Below, piece by piece: positions 1 through 64,000 of a stretch of 64,000 bases of DNA. The stretch is from Catenaria anguillulae PL171 (taxonomy: Eukaryota; Blastocladiomycota; Blastocladiomycetes; Blastocladiales; Catenariaceae). Position 1 is the stretch's first letter; each line of letters begins with the position of its first letter. The translations under genes and the position numbers were made by a program. Location of the stretch: NCBI GenBank assembly GCA_002102555.1, contig MCFL01000015.1, forward strand, positions 310,001 through 374,000, given 5' to 3'. A model generated the notes under the pieces. That model was given only the letters and a program-made list of their open reading frames with translations, was not told where the DNA came from and made no database searches.

Positions 1-1753
1 CACCGCGGCGAATGGCTGACGTTCTCAAGACCCAAGGGCGTCATGAGCTCGCCCAAGTAATTAAGGAACGCCACATCCACATTGGTAGCGCCGAAAAACC
101 CGCCCTGGCCCATGGACAGCTCGACTAGTTCCGGCGCAGACCGTGGGTCATCAGTTTGCCCAATTCGGCATTGGAACAGGTCGACCGTGCCGCCACCGCA
201 ATCAACAACGAGAAACTCTGACCCGGGACGCAGTTGCACGTCCGGGTCGTGGACGCACGCCATGCACGCGGCCTCGGGTTCGTAACAAAAGACGAGGTTG
301 GGCGAGCGTTCAGTGGTGATGAGGCCGGCACGGTATGCGGCGCGGCGAAGGCGTTGGTGGGATTCGGCAGACCAGTTGACGGGGACTGGAAGATGGGACC
401 GGATACATTTGTGCATGTGGGTGTGAGTCACGTGTGTGTTTATGTCGGTGGCTGAATGTGTGGTTTGACGTACCTGTCAAGCAATACATGATTTCGTCTT
501 TTGCAATGTCGCCCTTGCCAAACGATACGCCCCACATGCGGTCGAGCGTTTGCATGCAATACCCATCGACTTCACGGAGGTAGTCACGAATGATATCGTC
601 AGCTTGCAGACCTTCGGGAATGATTGGCTTGAGAAACTCTGGCGTGCTTGGTTCCTATCATTGTCCAATTCTGAATGTCAGTTCCGCAAGTCAGCGAGGA
701 AAACGATGAAAAATCACGTACGAGACAAAGCTTGACGCGCTCAATCTTGTGCACCTTCATCGTGTTCTTTTTCATGGCGGTAAAGCCCCACGAATCAAGC
801 GCCAAATTGTCCTTGGCGTAGCACGAAATGGTGGGCGTTTTGACGCCCGTCACGTTGGGCGGCTGATCGGGCCAGTTGAGCGGGGTAACAGGTTGCAGCT
901 TTGTCGGATCGGATTGCATTTGCACAATGGCAAAGCCAGAGTACGTGGTGCCAAAGTCGAGGCCCACACAGTACCGGATCTATCCATGGCGCAGCCTCCG
1001 TCGTCAGCAAATGAGGTAGGCATGGCAATTGATGCATCAGAAGTGCAGGCATACCTTGGACACGTCGTGCGCCACAACTTCTGCTGGTGCGAGCGGCGTC
1101 ACGCCACTCTGCTGCTGTTGCTGTTGCGTCTGCGCAGGCGACCCAATTCCAGAATCTGGCCGGAGGTTGTTGTCAGGTGGGTTGGCCGGCCGGTGTTTGG
1201 GCGAATGTTTGAGCGCTGATCTGAGTTGCTGCTGCTGTTGCTGGCCGCCCGCTCCAACCTGTGGACTGCGCAACGACATTTGCGATTTAGACGAGGCGAG
1301 CGAAGGCCCTCCACCCTGTTGGTGATAATTGCCCGACAAGGGCGACGGAACGCCAGGCGATTTCGGCGGCACGCCTGCCGAGGACCGCGGGCTACCCGGG
1401 GCCGTGGAGGTCGGCGAAGCAAAGTCAAAGGACCCGCGTGGCGAATTCAGCGACATGAGCGAAGATGGCCGGTTGGGGGTTTGGCGTCCGCCGTGTGTGC
1501 TGGAAGCGGCACTGTTGTTGTAGGACGAGGACGAGTATTCAGCGGCAGCGGCAGCAGCTGCAGAGTATTGCATGAATGAGGCGGACGAATGTGCCGTGTT
1601 GGTGCGCTGGCGGCCGCCTGTGGGGGCGAGGGCTGGATCGGCATAGGGCGAGTAAGGGTCGTGGCCAAGGCCCGGCTGGTGGTGCATGGGCGGCGGGTTC
1701 TTGCCGCGCGCCTTGTCCTTTTTCTTTTTGCCAAAACCGAGGAACTTGAGCAT
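1..1753 (-). CDS. HSPA12-like Hsp70-family ATPase (3' end outside window)
   Basis: Model: complement(join(<1..385, 474..654, 722..979, 1055..1753)); all four exons join in frame and the C-terminus lies beyond base 1. The first 233 residues are low complexity: a basic start with a KKKKDK run, then Ala, Ser, Pro and two Gln runs, probably disordered. From about residue 239 comes the actin/Hsp70 phosphate-1 loop (GLDFGTTYSGFA), and near the left edge the phosphate-2 loop (VVDCGGGTVDL) preceded by CYEPEAA. Loop spacing and the EPEAA segment fit the HSPA12 branch, which typically lacks the classical substrate-binding domain, rather than canonical Hsp70. Family members are ATP-binding chaperone-like proteins of poorly known clientele. 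The long disordered N-terminus is unusual. Substrate unknown. Confidence 0.85.
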
Positions 1754-3069
1754 GGTGACGAACTGGCGGGTGTGGCGCAGAGGCAGAGGGTATCAGTTGA
1801 GGTTGAGAGGTGCGGCCGTCTCGGATCGAAGCGGAGAGGACGAGTCGTCGGTCAAGGCGCAAGCGAGCGAATATGTAGGTAGTACTGCCGGAGGTCGGCG
1901 GTGTATTGCGTTGCCTTTTGTGTGGATATCAAGGGTGTCTGTCAAACCTTCTTGGCACTCGTCCATAGCAATACAGCACTTGCGGGAGATCTGTCAAGAA
2001 CAGTCGAGAAACGGCGTTGCACGGGGGCAAAAGAACATATTTAGCAGGGCCGCTACCTCGGCAATACAGTACAGTGGCCATGCCACAGGGAATGAAAAAG
2101 AAGGCCTTGTTAACATTGCATTCAGTCCGTCGCAATTCAACTCCCCATCCGACCCTCAATCGTCTCGTCTGTTCGCAAGCATTGGTCGGAGAAGCGGATC
2201 GCGGTGAGTGAGAGTGATCACGATGAGACATGGACAGGCTTGCGATCACAAAACCTTTCTCGAAGCAACCAACAGCAGTTGAGGGCAATAAATATGCACA
2301 TGTATTTTCACCCCCAGTCGCACTCTGGCCAAACACTTCTTGCTGTTTTCACTCAGGCACGAGATAGACCCCTCATTCGGCATTGATTCAGTTTGGACTG
2401 CTTGTCGACTCGGCATGCCAAGGACTTGGCCGTTTGGTTTATCGTTCACCAGAGAACCGGACACTTGGCTGCCCTAGTCGCTGATTCACTTGTGCAGCGG
2501 CACAACGGTGAGTCTGCCTCTTCTTCAATCAAACGGTGTTCCTCGGTCCCATAGTCATCGCCTGTATGTATGGCGGTGAGGACGGTTAGGTTGCACGGAA
2601 AGCAAGTGCGAGACATGTGAGTCGGAAAACGCAGAAAACGCGCAGACCAGTCTCTCCCTTCCCATTGATCGGGCGCTCACCGCATTAATTCGAGACTCTG
2701 CCACATCCCAGCCAGCAAGAGAAAGAAATGGAGGAATTCCAAGAGAGTACCATTCTTTGCGGCCGAGCAAAAGCAATGGAGTGCGGTTCTCACACTACTC
2801 TAGAATTTGGAGCAGCCGGTATCGCCGCGCATGTCTGCTCTCCGGTGCAAGTTTGTAATGGATCATGTCTCGCCTCAATCCAGCTCCAAGGAGCTCGATA
2901 ATGGTGAGCAGCGGGGCTGCTCAAAAGGCACTGCCATCCCCGACCCGCCCTCCTTCCCTTCATTCCGTGGCCTATCACCAAACAAAGGCAGTCCAAACCA
3001 GCCAAAGAGCTCTAATCCACACACTCTGATCCACTCGTTCCCACACGCCAACGCAAACGCCCCACCACC
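1754..3069. other. intergenic, shared upstream region of two divergent genes
   Basis: Lies between the starts of the HSPA12-like gene (-) and the repeat-protein gene (+). I see no convincing coding region; the last 80 bases before 3070 are C-rich, as is common for a 5' leader in this window. Confidence 0.6.
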
Positions 3070-4311
3070 ATGTCCGCTGCCGCTGCCTACTACCCGCTCC
3101 CCTGCCACTCGACCGACATCACGGCGCAAACTCAAGCCATTGACCAGTCGCAAGTCGCCAACGCTGGCGATAACTCGGTCATCATCCAAATCCAGCAAGC
3201 CGTGCAAGCCCAAAAGGCCGACGTCGCATCGACCGCCGCCGCGGGCGGCCGCCACATGTCCGATACCTACGACCAGCAAGACAGCGTGGCCCAATCACAA
3301 GATCTCAACCAGGTTCAGTTTGCCAACTCGGGCGACAACTCGGTCGTGATCCAAAACCAAAACGCAGTGCAAAGCCAGTTTGGTAATCTTGACAGTAGTG
3401 ACGGGCACGGGTGGGCGACGGGCAACAGCATTGACCAGGCGCAGGACCTCAACCAATTCCAGTTTGCAAACGCCAGCGACAACTCGATCGTGATCCAGAA
3501 CCAGAATGCCTTCCAGGACCAATTCGCCAACCTCCACGGCGGCCACGGGTCGGGCAATAACATTGACCAAGCCCAGTCGCTCAACCAGTCGCAGTTTGCC
3601 AATGCCGGTGACCATTCGGTCGTGATCCAGAACCAGAACGCCGTCCAGAACCAGCAAGCCAACGTTGGCGGTGGCCGCCACATGCACGATGCGAATACGG
3701 TTGCTCAAGCGCAGGACCTCAACCAGCTCCAGTTTGCGGATGCGGGAGATAACTCGGCCATCATCCAAAACCAAGACGCGCCCCAGAGCCAATTCGCCAA
3801 CATTCACGACTTTGGTGGGCACGGCTACGGCCATACCGGGTATCCCGACTCGATGATCACGCAAGCTCAAGACCTCACCCAACTCCAGTTTGCCAACGCG
3901 GGCGACAACGCGATCATTGTGCAAAACCAAGACGCCTTCCAATCGCAATTCGCCAACCTTTTCGGCGGCCGTCACACGTCGGACGCCGACGTTATCGCCC
4001 AAGCGCAAAACCTCGACCAGTTCCAATTCGCCAACGCGGGCGACCACTCTGCCGTGCTTCAAAACCAAGACGCGTTGCAGTCGCAGTTTGCGCTGACCAA
4101 TGTGGACCCGCACGGGTACGCTGCTAGTGGTGGCGCGGGGCACGCAGGTGGGAGCGATTGGTTGGCCACGTTTGACTTTACGCACCAGGTCCAGGATTTG
4201 AATCAGGTCCAGTTTGCGAGTGCTGCGGGCGGCGATGGTGGGGCATCCGCAATGCATGCGTCGGTTATGCCAGATGTCACCGAGCCGTTGGTGACCATGT
4301 CGTTGTTCTAA
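3070..4311 (+). CDS. Q/N-rich tandem-repeat protein, curlin-like (possible amyloid or beta-solenoid)
   Basis: Single uninterrupted frame of 413 residues starting at an ATG in good context (CCACCATGT). From residue 16 it consists of seven full repeats and one degenerate copy of about 45 residues. The core reads roughly QAQDLNQxQFANAGDNS followed by VVIQNQNAxQSQFAN. Linkers are His/Gly-rich and of two kinds: GGRHM-like after repeats 1, 4 and 6, and GHG-like after 2, 3, 5 and 7. The core resembles the bacterial curlin repeat (Gln, then Gly/Asn, then an alternating aliphatic strand ending in Gln), which forms amyloid beta-solenoids. Repeat copies differ at many synonymous positions, so the protein sequence seems selected rather than recently duplicated. 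There is no obvious signal peptide or membrane segment. I do not recognise a named fungal family; function is unknown, with structural or surface fibre only a guess. Confidence 0.75.
   Translation: MSAAAAYYPLPCHSTDITAQTQAIDQSQVANAGDNSVIIQIQQAVQAQKADVASTAAAGGRHMSDTYDQQDSVAQSQDLNQVQFANSGDNSVVIQNQNAVQSQFGNLDSSDGHGWATGNSIDQAQDLNQFQFANASDNSIVIQNQNAFQDQFANLHGGHGSGNNIDQAQSLNQSQFANAGDHSVVIQNQNAVQNQQANVGGGRHMHDANTVAQAQDLNQLQFADAGDNSAIIQNQDAPQSQFANIHDFGGHGYGHTGYPDSMITQAQDLTQLQFANAGDNAIIVQNQDAFQSQFANLFGGRHTSDADVIAQAQNLDQFQFANAGDHSAVLQNQDALQSQFALTNVDPHGYAASGGAGHAGGSDWLATFDFTHQVQDLNQVQFASAAGGDGGASAMHASVMPDVTEPLVTMSLF
3115..4240 (+). repeat. seven-plus-one coding tandem repeats, about 45 codons per unit
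   Basis: Protein-level repeats inside the 3070-4311 gene. Units begin near bases 3115, 3286, 3427, 3556, 3700, 3853, 3988 and 4171. At DNA level they are diverged, with third positions varying freely. Confidence 0.8.
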
Positions 4312-5425
4312 GGGGTGAGTCGATTTGGCTGTTGTGGTGTACATATGCTTTCCCGATGGACAGTTCTTGACGTTTTCCTCCTTTCATTGTCACTCGCCTT
4401 ATAGTATCTGGGTGTGTTTTCCAAGTCAGTTGTGTAAATTGCCGACATTTGATCAGTTGAGGTACCAGTTCTTTGGTGATAATGTAGATACAGATTTCGT
4501 TCCTCGGGTATCCAGTGAAAAAATGAACGGGGGAAACCGCTTCTGTTGGCCTAAAAGTCGGACACCGAGTTTATTTGCTTTTAGGCGACCAGATCGAAAT
4601 CTCGAACATCGCCGCTCCCTGCAGCCGGGAATTCTCGATGATGAAGCGGTTACCTGGAAAGGTTTCCATGCATAGACTCGATGCACGCTCGCCTACCTTC
4701 TCACTTCAAGCACCAATATGCCAGCAGTGATGTGCTGTATTTACAGCTTAGAGAGATTTCCGTTGACATTTGAGTTTGCTGTAGTACCGTACTCACGTTC
4801 ATGACATGCTATGCCGCTGTGACGCTTCTTCTTCCATACCTCCCAAGAAAACTTGACAAGAATTGATGCCTAATCATGTTTGACAACCGACGCTAGCTGA
4901 GCAGCGGCCATTGGTGAGGAACGATGGAGCGTCTCGCTACAGTAGGTGGGCGAAACATGCTTCCAGGTCTCTCTGCATCTTAGGATTTGCAGCGATTGCG
5001 ACAAGCATCTTGCGCATGGTTGGTTCCTGGCCAGGAAGTCACTGATGTTGAGGATCAGAGGAAAGATGACGCGTCAGACTGAACGCGACCGATCGGAGGA
5101 CCTTGCTCGCTGTGCCATTGTGCTATCCAAAGCAGGAACAGCTCCACATTTTGCAACGCATCGATTATTGAAAGCAACTTGAGCATTTGTCGCTGACTGA
5201 CGAGCCTGACACTGAATTGGCCTTAAGCAATCCACTCTACCCCGCCTACTACAGTGCGCACGGCCTACCATCGCCACCCAACACACTATAGCTATCCGTC
5301 CTTGTCACTGCACGTCCGCTCCGCCGACACTTGACCGCTTGCACAGAGCACCCGACACCCAGACACTCAACGAACTCGTAGAACAGCCGGAACACCCCCT
5401 TCCTGCTTTCGCGACCGCCGATGCC
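4312..5425. other. intergenic, no gene seen
   Basis: Short frames only. A GGTGAGT donor-like string directly follows the stop of the repeat gene and could mark a 3' UTR intron. The final 150 bases are C-rich leader-like sequence for the next gene. Confidence 0.5.
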
Positions 5426-6874
5426 ATGGAACGCTCTCGCGCACGATCCCGCACCCACCCTGTGGCGCCGGCGACTCCAACCTCGTCCGTGCCCATGCCT
5501 GAACCCTTGCCTGTCCCATTTGCCGCCAAATCTGCTTCCTTGCGCATCATGTCCATCCTCCCCAAGCCGACTGTGCTGCCATCGCCAACCTCGTCGCCTC
5601 CCGCCCAGTTCCAAGCAGACACGGATCTCGACGCGGACGCTCTGCTGCACGACTCTCTCTTCTCTCTATCGTTCCCTGCCAACGCCAGCGGCCCCAGTGA
5701 CCTCGCCAAACCGTTGCTGCCATCACTTGCGTCGCCACCAGCACCACCAAGCCATGTGCTTGCTGCGTTTTCCGCGCCTCTTCCACCCGCGGCGCGCTAT
5801 AGTGACGCCGAACATCCTTTCCACCAGCATTCTCTTCAGTCCATGCCTCTGACACATCGCCTCCACCACCATCCCGTTTCCGTGATGGACCCACACCCAC
5901 ACCCACACTCACCATTCAGCACTCTCCACTTGCCGCCGTCCCCTGCTCCTTCGGAATCTTCGGCGTATATGCCATCTTTTCCTGACGCCGACTGCCACTC
6001 GCCCAAGCCTGTGCCTTCACCAACACTCGCCAAAGCTACCCTGGCTGTGGCACCCAATCTTGAGCAGCCACACATTGATCTCGCTTCCATTACCACCTGT
6101 CTCGACCTCCCCGCTGAATTGGCCCAACTGGCCCGATCCGCCCTCGACTCGTATACGACCCCAAGTCGGCAGCGGTATTCAAGCAACCAGCTGATTGCCG
6201 CCGCCATTATTTGCGCCGCGCGCGCACTCAACGTCAACCTGTCCATGTGCGACACGGTCAAAGCGTGTGGGCTCACATCCGTCCACCAAGTCCGGCCCGT
6301 GGTGAGTGATCTCCGGCGAAGGTCCGAGACGCTGGTGGCGATCGAGTCCGAGTCAGATACCGAAAGTGTTTCGCCCTCGCCGTCATCCATGCCCGAGTTT
6401 GTGGCTGTCGAGGTGCCCTTGGCACCCTCATCCCAAAGTGTGCCCGAAGAGCCAAACCCACAGCGACCAACGCGCGTCGGTTCCTTGTCCCGTCGGCGGC
6501 GGCCCACATCGCCATCCAAACCCACTGCGGTCTCCTTTGCTCATCTCACACCAGACATTGTCGCGGCACTCTCTCTGCCGCCGTCGGTGCACAAGCACAT
6601 TGAGCACGTGTTCCGGACCTCTAGGCAACAAATTAAGCTGCGCCGCAGTATCAAGGGCGGGATGTGTGGAGACGAATCGATCCTGGGCGGCGCCATTTAT
6701 TTCGTGGGCAAGCGGCTCGGCATGTATCCGGTGTCACAGGCCAAAGTGGCAGAGGCTGTGGGCAGGACGCCAACGACGGTCAAGGGCATGTTTGATCGCA
6801 TTTGCGGGATGGGCGATGAAGTGGTTCCAAGCGAGTTCAGGAGCGGCCAAGAGAGCGTTCAAGGTTGTACATAA
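5426..6874 (+). CDS. tandem cyclin-fold (TFIIB-like) protein without zinc ribbon
   Basis: Intronless, 482 residues from the ATG at 5426 (GCCATGG context); the same frame is open upstream but has no ATG. The first 220 residues are Pro/Ser/His-rich and probably disordered. Two helical modules follow at about 225-300 and 375-455. Each has the small-residue helix typical of TFIIB core repeats (AAIICAARALNVN; ESILGGAIYFVGKRLG), followed by a KxxAEAVGRTPTTVK-like helix-turn-helix. Canonical TFIIB and BRF1 carry an N-terminal Cys4 zinc ribbon, which is absent here. This suggests a divergent general-transcription-factor-like or cyclin-box protein. The partner and DNA target cannot be read from the sequence, and the assignment rests on pattern only. 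Confidence 0.6.
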   Translation: MERSRARSRTHPVAPATPTSSVPMPEPLPVPFAAKSASLRIMSILPKPTVLPSPTSSPPAQFQADTDLDADALLHDSLFSLSFPANASGPSDLAKPLLPSLASPPAPPSHVLAAFSAPLPPAARYSDAEHPFHQHSLQSMPLTHRLHHHPVSVMDPHPHPHSPFSTLHLPPSPAPSESSAYMPSFPDADCHSPKPVPSPTLAKATLAVAPNLEQPHIDLASITTCLDLPAELAQLARSALDSYTTPSRQRYSSNQLIAAAIICAARALNVNLSMCDTVKACGLTSVHQVRPVVSDLRRRSETLVAIESESDTESVSPSPSSMPEFVAVEVPLAPSSQSVPEEPNPQRPTRVGSLSRRRRPTSPSKPTAVSFAHLTPDIVAALSLPPSVHKHIEHVFRTSRQQIKLRRSIKGGMCGDESILGGAIYFVGKRLGMYPVSQAKVAEAVGRTPTTVKGMFDRICGMGDEVVPSEFRSGQESVQGCT

Positions 6875-7313
6875 TGTTTACCAGCAGTCTGGAGATTAGA
6901 GACTGTTTCACTTGTTTTGACTCGTTGCTTTTCCTTTTGTTTTCGGTCCTCTTGTTTCTGTTTGCACTCTCCGTACTCGACCACCGATCCAGCCAGACCT
7001 AGCTTGGCTGACGACTTGTCGTACCATCCCTACATCCTTGTGTTTTTGCCCCTCCTGACTACCCCACTCCTCTTTCCTGTGTTGACACACCACTTGCGTT
7101 CCTCATTCGACTCCGTTGCCGATTGGAGAACCTCCGTCCTCCTGCATATACGCACTTTGGCCTCTCTCGTTCTTTTTGTGCGACTTTGTTTTGGGCGTCC
7201 TTCCTTCCTTCTCTGTTGTTGTCTGTATCAATCAAACACAGCCGGGCGACAGGAATCGGTGCCAACGTATGTATTATGTCCCACAAGCTTTTTCTCGACC
7301 AGTCTTGACGCTG
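6875..7313. other. convergent 3' intergenic region
   Basis: Pyrimidine-rich on the + strand, between two converging genes; it should contain both polyadenylation sites. No gene seen. Confidence 0.5.
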
Positions 7314-8252
7314 TCAATCCACAACCTTGTACAAATCTGGCCTGCGCTGCTTGCCCACGGGAATCTGCTCCCTGACCTCGTCCACCTTATCCAAATCCAC
7401 CTCCACGAGCACCATGCCCTCATCCTCGCCAACCCTGCTCACCACCTGCCCCTTAGGATCCACCACCATGGAATGCCCAAACGCAACATATCCTGCGCCG
7501 CGATCGCGCGCAGGCGAACACATACCGACCCACACCTGGTTGTCCACAGCCCTTGCCCTAGCCAACAGCTCCCAATGCATGGGTCCCGTGGTCATGTTGA
7601 ATGCGCCAGGGTAGATGAGCACGTTGGCGCCGCGGCGCGCCATGGCCATGGCAAGTTCGGGAAAACGCACGTCATAACAGATACCAATGCCCAGTGTGGC
7701 AAACGGCGTTGGCACCAACGTCACGGCCGACCCGGCGCTCAGAACCTTGGACTCTTGAAACGTGATTTTACCAGGAATGTCAATGTCAAATAAGTGCGCC
7801 TTGCGGTGCGTGGCAATCAGCGACCCCGAGGGCTCCCAAACCGTGCACGTGTTGTACAAGCTTGCGCCATCCTTTTCGGGAATCGAGCCCGCAACAAGGT
7901 ACACGCCGGCGTCTTTGGCGGCTTGCGCCATGGCCGTGCACGATTCGCCCGTCGGGATGGGTTCGGCGTACGCAGGGAAGTGGTCAGTGCCGTAGGGCGA
8001 GTTGAAGCATTCGGGCAGGACCACAAGCTGGGCGCCCTGCGAGGCGGCTGACAGGATCTTTGAGCGTGCGGCGGCCAGGTTGGCGGCTTTGGTGGGGCCG
8101 ACGGCGAGTTGGATGAGAGCCAGGGTGAAGCGGCGCGAGGCAGAGGCGGCGGCGGACATGGTTGTGCTAGGAGTGCTGGTGGCGGCGATATCATGCATGG
8201 TAAGCCTTGCTGGCATGAGTGAATGGCGGCGCATGGATTTGTCTCGTCTCAA
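7314..8252 (-). CDS. NIT2: omega-amidase / Nit2-type nitrilase-superfamily hydrolase
   Basis: Intronless; 312 residues from the first ATG (8252), 281 from the ATG at 8159, which is closer to the usual family length. The nitrilase catalytic triad is complete: Glu81 in VVLPECFNS, Lys151 in HRKAHLFDI and Cys192 in GICYDVRFPE, numbered from 8252; the spacings (70 and 41) are close to those of mammalian NIT2. Family enzymes hydrolyse alpha-ketoglutaramate and alpha-ketosuccinamate to the keto acids, the second half of the glutamine transaminase-amidase route. The extra N-terminus (RRHSLMPARLT...) is Arg/Ser-rich, so alternative initiation could give a mitochondrial and a cytosolic form; that is inference. 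Yeast calls this gene NIT3. Confidence 0.9.
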   Translation of the reverse strand: MRRDKSMRRHSLMPARLTMHDIAATSTPSTTMSAAASASRRFTLALIQLAVGPTKAANLAAARSKILSAASQGAQLVVLPECFNSPYGTDHFPAYAEPIPTGESCTAMAQAAKDAGVYLVAGSIPEKDGASLYNTCTVWEPSGSLIATHRKAHLFDIDIPGKITFQESKVLSAGSAVTLVPTPFATLGIGICYDVRFPELAMAMARRGANVLIYPGAFNMTTGPMHWELLARARAVDNQVWVGMCSPARDRGAGYVAFGHSMVVDPKGQVVSRVGEDEGMVLVEVDLDKVDEVREQIPVGKQRRPDLYKVVD

Positions 8253-9210
8253 GGCAGTTGCGGATCGCTTCGTTGTGGCACCTTGCCTTCGGCGTCGATA
8301 TCAGCAACCGCTGGACTTGACCAAGGACACTGCCAAGGCGAATAACTCTCCGCAATCTGTGCTATGCACATTTTCTCTGGGCTTGGGCTCCTATCTGGCC
8401 CATTTCCCCGGTTCCCTCACCTACCAAGTCGACTCGCCACCCGCGCGGTCCCCGGGACGGACGCGCCGAGCCATGTATGCGATCACAACCTCACGCACTG
8501 AAATGCCAAGCCAGCGCCTTCTATGTCAAGTGCGTTGCCCTTGCCAACCACCGCATATCCCGGATTTAGCCCACCTCACAAGTTTTCTTCATCTACAGGC
8601 CAACCTTATGGTCCCACAGCCACGGCAGACGACATCCATCGAAACTCAGTTTCCTCGAGTTTTTGTTTGCCAAGACTTCGACCCGGCACATGTTTGGCCC
8701 AAACCGGTAAGTTTCGACTCCATGATTGACATTGAAGAGGAACCAGTATCCGCCGGCCAGCATGGGCTGGACACAGTTGAGGTAAAGCAAGCCAAGTCTG
8801 TGTGCGAGTGAAAGCCAAGTTTGAGAGGAAGCAGCAACCCGCAGAGTCTACAATTGGCGAACACGCACTGAGTCGGGGTCACTTTGGGACGGCGCTGGCA
8901 ATGACGCTTGCTGCTCCAGATCGGCCGGACACCCCCGTTACAGAAAGCGGACCTATCACACCAGGCAAAGGTATATCAGCACCCTGGGCGCTCCATCTAT
9001 GTCAAAACTTTGGTTTACATCGGTCGTTTCGTCGGATTCGATGCTTTTCTTGACATAAAACCATATCCACAATCTTGAACAATATACAAACAAACGGATG
9101 ACTCGACAGGCAGGAAGGACAACAACAGTATGAAGCACCAGAGGAAAAATATGTACAAGACATCTCGGGAATCAAGCTCCTCACATTCCGACCACAGTTC
9201 GCTTTTCTTT
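8253..9210. other. intergenic, no gene supported
   Basis: Upstream region of the omega-amidase gene and downstream region of the tetraspanin gene, both on the - strand. Only short incoherent frames. Confidence 0.5.
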
Positions 9211-10329
9211 TCACCCGCTCGTTGACGTTGCCGTACCGCCGCCGCCCACAACGCCCGAATCGCCGGGATGCGCGCCGAAACCTGCGCCGCCCATGCCCCC
9301 CGTCTCACCTGCAGGCATCACCACGACGCTCGGCACCTGTTGTTGCTGCGGACCATACCCGCCCGTGCGATATGTGCCACCGTAGTAGTTGTAGTCGCGC
9401 CCACCAACCACGGGCTCGTCAATGCGTGCGTAGATCGGGTTGCCGTAAGCGTCACACGCAATCAGGTGTTGACGTTCGGCGGCATTGTCGCCCGAGCCCG
9501 AGTGCCACCAGGAACCAGTGTGATGAGTCTTTGGCAAGTGTTGGAGCATCATGTACGAGAGAAACACGGCCACAAGCTAGGTACGTGCACACATGTAGAC
9601 GAATCAAAAAGTGAGCATTTCCCACACACACACGGTTCCAAAGAATCGGTCTCAGAAAGACTGCTTGTATACCTGAACGCCCGCCAACACGATACAAGTG
9701 ACGCCAACCGCATTCTGCGCCTTGCGATACCCGCCCACCAAGCTCCGGTAGCAGCTCGTCTGATACCCAAACTCGACGCTCTTCAAGCACGCATCTGGGC
9801 TTGTCTTTGGGACTGCACGGTCGGTCGTGTACCTAAACCCGCAACACCCATACTGCTCCTGAATGTCCCTGATAATCCTCGGATGCGCATCGTACGCGCG
9901 CTGCCACGCATCATCGAGCGCATTATCAACGGCGCCCTCGTTTGCCAGCGCAACGATCCCAAGAACGAGTTCTGAGGTGACGAGCACAAGGAGGCCAACG
10001 AGAAACGTGTACAGCATGGGCCGAGAGTACGTGACGGTGCCCGTGACGCCGCCGAGCGAAATGAGAAACACGAGTGCGCCGACAATCAGCATGAGGACGG
10101 GCAGCGTGCGGTCGCCCAGAGTCGACGTGGTGTTGGAGAGCGTGTAGATGCCCAGGACCAGGATAGCGAGCCCAGACAGGGAGGTCAGGGCCGCGATTCC
10201 GAACACGGCCCATTTGGTCGATTGGAACGACAAAAGGTGGTGCAGGTCGTAGTCGCGCTCGTACCGCGGCTGGGTGGCGGCGGAAGTGCCAGAGGCGCCC
10301 GCAGGCGGTTGGTCGGTGCGGTTGGGCAT
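9211..10329 (-). CDS. tetraspanin-like membrane protein
   Basis: Model: complement(join(9211..9576, 9673..10329)), about 340 residues, with one 96-nt intron after GVQ. Four hydrophobic segments are visible: WAVFGIAALTSL..., LPVLMLIVGALVFLISL, MLYTFLVGLLVLV... and, after a large loop, GVTCIVLAGVQ|LVAVFLSY. The large extracellular loop carries the tetraspanin hallmark CCG (QYGCCGF) plus two further Cys. The tail after TM4 is Gly/Gln/Tyr-rich. Tetraspanins organise membrane protein microdomains; in filamentous fungi some are needed for host penetration. The start at MPNRTD is chosen because upstream in-frame sequence is less protein-like. Confidence 0.85.
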
Positions 10330-10881
10330 GGTTCGACTGGATTTTTGAGACTGATGATGGACCTGTTGGAATGATGAGGCAGAGGCAATGCCAGTGAGCG
10401 CATTTGTTGGCGTTGGGGTGACCTCATGATGGTGGGTGGAAGCGTACCAATCCGAGTGGGTTGCGACTGAGGCGATGCAATCGTTTCTCGATCCACTCAT
10501 GTAAAAAGTATGGAGGACGGGGCGGCCGAGCAGAGGCGGCCAATCCATTATGAATCACCCCTCACAGCTGAGTCGATCGCATGATTGACGGATCACAAAG
10601 TGAGACATTGCGCTGGGTCCACTTTTTGTCACCCACACCCATCGCTGCTTGCAGCCGGGCACAAGAATCGAATCAACAACGATAAACCAAGAGCCAAGAT
10701 ATCCGAAACGTGTATCATGTCTGTATACGCAAGTAAAATGATATGTGCAAGAAACATCGGCCGGCGGCGTGTGCGGGGTGGGGTACAGCTTAGCATCAGC
10801 AAAAGGAAGGGAAAACGAGATGTGGGGGTAACTTGAACGAAAATACACAACAGCAACCACAACCAAACAGACCATGCAGCT
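10330..10881. other. intergenic, no gene seen
   Basis: Upstream region of the tetraspanin gene and downstream region of the F-box-like gene, both on the - strand; nothing recognisable. Confidence 0.5.
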
Positions 10882-12414
10882 CTACATGTGGCTCGCACTA
10901 TGAAGCCGCTGGCTATCCGAAATACTCAACTTGTGCCACCCGCGCAACGCCGACATGGCCCACGCACGCGACCCTCTGACTGCCTGTGCGGATCCGCTGG
11001 GAGCAGCCCCAACCCCAACCCCGGTCCCGCTGGATGCCACCATGCCGCACGAAGCAGCCGCAGGCGTGGGTGGCGACATCATTTGATACGACGCGCTCAT
11101 GGCCAACGCCGACGACGGCCAATTGCCCACAGCATTCATGGCGGGCGCCGTCAGCGCCAACGGCGACGACGGCATGGGTGGCGTGACGCTGGCCGGAACA
11201 GCTGCGGGCGCATACGGCCGCCACATGGGCGGTGCGTCCGCAGGCGGCAGCACGGGACTCGTGGGTGCAAACCCGGTGCGGGGCGAATGTGCGGGCAATG
11301 CCAGGACACGGTCGAGTGTGGTCGTGTACTTGCCCACAAACTGTGCCGTCGCGTGACCCTGCGTGTCTTGATGGCGAATCGTCCATGAGGACGTGCTTGC
11401 AAGACTTGTGCGCGTTGCTGGCTGCACCACACTTAGCTCGTCCACCGCTTGATGACGCACGTGCCTCCAAGTCCTGGCCATCGCATTGGCAAACATGTGC
11501 ACGGCGTGCGACAACGGAACCACAACGGCACTCATGTCCACATGCAACAGCCTACTCGCATCGCCTGTGGGACTCTCGCGCACCGTGACTGAAAATGCGC
11601 CACGCCCGGGCACATGAACCATCCTGGGCGTTTGAATCATGTAGGCGCCATTGTGCATGTCAATGGGCGACGACGAGTATGGGCCCGTTTGCGAGTAGTC
11701 CACGAGCTTGTACCGGTCGACAATGGCCGCTGATGGCGATGACGACAAGGAGGCGCTGGCCGGGCTGAGGTCGAGTTTGAGGCTCCACCACACGGATGTT
11801 TCTGCCGGGTCCACTGTGATGGATGCCACATGAGACTCGAACGATGATGTTCGACCAGGTGCTGCTGGGACTGTCGCGTGCAGAGCAGGGGCAGTGAATG
11901 CAACGAGCCCGCGATTGGCGCAAACCGTTGCGACGCTCAACTGGATCGTGCCTACGGGCGGCGCCGTTGCTGCGTGACCCGATCCTAGGGCTGACACGAT
12001 GAGTGACCCTTGAAGCTGGTGTGCAGGTGATGCCAGCAGCCATCGGCCAAAGTAGTGGTTAACTGTTGCGCGCATGGCTTGCGAGACGGGAACGACTTGG
12101 GATGCCAGGTGCTGGATGGAGCAGTGGGCGAGGATTTGGGATTGGACAGCGGGTGGGAGTGAAAAGAAGCCGGAAGTGGACGACGGTGCACATGGTGGGT
12201 AGCGCGTTGGGGACAGAGTCAACGTTGGCTTTGTTGGCGCGGGAGAGGGAATGCGGCCAGCGTTTGGCGGTTCAGCTGCGTTTGTCTGTGTTGGCGATGT
12301 ACAGGGCGACTGGCTTCCCGTGCCATGCGGGCCGGCAGGCGATTGGACGAAGTGTGAATGCATGATGTTGAATGAATTTGCTATGTACGATTGGACGCGC
12401 GTGTGTGTGTGCAT
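10882..12414 (-). CDS. F-box-like protein of unknown target
   Basis: Intronless; 510 residues from 12414, or 493 from the second ATG at 12363. After a Ser/Pro-rich lead, residues about 78-122 (FFSLPPAVQSQILAHCS followed by SxxMRATVNHYFGRWLL) have the F-box pattern: Leu-Pro, an amphipathic helix, and a later aromatic/Trp helix. The middle (150-370) is a beta-rich hydrophobic domain I do not recognise, and the last 140 residues are Ala/Pro/Ser-rich. F-box proteins usually act as substrate receptors of SCF ubiquitin ligases through Skp1. No WD40, LRR or Kelch repeat is evident, so the substrate-binding mode is unknown. The F-box call is pattern-based and moderate. Confidence 0.5.
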   Translation of the reverse strand: MHTHTRVQSYIANSFNIMHSHFVQSPAGPHGTGSQSPCTSPTQTNAAEPPNAGRIPSPAPTKPTLTLSPTRYPPCAPSSTSGFFSLPPAVQSQILAHCSIQHLASQVVPVSQAMRATVNHYFGRWLLASPAHQLQGSLIVSALGSGHAATAPPVGTIQLSVATVCANRGLVAFTAPALHATVPAAPGRTSSFESHVASITVDPAETSVWWSLKLDLSPASASLSSSPSAAIVDRYKLVDYSQTGPYSSSPIDMHNGAYMIQTPRMVHVPGRGAFSVTVRESPTGDASRLLHVDMSAVVVPLSHAVHMFANAMARTWRHVRHQAVDELSVVQPATRTSLASTSSWTIRHQDTQGHATAQFVGKYTTTLDRVLALPAHSPRTGFAPTSPVLPPADAPPMWRPYAPAAVPASVTPPMPSSPLALTAPAMNAVGNWPSSALAMSASYQMMSPPTPAAASCGMVASSGTGVGVGAAPSGSAQAVRGSRAWAMSALRGWHKLSISDSQRLHSASHM

Positions 12415-13792
12415 GCATACACGGGTCAGAACTGACGAGGGGCTGGCGAGTACTTGTACTGCTACTTGTCAGAAGCAGGGAAAAGTGTCACGTACCAGTC
12501 AGCGTTGCTTGATTGCGCGCGGAATCGAGTCGAAGACAATGATGAGTAGAAATAGGAAGTCCCAACAAGGACTGGAAATGTGGATGGGTTGAAGACGGGG
12601 GTGGTCCCTTGAAGATAGGAGAGACTGTATTGGGAAGATATGGACAGACGGAGATGCGATTGGGATGAGGGGATGCAGGATGAGAGCAAGTCAAAACTGA
12701 GGTCGAAGAGCGAGGAAGGCGGCGGCGGCACCGGGGCTCTTTTGACTGGCAAGTGAACCAACCTGCCCACGGTAGGTGGTGAAAGTTGGAGCATGCACTT
12801 TGCGCTGACAGCAGCCGTCGTCGATGAATGACGGTGCTAGGCGACGAGGTTGGATGATGCTTTGCAATTGCGGAGACAAGGGACGATGCCGTGCGAACGG
12901 GGCGGAGGAGGCGTTGGGTGGGCAGGGCAGGGTGGTGAAAGGATAAAGAACGAGGGCAGAGGTCATCCAAGTTGAGCATAAGGAATGAACGATGGCCAGA
13001 ACATGGCAAATCGAATGGGAAGGGGAGGCGGGAGCTCGGCAGGTATATGCAGTTTGCAGAGGATGGAGCGAATCCGCGGGCGATTCATCTTGCGGGCGAT
13101 GGCTCTGTCCACAGCTTAGGGCTCTTGGATGTCGACATGATGATCGCCGGAGGTTGGCGGCGCCTGGTGAGATGGCGTCCCCCACTGCAGCTGGTCGGAA
13201 GGTGCCCCGAGTTAGGACGAATGTTTGACGGTGAGGCTTGACTTTCGATCAATTGCAGCGTCGGGATGGGAAGGGATTTCATTGTGTTGCTGGTACTCAA
13301 GTTGCATTGGCGGGGATTCACCATGAATGGGCGCGTGGTTAGAGTTGATGTTGAGAAGAGGTGTTTTGGAAGGGATTTGCGAACGTGAGAACGGTGTGAA
13401 CGCGTTCGAGTGCTTCGACGCGATCTGACTCATGCTGACGCGGATCACGCTTCCAGAACGGCCATCGAAGACACCGTCGAAGACGTCTCGAAGGCGAAGA
13501 ACCAACAACACCATGGTCCGTCGATCCGACCTGCGTCTCGTCCAGGAGACAGGAGAGACGGATGGATTGATTGATCGCACCTGCGCAGCCCAGGCGAGAT
13601 TGGACATGAGCAGATCCATACCTCGACACGATTGATGGATCCATGCATTCCATGCATACTGCAATGCACGCCGAATGAAGCTTTAGCACTTGACTTCAAT
13701 TTGTCTGCCGCCTGCGATTGCAATCTCTGGCAGTCCATCCACTCTCCCAACCACCACTTTCCTTTCCTCGCTCTCAAGTCAAGTGTTCAACA
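12415..13792. other. divergent promoter region between the F-box-like gene and MCM5
   Basis: About 1.4 kb with no supported gene. Contains an ACGCGT hexamer at 13400 (listed separately). Confidence 0.5.
13400..13405. promoter_or_regulatory. candidate MluI cell-cycle box (ACGCGT) upstream of MCM5
   Basis: Perfect palindromic ACGCGT about 390 bp before the MCM5 start. In yeasts MBF binds this element at G1/S genes, including replication genes. A six-base match in 1.4 kb is expected by chance about one time in three, so the evidence is weak. Confidence 0.25.
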
Positions 13793-16279
13793 ATGGCTGC
13801 CGCTTTCGGATGGGACCAAGGCGCCGTCTTCTCGACCGCCGTCACCCTTGGCGGACCCAACGCAGGCAACGGCAGCGGCAGCGCCGACGGCGGCGATGAC
13901 TACCAGGCCATCCAGTCGCTCTTCTTTGACTTTTTGCAGCAGTTCCACATCAATCACACGTTTGTATACCGCGAGCAGCTGCACCAGAACTTGGCCATGC
14001 GCAAGTACTTTGTCGACGTGTCGGTCCAGCACTTGGCCGTCCACAACCCGGACTTGGCCGATCGCCTCAAGCGGGCGCCCCAGGAGATGCTGCCTTTGGT
14101 ACGTACGCTCATCTTGCCTGCTCCAAGGTGATCGATGTGACTTCTGACACATGGGCTCATTGGCAGTTTGAAATCGCAGCTCAGCGGAGTGCAAAAAAGA
14201 TCCTTTACCCAAACCCATCGGTTGACGACTCCAAAGTGCCCCTCATCCAAGTAACGCTCAACTCGACCGACGCCATCACTCCGATCCGCAACCTCAATGT
14301 ATGTTCCAAACATCCTGTTGGTCCACATGCAGCGGCGACAGCATGCATCATCTCACCCCTTTTAAACCTATGATTAGGCAACCATGGTCGGCCGCCTCGT
14401 CCGCCTCACAGGCATCGTGATTGGCGCGTCGACCTTGTCCGCCAAAGCCACCTCGGTCCACATCATGTGCCGCAACTGCCGGTTTGTGAAAACGCTCCCA
14501 GTGACATCGGGCTTCTCGGGGATCCAAATGCCGCGCGCGTGCGACGGGCCGCCGACCCCGGGCGCCCCCAAAGATTGCCCCATGGACCCCTTTATCATTG
14601 TGCACGACAAGTGCACATTTGTGGACCAGCAAACCATCAAGCTGCAAGAAGCGCCCGACGTGGTGCCCGTGGGCGAACTGCCACGCCACATGGTCTTGTC
14701 TGCGGACCGGTCGCTTGTGAACCGCGTCATGCCCGGGACGCGTGCGTCCATTGTGGGCGTGTACTCGGTGGTGACGCACAAGGAAGGCGGAAAGGCAAAG
14801 GATCGTGCTAGGGGCGCCGTGGCGTTGCGCACGGCGTACCTAAGGGTCGTTGGGTTGACGGTGCATCAAGACCAGGTCGGATCACGCACGGGTGGCTCGG
14901 GCCAGGGCGGGCCAGTGTTTACGGCGGAGGAAGAGGACGAGTTTGCGGCGATTGCGCGCCGGCCGGATTTGATCAATGAGTTTGCAAACTCGATTGCGCC
15001 GTCCATTTTCGGCCACGAGGATGTCAAGCGCGCCGTGGCGTGCTTGCTGTTTGGCGGGACAAAGAAGCGGCTCGTCGATGGCATGCGGCTGAGGGGCGAC
15101 ATCAACGTGCTATTGCTGGGTGATCCTGGTGTGGCCAAATCGCAGTTGCTCAAGTTTGTCGAACGTGTTGCTCCCATTGCCGTGTACACGTCCGGTAAAG
15201 GCTCGTCTGCCGCGGGTCTGACGGCATCCGTGATCCGCGACCCCGGATCGCGCGAATTCTACCTCGAGGGCGGCGCCATGGTGTTGGCCGACGGCGGCGT
15301 TGTGTGCATTGACGAGTTTGACAAGATGCGCGATGAGGACCGGGTTGCAATTCACGAGGCCATGGAGCAGCAGACCATTTCCATTGCCAAGGCAGGTATC
15401 ACCACCATGCTCAACTCGAGGACGAGTGTGCTTGCTGCGGCCAACCCCGTGTTTGGTCGGTACGACGATCTCAAGACGGCTGGCGAGAACATTGATTTTC
15501 AGAGCACCATCTTGTCGCGTTTCGACATGATCTTTATTCTCAAGGATGCGCATAATGAGGCGGCCGATATGCGCATTGCAAAGCACGTCATGGGGATTCA
15601 TCGAGAGGGCATGGGTGTTGGGAATCGGGGCGGGCAGGCTGGCGCGGCAGGTGCGGCGGTCGATTTCGACGTCAACACCATGCGCAGGTACATTACGTAT
15701 GCACGCAGTCGGTGTGCACCGCGATTGGATCAGGAGGCTGCAAGCGAGTTGAGCTCGTACTTTGTACGGATTCGTGCAGAGGTCAGGATGCAAGAAGAGA
15801 AGACGGGCAGTCGTGCGGCTGTTCCCATCACCGTTCGGTACATCTGTTTCCTTTCTTTTTTCGCTTTTTGTCTCGCGCATGCTCACCTCCTTCCCGTTAA
15901 CCACCACAGTCAACTCGAAGCCATTGTCCGTATCTCGGAATCCCTCGCCAAAATGACTCTCTCGCCGACTGTCCAAGTCACACACGTCCACCAAGCCATC
16001 CGCTTGTTCCAGCTGTCAACCATGAACGCGGTCGAGTCTGGCCATACGGTCGACGACATGGCCAAGGATGACTTGCGCAAGGAGATCCGCCAGGTCGAGG
16101 ACGAGATTATGCAGCGACTGCCCATTGGGTCGCAGACCACGGTGGCCTCGTTGACGGCAGAGTACGCGGCGCGTGGGCTGAGTGAGGCGGCAGTGCATCG
16201 TGCAGTCAGGATATTGGTCGATCGTGGCACGTTGCAATTCAGGCATCAGAGGCGGTCCGTGTTTCGGTGTGGAGCATGA
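13793..16279 (+). CDS. MCM5: DNA replication licensing factor Mcm5
   Basis: Model: join(13793..14098, 14167..14298, 14378..15837, 15910..16279), 755 residues, usual for the family. It is one of six subunits of the MCM2-7 replicative helicase loaded at origins in G1. Visible features: N-terminal OB/zinc region (MCRNC... then CPMDPF and DKCTF), MCM-type Walker A GDPGVAKS at about 394-401, Walker [11 protein letters not shown] at about 455, and the arginine-finger motif SRFD at about 525. The junction [17 protein letters not shown] matches the Mcm5 N-terminal beta strand. The C-terminal winged helix is intact ([21 protein letters not shown]). The first intron begins GTACGT and the last GTACAT. 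No anomalies. Confidence 0.96.
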
Positions 16280-16760
16280 TGTTGTCAGGCCAGTTGTGCT
16301 GTGTGCAGTTTTTTTTTGTTTGCGTAATTGCTCGTTTCATACCAGTCTGATTTTGCATGTAATTGCTCTGTCGATGTATTTTTTTCTTTTTGCCTTTCAT
16401 CCGCCGAAGCAACAGATGCTGCGCAACAATAACGTTGGCGAGTAACAGTGAATGTCAACGATATGATCGCCGTTCAAACTTGTTCTGATGAGAACAACAT
16501 GTTCGCATGTTATGTATGGCGTGCAAGGCGATGTATGTAGTGGTCTTCTTCGATGCTCGCCAGTAAACTTGCGATCGGAATAAAATTGAACCAAAGGCAA
16601 AACGGTGTGTGCAACAAAAGAAATACTTGACAAAGAAGCCTGGGCAGTTGCCGAGCACTTCTAGTAAATCGCATCAGCTCTCCGCACTCTCCTCAACAGG
16701 AGAAAGAGAATCCCTAACCTCTCCACATGAATGGCATTTCAACCATAACATCCGGCAGCC
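16280..16760. other. intergenic: MCM5 3' flank and KUP/HAK promoter
   Basis: T-rich tracts near 16310-16390 suit 3'-end formation for MCM5. No gene seen. Confidence 0.5.
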
Positions 16761-19700
16761 ATGTCCTCTTCAAGTGAGCAGCCGCTGACGCAGCCTCTGC
16801 CCGAGAAAACTCAAATCATATCGACCAGGTCCTCGTCTGCACCTGAAGAGACGCGTGCACGAAGCAATGATGCAGTCAACTCGAAAAGTGCCACAGCACG
16901 TACCTCGTCCATCGCAAGTGGTGGATCAGAGAAGGGAGCGTCGGCGCCGGATACATCAACAGTCGTCGGTGCCGTCCTCGTCGCAACAGGCAGTACGAGC
17001 ACCCAAGACTTCCATCAGCAGCCACACGCATCCACGAGTCCTGCGGTCAAGGGCAGCACATTGGGGAGGAGTAGTGGTGTCAAATCGGATGCTGCGCTCA
17101 ACGCCTCTGACGTGTCGTCGCCGCCCAATTCCACCACGAATGGTGGTGGCGGTGCAGCGAGTAATCAGTCTGCGCGTGCCGCGCTCCACCCGAGCCCTCT
17201 GTCACAACCAGTCGGACGCGATGCGGACGGTGGGAGCACTCAATCAATCGTCGCGCCGCTTACGACCGAGGGCGCATCGCAAGGCGCTGCGCCTGCCGCA
17301 CCGCGGCCCACGTCGACGCTATCGCGAATTCGCGCAGCAACTGGCCCACCAGCACCAAGTCCGTTGCTACTCGCGGCCGCACGAAACCGCGCTGCCGCTT
17401 TGGCAACGTCTGCAATGTCACCAATGACGCCCTCGGCGGCCGCCAAGTTACCATCAAGCAACTCGCCATCGGCACTGTCTGACGGGTCATATCAGCTCCC
17501 ACGTACGGAAACTGCAAGTACGTCGACATTGATGCGGATGCTGCCAAGCGGCCTGAACCGCAAGCGATCCGCCTCGGGAAGTTCCATCGCATCTGCCATG
17601 CGCAAGCGAACCGCCTCGGCAGCCTCCAGTTTGCAGCAACCTGGGTCACCCAGCTCGCAGTCCCAGTCGTATTTGACCATGGCAAAGCAGCAGACGGAAA
17701 AGGCCGAGGAGGCAGAGAGCAAAGGGGGAAGAAAGGGCAGGCGCATGTCGTTGGGTGCCGCGTTGATGATGCCTCCGCCGCCTCGTGTCAATGACAAGTG
17801 TGTTTCGGCAATTACGCCCCAAAAAATGCCAGTTCCTGTCTGTTCTTTCTGACTGATACGCATTCATGTCTCCAGTATGGACGTCAAGACATTGATCAAG
17901 TTTACAGTCTCTGCATTGGGAATCCTCTATGGCGACGTCGCAACGTGCGCGCATATCCCCAAGTCTCTTTACCTGCACCGTGCCATCTAACTCTGACAAT
18001 CATGATGTGCAACTTGTCATTGGCGCAGGGGACCGATGTTCATCTTCAAGTCGGCCATGAGAGACTCGTCACCAGCAACGCTGCGATTGGATGTATTTGG
18101 ATGCCTCTCCTTTATCACCTGGACGACCATCTTGCTTGGAGTTTTCAAGTATTGCTTGATCATTTTGCACGCAGACAACAACGGTGAAGGAGGACAACTA
18201 GCTCTTCTTTCTCTGATTCCGCAGCCGGATGACGATGCTTGCCCACCATGGCTCGCGAGAAACTACAAGAAGGTGTTTTACTTGGCCCTCATCGGAACTG
18301 CCTTCCTCTTGTCAGATGGGGTATGATTCCACAACGGTAAACCTTCTCTGGCTGAATTGTGCTAATGTCACATTGGTCGAATAGTTGGTCGGCCCAGCAC
18401 TGGCAATGCTTGCGGCTCTTGAGGGCTTCCGTGTTGCAGAGGTCGAATATCCAGCGGCCTTTGCTGGATTCCCAGTCGAGAGCTGGCGTGTACCCGTCAC
18501 ATGCGCGCTTCTTGCACCGTTGTTTTATGTCCAACGATATGGTCTCGGTCGCATCACAGCAGTATTTCCGGCGCTCATGACCGTTTGGTTTGGCTCCATG
18601 GCTATCGGCGGTGCATACAACATTTACCTCAACCCATCTGTCCTCGCCGCCTTGAATCCTGCCGAAATGTTTGTCTTCATCGCCAGGCGCGGGTTTGGCG
18701 CCACCATGAACATGCTGTCCAACGTGATGCTGGTCGCCAGTGGGCTCGAGTTTCTCTATGCGGATTTGGGCGTCTTTCGGCGAAAACCAATTCTCTTGTC
18801 GTTTACGCTGGTTTGCGTTCCGGCAACGCTCCTCAATTACTTTGGGCAAGCCGCGTTCTTGCTCGATGCCAATCCAACGAGCACTCCCGCATTGCACAGG
18901 TTGACTGCCAACCTGTTTTTTGATTCATTCCCATCGTGGTCTATTTGGCCGTTGGTGCTCATGGGTTGCATAGTGTCGGCAGCCGGATCACAGTCGGCCA
19001 TCAGTGGTTGCTTTGCGTTGCTTGGTTCGTTCAGTGGTGCTGCGATCCCAGCACATTCGGTGTCTCACTCACGCCCTCGTGTTCCCACGCTGTAAACAGA
19101 CCAAGCAATCTCGCTCCGCGCCGTTCCAACTATCGAATCGATTCACGTCGTTGGCTATGGTGGACACGGCACATTCTACGTGCCTGTGTTCTGTTTCATT
19201 CTCTTTGTCGGCGGCCTCCTCCTAGCCGCCATCACGCAAGACTCGGAAATCCTCTCTTCCACGGTGGGCGTCTGCGTCGCCGGCGCGATGCTAATATCGT
19301 CCATCCTCCTGATGATTGTCATGAAAGTCAAATGGAACTTTCCTCGGTGGAAGCTCGCCGCGTACTCTGTGGTCTTGGTGCTCGACATCATGCTCTTCTT
19401 GTCCAGCATGGCTAAGCTTGCCGAGCTCGCATGGGTCACGCTCATCTTTTCGATTGCAATTGTGTACATCATGTTTGTTTATGTGCACACTTGGGAGGAT
19501 ATCAACAAGGCGCTCGACGATCGGCTGTGGACTTTGACACAAGTGCGGCAGCACATCCGACAGCACTCGCAGCGCGTCAAAGGTCTTGGTGTTTTTGTGG
19601 CATGCACCGACGAGGAGGTGCCGCATGTCCTCACTGTGCTGGCGTCGCGGCTTCCCGCCCTGCCCGAGGACATTGTGCTCTTGACGGTCCAATGCATGAA

Positions 19701-20046
19701 GGGCCTGCCGTTTGTTGCCGAGGAGGACCGCGTAATCGTGCGCGCCGTTGACCCGTCCATGGGCGTTTACCGCATTCTCATTTCCTACGGGTTTGCTGAG
19801 CGGTCGGCGGACGTGGTGCAAGCGCTGGCAAAAGCCAAAAAGCGTGGACTCAAGGTGAAAAATGAAGACAACGTCACATACTACGTGTCGCGATACTCGG
19901 TGCGGACAAAGCGGGAGCATCCGTTCTATCGCCGGTGGCAGTACAAGTTGTACGAGGCACTCAGTCGCAACACAAACAATCAGGTGGATGCACTCGGATT
20001 GCCCGTTGATAAGGTGGTGGAGGTTTCAAACGTTTTGATTTTGTAG
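16761..20046 (+). CDS. KUP/HAK-family potassium transporter with long disordered N-terminus
   Basis: Model: join(16761..17797, 17876..17944, 18029..18320, 18385..19024, 19100..20046), 994 residues; phases agree at every junction. Residues 1-345 are Ser/Ala/Thr-rich and disordered, a long extension for this family. The transporter begins with TM1 (KFTVSALGILYGDVAT), followed by GPMFIFKS, then FLLSDG|LVGPALAMLAALEGF, and continues through about 12 hydrophobic segments to QAISLRAVPTI. A cytosolic C-terminal KUP domain (RVKGLGVFVACTDEEVPHVL) follows. KUP/HAK proteins are high-affinity K+-H+ symporters of the plasma membrane. Compared with the remembered consensus (GDIGTSPLY; YGDGVITPA), the pore-lining motifs are altered (GDVATGPMF; SDGLVGPAL), while the acidic residues remain. 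Ion specificity therefore may differ. Confidence 0.88.
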
Positions 20047-20169
20047 TCACTTTCCCTGATACACAGTGCATGGTTGCTTGTTGCGAGGAGGTTCTGACGG
20101 CAAATGGTATGGTGTTCTGATTTACAATAAGACGATAGTGTACAATGACCGTGCGCACGAGAAATGCAC

Positions 20170-22398
20170 TCACCGGCGCTGCTTCTTGGACTGGGGCTGA
20201 TACGCCGCAAACCGCTCTTGCTGCATCTGCTCCTCGGTCTTTGCAGCAGCCTTGCCCGAGCGCCGCTCGGCTGCTTCCTGCTCGGCCTTGCGCTTCTTCT
20301 CGGCCACCTTCTTGCGAAACTCGTTGACACGGTACTTTTTGGACAAGGTCTTGATGTCGTGCTCCTCCTTCTCTGGCGGCCGGAACGGGGCAATCTTCTT
20401 GAGCGACACGAATTGATTGAGGTCGGCATCGTCGGCTTCCAAAATGTCCTCAACGGACAAGCCGTAATCGGCGGCCTGGACCTCACGGTACCGGAATCGA
20501 ACGGGCATGCCACCGACAATGTCCTCGTAATCGAGCTTGTACAGTTGGTCAAGCTCGTCGGCCATGGCAGCTTGCTCCTCGGCAGACAGCTTGGCCTTGG
20601 CCTTGCCCTTGGCCGCGGGCACGGGTGCGGATGCCGCCTTGGCGGGGATGGGCTCGACAAAGTCCACGTCCATGGCATCTGCGTCGGGCACCTCAATAAA
20701 GTCCTCCTCATCCTCATCCTGCCGCTTCTTCTTCTTCTTTTTCTTCTTCTTGGATTCGCCCTCTTGCTCCAACTCCGGGTGACTTGGTGGCTCAACGAGG
20801 GCAGATTCTGGCAATCCCATATCCTCGTCACCGACAATGTCACCAATATCAATGTCATCGGCCCACTCTGGCTTCTCGACATCCTCGGCTTGATAGTAAT
20901 CGTCGTCAAACACGCTGCCCATCTTTTGATCCCACGCATCCGGGTCAAACTCGGCCTCGAGGTCCACCTCGTCAAACCCGACCTGCTCGTTACCCGTGAT
21001 TTCGGCAATCTCGCGCAGCTTCGTCATGATTTCGTCGCGCTTGAGGTTCTTGAGGCGCTTGAGCTCCTCCTGCTTCTGCAACTTCTCGGCTTCCTTGCGT
21101 GCCTTCTTGGCCTCGCGCTGCCGCTTGCGCTTGTCGTCCTTGCGGCGGGCCGACTCGGGCACATCACGCGCGTGCGTCTTGATGGTCACGTCGCCCTCAA
21201 TGGCATTGGCCTCCTCGAACCGGAAGTTGTACTTTGCCTCAAACCCGGCCATCTCGTCAAGCATTTCTTCGTCCTGGTCCAAATCGTCGACCGTATCGGC
21301 CGGATGCGCCTCGTCGCCGTCCCACAGGCGAGCAGCACCAGACTGCTTGTCCTCCTTTTCGATCCACCCGCGGTTGAGAATATAATCCATGAGAAATTGC
21401 TCGTTTTGGTCGTCGTCGCCGCCCTTACCGTCCTTTTGCGCATCGGGTACGGCAAACACGTCTTGGCCACCGGCCGCGGCCACCGACTCGAGAAGGAACT
21501 TTTTGTAGTCCTCCTCCTCCTTGGCCAGCATTTCGTCCGTCTTTTCAACGCTCGTGAACAAATTGTCCGCATCGTCGTCGTCGTCGCCGCCAAAGGCAAC
21601 CGACTTGAACTCGTTCTTGAGCTGCTCTTGCTGCTCAACGTGCGTCAATTCGCGGAGTTTTGCGAGCTCCTCTTCGCCCGCCGCGGCAACGTCAACAATG
21701 CCCTTGAGGACTTGCTCACGCTCGAGGTCCTTGAGCGTGACTTTTTTGGTGCGAGACTGTGATGTTTGGTCAGGTTTGCAGTGTCAGATGAGTCGTTTGC
21801 CGAGACCTGTGGTGGAAACAAACAAACCTTGAGTTCTTGCTGCTTGCGCTTCCACTCTGCTTGCGCCGTCTCTAATGCCTCCTCTGGTGGTACAAGAAAA
21901 TGTGAGCACTCTAACCAATGTGAAGTGCAACTGCAAATGCCAGGGCAAAACATACCAGAAAAGAAGGCCGACTCGGACTGGTACACTTTGGGATCCTTTT
22001 TCCGAATCAACGCAATCGTCTTGAGAATCTGCGCATCGACCTCGGGCGTCACCAATTCGCCCACCTCGTCCTCCTCCTCACTTTCCGAATCGTCCTCGGA
22101 ATCCGACAGGAGCTCGGCATCATCGTCAATCAAGTCGTTGACATCCACGTCGCGGCCGTACTTGCGGCGCAGCTTTTCAAACTTGCTGGCCTTGTTCTTG
22201 TCGAGACCCTTGTACTTGTCCTGCACTAAAGCGTGATCGATTGGCACGTGAGTTGTGCGACGTTGAACGGGTGAAGCACAAGCAGGGACGCTGCGTACAC
22301 CGTCCAAGCTCTTCCTTCTTTTTCTTTTGCTCGTAATTCTCGGCAAACTTGCTGTTGATGGTCAGCTGCACTTCGTCGTCGTCGGCAAACAGTGACAT
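20170..22398 (-). CDS. KRI1: Kri1, nucleolar 40S ribosome-biogenesis factor
   Basis: Model: complement(join(20170..21756, 21828..21883, 21956..22225, 22299..22398)), 670 residues. Kri1 binds Krr1 and acts in small-subunit processome pre-rRNA processing in the nucleolus. Family marks: MSLFADDDEVQLTINSKFA start, acidic DDDAELLSDSEDDSE tract, EEEDYKKFLLESVAAA, lysine-rich KKKKKKKKK nuclear-localisation-like tract, and the C-terminal signature LDYEDIVGGMPVRFRYREV with YGLSVEDILEADDADLN. The C-terminus is convergent with the KUP/HAK gene, with 123 bp between stops. The antisense strand carries a long open frame caused only by codon bias. Confidence 0.93.
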
Positions 22399-22733
22399 TT
22401 TCAGCCGTTCGATGGATTGATTGGGGCGTTGGTTGGGACGGAGGTTGTGGTTGGCACTCGGCTAATTATTACGGATACTTCATGGATTGCAATGCATGGA
22501 TGACAAATGTGCCGTACTGCGATATGTTCCAGCATTTACCAATGCTCGCGGCCCAGCTTGCCAACTAACGTAGATAGGCAGAGAAGGTCTGGGAATGTGC
22601 GAGCAGTCTGACGCGTGCATTCACATATGCTCTCACGTGACTGGTAACCAGTGCACCCATGCCATTCAGTCATCCAGTCGTGAGAGATCCATTCTTCAAT
22701 AGTAAACAAACGATAAAAAACAAGCAGAAACAT
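22399..22733. other. intergenic between IFT56 stop and KRI1 start
   Basis: 335 bp containing the KRI1 promoter and IFT56 3' end, both on the - strand. Nothing else seen. Confidence 0.5.
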
Positions 22734-24840
22734 TCATACGCCGGGGGTCCCCAACCACCTGCGAATCATGCGCGTAATGTACTCAACTTGCGGGTTGCTC
22801 GAGTTGCGCAACAACGACAAAACCTCGCGCAAATCTTCCCTTGGCTCCCGACTCTGGACCACCTGCTGGAACACGCCCAAGCACGCACCGCGCTTTCCTT
22901 CCCAATGCTCGGGCGCACTCGGATCCAGACGCTCAAGCACGTCAAAGGCTTTGGCCGCGTAAAGGTACTGCTGGGTCTTGTACGAGTCGTTGGCAATGAT
23001 TTGCAGCAAGGTGAAGGATTCCGACGACGTGTCCATCTTGAGGTACAGTTCCCAGGCTTGGCGTGCCTTGTTGCACATAATGTCTGCATTGCCGGGGTCA
23101 CAAATCGTCAGCCTAGCGAGTGACAAATGAGAGAGCAAGTTGCGAATCTAGAAACGCACAGCACTTGGCCAAATGGCTGATGAACGTAAACTCGGATCGC
23201 ATCTTTTCATCCTGCACCGCCGTCAATGCCTCGAGCGCCTCTGCCCACGCACCCAAGGCGGCCTTTGTCTGCCCGAAGTTGTAGTTGAACGTGTCGTCGT
23301 TGAAAAAGTATGCCTTGATAGAATTGAGATAAATGAGCACGTCATCAAAGTGACGGAGCAGAAAGAAGCAGCTCGCCATGCACTGCCGCCCAGCGATCGT
23401 GTCGCACTCTGACGCCGAGCTGCCTACGAGCTGGAAATGTTGCTGGGCTTGCTTGAGATGGTCGCGCGACTCTTGTGCCTGGCCCAACACGGCAAAGACG
23501 ATGGCCTTGAGAATGTACTCGGCCGGACTCGCTGGATCCACGTCCTTCATCAACTCGTACGCCGCGACCATGTCGTCATGTCGCAAATGCCAGAGCGCCA
23601 AGTTCAAACGCGCTTCAGGAACCACGTCCACCAGCGGCTCCAGCACCCCCAGCGCACCCTCTCCGTTGCGGAAAACGACTAGATTGTGGCGCAAAATGTC
23701 GGCTGCAAATTGCTGATTGGATCCCGAGCCCCCACTGAGCGACTTGGCAGGCGCACCGGCTGTTGTAGACGATGCCCCACTCCCAAATGTCGGCGACCCA
23801 CCAGACGAAGATTGCGCTCCACCGGCTCCTGCAGCGGACGCGCCAATGGCGGCCCCACTCGCCGACATGCGGTCCAGCAGCTGCTTGAGTTCGAGCTCGG
23901 CCGCCTTGCCATTGTACAGTCGAAAGTGGTTGCATGCCTTGAGATTGCCTGCAGTGACGCTATCGGGAACGCGCGCCAAGTATAGGGCCAGCACCTCTTG
24001 CGCCACGTCATAGTAGTCGAGCTTGTAGTAGCAGAGCGCAAGGTACACGTTGAGCGCAAGATACTCGGGGTGCTCGCCAAGCAGGCGCTTGTAGATGTCG
24101 ATGGCCTCTTGGTAGTGGCCGCGCAGATAATGGATCGAGGCGAGCGTGAGTTGGTCCTCGACCACGTCTTGCAGGTGCTGATGGTGGAACATGAGGCGCT
24201 TTTCGTCGTTGAGCTTGTGAGAAGCGTGAAAGTGAAGTCGGTTTTGAAGCTTGCATTGTGGTCCTGAAGATGGAGTTGTTCGCTGAGTTGCGAGGCGGTT
24301 CAATAAGTGCGGCTCCAAAAATGTGCATACCCTTCTTTGCATTTGCATCGGCTTCTTCGTACATGCCCAAATAGAATTGCGTGACGGCAAGATACAAGTG
24401 GTACAACGGATCAGGCGCCGTGTTGTTGGTTTTGGCGTCGTCCACGAGCTTCTGGTAAATGGTCATGGCGCGCATATAGTCGCCCAGGTGAAAGGCAGCA
24501 TATCCGGTCCATAGCCAATTGTAGGGCTGAATAGCTGTTCCTGCCGAGCGCTCAAACTATGGATGGGTTAGGTGGGAATGTGACAGCAAGATGCCGAATG
24601 TTTTGGTGCAAACCTCCAGGAGCGTCAAGGCCCCAGTGTAGTCGCGGTCAAGGAGCAGCTGCTCAAGGGTTGGAAGGGAGTTGGAGGTCGATTTCTCATT
24701 CGGGCCGCCTTTTCCGGCCCCAGCTTGAGATGTGGCCGCCTTGGTGCGTGAGAGAAGCTACGCGACATGGTTATACCGAGGTGAGCAAACTAGTTTGTTT
24801 GGGTAATACAAAACGCCGTAGACGAGTGCATACTGACCAT
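22734..24840 (-). CDS. IFT56: IFT56/TTC26, intraflagellar transport complex B subunit
   Basis: Model: complement(join(22734..23112, 23165..24263, 24331..24556, 24614..24757, 24838..24840)), 616 residues. The first exon is just the ATG, followed by a GTCAGT donor; exon 2 then gives LLSRTKA, like the MMLSRAKP start of animal TTC26. TPR segments match the family almost continuously: [111 protein letters not shown] and [12 protein letters not shown] 45-residue Gly/Ser/Ala insertion (about 285-330) interrupts the TPRs and is lineage-specific. IFT56 carries motility cargo along the axoneme; in a fungus it marks a flagellated zoospore. The last intron could use a slightly different acceptor. Confidence 0.93.
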
Positions 24841-26240
24841 TGCTAGGAGTGACTATCAAGGAATACACACTTTGACGTGGATTGCCAGCCCGTGACCGAG
24901 CGACTGTCAAGTTGTGGGAACTGGCCTCCCAAGATTGGCAAAATCAGACGCACCCATGATCGACGCGATCTTGGCTTGGTGGGGGCCCTGTCGCCGTGCC
25001 TGTATGTGCATGTGCATGCGGCTGCGAACGATCCGTGCCATCTAATGTCTCACATGTGCCTTCGCTCAAGATTAGAGATCACCTCAGTCGGGTCTGGCTC
25101 ACTGTGTTTTCTCTGGGGTAAACTTATCTGTCGCGGCCTGTTCGACGCCTGGTGCCACTTTGGTGGTGCAGTCCCGTTCTTGCACTGTCACCGAAGGAAC
25201 CCTTGACGGCACGGGTGGGCGACATTCAGTGCATGCGATTCAAATGCATAGGTACCCAGCTGCTCTCAGTCGGTCGGGGGTGGATGGCTGTCGCGGATGT
25301 CGCGAGCAGGCAAGCAGTCTCGCAAGTCAGCAAGGTAGCAAGCGCTTCGGCCGAGCGGCCGTCGGTTCCGTCTGTAATGAGGGCCACCTGACCGAATCTC
25401 GTTTGCGCAACTTTCGAGCTCGTCAGTCGCTTTTGAAATGAAGCGCGGCGAGGCTCTCCATCCCCCTGATGAATCAGCCCCAAGGTCACGAAGTGGCGCG
25501 GAAGAGTCAGCACCCCTGGCTACATTTTATTCCATTCACTCAATGACGAGCACACATTCACTGGTGATGGATTAGGTAAGTGGTGGATGGGCGGTGGATA
25601 AATGAGTGGTGTGCGCAATAGTGCTGCGCATTCTCCAAGAAAGACAGTTCATCACTTCGTTGTCCTCACAGAGTTTGGACGAGGGCCGGCGGGTGGAGTC
25701 ATGGCACCGGCGAATCAGGTTCGTTTGTTGTTAGCGGAGTGGGGCTGAAATGCGGTGGGCATCAAATGTCATTTTCGATCCGCCGCATCTCGTGACAGGT
25801 GTTGCAAGGTTTGGGAGGCGCAAGTCGCGTGGCTTTCGCTTTGTATGCATGAGACAGTGAGTCCATCAGCCACTTATGAGCTTCTGTAGTGGCTTTGCTG
25901 CTCGCCAAAGCAGCATCTCGAAGGAATTGAGTGGGTCCAGCGGCGCCAGCAAGGTTCAGTTTTAGGCGAAAGTCGGAAACCGATGGAATCCATCGGGACA
26001 GCATGGGGTCCCTTGGGCGAGCAACAGATCCCTCAAACCGGCAGCGGCGATGAGTTGGATCGGGTATAAAGCCCACCGGCCACCCCGCTGCTCCTCCCGC
26101 TCTGGACCCTCATTCGAGCGTCAAGTTCTGTCTCTCGCCGACCTCCTCTTTCTTCATCCTATTACCCCAATCCTCTTGGCGTGTGCTTCGCCGCTCTATC
26201 CTTTTGCCAAATACCTCCTTACTCGCCTCCCTCACACACA
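24841..26240. other. divergent intergenic region between IFT56 and the sugar transporter
   Basis: 1.4 kb with no supported gene; contains a TATA-like element near 26065 (listed separately) and a C/T-rich leader before 26241. Confidence 0.5.
26065..26070 (+). promoter_or_regulatory. candidate TATA box of the sugar transporter
   Basis: TATAAA inside GGGTATAAAGCCC, about 175 bp before the start codon, in otherwise GC-rich DNA and followed by a C-rich leader. Position and context suit a strong, regulated promoter. Confidence 0.45.
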
Positions 26241-27870
26241 ATGGTCAGCGCGCAGACCTATTCCTACTTCGTCGCGTATGTTTCCTTGTTTTGCTCATGT
26301 AAAACTGTCTCGCGTCTGTCTCCGCCCATCAAACTCACCTCTGTGATGGCTTTCTCTTCCATGCTGACAGATTCGCGGCTGCCCTTGGTGGCTTCCTTTT
26401 CGGATACGAGATCGGTATCATCAACTCGGTCCTCGAGATGAACCCGTTCCGTCTCTACTTTGGCATGTCGACCGTTGTCAATGGCGCCCTCGAGAAGACG
26501 GCTGAAGCCACCTTCTACACGTCGTCGATCGTCACGGCCTTCGTTTTCGGTTGCATTCCCGGTGCCTTGATCATTACCCTCGGCGGCGATTTCCTCGGAC
26601 GCAAGCGTGCCATCTTTGTTGGTGCCTTCCTCTTCACCTTGGGCGGTCTCCTGCAAGCACTCGTCCCTGCTGGCTCGTCCATCGGCTCCCGTGTCACCTT
26701 CATTTCCGCTGGTCGCTTCTTTGGCGGTGTCGGTATCGGCATGCTCTCTGGCTCGGTCCCCTTTACATTGCCGAGTTGGCGCCCTCCGACTTGCGCGGTC
26801 GTCTCACGTCTGTGCAGCAGCTCATGATCACCATTGGTATCGCCTTTGCATCGATTTGCAACGCCATCATCATCGGTGCTTACGGCAACAAAAACGAGAA
26901 CAACGATGCTCAGTGGCGTCTTGCTCTTGCGATCCAGGCCATCCCCGGCTTCATCCTTATGGGCATGCTCTTCTTCTTGCCCGAATCTCCTCGCTGGCTC
27001 ATGTCGCGCGAGCGCGAGTCCGAGGCCCTTGCCAGTCTTGCCAAGCTCCGTCAATCTGACGAGAAGGCTCCCCTCGTCCAAGAAGAGTTCCACGACTTCA
27101 AGCAGGGTATCGAGGCCGAGAAGGCTGTTGGCAATGCTTCGTGGTCCGAGCTCATGCGCCCTGGCATCCGTAACCGTTTGGTTATCGGCATCATCCTTCA
27201 GTTCTTCCAGCAGTGGACCGGTATCAACGCTGTCATGTACTACTCGTCGTCGCTCTTCATTGCCATGGGTATTCCTCGCGAAACAGCCATCACTGTCAAC
27301 GTTGTGATCCAGTCGCTCGTCAACGTTTTCGGTACCCTCCCAGGCATGTACTTGATTGAGCGTGCTGGTCGTACCAAGTTGCTCAAGTGGGGCGGTCTCG
27401 GCATGGCCACCTGCATGTGGCTCCTCGTCTTGTTTGTCAACTTGTTCCAGTCGACCGTTGGTATGCCCGGCGACAAGATCACGGCCGACACCTTTGTGCC
27501 AGGCTCCGCTCGCGCCTTCTCCATCATTGCCGTGCTATGCATGTACGCCTACGTGCTCTGCTTTGCCTCGACCTGGGGCCCCGTTGTCTGGGTCTACCAA
27601 TCCGAGATCTTCCCGCTTCGTGTCCGTGGTAAGGGCACTGGTCTCGCCACCGCATCCAACTGGATCAACAACACCATCTTGTCCTTCTCCTGGCCCTACA
27701 TTTCGGAGGCGCTTGGCGCCTCCCAGTACGCCGTGTTCGGCTGCACTGGTCTCGCCATGGCTGCGTACGTTCAGCTCCAAGTTCCCGAAACCAAGGGTTT
27801 CAGCCTTGAAGACATGGACCGTGTCTTTGGCTTCAACGGCAGCAACAAGGCTGAGGCCATCAAGGCATAA
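26241..27870 (+). CDS. MFS sugar (hexose) transporter, reading frame broken by one base
   Basis: Model: join(26241..26275, 26371..27870), with a frameshift at about 26758-26764. Upstream frame: YFVA|FAALGGFLFGYEIGIINS to GIGMLSGSVP; downstream frame: LYIAELAPSDLRGRL to the stop. Restoring one base would give about 511 residues. Family motifs: GGDFLGRKRAIF, PESPRWL, QQWTGINAVMYYSS, YQSEIFPLRVRGKGTGLATA and VPETKGFSLEDMD. Twelve hydrophobic segments are present. The break is in a CCCCTTT run where the family has Val-Pro-Leu-Tyr-Ile-Ala-Glu. All other motifs are intact, so a sequencing error in the homopolymer is more likely than a true pseudogene. Substrate is probably a hexose, inferred from family only. 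Codon choice is strongly C-ending, consistent with high expression. Confidence 0.85.
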
Positions 27871-28634
27871 GTGAAACCCATTCCCCTCCTTTTTTTGTGT
27901 GTTCTTTTTACCTCTTTCCTTTCTCTTGTCGCGAGACTGGTGTTGTTCATAGGTCTCCCTTTTCCCACCCTTTTGGTTGTGCTTTTTCTTTCATTTTACA
28001 CACCGAGTCTTGTTGTAAAGTACTCGATTGACTTGCCAATTTTGTAATGCAAATTGCTTGAATTTCCTCCGACATTCAGTTTTATGGCATTTTGTCCGGC
28101 TTCTCGTCTGGATGCCCAAGTTAAATTCGCCCATGTTTCCCTATTGCCGTTTCCGTTGAAAGCTGAACTCGCGTGATTGACGACGTTTTCAACGTAGGAA
28201 CGGCTGCTAGCCCCTACCACGGCCAAAAAAAGTATTAAGAAAAAATAAGCCATGCAATGTACATGGTATGACTGTCCTTGTGTACAATTTTCAGGCATAT
28301 TTTTTATGTAGGTGTGCAATAGAGGTGAAAGTTGTCTTCAATTTCTGTCAGTGATCGGCATGTCTTTAACTCTTGACGACTGATGTTCGGTCTGAACTAT
28401 GGACAAAGTTAACGACAAAACGCGTCGCTTTGTTCAGTTTTGTTCGTGAACGGCAATACACAAGTCGTAGTCAATTGACATGAAATGGACATGCGCCGGA
28501 AAAGTGATCGGCAAGGATTCATCATCACATCATGACACGTAGCGAGTGGGTCAAAAGCAAATTGCAGTGTATGTATGAGAAAAAATGCCACTACTGATAC
28601 ATGATGACAATGTCGGACAACACAAAGGAACGGT
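27871..28634. other. convergent 3' intergenic region
   Basis: T-rich near 27880-28010, then AT-richer than its surroundings. Holds the 3' ends of the sugar and siderophore transporter genes; no gene seen. Confidence 0.5.
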
Positions 28635-30500
28635 CTAGACTTCAGCCTTCTCCCCAACCAGCGCCTCCTCGCTGCCTTGTGCCCCTCGATCACTGTCCGC
28701 CGAGGCAACGTCTTTTTCCGGCTCCAAGTTGTGCTCACGAAGCAGAAAGACACCGATCACTGCGGGCACCAACGACAGCGCAGCGCCAATCGACAAGTAC
28801 CGCTGCACGGAAACATACGCCTGGACCACGGCCTCACGCTGCGCGACCGGCAGCTTGAGCACCTCCTCGATCGATCCCAAGATGGTTGTCAAGACCTCGG
28901 GCGCCAATGTCGGCAACCGCGACATGATTTGCGACTCGAGTGAATTTGTCCACAGCGCTCCAGCAATGGCGCCGCCAATTGACGAGCCCAGACCGGACAC
29001 AAGCAGCCAAAAGGTCATGAGCGAGGCAATGAATGCCGGGGGAACCGAGGCTTGCAGTGCAACCATGAGCGAGCACACGAGAAATCCGCCGCCGATGCCC
29101 GCGAGCGATTGACTCAGGATGTATTCAAAGTCGGTCGAGTCGGGGCCACGGTACGTGATCATCATGGCCACACCAACGGCGTGCAAGACAATACCGAGGA
29201 TGGAGTAGATCTTGTGCCGCTTGGTGTACTTGATCAGGATGCCCGTGAAAATGGCCGATAGCGACGCCGTGAGCGAATAGAGCTGGGCAATGATGCCGAC
29301 TTGCGAGTACTCCATGTTGCGTGTCACGCGCACGTACGATGACAGGAACGTGTGGTACAAGGCGTAGTCAATGAAGACAAAGACAATGGTGATCATGGCG
29401 CCGATGGCCGTGCGGTTGGTCAGGTGCTTGTAGGGGAACACGGGAAGGTAGCCCTTGGCGGAGGCGTGCTTGACTTCCCAGACGCCAAAGCCAGCGAGCA
29501 GAAGTATACCGCTGACAAGCATCACGATGGGAATCGCTAAAAAAAAAAGAACACGAACAGTGAGCAGTCCGAGTATCAGTGAGAGCCCTCGCTCGGGCTG
29601 AAAGTGGAAACGTACGGTTGCCAAATCCGCCAGCGAATCGGGACGATGTGAGGAACGGCAAAAAGAAGAGGGCGAGACCAAACACTAGCATGCCGACGCC
29701 GGGCAAATCGAGCTGTTTGTTGAGCAAAGTCGTGGTACTCGCACCAGTCGTGTTGTACCTCCAAGTCATGGTTTCGTCAATCTCGCCGTTGGCACGGCAC
29801 TTGCGCTCACCCGCATAGAGCTTGTAGATGATGGGCAAACCGAGCGTGGGAACCGAAATAGCGGAGAAGATGTAGATCCATTGGTATCCGAGCTTGATAA
29901 ACATGTTGGAGAGGAACGGGCCAATAAACACCGTCACGAGGAACGGGAGGTTGACGATGTTGCTCAAGAGACCACGATTGAGGAGAGACGACGCATCGGC
30001 GATCAAAATTTGCGAAAGGAGGTATTGTCCGCTGCGGGAAAATGTGTTGAAGAGGATCGAGATCTGTATTTCGAGAGTTGGGTAAGAACTCACGACGAGA
30101 TGCTGAATCAAGCGCTGTCGAAGCGTACCGCATACACTCCAAAACTCTGAGCCGCCGCCATCAACACACGACTCAGTGCGTAAAATGCCATGCAGAGGAC
30201 CGTGAGCTCCAACCGACCAAACACATCCAGCAACTTGGCAACGATCGGCTGGGAGACCGAATACAACAGTGCATCAAACACGCCGAGGACGGGCAGCATA
30301 CTGTGCTCCCCCAGGTAACTCAGGACGAACGGTTCGGCGGTCATCTCCATGCTACCGGCCAAAGCACTGAAAAAGGCAACGCCAAAGATGCCCGCAAACA
30401 CAATGATGTAGTCTTTCCGGGTCCACGACTTGACGACGGCGGCCATGCGACGAGCGCCTGGAGGCGCATCTGAATCCGGTGATGGATGGTGAGCGTTCAT
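28635..30500 (-). CDS. SIT/ARN-type siderophore-iron MFS transporter
   Basis: Model: complement(join(28635..29536, 29616..30063, 30129..30500)), 573 residues, usual length. About 14 hydrophobic segments are visible. Marks of the siderophore subfamily: GSMEMTAEPFVLSYLG, SRSGQYLLSQILIADASSL, NRGLLSNIVNLPFLVTVFIGP, and the late segment VALQASVPPAFIASLMTFWLL. These permeases import ferric-siderophore chelates, often made by other microbes, by proton symport. No siderophore synthetase is in the window, so xenosiderophore use is plausible. The divergent promoter holds a perfect extended GATA site, the kind bound by fungal iron repressors. The N-terminus is short and hydrophilic. Confidence 0.88.
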
Positions 30501-31473
30501 GTTAGAGGCGTGATCAGCTGAGCTAGAAGTCGTGGATGAACGGCCGTCAAAGGCAAGCTGCTTCAGGGTTGGTATGCTCCTTTAACCGACTCATGCTCTG
30601 CCGCCCCTCCACACGGCATCGAGTTAGTCGATCTTGATGAAGTGGCGAGAATTTTCGACAGCACAAACTGTCGTGGGAACTTCATATGCACCATCTGATA
30701 GCATTCGGCAAGTCATGGGTCGTTCTGGTGGATGAGCCGATGAGTGTTGCGGCGGCGTCTACTGAACCCGACCCTGTTTTGGATCTGGTATGTATGTACG
30801 GCTTCATAAGAATCGGCGGATCGATTGTGATTGCTGTATGCATTGCTTACCGACCGCCTCGGCAAGTTGAATTGAGTCCGTCACGCTTGATTGGTAGGCA
30901 CAAATGAGACAACGGGTCAGACAAAGGGCTTTATGGCGCGGATTATTTATGAAATCAACCCTGATGAGTGTTATCGCCGACACCGACGTTCTATTGATGA
31001 TATTGGAGTACTGTACACAGCATGCCGACAGGGTGCGGAATAATTCCAGAAAATTGACCGAGAAGTTTGGTTCGGCATTCATTGAATTATCGTGATCAGA
31101 TAATGGCACATTTTGAGACAGGTTTCTCCGAATCAGGTGCGAGACAAGGAAAGCAGCCAGACTTGCTAGACTTTGGCCACGTCTTTCGGCTATTATGGTG
31201 GAACCCTGACCGATGAGAGATGATAACTGTCTGGTAGTAAGACACCACTGCATGGTATGGGGTGTCATGAAGATTATTGTCGGTTCTGTCGCGAGTGGGC
31301 TAGTTGCGATGAACGGGATGGAAGAGCTGTTGGATTGAACGACGTCCTGTCAGCGGCACTACCGGCATGAGACCTACATTACGAGCTCACCGCCTCGCCG
31401 CCGCGAATTGAATGCGTCCGAGCCAACAGTCAATCGTTCCACGCTTGTTTTGCAACACCTACATTTTCCAGAC
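30501..31473. other. divergent promoter of siderophore transporter and AIF-like gene
   Basis: 973 bp without a gene. Contains the paired GATA element listed separately. Confidence 0.55.
31087..31103. promoter_or_regulatory. candidate GATA-type iron-repressor site (inverted pair)
   Basis: ATCAGATAA at 31095-31103 is a perfect match to ATCWGATAA, the extended motif of fungal iron-responsive GATA factors (SreA, Sre1, Fep1, Sfu1). A second, inverted HGATAR core (TTATCG) begins at 31087. The site is about 590 bp before the siderophore transporter start and 370 bp before the AIF-like start. One such nonamer is expected by chance roughly every 65 kb counting both strands, so its location in this promoter is suggestive but not proof. 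Confidence 0.5.
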
Positions 31474-32864
31474 ATGACCATCTCTACCGCCGACGACACT
31501 CGCTTCAAGAACGTGGTCATCTTGGGAGGTTCTTGTGGAGGTCCGTTCTGGCCTTCCGCGCATTGCCTGCGTTGCATTCCGCAGCAACGGCTCACTGTCA
31601 TTCTGGCATGTCTCACCATCATATAGGTATCGGTGCCTGCCATAAGCTCCGCGAGCTCGGGGGCCTTCCCGCGCCGTACCGCATCGTTCTCATCGAGCAG
31701 CACTCGCACATGCACTACTGCTACGCTTTCCCACGCGCTGCCGTGCACGGCGGCTTTGAGCGTGAATTGTTCGCACCCTATTCCAACATGTTTGGCGGCG
31801 ACGAGGCCCGCGGCATTGTGATCCAAGCAACGGCCAAGCAAATGACGCCCACGCATATCATCACCGACAAGGGCGAGTCGATCCCGTACGAATACGTCAT
31901 TATCGCCACGGGGACGACGGGTCCTGAGCCAACCACGCTCATGTCGCACACGACCAAGACGGCGGCGATTGATACGTTGAAGAAATACCAGGCGCGGATT
32001 GCAGCTGCGCGCGACGTTGTTGTTGTTGGCGGTGGAGCCGCTGGTCTGGAGATGGCGGCGGAAATCAAGGAATCGTTCCCCGAGACCAATGTGACACTGG
32101 TGCACTCGCGCGACTCGTACTTGCCGGCGTACGAGCCTAGGCTGGCCGAGGAGGCGGCGAGCATTCTCGACAAGTTGGGTGTTGTGCGTATCTTGGGCAA
32201 GCGCGTGGACTTGTCTGGTGTTCCCACTTGGGCCTCGTCCCCATCTGTTTCGACCGAGGAGCAGACTCCGTTCGAGGTCCGTGCCACGGACGGGTCGTCA
32301 ATTGTCGAAAAGTGTGATCTCATTGTACGTTGACTTTTCCTTCCTTTAGTTCCTTTTCCCGGTTGCCAACGGCTAATGACTCTGTATACTTGGCAGATGA
32401 TGTGCACTGGGATGCGGCCCAACTCGGAAGCCCTTGCCACGTTGACCACCGCGCCGTTGGACAAGTCGGGCTACATCAACGTGCTCGACACAATGCAAGT
32501 TGCAGACGCAGCCTTCCCGAACATCTTTGCGATTGGCAATGTGGCCGCGACGGACGACGTCAAGATGGGATACACTGCATGGCGCCACGGTGCTCTGGCC
32601 TTGACGAACATTATCAAGTTGATTGAGGGCAAGAACAAGGACGGGGCTGCTGTTGAGCTGGAAAAGCGGGAGCGCGCGACGCCGCAGATGATGCTGTACA
32701 TGGGCATGAAGGATGGTGCGGCGCAGATTGTTGAGGAGAAGAGCGGGCAGGTGATGGTTGTGGACGGAAAGATGATGGCGCCGTACTTTACGCATAACAT
32801 TGGCGCAGACCGTGTGTGGCAATGGCTCGGGTCAGAGTTTAAGGAGGAGAACTTGGACTTGTGA
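31474..32864 (+). CDS. AIF/FSP1-family FAD-dependent NAD(P)H oxidoreductase
   Basis: Model: join(31474..31540, 31627..32324, 32397..32864), 410 residues. Two Rossmann folds are present: the FAD loop KNVVILGGSCGGIGA at the N-terminus and the NAD(P)H loop DVVVVGGGAAGLEMA in the middle. The second FAD-contact motif NIFAIGNVAA and the YVIIATGTTGPEP turn are also present. The HMHYCYAFPRAAVHGG segment is characteristic of the AIFM2/FSP1 (AMID) branch. Members reduce quinones or act as type-II-like NADH dehydrogenases at membranes. No mitochondrial presequence is obvious. The upstream gene, divergent across about 970 bp, is the siderophore transporter, so co-regulation by iron is possible. Confidence 0.87.
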
Positions 32865-33332
32865 TTCTAATCCTGTACATCTGAACTTGTCGATCTGTCG
32901 TTGCACACTGCATTGTATTTCTTCAATATGATGTTGGCACCCGTGTCTCTGTCACAAACTGTCCCACTGACTCCACTGACGAGTACTCTGACTCGCGACC
33001 AGACTCGGTGGCGTCACAGTTGTTCGCCCGCCCTTTCGTGTGTCCGCCACCGCCATGTCGACGTCGGCAGAGAGCCAAACAGGTCCGGTCGCGGCCAAAA
33101 ACCACATGGGTATGGAGCAACCTGATGGCAATGCAAGGCGTATCACTCAAAGCAATGGGCCTCTAGCCTTCCAATCCATCGACCACCGTTGCTAAGCAGC
33201 CTTGCCCGTCGCCACCTATCACGTGCACCTGACCTGCGCCATCCTTCGCAGTGAGCCAGCCGAGACAGCCGAGACAGCCGATACAACAGCATCCCCCGCG
33301 CCCCAGCACATTGCCTGTTGCGCCGCGTGCCA
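32865..33332. other. intergenic, no gene seen
   Basis: Between two + strand genes; nothing recognisable. Confidence 0.5.
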
Positions 33333-36300
33333 ATGTCTTTACCGCTCCACACATCTCCCTCCGACTCAGATCTGGTCGGCCTCGAGGCCGTGCCTCTCTC
33401 TGATGGCTCCAGTTCTGGTCAGAGCTCGACCGCGGCCAGTGCCCTCACGTCGCCAGAGATGGATGTACGAACTGTTACTCCCGTCGAGGCGGTTGGCGGT
33501 CCATCTGATCAGGTTGGATCCGCTCCGCCATCACCCGGCAGACAAGAACGTCGCGATGCCGTGCTGGCTCAGCTGCTCGCAAGAGGCGTGGATTTTGATA
33601 CGGCTCAAACCGCGCTGGCGTGTACAGGCGGTGATTCATTGGATGCAGCGCTTGCCTTCTTGACGGTTCGATTTCGTTGTCTCATTCACGGAGGGAGAGG
33701 TCGCCCAGACAAATGACTGAACCGGCATCAACCATGTCGTGTAGGAGCAACAATTGGCACTTGGTGGACCACCCGCCACCTCAACTGCGGAAATTCCGAG
33801 TGCGCCACAGCCAGATGCACCATCTACACTCACCGAAATCCCGATACCCGAGCCCGCGCCTCCGTCTCCTCCACTTCCCCGCCGAATCAAGTCCATTCTC
33901 AAGACGTCCCCCAACGGCAGCAATCCAAACAATTCGCCATTCTTTGCTTTCCAGCAAAACAGTTCCAACGGCAACACGTCGTCCGGCGTCTTCTCATCTG
34001 CATTCGCGGCCGCTTCGTCGACACTCGGCTCCAAAACCTCGGAATGGCTCAAACGCAATCTGTCCATTGACGTGCAAGTCGCAGCAGCCAACCTGTCAAC
34101 ATCCATTCGCAACTTGCTTCCTCCCACGTCACCGCCGGGCCTCGAGGAAATGGACGCTGCACTCGGCCATTTGCCTGTCAACTTCGACCCAACCTTGGCC
34201 TCGGCCAAGGATATCCCGGCCGTGTGGCTCACGGTTGCCGCAGACCAAGACTCGCGTATACCGCCTCTCTCGTCGAGTTGCGTCTTGTATGATGCAGTGG
34301 ACCGGCGATGGACGCGGCACTTGTTACGTCGGCAGCGCCTCGCCAAGGAACGGCGGCTCAAGAGTGGCCGCAATTCGCCACCCACCGTCGTCAGCAACGC
34401 ATATGCCCCTACTTCCTCTACGGCCGCGACCACACCAGAATCTACACCAGCTCCATCCATTTCTGCCGCTCCTACCACATCGTCATCATCCAACTACTCC
34501 CCTGTCCGAACGACCGCCGACTCGGACAATGACGACCACCCGCTCTATGGTGCCGACGACGACGATTCGTCCTGCGACTCGGAGGTCGGCGCAAAAGGCC
34601 GCACCGACCCGTACGATCCACTACTCCCAGGATACTCCAACACCAAACGCGTCCGCTTTGTTCTGCCCGCCGACTCGCTTGCATCCTCGCCACCCATGCG
34701 CAACGGCGTCGTCACAACGCCCACAACACATCCAAGAACGGTTGCGCCCACTGATCATCCGCTCAACGGCACAGAAATGGTGGTTGTGGAGCCCGAGGTC
34801 ATGGGCGCGGCCAAGGGTCTGTATTCTGCACGCGAGGTCGTGCAGGCATACGTTGCGGCATGCACGGATCGGCGCACGCGGCCACTCAAGGCCGTCATGG
34901 ACGCATTCCTGCCGCATTTGCAAGCAGCCGCGGGCATGGCCGGATCAAGCCGAAGTGCAGCCGTGACCATGACGGGATCCACGACGCCCGCCTCGCTTGT
35001 GATTGAAAACATGCATTTGCGCCGCCAGGACTTGATTGCTCTTGGGTCCGTGCTGGAGCTCGAGTTTGGGTTGTTGGATCTGCGCTTGACCAATGTGTCG
35101 CTGACCAACGATTTGGCGAGGTATTTGCTTGCCTTATTGTACCGGGTGGATTCCTGTCCGAGCTTGTCGCTCGCGGACAACCCAGATCTCATGCGGCCAA
35201 TGCCGGTACCCGGCAGCCTGGCGCCGTACTTGGAACAGGAGCGCCATCGGCAGCAACTAGCCCAACAACAGCAGCAAGAACAACAACGGCTCCAGCAACA
35301 GCAACAGCAGCAGCAGCAGCAGCAGGCATCCCAACCCCAACAGAGCGGAGCTGCCGCCGTTCCAGATCCAGTTCCGGCCATGGCTGTCGGCCCGACTGCC
35401 TCGTTTACGGCAATCACAAACACCATTCGCCGGCGCTCGAGTATGGCAAGCTTTTCCGGCCTATTCAGCGGCAACTCGACCGCCGCCAGCCCCGCATCGT
35501 CCGCCCCATCTACGCCCACCACGCCGCAAACGCCACAACCGACACCTGTCACTGCGCCAACTCTGCCATCCCTCGACCAACTCCCCTTCCCGCCACTCTT
35601 GGCCCCATTCCCTTCCACGATTGCAGCATACATTCAACGCTCGGTCGCCTTGCGCTCGCTTGATCTCTCGGGCATCCCGCTCGGCTCGGGCTGGGCCGAC
35701 CTGCGCCCGCTTGCTCGCGCCTTGCGCGATGGGCCCGACGGACTCGGCGCCACGCTGCAAATCCTCACACTTGATAGGTGCAAACTGACGACGGCCGCCT
35801 TGTCGCAGCTGTGTCCGGCCATCCGCCAGTCAAACCTGTCGAGCGTGAGTTTGCGGAGCAATTGCATTGACCCGATGGGTGCCGCGGCCATTGCCGGGAT
35901 GCTCATTCCGTCGACGGATCCTGATGCGCGGTTGACGGCGAGGTACGACCCGCTGTGGCGCGATGTGGTCATGGGTAAGCGCCCGCGCGGCGTCGTGGTC
36001 CTGGACTTGTCAGACAACTCTATCAAGTCAGGTGTCAAGGTCTTGGGCGAGGCGTTGGCGAAATGCGTACATGTTAAGCACTTGTTGTTGGGAAATAATG
36101 CGATTCAGGGTGGATCTTTTGCTGCATTCTGCCGGTCAATGGTACGCGTCCTGTTTTGATTCTCAACCAGGCATGCTCACAGTTCTTTTCCCTGTGCTGA
36201 ATAGTCATGCAATATTTCTATTGAGCTCCTCGACCTCTCACTCAACACCTTTTCCGCCGACAAGGAAGACGTGGCTGCCATGTCAGAACTCGCCAACTGG

Positions 36301-37286
36301 CTTGGCCAGCGGCCAGACGTGCCACCTGCTACCACCGCCATGTCCGCCGCAATCCTATCCGGCTCGCCCTCGTCAGACCCAGCCAATGCCGTCCCGACCA
36401 AGGTCGGCCCTTCTTGCCCGCTCAAATGCCTGTCACTCGCCAAATGCACGCTCAGCAACCCGGCACTGATTGCCTTATCCAACGGGCTCGTGCGCAACAC
36501 CACGCTCGAGCGGCTCAATGTTGCCGCCAACGACGCACATCTCGGTGCTTATATGGCCCTCGCACACGCGCTGCTGGCACACCCTCGCATCACGCGCGTG
36601 GAACTCGGCCCGCCGCCGAGCGAGATGGAGGTGGACAAGACGAGCTACGTGAGGGAACTGGCAAGGATCTGTCAACGCAACGAGCAGCTGTTGGCGCGCG
36701 AGACGCAGTTTGGTGCCATGAAGGACGCATTGGATCGTGCATGGGCCGTGGTGCGTGGATTGGCCATTGCCAAAGGGCAGGTGATTGATGCCGAGGGCCA
36801 GCTCGTTGGGTTGGCGAGTTCATCTGTTGCTCCACCTGCAGAGGCAAGTGGGACGCCGCCGATAATGGTGTCGGATGAGTCGTTGGCGAGCGACGAGTCG
36901 GGCACCACCGCGGTTGCGTCGTTAAATCCGCCGCCTTTGGCAGAGTCTGCGGCCGAGGAGTCGTTGAGGGTATCTGCGCGGAGCGAGTCGTTACAGGTGC
37001 CCAAGGACTCGTTGCCGCGCGGGCCGTCGCCGCCGCCCAGGCACGGCGTGTCTGAGGACAAGATCCGGGCCATGATTGACAAGTGCCTCGAATTTCGTGT
37101 GACATTGAACGAGTACATTATGAGTCAAGAAGAGTGCGATCCACGGTTCATGGGTTCGTTTTCGTTTTTTTCTTCTCTTTCCCTTTTGTCTGCACTCGAC
37201 TCTGACCTTGAAGTTGGCATGGCATTTGTCTAGATCAAGTGCTTCATTGGAACGATGTTTTCACTGAGCTTCTCGCTCGCTCATGA
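33333..37286 (+). CDS. PPP1R37-like LRR regulator of protein phosphatase 1 with N-terminal UBA domain
   Basis: Model: join(33333..33665, 33745..36141, 36205..37153, 37234..37286), 1243 residues. A UBA-like three-helix domain lies at about 70-111 (RRDAVLAQLLARGVDFDTAQ, then GGDSLDAALAFL). Two PP1-docking motifs follow in the usual order: SILK at 161-164 and KRVRF at 412-416. A PPP1R37-type segment (EVVQAYVAACTDRR) precedes RNI-type leucine-rich repeats (LRSLDLSGIPLG, LQILTLDRCKLT, LSSVSLRSNCI, VVLDLSDNSIKSG, LKHLLLGNNAIQGG-like, LKCLSLAKCTLSN). The LRRs are interrupted by a poly-Gln and Pro/Ser-rich insert. Human PPP1R37 inhibits PP1. The fused UBA domain is not a feature I know for that family and suggests ubiquitin binding. 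Without the last intron the frame would end at 37233 instead. Confidence 0.82.
35293..35325 (+). repeat. CAG/CAA tract encoding poly-Gln
   Basis: A mostly pure CAG run interrupted by CAA codons, in the PPP1R37-like gene; it encodes an uninterrupted Gln run flanked by further Gln-rich sequence. Confidence 0.9.
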
Positions 37287-37826
37287 CGACAATCTTGTGA
37301 CGCGGGATACATATGTTGAAGCCAATTCCCAACACGGCCTTTTGTCCCTTCATGATATCATACCTTTCGTTGAATTTATTTTCTGCTTTCCTTTTCACTC
37401 TTCATTAATTTTATTCATAGTCTCATCATACAGGAATCTCAATACACCCTCTCTCCATGGAGCAGCCACGATTCTCGTGTCTCACGCTTCAACTATTCCT
37501 CCTGTTGACCCCTGATCTGCTGTTCTTTTGACGGCGACCTGACCCCTTGACCTCACTTCTTTGAAACCACGACATGCTGATGGCCGTCCTTGCATGAGGT
37601 GGCTCGACTCTGGTCGGCATTTCCTTTCTCTGTTTCACCAGTCGATACCCTCGAGTTCCCATTGTCATTCTGTTCCACTTGGAATCTCGTTGTATGTCCC
37701 CACCATTCTTCAAATTGAGTCTTACACTGCCGTAGCAAAACCACCTCTTCTAACCGCCGCCAAGATTCCGTCCACAACTTCTTCCACTAATTCCGTCGCC
37801 CGGCTGCTGGACTTGCTGATTGGCGC
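37287..37826. other. intergenic, no gene seen
   Basis: T/C-rich stretch after the LRR gene; possible long 5' leader of the following uncertain gene. Confidence 0.4.
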
Positions 37827-38798
37827 TTGCTTGCCGTCCTCGTCCTCCCACCATCAGCCTGGTGTGTCTTTCGCTCACGCGTTTCTTGCTCTATCCTTGT
37901 AGCGTGCCTGACATTGTTTTCGACTTATTCCTGTCGCACACTGCTAGCGATCCATCCAACTCCAACCGACCATTCACCTCCTCGCCGCTCACGTGTGGTC
38001 CAATTCCCAAGTCCTCAAGATTCTGGCAACGGCCAATCGCTCTTCTCTTCTTCCCAGTCGTCCTCGTCTTCTTTGCTTGGATCCAGCGCTGCCAAGCTCA
38101 AGAATCTTGCCTCAAGCCTCACTCAATCCTTTCCGCCTGCATCGTTGCGACGTCAACACGACCGCCATCCCGACACCCCCCGCCACCAAAGGCAAGTTGC
38201 AGCAGCCTACTTGCAATCGCCGCTCAAGTTCCGCCGCCGGTCCGGATTCGTACCTCCGGGCAAACTCGATTGGATTCCTGCCAGCACAAGTTCCACGGTG
38301 GACCTTGACGCATCGGTCGCTGGATCCTTGCCGCTTTCGTCAAGTTCTGCATCGTCAAGTGTTGTTCGCACTCGTGGGTTATCGCTTGCCGGCTCGCGCA
38401 TTCAAGAAGAAAGTGGGGAAGACGACGCCGAAGAGGAAGTAGACGAGTGCACATCGAGTCAAGGAAGCTCATCATTGGGAACCATCGCCACGTCAATCGA
38501 TTCGGTGGTGATTGATCCAGCTTCAGTCTCGTGGCCATATCCAAGCGTACTGTTGACAAGGTCGACGGCAAAGAACCACAACAAGAAGCAGAGCTCATTC
38601 AACCATCCAAGATCATCGCAGCCGTTTCGCGCAGTCGGTCTCCTGTCTCACACGCACGGGTTAAAAATGTCGCCTGGTACTCAAGGTCAATCAGCTGGCT
38701 CTGGTTCGTTCGATGCTTTTTTTCAACTTGCTTGTCTTTTGCCTCCATCGCCCTCCTCCTTCCCACAATTTTGCCGAGATGTTCCTTTCGCTGCATAG
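37827..38798 (+). CDS. uncertain Ser-rich acidic protein, exon structure unresolved
   Basis: From about 38010 to 38690 one frame has codon usage and composition typical of disordered fungal proteins (KLKNLASSLTQSFPPASLRR; GFVPPGKLDWIPAS; an EESGEDDAEEEVDE acidic run). I recognise no domain. The part upstream of 38000 reads like pyrimidine-rich leader, so the true start may be later or in another exon. A GTTCGT donor-like site at about 38704 and several downstream acceptors up to 38920 leave the 3' structure open. An additional frame with protein-like content exists at 38530-38660. Function unknown; treat the coordinates as a hint of a gene, not a model. Confidence 0.35.
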   Translation: MLAVLVLPPSAWCVFRSRVSCSILVACLTLFSTYSCRTLLAIHPTPTDHSPPRRSRVVQFPSPQDSGNGQSLFSSSQSSSSSLLGSSAAKLKNLASSLTQSFPPASLRRQHDRHPDTPRHQRQVAAAYLQSPLKFRRRSGFVPPGKLDWIPASTSSTVDLDASVAGSLPLSSSSASSSVVRTRGLSLAGSRIQEESGEDDAEEEVDECTSSQGSSSLGTIATSIDSVVIDPASVSWPYPSVLLTRSTAKNHNKKQSSFNHPRSSQPFRAVGLLSHTHGLKMSPGTQGQSAGSGSFDAFFQLACLLPPSPSSFPQFCRDVPFAA

Positions 38799-39788
38799 AC
38801 CGAGCGCGTGGAAACGGTCCAACTTGGAGCAGAGCCAGATGGGCGCGTGTGATCAGCAAGCTCACGTGCATCAATTGATCATTATCGTGTCCAAACTTGT
38901 GGGGCGGTTTCTTTGCATCACCAGTTGCTGCGATTGGATGACTCCAACCTCATTGCTCATCTTTTCTTTCCTCCGCCTGTGCCTGTGTCTCTGCCATGCC
39001 AATTTTTTTCTCGTTGGATCGTGCCAAGCCTGGCGCCGCTGTGTGGCCATGGAATCGAGCACGACTTTGACAACGGGTTTGCTCAATTGGATTCTGCGGT
39101 GGCGGCAAGGAGCCAACCTTTGATAAAGCGCAGAGTGGAGTGAACGCTGTTGATCCGCCCACACCTGCCTCCCCTGTTTTTTTGTCGGTGACTGTCTCGC
39201 GCCGCTTCCCACTCTCTTCCCCCCTCCTCATTGTTAATTCCACGATCCCACAACCACCCAAAGCGACTGCCGCCGACCTGCAAAGATGACCATGCAATGC
39301 ACGTATACACTTTTGCCCACTCGGCCATCGAATCCGAGGTCACACGCACACACCGCAGACGGCCGCCCCCCTCCAAGCGGTTTTTCACCCAACTTGACTT
39401 GATTTCATTTCGCATCGCCAACCCCTTTTTTTCGCTTCTTGATGCTTGATCGCTGCCTTCAAGACTCGCGCATGCACGCACACTTGCGCACCAGGGCCGG
39501 GTGCATTCAGCCGCTTATTCATTCGGCTGATAACGGCCGCACGGCCGGTAGTGATGTGATGTGCTCGCTTTCTCTTTCTCGCTTATTGCCAACCGTCGTC
39601 TCTTCCGTCTCGCGTGACCCGCAACCCCCTGGTCATTTTTCATTTTCATTTGCAGTCCTTTCCCTCATCTCTGTCCTGATCTTGCCACTGAGTGTGCTTG
39701 TCGTGTGTACAAATACTGACCCTCTCCCCTCTGTTTCTCTGATTGCACAACGTGACTATCCGTACCTTGACCACCCACCATTTGATCT
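38799..39788. other. unassigned region upstream of HMG-CoA synthase
   Basis: May contain late exons of the preceding uncertain gene (38770-39143) and the promoter and pyrimidine-rich leader of HMG-CoA synthase. Nothing firmly supported. Confidence 0.35.
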
Positions 39789-41491
39789 ATGACAGCCATG
39801 CTTGCCACCGCCATTCCTCGCGCTCCCGCTACCGCCGCCAACGGCGCCTCCAACGGCGCCGGATCGCACTACCCGCAGAACGTGGGCATTCTCGCCATGG
39901 AAATCTACTTTCCGCGTCGTGTACGTGGTGGATTCCCCGCCATGTCCTGCGTGACTGATCGTACTCGGAGCTGACCCCGTATTGTGTTTGTATGTTGAAC
40001 CCTGCTGGCGCTACAGTGCATTGATCAACAAGACTTGGGTACGTCGTTGCTGTTGCTGGTGTCTCGTGCGGTCGCTGTTCGTTTGCCTTACTTGCTGACA
40101 TTGAGCTTCGTATCCTTGTGTACACAAAAACAGAAAAGCACGATGGCGTGTCGGCTGGCAAGTACACGATTGGTTTGGGCCAAACCCAAATGGCGTTTGT
40201 TGACGACCGTGAGGATATCAACTCCATTTCCCTGACCGGTTCGTCCCTTGCGCACTGTCCGCTCACCTTGTGACTGGATGCACGTGCTGATCCGTCGTAT
40301 TCCTTAACAGTCGTCCGCAACCTCATGGACAAGTACAACATCTCGTACACGGACATTGGCCGCCTCGAAGTCGGCACCGAAACCATCATTGACAAGTCAA
40401 AGTCGGTCAAGACGCACTTGATGGACCTGTTTGCCGCACACGGCAACACGTCCATCGAAGGCATTGCCACGACCAACGCCTGCTACGGCGGCACGTCTGC
40501 CCTGTTTAATGCGGTCCAATGGATGGAATCGTCGTACTGGGACGGCCGGTACGCCATTGTTGTGGCAGGCGACATTGCCATTTACGCCTCTGGGTCGGCA
40601 CGCCCAACGTCCGGCGTGGGCACTACGGCCATGTTGATTGGTCCGAATGCGCCGCTCGTCATGGAACGTGGGCTCCGTGGCACGCACATGGAAAACGTGT
40701 ACGATTTCTACAAGCCCAACCTGTCGTCCGAGTTCCCCGAGGTCGATGGCCCGCAGTCGGTTGTGTGCTACATGCGCGCCGTCGACAAGTGCTATGAGTA
40801 CTACCAGGGCAAGCTGGCACAGCACAATGCCAACCACGTCCACCAGCCGCTCATGGACGTTGCCGATTTCGCCGTGTTCCACTCGCCTTATGCCAAGATT
40901 GTGCAAAAGGCCGCCGGCCGCCTCTTCCTCAACGACTACTTGCGGTTCCCGGACTCGCCTCGGTTCGCCAACGTCCCCGAACAACTCAAGTCGACCAAGC
41001 TCGAGGATTCCTACTTTGACAAGGACGTGGAGAAGGCGTTTGTTGCCGTTTCCAAGCAATTCTTTGCCGAGCGCACCGAGCCGTCGCTCTTGACGTGCAA
41101 GATGATTGGCAACATGTACTGCGGCTCCCTGTACGGGTCGCTCTTGTCGCTGCTGTCGGTGACGCCCGAGCAAGACTTGCTGGGCAAGCGCATTCTCATG
41201 TTTTCGTATGGCTCGGGCCTCGCCTCGTCCATGTTTTCGCTGCGTGTTGCCGCCCCCGTGGGCCACATTGTCAAGACGACCGATGTGGTCAACCGGCTCA
41301 AGGCGCGCACCGTGCTGTCGCCCAAGGTGTTTGAGGAGGTGATGGAGTTGCGCGAGCGCGAGCACAATGCCAAGGAGTATGTGCCCACGGGCGACCTGGT
41401 CAATGGCTTGTTTGACGGCACCTATTACTTGACGGGCATTGACGCAAAGTTCCGCCGCACATATGCACGCAAGGAGCCCGCGTCGGCGTGA
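39789..41491 (+). CDS. ERG13: hydroxymethylglutaryl-CoA synthase
   Basis: Model: join(39789..39920, 40017..40038, 40134..40238, 40311..41491), 479 residues; exon 2 is only 22 nt. It condenses acetyl-CoA with acetoacetyl-CoA to HMG-CoA, the committed entry to the mevalonate pathway. Catalytic residues are present: Glu110 (RLEVGTE), nucleophile Cys144 (TTNACYGGT) and His in FHSPYAK; the Glu-Cys spacing of 34 equals that of the animal enzyme. Further family blocks: [32 protein letters not shown] and [17 protein letters not shown]. No targeting peptide of mitochondrial type is evident, fitting the cytosolic sterol-pathway enzyme. All splice junctions are canonical GT-AG. Confidence 0.96.
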
Positions 41492-42328
41492 GCACTTTGG
41501 CTGGCTGAGTCATGGTGCGAGTAGATTGCTTGTGATTCCTTTTTTTTTTTCATTGCCTTTGTGAAACTTTGTCTTGCTCCGTTTCCCTCTTCTCTTTTGC
41601 TCGTCTTCCTGGTCCTATTGTTATCATATCGCTCATTAATTGCCCTACTTTTGCAAAGAGTTTCTTTACGCACTGTGAATGCAAATGATTCTTCGGATTG
41701 CTCTTGCATTGTATTCGAATATGTACATGACTTCGTTGGTCAGGAGCCTGGCGCACCACGGATATTTATGCTGCTGGATCAATCAATGCCTGGTGGAAAT
41801 CATGCAGAGTGGAGGACTTGTGGAAACGAGGAACGAGGAACAGCAAAAAAACAGCGAGGGACCAATCATGTAGAATGATGAATGATAGCATGCAAACGAG
41901 GAAAATGGTTGTGCGGGAGGCGTGGAAGCAAGCGACAAGAAGCAAACCAACGGCAAAAAGCAACATACGTGGAATACCTTGAAAAATGACAAACAAGGAT
42001 GGCAAAGGTATTGTCAGGGAAAGATCGACACAGAAACACACATATATGGCCGGGGCGGAATGATAATGGAGGTGGTCGGAAAACCTTGTTGGAAACATGG
42101 GAATGAAGGCCATGGAAGAGAAAGAAAGAAAATGCAATCACCAGTATCATCTGTTAGGGGCGGGGAATGACTTTTCTGATGGCAGATATGCAAGAAAACA
42201 GCAGCTCGGCAAAGCTGGGACGGAACGATTGGCCACGAGGAAACACTGGAGTGTGTGGGTGGTGTGGGTCCAGGGGCGGATGGGAATGACGCGAATCACA
42301 CAAGATGGACGAAAATGGTCACCAATCG
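41492..42328. other. convergent 3' intergenic region
   Basis: A long T tract at about 41539-41550 follows the HMG-CoA synthase stop. No gene seen; the 3' ends of HMG-CoA synthase and the histidine kinase meet here. Confidence 0.5.
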
Positions 42329-45300
42329 CTACTCCACAACCGCGGTACCAGAGGCGGGCGGCCGAGCGCTCATGCGTTGGCACATGGCGCTTTGCAGGGT
42401 GCGGATCACGGTATCCTTCTTGATGGGCTTTGAAATGAAATCGTTCATTCTGTTTGGGGGAGGAGGGAATGTCACTGGCAATTGGTTGGGAGCGGAACAA
42501 TGCAAGGTGACGAGAGCGATACGTACCCTGCCTTCAAGCACGCGCTTCTTTCCTCTGGCAACGCCGACGCCGTCATGGCGCAAACCCAATGCACGGCCGC
42601 CGCCGAACCTGTGGCTGTACGCTCCCGTTCGCGAAGTAGCCGGGTTGCTTCAAGGCCGTCCTGTGCACGTCCAAACGTCAGTGTCACTCCGACATATCAG
42701 GTGCATGAACTACAACAATATAAGTGGGTGTACCATCGTGGGCATGGATACATCCATAAACACCACGTCATATTGCTTGCTCGCCAACAACTCCAACGCC
42801 TCGCGCCCATTTGTCGCCGTCGAAATGTGTCCCCGGTGGCCTGCAGACGAAATCACTTTGACGGCCACCTTGAGATTGATTGGGTTGTCGTCCACAACCA
42901 GCACGGATTGCACCTGCCAGTCCAGGGCTGGATCGTCCATAGCCAGCACCGCAGCGGGTGTAATGGGTCCCAATCCAGGCGACGGGTGCGCTTGCAAATG
43001 CCCGCCCTCGGGTGTCGACATGCGTCCAATTGTCTGTGCGCTGGCAATTGCGTGTGCATTCACCGACCCGACAAGCGGCGGCGAGTCAAACGACTTTTCA
43101 TTTGTCAAGCGCTTGTTTTGGACTTGGTTGTTGGTGCCGGAACCGGCGCCGCCGCTCATGGACGAGAACGGGTTGGGTTCCCCCGATCCGGTAGCCTGTG
43201 GCCAGCCGCTGGCGCTCGCAGTGACAGCACGAACCAGCGCGCGGTACAGGGCGGCAAATTTGACGGGCTTGCGCACAATCACATTGGCCATGGGCACCTG
43301 CTCGGGATCTTGCTCGGGCTCGCAACATCCGACGGGCACGACGGGCGAGCGCACCGAAGAAATGGAGAGTACCGGTGCCACTTCGCGGAGCGCGGCAAGT
43401 TCGCGGGCAAAGGCGACGGCTTGCGGCGTCGATTCGCGCATTTCAGGACTGGTCAGGGATCCACGACGAGCAAGCGAGTGACCGTTGGGAGCTGCGCTCG
43501 AGAATGGGTCCACCACGAGGAAAACCATGCGCAGCGGGGCGTTGCTACCTGCCAGTGTCCGTAAACGTTGAGCAGAGTGAAGCGCGTCAATGACGGTCGT
43601 GTGTGGCCAGCAGCTTCCTCCCATGGCATTCACCATGCTCGCAAGTGCGTGACGCGTGGCAGATGCGGACGGAGCGACCATGAGGACAGCAAGCGGATTG
43701 AGCGAAATGGGCGCCAACGGGCCCGAATTGTTGCTGTGCGTGGTGAGTGGGCTAATCATGGTCCCATCGCTGCTGAGCGTCGATGCGGGCGAAAGCGGAA
43801 CGAGGTCGTTATTGGCCGCTGGAGGCATTAGCAGCGAGCGGGGGGACGGTGTGAAAAGGCCAGAGACTTCATCGAGAACTGCGGGCGGGGCATCGACGTT
43901 GGCGATGGGCATGGCAGGCGCCTGCGGACCAGGCGCGCCGACCAGTGTGTCATTGGATAGTCCACCACGGAGTGATGGGGTCTTGTTGGTGAAGAGCCCA
44001 GGTCCATTGTCGTACGGGACTCGAACTGGCAATGCAAAACCAAACACGGATCCAACGCCTGGGGCCGATTGGACCCAAATCTTGCCTGCGTGTAGCTCGA
44101 CGAGCTTTGCGGAAATGGCGAGACCGAGGCCAGTGCCATGGGTGCTTGATGGCGGCGCGGATGCAAGATCGGATCCTTGGATAAATCGCTCAAACAATCG
44201 TTGAAGACCTGCATGACTGATGCCTTGACCAGAATCCACAACGTAAAAGTATAGGAACGGTGGCATGGGCTTGCGACCAGCCGATGCGGACGCTTGTGGT
44301 ACCGGTGACGGCGCGGCCGTTGAGGTTGATGGAGGCGGTGGCGGTGGAGGTGGGCCAGGTTTGTTGCCGAGCAAGGGTGAAGTGACACTGGTACCCGTCT
44401 TGAATGAGGTAACAGCAATGACTCGCTTGGTTCCGCGTGGCGGCTTGGCGGATGACGAGCTGTTGAGCGCATTGGCACTGTTGCTGCCTGTCAAGGGTCG
44501 CGTCATGCGAATGTCATCATCCACATCATCGTCGTTGTCGTCATCCATTGAAGAACTGGAAAGAAGACCCGACGACGAAGCGGACGAACCGTATTTGTTG
44601 GTCAAGTTGGAATGCATGGCAGCTGACGAGTAGGACGAGCTGGCCGGTTGGGGAGTCTTAAAGTCGGTCGGGAGCATCTCAATCACTACGGACGACCCAA
44701 AAGAAGAAAAAAAGTGTCAGGAGTATGCCCGTGTAGATGGCTCTTGGGAAACAAACGTACCCTCCGGCTCAATCTCATCAATCATGGTCGCCGGATCTTC
44801 AAAAGAAACGGCCGGCCGTGCCGCGCCCGTCACCAACGGCCCCGTAAAGTCCAAACACCGGCGATTAACCAGCTTGGTATCGTTGGCAAAGACAACGGGC
44901 TCCCTCGCAACCACCACAAAGATCTCGCCTTGCTCGGTAAACTTGGCGGCATTTGACACCAAGTTGGCCAAAATTTGTGTAATCCGCGTGCGATCACCAA
45001 ACAACTTATCGGGAATGAGTGGGTCGATAATGTAGTTGAGGGGCAAGTCGAAATGCTCGACTCTCTTTGCGATCAAATCCACACACGTCTCGACGCACGT
45101 GCGCAGCGAGAATGGAGCCGAAGACAGCGTCAGCGACCCCTGGTGCTCCAACTTTGCCAAATCCAAGATGGTATTGACCAAGTTGAGCAAGATCTGCGAC
45201 GACATCATGACGGTATCCAAGGTATCGCGAACGTCTGCCGTCAACGACGGGTCCTCGAGCAACACATCAACAAACCCAATGATGGCATTCATGGGTGTGC

Positions 45301-46894
45301 GCAGCTCGTGCGACGTGGTGGCCACAAACTGTGATACCTCCTTGACGTGCGCCTCGGCGGCAGCCAGCCGCTTTTCCATTCCGTCGCGGTCCTGCACGGC
45401 AAGGGCCAGCTGCGTTTCCGCTGACTGACGCGTCACGTACTGGTGCGCATGGTCGAGCGACACTTGCAGCTGGGTCAGGAGATCCGTGTACCTGAGTGTT
45501 TCGGCCAAGCTGAGGTGCAAGGCGGTTTCGTCCGACGCGCCAAGGACAATGAAGCCGGTGCGTGTGCCAAAGCGGAGGCGGAACGCGAGTCCCGACGAGT
45601 AGCGTGCGCAGCCAAGGAGATAGGCGACATCGACGGTCGACAATTTGACGATTTGTGACTGGGTCAGGATGGAGCTATTCCAATCATACCCACACAATCA
45701 CAATCCGAGTCAGTCAAGTGCGAAACAGAGGGAAGAGAATGCAATATGATCGCCGCACTTTGCAACCCGCTGGCTCGTCTCTAAAGTGTAATCTGTAAAG
45801 AATGGACCCGCGACCGAACGACCAGATGCAGAAACGTGATGCTCGGCAAAGCATCTCAACACACGGCACGCGCGGTTGCTTGATGCATTGGCCGGCGACG
45901 AATCCAGCGGATGCCTACGCCTGCTGCTTGCTGGCGCAGCCATACCCGTGTCGATTGGGAGAAAGACCGTGACGGATGGGAACTTTGGGTACGAGCGAGC
46001 AAGCTCGCCAACAGCAGCATCGATGGTCGACTGAAGAGACGTGCGACCGTGAATGAAGGTGACGAAATGACGGAACTAGATGAAAAAACGACGGTAAAGT
46101 CGAGTCAGGTTGCAAATATCGAGTTTTGAGGGCGTTGGGATTTCGGGGGGCGCACATTTTCGGCCCACTTGTCCGTGGACTGGGTGATTGCATCGCGTCG
46201 AATCAAAAGTCCGAGCTCCTCTTCGAGACGGCTCATGCGCATTGGGTATGTGAGCAGGTCGGGCATGAGCCGCAAAAGCACGGCGGCGGTGGCGGACGAT
46301 ACGAGTGCACTAGAATGAGGCGCAGCCGGGTCAATCATTCCGAGCAACATCTGTACCACTCAAGGTGAACAGCACACGTACGTCACAACTTTGATACTGG
46401 TCAATACCCAGAACGGGGCCATGAGAATGCGGACCAGATGCGTCAATCCGCTGAAAAACACAACACGATGCAATGCTCGGTGAGTGCCGAAAACGCACCA
46501 CGGCCCAAGGAGATCGTATACGAGATAAGAAAGCATAAAGGAGGTCGCACCAGCACATGATGAAGGCCGTAAACAACCACAAGACCCATGTCAGCGGGAA
46601 CCTCGACGACAACTGACGCTGGAAGTACCAGATCATGAGCGGAATGGCGAAATAAGCGCCTGCGGTTATCCCATCAGCAGCATTTTCAACAGACATTTCC
46701 AGCGGCGTTGACGAAAAGGGCGATGCATTCGCTTGCACAGCATCCCCTGGTTGCTGTAACTGCTTTGCCAGATGGACCTCTATCGCTGCGGGCGGGTGAG
46801 CATACGGTCTGGGTGCTGGCGTTGCAGAAGCAACTTGTGCGCTGCATGCAACGGCGGCAATGAGGACGCATGCGAGGGCTAGGGCGGGCTGCAT
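42329..46894 (-). CDS. ethylene-receptor-like hybrid histidine kinase
   Basis: Model: complement(join(42329..42449, 42527..42660, 42734..44685, 44761..45674, 45759..46075, 46156..46309, 46382..46450, 46551..46894)), 1334 residues; every phase closes. Order: signal-peptide-like start (1-25); three membrane segments (about 74-165) matching plant ETR1, with Asp74 and Tyr81 (ADGITAGAYFAIP), then Cys115 and His119 (CCGLTH), equivalent to ETR1 Asp25, Tyr32, Cys65 and His69 that bind Cu(I)/ethylene; KVVTALVSSATA and LMPDLL as in ETR1; GAF-like region (about 205-360); HisKA with His417 (SHELRTPMNA); N-box Asn536; a 200-residue low-complexity insert; G1 DSGQGI (750) and G2 HGTGLGLA; a degenerate receiver; and a C-terminal receiver (LVVDDNP, phospho-acceptor Asp1244 in FMDVSMP, Lys in ISKPI). 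Likely an endomembrane sensor feeding a phosphorelay. Such receptors have been reported in early-diverging fungi; ligand binding here is inference. Confidence 0.9.
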
Positions 46895-49006
46895 GATACG
46901 AATGCTCTGGGTTTGGTGGCGAGAGTCATGGCGGGTTGAGCGGGTGGGCAGAGGGATGTATGCTCAATAAATGCATGTGGATCTTTTGAGCCTGGGTGAT
47001 TCCTGTTGGCCGATTGTGGAAGGATGGGGTCGAGGGAGTTTCGTTGACGGGACTGTTGGACAACAGGATCGGGGCTCGCTGACGCGAGCTCTTGTACGAC
47101 AGTCATAATGGCTAATGGAGGGATTGGTTGGTCTGTCGAATGTGGAATTCTTGTCGCCAAATGGCAGGGGGTATGTAGTATGACAGGCGGCTATTGGTGT
47201 TTGGTATCCGGCAAGCAAGCGGGAATCTGTCTCTTGGTCTTGAGAGCACTTGAACCAATCAGCGAGCGAGGTCAGAGTTATGCTGATGGGCAGGAGCAAT
47301 TACCCACGATCGAAGCGCACGTACAAAGTCCCGATTCCGCCCTTGTAGAGACAGGCAGTGAACCGTCAATGATCGAGGCACGAGTTTAGGACACGTGCAC
47401 GTGTGATTCCAGGTCGTGGTACTGTGGGAATAGGCCAACAGCGCCGCTTAGTTTAGAGCTGAGCTGAACAGGCGTGAACGAACGACGATCGGAAGGGGGG
47501 CGGCCCGGAAAATCACTTGGCGCCAAGGGATTGATTAGACTGGAGGGCAGCGCAGGCAGAGCTGGATGCATGTATTGAAGCCAAATCCCTCGAGAGAAAG
47601 AAAGATTGACTCGACCGAGTATCACAGCGTATCAGACACGCGGATTGGAGTCTGTCTGCTGCTTGATTGGGTATGCTGTGCAACAGCAATGTGCGAAAAG
47701 CTGGAGGGAAATGTTGGGGTGGGGAATATTTGCTGGGGATCAGATCGATGGTACGGCGGTGTTGGAACTGTTGTGGGACTGAAGGAAATTCGCTGTGAAT
47801 ATGGGGGTCAGCAAAGCTTGAAGACGCTTCCTACATAAGTTGACACGACCAAACACCGTGCCAAGGCCATCACACTTAGGGAGCCAATTGGGCGAGATAC
47901 TCAAGAGGGTAGTTTTGAAGATGTCGATCGGGCAAGCGTCAAGTATGAAGATGACGATGAGGTTCGGCCAAAACGAATGTGGTTGCCAGAAAAAGATGGC
48001 AGGGATGGGTTCGTGGCGGACTGTGCGACTGTCGCAGGCTCAAAGAGGTGATGACAGCCGGCTGCCTTTACTTGGTTGGACCTCAAGTACAACCAGGCAA
48101 TGGTAGAAGGGAATGCTTAGGCTGAAATGGCGTACATGCATCTATTGGGAGATTGTCTTCGGCGAATGCTCGGGTGATGTGAAAATGACGACTCGAGCAA
48201 CTAAAGCTGATCGACAGGTAGAGAGGGGACTAGAACGAGCCAAGGGAGGGGGAGGCAGAGGGAGCGGTAGGTGTAACGAGAGAGCCGGTGGAGATGGGCA
48301 ATGTAAGTAGGACTCTTGATTGTACATGTGGGCACTACGTAAGAGGGCAGCCTGGGGCGGAAAGATCTCAAGGGTAGGATCTGTGGTAAGAAGCTGAGGT
48401 TGAAGCAAAGACAAAATTGGCAGACAGGAGCCTTTTCTCCACGCTCGAGATCGATGGACCGGAGAGCCACCGCCGGCCAAGGAAGCTGATGACGGGGCAC
48501 CACGGTCCTTCAAAGCAACCCGCAGATGGATTTACTGCACATGTACCAAGGCAGGGTCAATAGATGAGCAAAGAGGAGCCCAAGCATCCATTCATACTTA
48601 CCTCTGTACAAATACAAAGGAGTTCACCGGATCCAAGAAAGCGCCACACAGGTTGGCGGAGGACTTGTGGAGACTCACACCATTTTGTGTGTAGCTTAAA
48701 CATGGTAACTTGTCTGTGAGGACATCAACGGATAAATCGCGATCATCCGACGACCAGGATTTCTATGGGTATGGACTACGATGAGTCGGATTGAGCCTGG
48801 CCGATTTGCCCACATATTCCTCAATAACAGTGTGTTACATAGTTTCAGCATTTAACCTGTTACCGCATTCTGACTCTGAGCATTTGCTGGGGTGCGTTGT
48901 TGTCAGATCTGCGGGCGTTCAGCTTCTGAATTGCGTGAGTGAATAGCATATGTACATTTCGTACGTCGACCGTTCCCTGCCCAGAATATGGTAAGTGAAA
49001 CGAGCC
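46895..49006. other. 2.1-kb divergent intergenic region
   Basis: Upstream of both the ethylene-receptor-like kinase (-) and the topoisomerase-like gene (+). Only short frames without protein-like content; a GTAAGT donor-like site at 48991 could belong to a 5' UTR intron of the topoisomerase-like gene. Confidence 0.45.
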
Positions 49007-50554
49007 ATGCGATCCCGACCGTCCGCAATGTCGTCCCGCCACCATGTAGTTCATAAAAACCCACTTTCCGCGGCAGACCCGGATCCCCTACCCGATGTCG
49101 TTGCCTCTTGGCCCAAATGGTGGCTCCTTCCTGATCCTCTCTCCACGAAATGGCTCTCCCTTCAGCACGCTGGCCCGTGCTTTCCGCCTGACTACACACC
49201 TCACGGCGTGCCAATCCTCTATGGCGGCCAACCAGTTTCCCTTGGCCCTGCAGCAGAAGAGGCTGCCACGCTCTACGCAGCCACCATTGGCGTCGCACCA
49301 AGCAGCAACGTGTTTGACGCCAACTTCTTCTCCGACTTTCTCACCATAATTCGTGCTTCCGAGCCCACAACGTGCCCCATCACCGAGTTTGACAAGTGCG
49401 ACTTTTCGCCTCTTATCAACTACTTGTCCGCAGAACGCGCGCGGCGCCAGGCCATGTCTGCCGACGAAAAAGCCGCTGCCAAAGCCGCAAAGGCTGCACT
49501 TGAGGAGCCACATGCGCACGCCTACGTTGATGGGCAGCCCGTCAAACTCGGTGCATTTCATGTTGATCCACCATGTATCTTTCGCGGTCGCGGGCAGCAC
49601 CCGCTTGCAGGCAAGATCCGCGCGCGCGTCCGTCCGGAAGATGTGATTATCAACGTGGGCGAGTCAGATCCGGTGCCTTTGCCGCCTTCTGCGCACAAGT
49701 GGAAGCAGGTGGTGCATGATCATTCGGCCTTGTGGGTGGCAAAGTGGACCGATTCCATCGAGGGAGGGGACAGGTATGTGCATATGCCGCTGGTGAGCGC
49801 GTGGAAGGGCTTGGCGGATTTCAAAAAGTTTGAGGCGGCCAGGAGGCTCAAGGGTGGGATTGAGCGGGTGCGAAGGGAGTATATGCGGTCGATTCGGGAC
49901 GAGGCAAGCGAGCAGAGAGAGCGCCAGCTTGCGACGGCCGTATACTTGATAGACTGGATTGGGTTGCGTGTAGGCGGCAGTCCGAGCCAAGATGCAGATG
50001 ACGGCACCGTGGGCATTCTCGGCTGTTGCTCGTTGCAGTGCAAGGATATCGCGGTCACAAGTGAGGACACGGTTTCGATTGCTGGCGCTCGTGAGCTTGC
50101 CCTTGATCCGCTCGTGTGCACCATCTTGCGGTCGCTGAAGCAGGAAAAGCAGGACGCGGAACCTCTGTTCCATTTGATCGATTTCACTTTGCTGTCCAGG
50201 TACCTGACGTCGCTCATGGACGGCTTGACAGCGACCGTGTTTCGCGCGTTTAATGCGTCGTTCTCGACGCAGCAAGAGCTCGCCCGTTCGCCCGCCAATG
50301 CGGCAAGCATCGATGATTTGGTTTCGTTTCACGGTCGTGCGCTTGAGGCAGCGGCCGCAAGGTGTCATTTTGCGCTGGATGCACTGTCGACTGAGGTGAC
50401 GGGAGTGTGCACGGCCCAGGTGAATTATGTGGACCCAAGGATCAGCGTGTCGTGGTGTAAACGTCATCATGTGCCCATTGAGCGAGTTTTCATGCTGTCA
50501 TTGACAGAAAAGTATGTTTGGGCCTTGGACGTGGATCCGGATTGGCATTGGTAA
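49007..50554 (+). CDS. shortened DNA topoisomerase IB-like protein
   Basis: Intronless, 515 residues from the ATG at 49007. It aligns with eukaryotic Top1 core: KWWLLPDPLSTKW, HAGPCFPPDY, KCDFSPLINY, PPCIFRGRGQHPLAGKI, PEDVIINVGES, KWKQVVHDH, GCCSL, LMDGLTATVFRAFNAS, VNYVDPRISVSWCKR. The catalytic Tyr (474, VNYVDPRI) and both arginines (LRVGG; VFRAFNAS) are retained. The segment holding the catalytic lysine (GKDSIRY in human) reads AGARELA, and the NHQRxPPK block with the catalytic His is not recognisable, though a lone RCH lies nearby. The charged N-terminal domain and coiled-coil linker are missing; the family norm is about 750 residues. Lack of introns and of catalytic residues suggests a diverged paralogue or retrocopy; activity is doubtful. 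Alignment is from memory. Confidence 0.8.
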   Translation: MRSRPSAMSSRHHVVHKNPLSAADPDPLPDVVASWPKWWLLPDPLSTKWLSLQHAGPCFPPDYTPHGVPILYGGQPVSLGPAAEEAATLYAATIGVAPSSNVFDANFFSDFLTIIRASEPTTCPITEFDKCDFSPLINYLSAERARRQAMSADEKAAAKAAKAALEEPHAHAYVDGQPVKLGAFHVDPPCIFRGRGQHPLAGKIRARVRPEDVIINVGESDPVPLPPSAHKWKQVVHDHSALWVAKWTDSIEGGDRYVHMPLVSAWKGLADFKKFEAARRLKGGIERVRREYMRSIRDEASEQRERQLATAVYLIDWIGLRVGGSPSQDADDGTVGILGCCSLQCKDIAVTSEDTVSIAGARELALDPLVCTILRSLKQEKQDAEPLFHLIDFTLLSRYLTSLMDGLTATVFRAFNASFSTQQELARSPANAASIDDLVSFHGRALEAAAARCHFALDALSTEVTGVCTAQVNYVDPRISVSWCKRHHVPIERVFMLSLTEKYVWALDVDPDWHW

Positions 50555-51490
50555 GCCGCAAGTAGAAATGAATTTTTTTTCATCTTGGTTCCCTTGCCGA
50601 CTTGTTGGCAAGCATCGCTCAACTCTTCAACCTCACCATTCGGCTGCTGTATACTCAGCGGCTTAAAGCTCCAGCAATAAAAGGACGACAGGTCAGCAAA
50701 GAAACAGATAATAAAGGTAGATGCATTCGCTCTTCTCGTTGCGCTTTTGAGCGAGAGTGGGTACCGAAAAGGTCCGTCTTGTTCCCATCTGTGTGTGCAA
50801 CGCACCGAGTTCATGTTTCCACAGGGAACCAGACACGCGACACAGGCCGTGAGGTCCTCAACAGAAGACAGGAAATGACCATCAGCCTGATTGCGCTGTT
50901 TTTCGAGACAAAGTCATGTCAGGTGTCGATCAGGAAGTGACCCTCGCGGCGTCGGTCGTCGAAGGCAAAGGGCCGGGGCCGGAAACAGCAGTGGAGCCGG
51001 CGGCCGAGCCAGAGGTAATGAAGGCGGCTTGTGGGACCCGCTCAGCATGCGCCTTGAGTGTCCTTTTCGCCGGAGCGGGCCTCAGTCGCTCGATACAGAG
51101 AAAGCGATGGTCATGGTGCATTGGCTGTACAAGATGAGACGAAAACAAAAGAGGCACGACTGATACCCGTGGGCGGTCGCTGACAGTGGGCGAGGGTGGG
51201 CCGGTTCATTGAGGCTCGCACACGGAGCCTCATCGGTCTCCTTCATTCCTCAGGCACACTCTCTCAGCAGGACTTGATACCACTCACAACTTGACGTGTG
51301 ACGCAGTGACAAGGCATGTATACACTTCATCCATCCATTCGTTCCCTTGCCGCATTGGCTCGACATTCTCCACTCTCGACTCGGGCCGATCTTGCGCTTG
51401 AGCAACGGTGTCTCCCGATTGCTGATGAGACTTTTGGACCGGCGTGTAAGAAAACATGTGTATGTACCCTCACTAACGAAAAGGCTCGAG
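50555..51490. other. convergent 3' intergenic region, no gene seen
   Basis: Between the stops of the topoisomerase-like gene and the hydrolase. No coherent coding signal on either strand. Confidence 0.5.
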
Positions 51491-53387
51491 TCAATGCGCC
51501 ACCACCGCACCAACATAATCTCGGCTTTCCACTCCCACGGGCCCCGACCCATGAATAAACGCAACCACGTCCGCAAACAATCCGGACCCTGCATCCATCA
51601 AATCCGCCACTGGCTGCACATGGTTGAGCCCGTCGCGCAGTTCGAGCTGCACGTCTGGATTGAACGAGCGCACCAGCTCGGCAATGGACGCGGCCTGTGT
51701 GCAAGGGACCGTATGGTCTTCGGTACCATGCACAATGCACATGCGTTTCGGGAGAGCAGATTCAATCGCGGCAGACCAGGTGGCGGTTGGCGAGGAGGCA
51801 GACGTGGAGCAGATGGCGGCAGAAAGGAGGACGGTGGGCGATCGCAAGAGCATGTTTTCCAGCGATGTGCCTGATTCATTTCGGGCAAAGTCAGTGGATG
51901 CGAATCAAAACAAACAAGAAGAGGGGAAAATGATACGCACGAGCAGCTCGCCGCATTCCCGAAATCTCCTCGACGCCACGCATGGATTCGTAATCGTAAT
52001 GCTGGACCACATTGAACACACCGGACAGCAGCACGCATGACCGTATCTTGGGCAACCTCTGCGTCAGCACCGGCATCTCGCCCTTACTCTCCCTCGCCCT
52101 CTTTTTCTTTCCCACGGGCGCGGAATAATACCCCGACTCGCGCAACACGTCCGCCACCCTGTCCCGGTCCACTGTCAACCCAGCGCTGCCCACAAGCACC
52201 GTCAACAGAGCCAAATGTGCGCCCGCAGAATGGCCCATCAGATGCACATTGTTTCTGTCGCCGCCATACTCGTGAATGTGCTCATGGACCCAAGTGAGCG
52301 CGTCGGCAACATCGCTAATCATGTCGTCCATGGTTCCGCGCGGATACGTGCGGTAGTCTGGGACCACGGTGACGATACCGCGCAGGGCAAATGTGTGGCC
52401 GAGGGCACGGTAGTAGGATTTTGAGCCCGAGGACCAGGCGCCGCCGTCTGTCGGTCGGTACAGTGCACGTGTGAGCAGATTAAACGAGATGGAATTGGGA
52501 GAACTGTAGGCAAATGGAGACGCACAGATGAAGACGAGAACGGGCGATGTCCCTTTGGATTTGTGGATGCCGTTGACTTTGGGAGTGGCAGAGGCAGCTG
52601 GACTTGAAGACGAAGAAGAAGGAGGACGCGAGGTACAGTATACATCCAGCTTGAGGTCGGGGCAGGCCGTCGAAAAGGGAATGTTGGTCCTATCAACATA
52701 CACACACACGCATACACAAGGACATGGTCAGCGCTACATGTTCAACAGCCGACTGGATTGCTTCGCCGGAGGTGCAAGTGCAAACTCATACACGATGGTC
52801 CGGCGAAATCTGTTCCCACCCATGACCCAATTGACGGAAAACACCACCGCCTGCCTGACGACGGGATCAAACGGCATCAACACGACCGACTGAATGGCTG
52901 CCCAAAACACCTTTGCAACCCTGACGGGATGCCACCGGAGCAACACGCGCGTCCCAGCAGGGCGACCATCCTGCGCAGACATCAAGTACACGAGTGCACA
53001 GCAAATGTACGCGAGGACGGCGAGCACGGGTAGCGTAGGGACAAGGACGGCGGCAGCAACAACGAGGATCGGGACGAGGGCGACGCACACGATGAGTGAG
53101 GCCGCAGAGACAGTCAAAACGGCGAGTGTAAAGAGGGTCAGGTGTGGGAGCGATGACAGGGAGGAGCGCAGCCGGCGAAGGAGGCCGTCGACGAGCGCGC
53201 CGACGACAGGGATCGGGGTCGCAGAGTTGGTGTTTGGCTGCGGGATAGGGTTGGACATGGTGTCATTCATTCCTGTGGGATTGGCATTGCACTTGCCGTC
53301 CATCATTGGTGCATTTGAAGGGGGAGGCACCGAGTCCATCAGTCCATCGGCACCAACAGCCGAGACGGCATGACGGCATGACGGCAT
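51491..53387 (-). CDS. membrane alpha/beta hydrolase, prenylcysteine methylesterase (ICME)-like
   Basis: Model: complement(join(51491..51870, 51941..52447, 52526..52689, 52738..53387)), 566 residues if the first ATG is used; later in-frame ATGs before the membrane part are equally possible. An N-terminal hydrophobic region with two or more membrane segments (LFTLAVLTVSAASLIVCVAL; VLAVLAYICCALVYL) precedes RFRRTIVYEF and DLKLDVYC, matching the RRSIVYG and NRLDLYLP blocks of plant ICME. The hydrolase domain has oxyanion loop VLVFIYGGAWSSGSK, PDYRTYPRGTMDDM, nucleophile GHSAGAH, acid HGTEDHTVP and His in DGLNHVQ. ICME removes the carboxyl methyl ester from prenylated CaaX proteins in endomembranes. 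A general carboxylesterase role cannot be excluded. Confidence 0.8.
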
Positions 53388-53593
53388 GAGTGCATGTCAG
53401 GGACTGCCAGCAAAGCGCGGAAACGTCGGATCGGAATCCATCATCCTCGGCGGCATGAATGCACGTGCCCCCCGAGCGAGCTTGAGCGCGGTCGAAGGCA
53501 TATGAAGGCGTACCAAAGTCCAATGTAACCGCACTCGGCCACCTTGCGCAATCCACTCTGGACCTGCACAAACACCCTTCAAGACCTCCCAAG

Positions 53594-54422
53594 ATGCCAA
53601 AGTATTACTGCGGTACAGTCCTTGTCCGCATTCGCTTGTTCGCCCCTAACCGTGGCACTGACCGCGGAACTGGTTGATGCTGTCCTGTCGATAACAGACT
53701 ACTGTGACATCTTTCTCACGCACGACTCGCCCTCGGTGCGCCGCTCGCACAACATTGGCCTCAAGCACATCAATGCCGTCAAGGAATACTACTCGGAGCT
53801 GGGTGCCGGCCAAACCCAGGAAATCATCGACATGATCACCAACACGCACGCCTCGCGCGGCATGGCCGTCCCTCCCCCGCCCATCCCTGCACCCTTGCCC
53901 ATGGGCCCGCCTGGTGGCGGCTACGGCGGGCACGGTGGATTCCAGCACCGACATGGCGGCGGCGGCGGCGGCGGCGGCGGAGGCGGGCACCAGGGCCACG
54001 GTGGTGGTGGCGGCGGCGCACATCATCACAATCATCATCCAGGTGGCTCGTTCCAACAACCGCGCTCAGGCCCTCCTGGGTCGCAATACCCGAACCAGGC
54101 GCCTGCAGGTACCGGTCCAGGCCAAATGTACGGCGGTGGAGGCGGCCAGGGAGGTGGGTTCCGAGGTGGGTACGGCGGCGGTGCGCCGCGTGATGATCAT
54201 TACCGCGGCGGCGGCGGTGGTGGCGACCGCCAAGACGACCGGTATGTGCCTGGAGGAGACCGCAGCGATCGCGACAGGTATCAGCCCGGCCCGCCCTTGG
54301 GTGGGCAAGCCAGGTACTCGAGCAGTGGCGGTGGAGTCGCTGGTGGGTTGCCACCAAGGCCGCCTGTGGGTGGCGCGGGGATGGGGAGTGGTGGGTCGTC
54401 GCCAAAACGCCATCGGTACTGA
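53594..54422 (+). CDS. YHC1: U1 small nuclear ribonucleoprotein C
   Basis: Model: join(53594..53612, 53698..54422), 247 residues. The first exon is 19 nt and splits the zinc finger: MPKYYC|DYCDIFLTHDSPSVRR with HNIGLKH and NAVKEYYSEL, the single C2H2-type finger of U1-C. U1-C stabilises pairing of U1 snRNA with the 5' splice site. Human U1-C has 159 residues; here the Pro-rich region is followed by a longer Gly-rich tail with His-rich and RGG-like parts ending SSPKRHRY. Start is divergent from the ICME-like gene with about 200 bp between, implying a shared promoter. Confident from the finger alone. Confidence 0.95.
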
Positions 54423-54780
54423 TGTCGTGTGAAATGCTAGTCGAGTCACGTCCAAGCCGATGCATGTATTGGTCGGTTCATGTCGGATTCCTTTATGAAT
54501 ACAGTTTTTTCTCTTTGCCACTCATTCACCGTCCGAAGTGAGCTGCGTCGTTTGTTCAAGTCTTCAAATTTTCTATTAGTATACATGTCCTCTCCCAGTT
54601 TGTCTCGAGCGCTTAGTATCAACCTATTGTCGAACGCAAACTGTCGTTGCCGCCTGACACGTCAAAGTTGCGACTTCAATTGTCAAGACTCTCAAGACGG
54701 CAAACAATTGTATACTCGACAACAATCATTCACTCAATGCAAACTTGGCGCAATACCCCCATTGATTCCGATTTCACAAC
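54423..54780. other. intergenic between U1-C and GET1
   Basis: 358 bp, AT-richer than neighbours; U1-C 3' end and GET1 promoter. Nothing else seen. Confidence 0.5.
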
Positions 54781-55615
54781 ATGCTATCCACGCTCACAAC
54801 GACCCTCGGCGGCCTGATCCCGGCGCCCATCGCCTCCATGCCGCCGGCCCTCACGGTCCTTGTTGGCGCCATCTTTATCGAGCTCGTGTCGTGGCTCGGG
54901 TTCACGCTCATCTCGGAGCAGTTGTTTGCCGTATACCGGTGGGTGTTTTACCGGTCGTCGTATGCGCAGCAAGCGCAGTTGAGGGACGAGATTTTCGGGC
55001 TGCGCAAGGAGGTCAAGGGCGTCAGTGCCATGGTACGGTGTTGCCAGTGTTGCGGCAACGATGGCCCTGCTTCTGAATGAGAAAACAGTGCTAATGTAAT
55101 GGTGTGACAACCTGTGACCATATGTATGTGTAGGATGAGTTTGCCAAATGGGCAAGGGTCAGGCGCCAGTTGGACGGCAAGACCCAGGCTTACGAGGAGA
55201 TCAGTACGGTTCTCCTTTTCTAATCCTCCTGACACTTGCTGCTTCCCAAAAGATTACTCACTCCATCATGTCCTGGGAAATAGCCAACACGCTCCGGTCC
55301 ACCCGTACCATGTTCCTGCTCAAAGCCCAAGTCTTTACCCGCGGCCTCTTTTACCTCGTGTACCTAGGCCTGTCGATCGCGTATCGCACCACGCCCATGT
55401 TTTACGCCTCGGACGATTGGTTTGGCGGCGGGCTCATTGGCTGGTTCCTCAGCTTGCCGTTTGCGCCCGCGGGCGCCATTTCCGTGGTTGTTTGGGTGTA
55501 CGCGTGCCGGCGGGTGTTGAGGAACGTCATGGAGCTGGTGTTGGGCGACAAGCTGGATGCGGTGCCCGAGCAGGCCGCCGATGGGGTGTTGGCCGAGAAG
55601 GACAAGACCGACTGA
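54781..55615 (+). CDS. GET1: Get1/WRB, tail-anchored protein insertion receptor subunit
   Basis: Model: join(54781..55032, 55134..55203, 55284..55615), 217 residues. It is an ER membrane subunit that, with Get2/CAML, receives Get3-bound tail-anchored proteins. Topology fits the family: TM1 (LTVLVGAIFIELVSWLGFTL), a cytosolic coiled coil with the hallmark MDEFAKWARVRRQLDGKTQ, TM2 (TRGLFYLVYLGLSIAYR) and TM3 (FAPAGAISVVVWVYACRRV). The second intron is best taken as 80 nt (GTACGG to AATAG); a 44-nt alternative (GTTCTC to AAAAG) also keeps the frame and would add a short ITHSIMSWE-like stretch. Neighbouring genes give no extra hint. Confidence 0.9.
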
Positions 55616-56007
55616 GGTCATGTTTCGCGAGCGTGGTTGCGAACGGAGAGCGGGGTAGGTGGTGATGTATGAATGCCAGTATAACTCGATGTAACGACAT
55701 AGTCAATCTTGTGTGCCAATAAAGCTCCTTGGGCGTCATTCATGACAGGCATCAAAGCATTGAACACCCTGGCGACATGCGACATGCGACATGCGACATG
55801 CGACATGCGACATGCCCAGCCAGCCAGCCAGCAGGGTGGCGAGGTGGTGCCCCATGCCTGCAGGTGGTGGTCAACTCAAGTCCAGTAGTAGGTCTGCTGG
55901 AATCAATTCTTCTGCTCAGTCATTTTTCTTACCAAACCTCATGCAACTTGCCAAAGCAACTGCAATCCGGCGAGAAGCATCTGCAACACCACACACGCAC
56001 CAGTACC
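55616..56007. other. intergenic with simple repeats
   Basis: 392 bp between GET1 and the kinase; contains two adjacent microsatellites (listed separately). No gene. Confidence 0.6.
55772..55832. repeat. tandem microsatellites (GCGACAT)6 then (CAGC)4
   Basis: Six perfect GCGACAT heptamers at 55772-55813, then four CAGC units at 55817-55832. Both are immediately upstream of the kinase leader. Confidence 0.95.
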
Positions 56008-58465
56008 ATGTCACGACGCCCACCCGCATCGGGCCCTCGCCCCGGCAGCGGCCCAAGTCCCTCGGCGCTCCCAACCGCCGTCATTGCCGGCAAATGGCGC
56101 GTGACCCGCTTCCTGGGTGCCGGCTCATTCGGCCACGTCTTTGCGGGCGAAAACATCCAGGACCCGTCTGCTCCGCTCGTTGCCCTCAAGCGCGCCCTCA
56201 CGCAATCCGACAAGCCCACCAACCAGCCGTCGGTCGGCGTCGACTACTTGGCCGCAGAACTGGCTGGCTTGCGCCAAATCACGGCCGCGGGCGGTGCGCC
56301 AGACTCGCTGCCAAAGCTGTTTAGCGACGAACTGATTGAGACGCCACGTGGGTTGATCATGGTCATGTCGTGTCATGGGCCGGCACTTGCCAGTGTGAAA
56401 AAGGCGCTCATGGTCGCCAGGATGGGCGGAAATGAGTGGGGCGTGTCCGAGATGACGGCCAGCGACAAGGTCGTGCCTGGTATGGGGCTGGACGTGGAGG
56501 TCGTTGTTGAGATTGGCCGTCAGCTGGTATGTACTTGCTTTTTCCTCTGACCCTCCGGCGTACTCACACCAAAGCATCGGGACCATAGGCAGAAACTCTT
56601 GACTGGATTCACAAGCAAGGCCTCGTGTACTGCGACATGAAGCTCGCTAACATTGTGCTTCGCCACCCGAACCCGCCGTTCACCTCGCCCAACTTTCCCG
56701 CCGATATCGTCCTGATTGATCATGGCCTTATTCGCCCAATCAAACCGCCGCAGTCTGCACAGCAATCCGCCTCTGCATCATCGGTCGGCTCGCAGCCCAA
56801 CGAACCGCAACGTAACGACCGTATCGGAACCCCGCGCTATGGTCCGTCAATGCATCCGTCGCAGTCATTTTTTCCAAATAGCTCACTCGATCCCATCTGT
56901 CATACTTGTTAGCATCCATTTCCATGCACCGCGGCCACCCACCTACCCCGTCCTCGGACTTTGAATCCCTTGCCTATACCCTATTTGACCTGACCCTGTC
57001 ACACCTTCCCTGGACTAAAGTCGACGCCAAACCGGGGCCTGCCACCTGGCAAGCCATCTCGCGCGCCAAGTCGCACATGACCGAACACGAATGGTCCATC
57101 TTGCTGGGCGAACGTGACCCGCTCGCCGCCTCTGCCCGATTTGCCAACACCCTGATTGCGCTGTGGGACGCAGCACACTTGGCGCGCCCGCGGTACGCCG
57201 GCCGGTTCAACTGGGAGCAAGTGTTTGTGACCACGCCAATGAGCACCACCCCGGTTGCTTTGTGGAAAGGCGTGCCCGCACACGTGCTTGATATTGTCGA
57301 CAAGGAGCTCGCGCATGCGCATGCGGTGGCCGAGCGTGAGGCCGGGTTCCTTAGTCCGTCAGCGACACAGCTTGATTCATGGGGAATGCCAGTGATTGTC
57401 AAGGAGGCCAAGGTCATGGTGGTGAGCGATCCGTGGGGTGCCGGGGGCGGCGGCGGAGCGGGCGCGGGCGATGTGCCGCCGCCGAATGCGGCGCCATCGT
57501 CCGTGTCGTCGCGCGGTGGCGGTGGCGGATGGGACGATTCATGGGGTTTGGCTGGTTCGTCGTCGCATGGGTCGACGGGTGCCGGATGGGGTGCAGGGGC
57601 GTCTGCGCCGGCCGCGGATCGGGACAATGGGTCGGATGGCGGGTGGGGTGGGGCCGCAGACGCTGGATGGCGATCGGGCCGTTCGGGCAGCGGTCGTGGC
57701 ACGGCGCGTGGGGGACATGCGGCGTCTGGATCGGATCGTGGCCGTGGTCGTGGGCCGCACGCTTTACAGCAAGAAATGTCAACACGGCAACAAGATCAGG
57801 GAGATGCTGGGGAGGCGTATATCTGGGAACATCCGGCGTCACCCACGTGGGACCAGCCGCGTCAATCTCAAGGCCGTGGAACTACCAACACTGCGCGTGC
57901 AGGTGGGGATGCAGACGGGTGGGGTGACGAACACCAGCAGCAGCAGCCGTCGCGGTCGTCTCCCGGCGGCGCAGGCCGTTGGGGCGATCAGTGCGGTGCG
58001 GCGGGCGATGGATGGGATCGACCAAGTGGCCGTGGCGATCGCCATCAAGCCGGCCAACAGCGCGGAAACGGGTGGGATCGATCCAGCGGCCAAGGTGGCA
58101 ATCGTCAGCAAGGCGGCGATCAACGTAGCACGGACGGGTGGGACAGATCGAGCGGCCGTGCAGGGGGCGGCAATCGACAGCAAGGCGGAACGTCGTACGC
58201 AAGCCAGGATGTCAGACGTCCAGGGAGCGGTAGTGGGTCCGATGCACGCGAGCAGCGTGGAAACAGTGGGTGGAGCGGACCTTCAAATCGGCCGGCCACC
58301 AGCAACAGCGGATGGAGTGGTCCGTCGAATCGGCCCCCCAATGGCGGATGGGGTGGTGATCAAGGAGAGCAAGATGACGATGGGTGGGGCCAGAGTAGTG
58401 GTGGCCGGAGCGGACGTGGGCGTGGAGGGAGGGACGGAGGCGGTGGTCGAGGCTGGCCACGGTAG
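56008..58465 (+). CDS. casein-kinase-1-like kinase with GW/RGG-rich tail
   Basis: Model: join(56008..56526, 56589..56841, 56913..58465), 774 residues. Kinase domain about 28-330: P-loop FLGAGSFGHVFAG, ALKRAL (VAIK-type Lys), catalytic loop LVYCDMKLANIVL (Asp189), LIDHGL in place of DFG, activation segment GTPRYASISMH, and SSDFESLAYTLF as in CK1 (the CK1 family has SINTHLG and DDLESL). From about 410 the chain is disordered and rich in Gly, Trp, Arg, Asp and Gln: GW/WG dipeptides recur throughout, RGRGRG and GGRSGRGRGG tracts occur, and GWDRxSG is repeated three times near 370-bp spacing at most. CK1/VRK kinases phosphorylate Ser/Thr; the tail suggests RNA or RNP association, which is inference. 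Asp and Gly of DFG are kept, so activity is likely. Confidence 0.85.
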
Positions 58466-58586
58466 GCTTCCTTGTGTGGTTCCAACCAATGTTTGTGTAT
58501 CTATGTTCTCGTCGTTCATACGCTGTGACCTGCGAGATCTATCCATGTATTTAAATCCCATTAGAGAAAACAATAACGACCCAGTC

Positions 58587-61500
58587 TTAACATGCAGCCA
58601 ACCTATCCATCTTTGGGACAATCAAGCGTTCAACAATAACAATGACAAGGGAATAGGCTGCGGCAATGCACAGCAGGATCCATTGGAATCCTGGCGCAAG
58701 TGAAACCATGTCAAAGAAGGCCATGACCATCTCACTGCCAGTCAGCGCCAGGCCAAGTGACCCACCCAAGAGAACGCAAACGCATGCGATAAACGTGCGA
58801 TTGTGAATGAGCGGGGCACGATACGGCTCGCCCGCAGTGAAGCACATGCCCGTGCCAATGTACATAAAGGCCGTGGTAACGAATCTGGAGACCTTTGGGT
58901 AAGCGAGACGACAGGCACTAGGCTATAAAAGCACGAATACATGGGAAACGTACATGGCCGTCCCCTCAATGCATCTGACAACACGGTTCTCCGGATCAAG
59001 CGGGTACTTGACGTACCAGATCTGGTCTCGTGAGTAGAAGAATACGTAGAGTTGCACGGCGACTTGGAGCAAGATGGTGAAGGTGATGGAGGTCATCACC
59101 GAGGAAGACATGAGCCGGTTGACCGGTGGAATTGTTGACAGGGATTCGGCGGCCTTGGAGCGCGCCATGGAAAGGGCCAAGGGAAGGCAGATGATGAGGT
59201 CGATGTAAAGAAACTATGTAGGTCGGGTGTAAAATTCAATATGCAGCAACCCATGGTCAGATTCCCGCCGACTATCAATACGCTGTGTGATGAGCAGGGG
59301 AACACACCTGAAAGTCTCCCAAGTTGGATCCGATCGAGTAGAGAATAGCAACAGACGTAAACTGAATGAAGCTGTACACTCCCATAAACTGCAGGACAAA
59401 AGCACGGCAATGTGAGCGTTTCACTCGATTCTCACAGTGGTCGACAAGCACCGCATGTACCTTAAAACAAGAATACGACGTGACCAACGCAGCCCTTCCC
59501 TCGCGAATCAAAGTCACACAGCAACCAACATCCTTGTCCGCAGACGTGAACGGCGCAGCAATGCTCGCCTCGGCTTCGGACAAGGACAAGCCCACGGTAG
59601 CTGCTCGCAATGCAGACACGTCGTTTGCGCCGTCGCCAACAAACATGATGGAGTCGCCAAAGAAACTCTGCATCTTTTCGACCAGTTGGCGCTTTTGCTC
59701 AGGCGCCATGCGCGCAAACACACTCGCGTGCTTGAGCGCCAGCTGGAGTGTGTGCTTGCTCGCGTAATTGAGCAAATGGTCAAAGGTTTCGCCCGTCATG
59801 GCCAGCCGTGGTGGCAGCGTTTCAGCGGCAGCGTTGAGCTTGGTGCTGCCACCAAGGTCGGCCAATGAATCGAGCGTCACTGACGAATCGCCATGTAGTT
59901 CCCACACCAATCCTTGCTTGCTCGCATCGCTTGATTCACGCGGCAGATACACGCGTTGCGTCGGCTCCACCAACCTCGCTTGCCTCGCCACGCTTATCGC
60001 AGTCAGCAAATTGTCGCCCGTGCACATGATTGTCTGAATGTTTGCGTCACGCAACGATTCCATGGCAACCCGCGAGCCCGGTTTGAGCGGGTTTTCAAAG
60101 ACAATAAACCCAATAAAAATGAGCCGGTGTTCGATTTGGTCTCGACTGGCACTCAGCGAGGTGGAGGGGAATGTGCGAGTCGCAAGAGCAATGATTCGGA
60201 GGCCGCGGTGCGCATAGTCGTTGACCGTGGCGTCAAAGTTGGCGGGAACTATTGAGCGCAAGTGTGTGAGACACTCGGAGAAAGAAAGAAACGGTCGATT
60301 TCAAGTTGAGCAGCGTACGCGAAGCTGGATCGCATATTGGCCGAATGGTCTCTGGCGCTCCCTTGCAAAAGACGGTCAGAGAGTTGGCTTGTTGTCCTCT
60401 GGCGTCTTGAACAATGACGGACATGCGGCGCAGAGCTGGGACAAAGTCAAATTGTTTGACGACAGCCTGACGCACACGCCCGTCGGGCGAGTCCAGTCGT
60501 ACACCATCAATCCCATCCGTGATGGACCATCCAGACCATTCAAACATTTTCACGTCGAGCGGGTCGCCTATCAAACGAGGCTCGCACGATCCGCCACTGC
60601 CGCCGCGAATCTGCTTGACGTCGTGACAGGCGGCCATGCATGCGAGGATGCGAGCGTCCAAAACCTCAGCCTTGGACGTGGCCAGCTTGAAATCGGGAAA
60701 GAATGCTAAAACACCTTTCACTTCGAGGCCGTCTTGAGTGAGCGTGCCTGTCTTGTCCGCGACGAGAATGCGAACCATGCCTGCGAGGTTTATTGCGTTT
60801 GGACTGTTCAAAGCGACGTGAATCTTGTGATGAGAATGACGCACGGCCGAAAGATATGTACATACCTGGTGCAAAAGATTTGCCTTGGCCGCAACCGCGC
60901 AAGGGCAAAAGACACGCCCGCCGAAAGAGTAGCTGGCAACGACGGCGGTACAACAATCGTGATAATATCCAGCGCACGAATGATGATGACTTTGGCCGAC
61001 GCTCCCTCACGCACATAGGAGACGACGGTGTAAATGAATCCAATCAATCCAAAGAGGCCGAGCACGCCAAGGAAGCGAAACGCGTCGCGGTTCATGGCTG
61101 ACTGTTGCGGACGCGGATGCAACATGGACCGAATCAGGGCGCCTTTTGCGGTATTGAATCCCGTGCGAATAACCAGGCCCAGGGCCGTGTTTGAGTTCAC
61201 CGGCTTTGAGCGCGATGATTGGGGCGAGCTCGATGGGCTTGACGAGACAGCTGGTCCGCGCGATCGAATCAGCTTTGTGCCCGAATACAGGACATGGCGA
61301 GACACGTGTGCCGGAAAGGTTGCGAGGGAAAAGTCGAGGTCGGAGAGGATTTGATTGGGGCCAGGGTTGGAAACTTTGCTGACCGGTACCGACTCGCCGG
61401 TGAGCATGGATTCATCGGCGACTGCATCGCCGGCGAGGACGAGAATGTCCGCCGGCATGACGGGAATCTGAGCTAGATCGAGCTTGACAAGGTCACCAGG

Positions 61501-62891
61501 AACAAGTTCGTTTGTATTGACAGTTGTCCCTGTTGTGAAAATCCGGTTAGAGACATCGTGTCCTTCTTCCAAGAGAATGACAATCATGACATACATTCGC
61601 CTCGTGCACGCATGACAGATGCAGATTCGTCCAAGCGACCCATGTTGCGCAGTCTTGCAATATTCTCCTTGGTTTGAGCCAAAGTGATGGCACCGGAAAC
61701 GACTGTGATGATGACAATTGCGGAGGCAAACCCTAAACAATGCAGCGCCAAAATGAGACGACCAAATTAACAGGCGAGGTGAGGTAGCAAAGACCCAGTA
61801 CAATAATAGTTGTTTGCACACCAAATAATGACCTGTGTTGAATCAAGTCTCAAATCAGTATATCTCAGCGTCACGACGAGTGTGAGACAAGAACGAACCG
61901 AAAACAGTTGAAAAACGGTGAATGGGTGCACAATTTCTTGGACAATCAAATCCGCCGTCGACCTTTCCGGAATCACGAGCGAATTGGATCCAAATACTTG
62001 CTGCCGCTGCTGCACATTAGCGATCGATGGCGACCAGAAATCTTCCATGTGCCGTGCGTGGGTAGGAAATCCGTTTGACGATGCCAGGCTGGTCCAGCGC
62101 ACGTCCTTCCATGCAGCCGTGGTGGTAAATTGGTGCGTGGGTTCGTGCCAAATGAACTGGAGCGAGCGGTGCTCAAAGCTGACAATGTGCTTGAGTTCGG
62201 TCCCATGGTTCGTGGATGAGAACCCCTCGGACATCGCAAGAGGCGGGAACACGTTGTTGGTCATGCCGCCAAACGGATGGGAGCGTATTTTTTCAACGGA
62301 GGTCTGATCCCATGCGGAATTGTGAATCATGGCATACAACGTCTGCCCTTGCTGATCCGCGGTGGCTAAATTGACCGAGGCTCCAGCGTGTGCTTTTGGT
62401 TCCATGCCTGCGGATGAGCCCGTGACGTTGTAAATGCGCCGACCAAATGCTCGTAGCCACCAGTGCGGCAGCCAATGTGCCACGAGCGTCAGCAAGCCAA
62501 ACGTCAACACACTGAATAACCGATAAACGAGCTTGCACATGGGCGAAACTTGGTAAAGTGTGACAACAGCTTGAACCTGGCCACCATCAAAGGACAAGTG
62601 CTGCCGCCAACCGAGCTGCTGACTGGACGACAAGATCGACGCATCGTCCGAGGGTGAGCCAGTGTCGCCCAAGTTTCCCATTGGGATAGCGACGGTCGTT
62701 TTCGAGTCGATAACGCCCTGGTTAGCGCTTGGGTTGAGCTTTTCGTGAGAATCCATGATGGGTGCTTCGACCTCCATGTCGGGATTTGTAAACGTGCTCG
62801 GCACGGCAGCATCCGTTGAAGCAGCGGTTTTGGCCGCTTGCTGTTGAGAGGACGCGTTGGATCCCACGCGCTGGAATGGCGTGCGTTGCAT
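58587..62891 (-). CDS. YPK9: P5B-type ATPase (ATP13A2/Ypk9-like)
   Basis: Model: complement(join(58587..58884, 58954..59213, 59308..59388, 59461..60248, 60319..60803, 60866..61529, 61595..61732, 61802..61832, 61899..62891)), 1245 residues, nine exons in phase. Marks: VFGSNSLVIPERST and HPFTVFQLFSVIIWC at the membrane entry; ELVPGDLV; DESMLTGESVPV; P5 signature VVPPSLPATLSAG (about 580); phosphorylated Asp625 in ADKTGTLTQDG; FCKGAPE; MCTGDNLLTA; hinge GDGANDVSALRAA; and ten membrane segments. PPxLPA fits P5B rather than P5A (PPELPM). Mammalian P5B pumps export polyamines from lysosomes and Ypk9 is vacuolar; the same location is expected here. One exon is 31 nt. Convergent with the kinase gene, 121 bp between stops. 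Confidence 0.93.
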
Positions 62892-63254
62892 TGCACGTAG
62901 TGTCTAGGTAAGTCAGTGAGGGAATGCTTGGACCTTCTACCTTCTCTAATTGCATGGACTGACTGACTGTGTCCAGACTCTGGTTTGCTTGCATTCGGTC
63001 TCGAGCCAGAGTGGTACAGTGTAATGGCGGCACGGCGTCCGTCATCTCTTTGTGAAATGGGCCAAGTTCGAGAACCCGCTTGCTGATTCGAGAACTCATT
63101 TCCAAAGACGAGGTTTACGCATGCTGCGACACAACCTCAATCTTTACATGGCCATGCATGCAACCACAAAAGCACTCGATTCCGACCCGTCGCAATACCC
63201 TCTCATTGCCCGTGCCCATCAGCAACCTATACCATTTTGAAAGCATCCACGCCG
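62892..63254. other. divergent promoter between P5B ATPase and RlmN-like gene
   Basis: 363 bp, no gene; contains an upstream splice-acceptor-like CCTAG close to the ATPase ATG, so a 5' UTR exon for that gene is possible. Confidence 0.45.
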
Positions 63255-64000
63255 ATGACGCCGCCCGCCAACTCGACTGCTGCCGCCGCTGCCCGCTCTC
63301 AACTGCCACTCCTCGTTCCGTTTGCACGGCAAATGTACCGTGCTGCACAACGCAAGGCACCGCTCAATTCAGGCGCTCCCAGCATTTCGCGCAATGAAAA
63401 TGCCAACAATCAATTCTCCGAGTCCAAGGACCCGTGTTGCTGTGCAACCTCTGCTTCATTCGATGATGCAGGAGCAACATCACACCCCGGAGCAAGGGAA
63501 TCGCAAGTTTTGTCTTCTGCGCCTCATTTATCACGGAGTGCTGCAGAGAATGGCGGCAACCAATCGGCCACGGCGTGCGGGGCATCCACACCATGCTCCT
63601 CCCAAGTGGCCCATGTTCAAAAAGTCGCTTTTCATCTGCGAGACAATCCAAAACATGTCCTTGAGGTCACTGCTTCACACATTCATACCACAACGTCAAC
63701 CCCAGCGCCGGGCACCCCGCACACTCACTCGCATTCCTCTGTCGACAATCTACATGTTTCTGTCGCCACCCAAATCGGATGCAAGCACAATTGCTCATAT
63801 TGCGTCTCTTCCATGCTCGGTGGCCTCCGAAGAAACCTTGGTCTCGAGGAGCTTGTTGCTCAAGTCCAATATTTCACGAGCCCCGCTGCATTTGATCTCC
63901 CCTCGGACCCATCAACAGCTATTCCGCTCGCTGACAGCCCGCCTTCCCGCCCCTCTTCTGACCCGGCTCCGCTTACGATTCGGTCAGTTGCGCTTCACGG
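63255..64000 (+). CDS. RlmN/Cfr-like radical SAM enzyme (3' end outside window)
   Basis: Open from the ATG at 63255 to the window end, 248 codons without a stop. After a Ser/Ala-rich lead of about 160 residues comes LHVSVATQIGCKHNCSYC, the radical-SAM cluster motif CxxxCxxC in the context of the RlmN/Cfr family (family form: CVSSQVGCxxxCxFC). It is followed by RRNLGLEELVAQV, like the FxRNLTxxEIVxQV block, and IRSVALHG at the edge, where the family continues into GMGEPL. RlmN-type enzymes methylate C2 of adenosine in rRNA and tRNA using a protein Cys. Eukaryotic copies are known from plastid and some protist lineages; a fungal copy is unexpected. The remainder, including the second catalytic Cys, lies outside. 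Confidence 0.75.
   Translation, partial: MTPPANSTAAAAARSQLPLLVPFARQMYRAAQRKAPLNSGAPSISRNENANNQFSESKDPCCCATSASFDDAGATSHPGARESQVLSSAPHLSRSAAENGGNQSATACGASTPCSSQVAHVQKVAFHLRDNPKHVLEVTASHIHTTTSTPAPGTPHTHSHSSVDNLHVSVATQIGCKHNCSYCVSSMLGGLRRNLGLEELVAQVQYFTSPAAFDLPSDPSTAIPLADSPPSRPSSDPAPLTIRSVALH

Follow-up and report, generated by a model that had tools for sequence, protein, structure and literature searches.

The question raised by this locus is whether a fungal hybrid histidine kinase holds the complete copper/ethylene site of the plant receptors and, if so, whether the protein had been described before. In the window (the whole stretch of 64,000 nucleotides of Catenaria anguillulae PL171 that we analyzed), the data indicate that the ethylene-receptor-like kinase gene is real and that it codes for a complete copy of the plant-type site. 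The protein is already known and adds little alone; what gives it meaning is that zoosporic early-branching fungi keep full ethylene-receptor sites in Catenaria, Blastocladiella, Allomyces, and Sorochytrium. As the sites are full in several genera, these proteins are fair candidates for a binding test.

Gene structure and previous records

A three-frame reading of the reverse complement gives a hybrid histidine kinase of 1,334 residues on the minus strand (46894-42329), with eight exons (Table 1) and seven GT-AG introns that measure, from 5' to 3', 100, 72, 80, 84, 75, 73, and 77 nt. The preliminary description had assigned the ethylene-binding region to 46105..46894, a span that takes in exons 1 to 3 correctly and in which positions 46105-46155 belong to intron 3, with the gene extending to 42329. 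Its numbering of Asp74, Tyr81, Cys115, and His119, like the three helices read from exons 1 to 3, agrees exactly with our spliced model, and intron 1 does divide the codon of Cys115, the second Cys of a CC pair, with TG before the intron and C after it.

Table 1. Features of the kinase gene (window positions)
Feature	Position	Strand	Content
Exon 1	46551..46894	-	Helix 1 (Asp74, Tyr81, Ile84, Pro85), most of helix 2, up to TG of the Cys115 codon
Exon 1, N-terminal part			Signal-like hydrophobic stretch (about residues 1-28), then ectodomain of about 40 residues
Intron 1	46451..46550	-	100 nt, GT-AG, phase 2, GTGCG...TTTTTCAG; interrupts the codon of Cys115 (presumed copper ligand)
Exon 2	46382..46450	-	Last part of helix 2 including CGLTH (with the third base of the Cys115 codon and His119), first part of helix 3
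Intron 2	46310..46381	-	72 nt, GT-AG, phase 2; position and phase common to the paralogue
Exon 3	46156..46309	-	Remaining helix 3 and cytoplasmic helix
Exon 4	45759..46075	-	Linker, region where plants have the GAF domain
Exon 5	44761..45674	-	HisKA with SHELRTP, N box of the ATPase domain
Exon 6	42734..44685	-	Long low-complexity insert that interrupts the ATPase domain; G1/F/G2 boxes, linker, first part of the receiver
Exon 7	42527..42660	-	Receiver, middle part
Exon 8	42329..42449	-	End of the receiver and stop codon

In a protein search, the spliced model proved to be BCR44DRAFT_49608 (GenBank, hypothetical protein, Catenaria anguillulae PL171), letter for letter over all its residues. PL171 is among the genomes of Herivaux et al. 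2017 (PMC5285503), whose passages on this family identify two ethylene receptor homologues, CaHHK1 and CaHHK2, and describe the homologues as having three helices and all crucial residues, with both plant subfamily layouts occurring. Since a profile search gives at least two ETR1_N hits in the Catenaria genome, i.e., at least one further such gene, and since two proteins are named in that report, BCR44DRAFT_49608 most likely corresponds to CaHHK1 or CaHHK2; the strain, the three helices, and the crucial residues are the same, and we found no difference in those passages. With the protein deposited and CaHHK1/CaHHK2 already reported for the strain, the claim of a new instance was wrong. The observation itself is confirmed, and the class, a known one, was rightly named: by Pfam matches, site residues, and tree, this is a hybrid histidine kinase from a fungus, its ETR1-type domain has a complete site, and we infer copper and ethylene binding.

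For a relative there is transcript evidence, as a Blastocladiella emersonii sequence in a 2006 EST survey matches the ethylene receptor CS-ETR2 (passage in PMC1550239), and passages in two reviews state that early fungi have ethylene receptor homologues (PMC7700396 and PMC6944256). No functional study of BCR44DRAFT_49608 was found among the searched passages of the literature on C. anguillulae histidine kinases or on blastoclad and zoosporic ethylene receptors.

The ethylene-binding domain and its relatives

The Pfam ETR1_N profile matches residues 69-158 at 87 bits against a cut-off of 27 (E = 1e-24), which is not a chance match. An AlphaFold model of residues 61-196, made with 27 rows (mean pLDDT, 93.3; pTM, 0.70), shows three long helices together with a cytoplasmic one, so the three-helix domain is also seen in the structure prediction. 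Among solved structures, no match to the domain was found by sequence, and a fold search gave 37 PDB matches at E <= 10 and none at E <= 0.001. As a separate observation, the model resembles an unnamed viral protein, A0A8E4UZR7, the best viral model in Foldseek (TM, 0.68; probability, 1.00; E = 0.011), which is possibly a virus-borne ethylene-binding domain.

The ethylene-binding residues of ETR1 are reportedly Asp25, Tyr32, Ile35, Pro36, Ile62, Cys65, and His69, a list said to go back to Wang et al. in 2006, and these are the seven positions scored here. All seven are kept in the window protein when it is aligned to an ETR1-type receptor (Passiflora ETR1 numbering), in agreement with the complete site that had been claimed, and they are found together in 27 of the 34 aligned rows, the incomplete ones being six bacterial-looking rows (P0004, P0005, P0008, P0010, P0015, and P0028) and P0023. 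Conservation is full in the six plant rows, which were taken from the best 120 of 904 matches, and in 11 of the 12 blastoclad rows, with P0023, whose model seemingly retains intron 1, as the twelfth. Passages in the literature speak of "seven conserved amino acids" (PMC6944256) and name C65 and H69 (PMC9603746). One row also gives an example of a degraded site: P0028 (source jgi) has the ETR1_N domain with the ligand Cys changed to Gly, and it keeps four of the seven residues.

To place the domain, we built a tree of 42 domains over 117 columns. From the 34 rows, we left out P0023 because of its retained intron, P0028 because its site is lost, and P0014, which nearly duplicates P0013. The cyanobacterial-like row from P0027, used as query, gave 13 loci, by record title 12 cyanobacterial and one planctomycete, of which we omitted two that are further Rhizonema loci, L010 and L011. 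The 11 blastoclad domains form one clade (99/97) within a family that also includes plant, cyanobacterial, and other domains, so the phylogeny does not put the window domain outside the ethylene receptors, the outcome that the preliminary description had named as fatal to its reading. Within the clade, the window protein groups with the Blastocladiella proteins P0002 and P0003 (100/98 for the three rows).

The blastoclads join the plants at 99/96, with a program warning of long branches meeting there, and if either plants or blastoclads are omitted, the other group gets no well-supported place in the tree. Family membership is therefore supported, and the route of origin is not. AU tests gave p values near the 0.05 line both for plants with cyanobacteria (0.0445) and for blastoclads with cyanobacteria (0.0344), and the present set, which has no receptors of algae, amoebae, Capsaspora, or other fungi, does not decide whether the domain came by transfer from plants or cyanobacteria. 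A direct query for bacterial and archaeal relatives of the window domain returned 76 pattern matches, none of them confirmed.

Kinase architecture and putative sensing

Downstream of the sensor, the Pfam cut-offs are exceeded by HisKA (409-472), by HATPase_c, which is matched in two pieces, and by Response_reg (1194-1312), and the H, N, G1, F, and G2 motifs are present together with the receiver Asp and Lys. HisKA, HATPase, and receiver are shared with the plant ETR1-type receptors, as is the membrane domain (42% identical to that of Passiflora ETR1, P0126, in 112 columns, with seven of seven site residues). Unlike plant ETR1, the window protein has a signal-like extra hydrophobic N terminus and no recognized GAF domain, is about 600 residues longer, and places 207 residues between the N box and the G1 box. 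This long stretch is shared with B. emersonii P0002 (201 residues) and B. britannica P0003 (206 residues), both of which differ from the window protein in sequence only, whereas the Catenaria paralogue P0016 has 68 residues there; the spacing is known for these four proteins, the motif search having failed in four other relatives. No GAF domain was matched by Pfam in the window protein or in the five blastoclad relatives scanned, and a profile comparison of the region at the GAF place with the plant region gave a probability of 10% in local and 59% in global mode.

The extra hydrophobic segment at residues 1-28 (hydropathy up to 2.29) is a trait of plant subfamily II and could represent a signal peptide that is cleaved off. 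A diverged histidine kinase domain is also described for this subfamily (passage in PMC9603746). In the window protein, the H, N, G1, F, and G2 motifs are all in place, and for this reason we do not file it under subfamily II.

The best explanation as a whole, and one that we hold to be highly probable, is that the locus codes for a kinase of the described CaHHK1/CaHHK2 type in which Cu(I)-dependent sensing of ethylene, or of something similar, would feed a His-Asp phosphorelay. In a dimer, the three N-terminal helices would hold Cu(I) through Cys115 and His119, helped by Asp74 and Tyr81, and ethylene or a comparable small olefin would be the ligand of this site. Ligand binding would alter the activity of the attached kinase, the direction of the response being likewise a matter of prediction, and phosphate would pass from the kinase His (SHELRTP) to the receiver Asp (VVFMDVSMP) and on, via an HPt protein, to a response regulator. 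Profile searches of the genome gave, besides the ETR1_N hits, at least 10 HisKA hits, including two pairs with equal scores, and at least two HPt hits, of which one has a stop within its matched region; by this count, the genome has enough parts for a phosphorelay. The preliminary description had further suggested that the organism can sense ethylene or a similar molecule, possibly from plants or algae, which is likewise a prediction.

A fungal precedent comes from Agaricus bisporus, where the membrane domains of two kinases, AbETR1 and AbETR2, bound ethylene in yeast with two of the three essential residues (passages in PMC9603746). They share with the window protein the fungal hybrid kinase layout, the membrane domain, and a Cys. 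They differ in the five predicted helices of AbETR1 and in having two of three essential residues, compared with seven of seven in the window protein.

The site could also belong to a membrane sensor that binds copper and naturally responds to another small molecule, or to the copper or redox state, instead of ethylene, a reading that we consider unlikely. It agrees with the way of life tabulated for the fungus, a saprotroph on decaying plant material and facultative nematode parasite (table in PMC5285503), for which living plants are not a necessary source of the signal. Next to the ligand Cys115 stands another Cys, Cys114, which is also present in B. britannica P0003, so a redox role is possible. 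Against this reading, the residues kept in the blastoclad and plant rows are the seven reportedly linked to ethylene binding, including the Ile and Pro positions.

A role of the domain as membrane anchor or dimerization unit only, with the site as a relic, is very unlikely. The intact kinase motifs would not need the site, but the domains of P0002, P0003, and the paralogue, at 61%, 57%, and 43% identity to that of the window protein, still keep all seven residues, and a decayed site looks different, as the Cys-to-Gly change in P0028 illustrates.

The intron at the Cys codon and the surroundings of the gene

As had been claimed, the His is lost without splicing of intron 1: the unspliced frame reads FIMCWCDLLY and ends after 187 residues without the His of CGLTH, so retention of this intron in Catenaria truncates the protein. 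The deposited model of the Allomyces arbusculus protein P0023 reads FILAWC...GISGTTH, with 28 extra residues, in frame, before GTTH. It seems to retain intron 1 at the same Cys codon that is split in the window gene, and P0023 thereby seems to be without the Cys-x3-His spacing. In A. javanicus, P0022 is spliced at the Cys codon and carries 24 residues where intron 2 would be; the Allomyces intron positions are inferred from protein models, not from DNA. The Catenaria paralogue shares intron 2, has an intron in helix 1, and has none at the Cys codon. This paralogue (L003; G000:C68:282500-291500), deposited as BCR44DRAFT_1525761, has a complete site of its own.

The phase 2 intron in the Cys codon might then be old in blastoclads and sometimes retained, which would yield a receptor without the copper site, and splicing could therefore set ethylene sensitivity. 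We regard this as highly improbable; the extra residues of P0023 may be mere misannotation. It is likewise highly improbable that an arbitrary splice choice in the gene model, or the assembly, produced the Cys/His pair. The model is predicted from DNA, and 14 GT-AG introns of 40-219 nt with a donor in the interval 46603 to 46451 preserve the frame as far as helix 3, but just one of the 14, that of 100 nt, yields FIMCCGLTH and restores the family alignment. The deposited model is identical, though it possibly rests on a similar prediction, and the A. arbusculus model suggests an intron in that very codon. Protein-level surveys can wrongly score the site as absent when the Cys-codon intron is misannotated.

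No mention of an intron within the Cys codon was found among the searched passages of the literature on Catenaria histidine kinases and on blastoclad and Allomyces ethylene receptors. That it is apparently common to A. arbusculus is likewise a detail absent from the passages of the papers cited here.

Eight of the 10 open frames of the window that were scanned have a Pfam match. The neighbors of the kinase gene are an HMG-CoA synthase gene at 40274-41491 and, at 48995-50554, a topoisomerase I paralogue, and among the annotated genes, which are part of those in the window, we saw no pointer to an ethylene gene cluster. RTE1 is a plant accessory protein; a search for it gave no match, and since the control was likewise without a match, nothing follows from this.

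The topoisomerase IB paralogue is compact, lies on the plus strand, and matches PDB topoisomerase I 1a31, which we take to be the human enzyme, at 298 bits. The stretch around what is presumably the catalytic Lys is gapped out in the alignment and about 80 linker residues are missing, so this may possibly be a diverged, inactive copy; contigs C156 and C135 carry further topoisomerase I hits. Finally, at 3016-4311 on the plus strand, an open frame of 431 residues without a Pfam match is made of Gln/Asn-rich repeat units (QFANAGDNSVVIQNQ-like), partly as a 132-nt tandem, and its predicted product looks like a repeat-built surface protein, perhaps amyloid-like.
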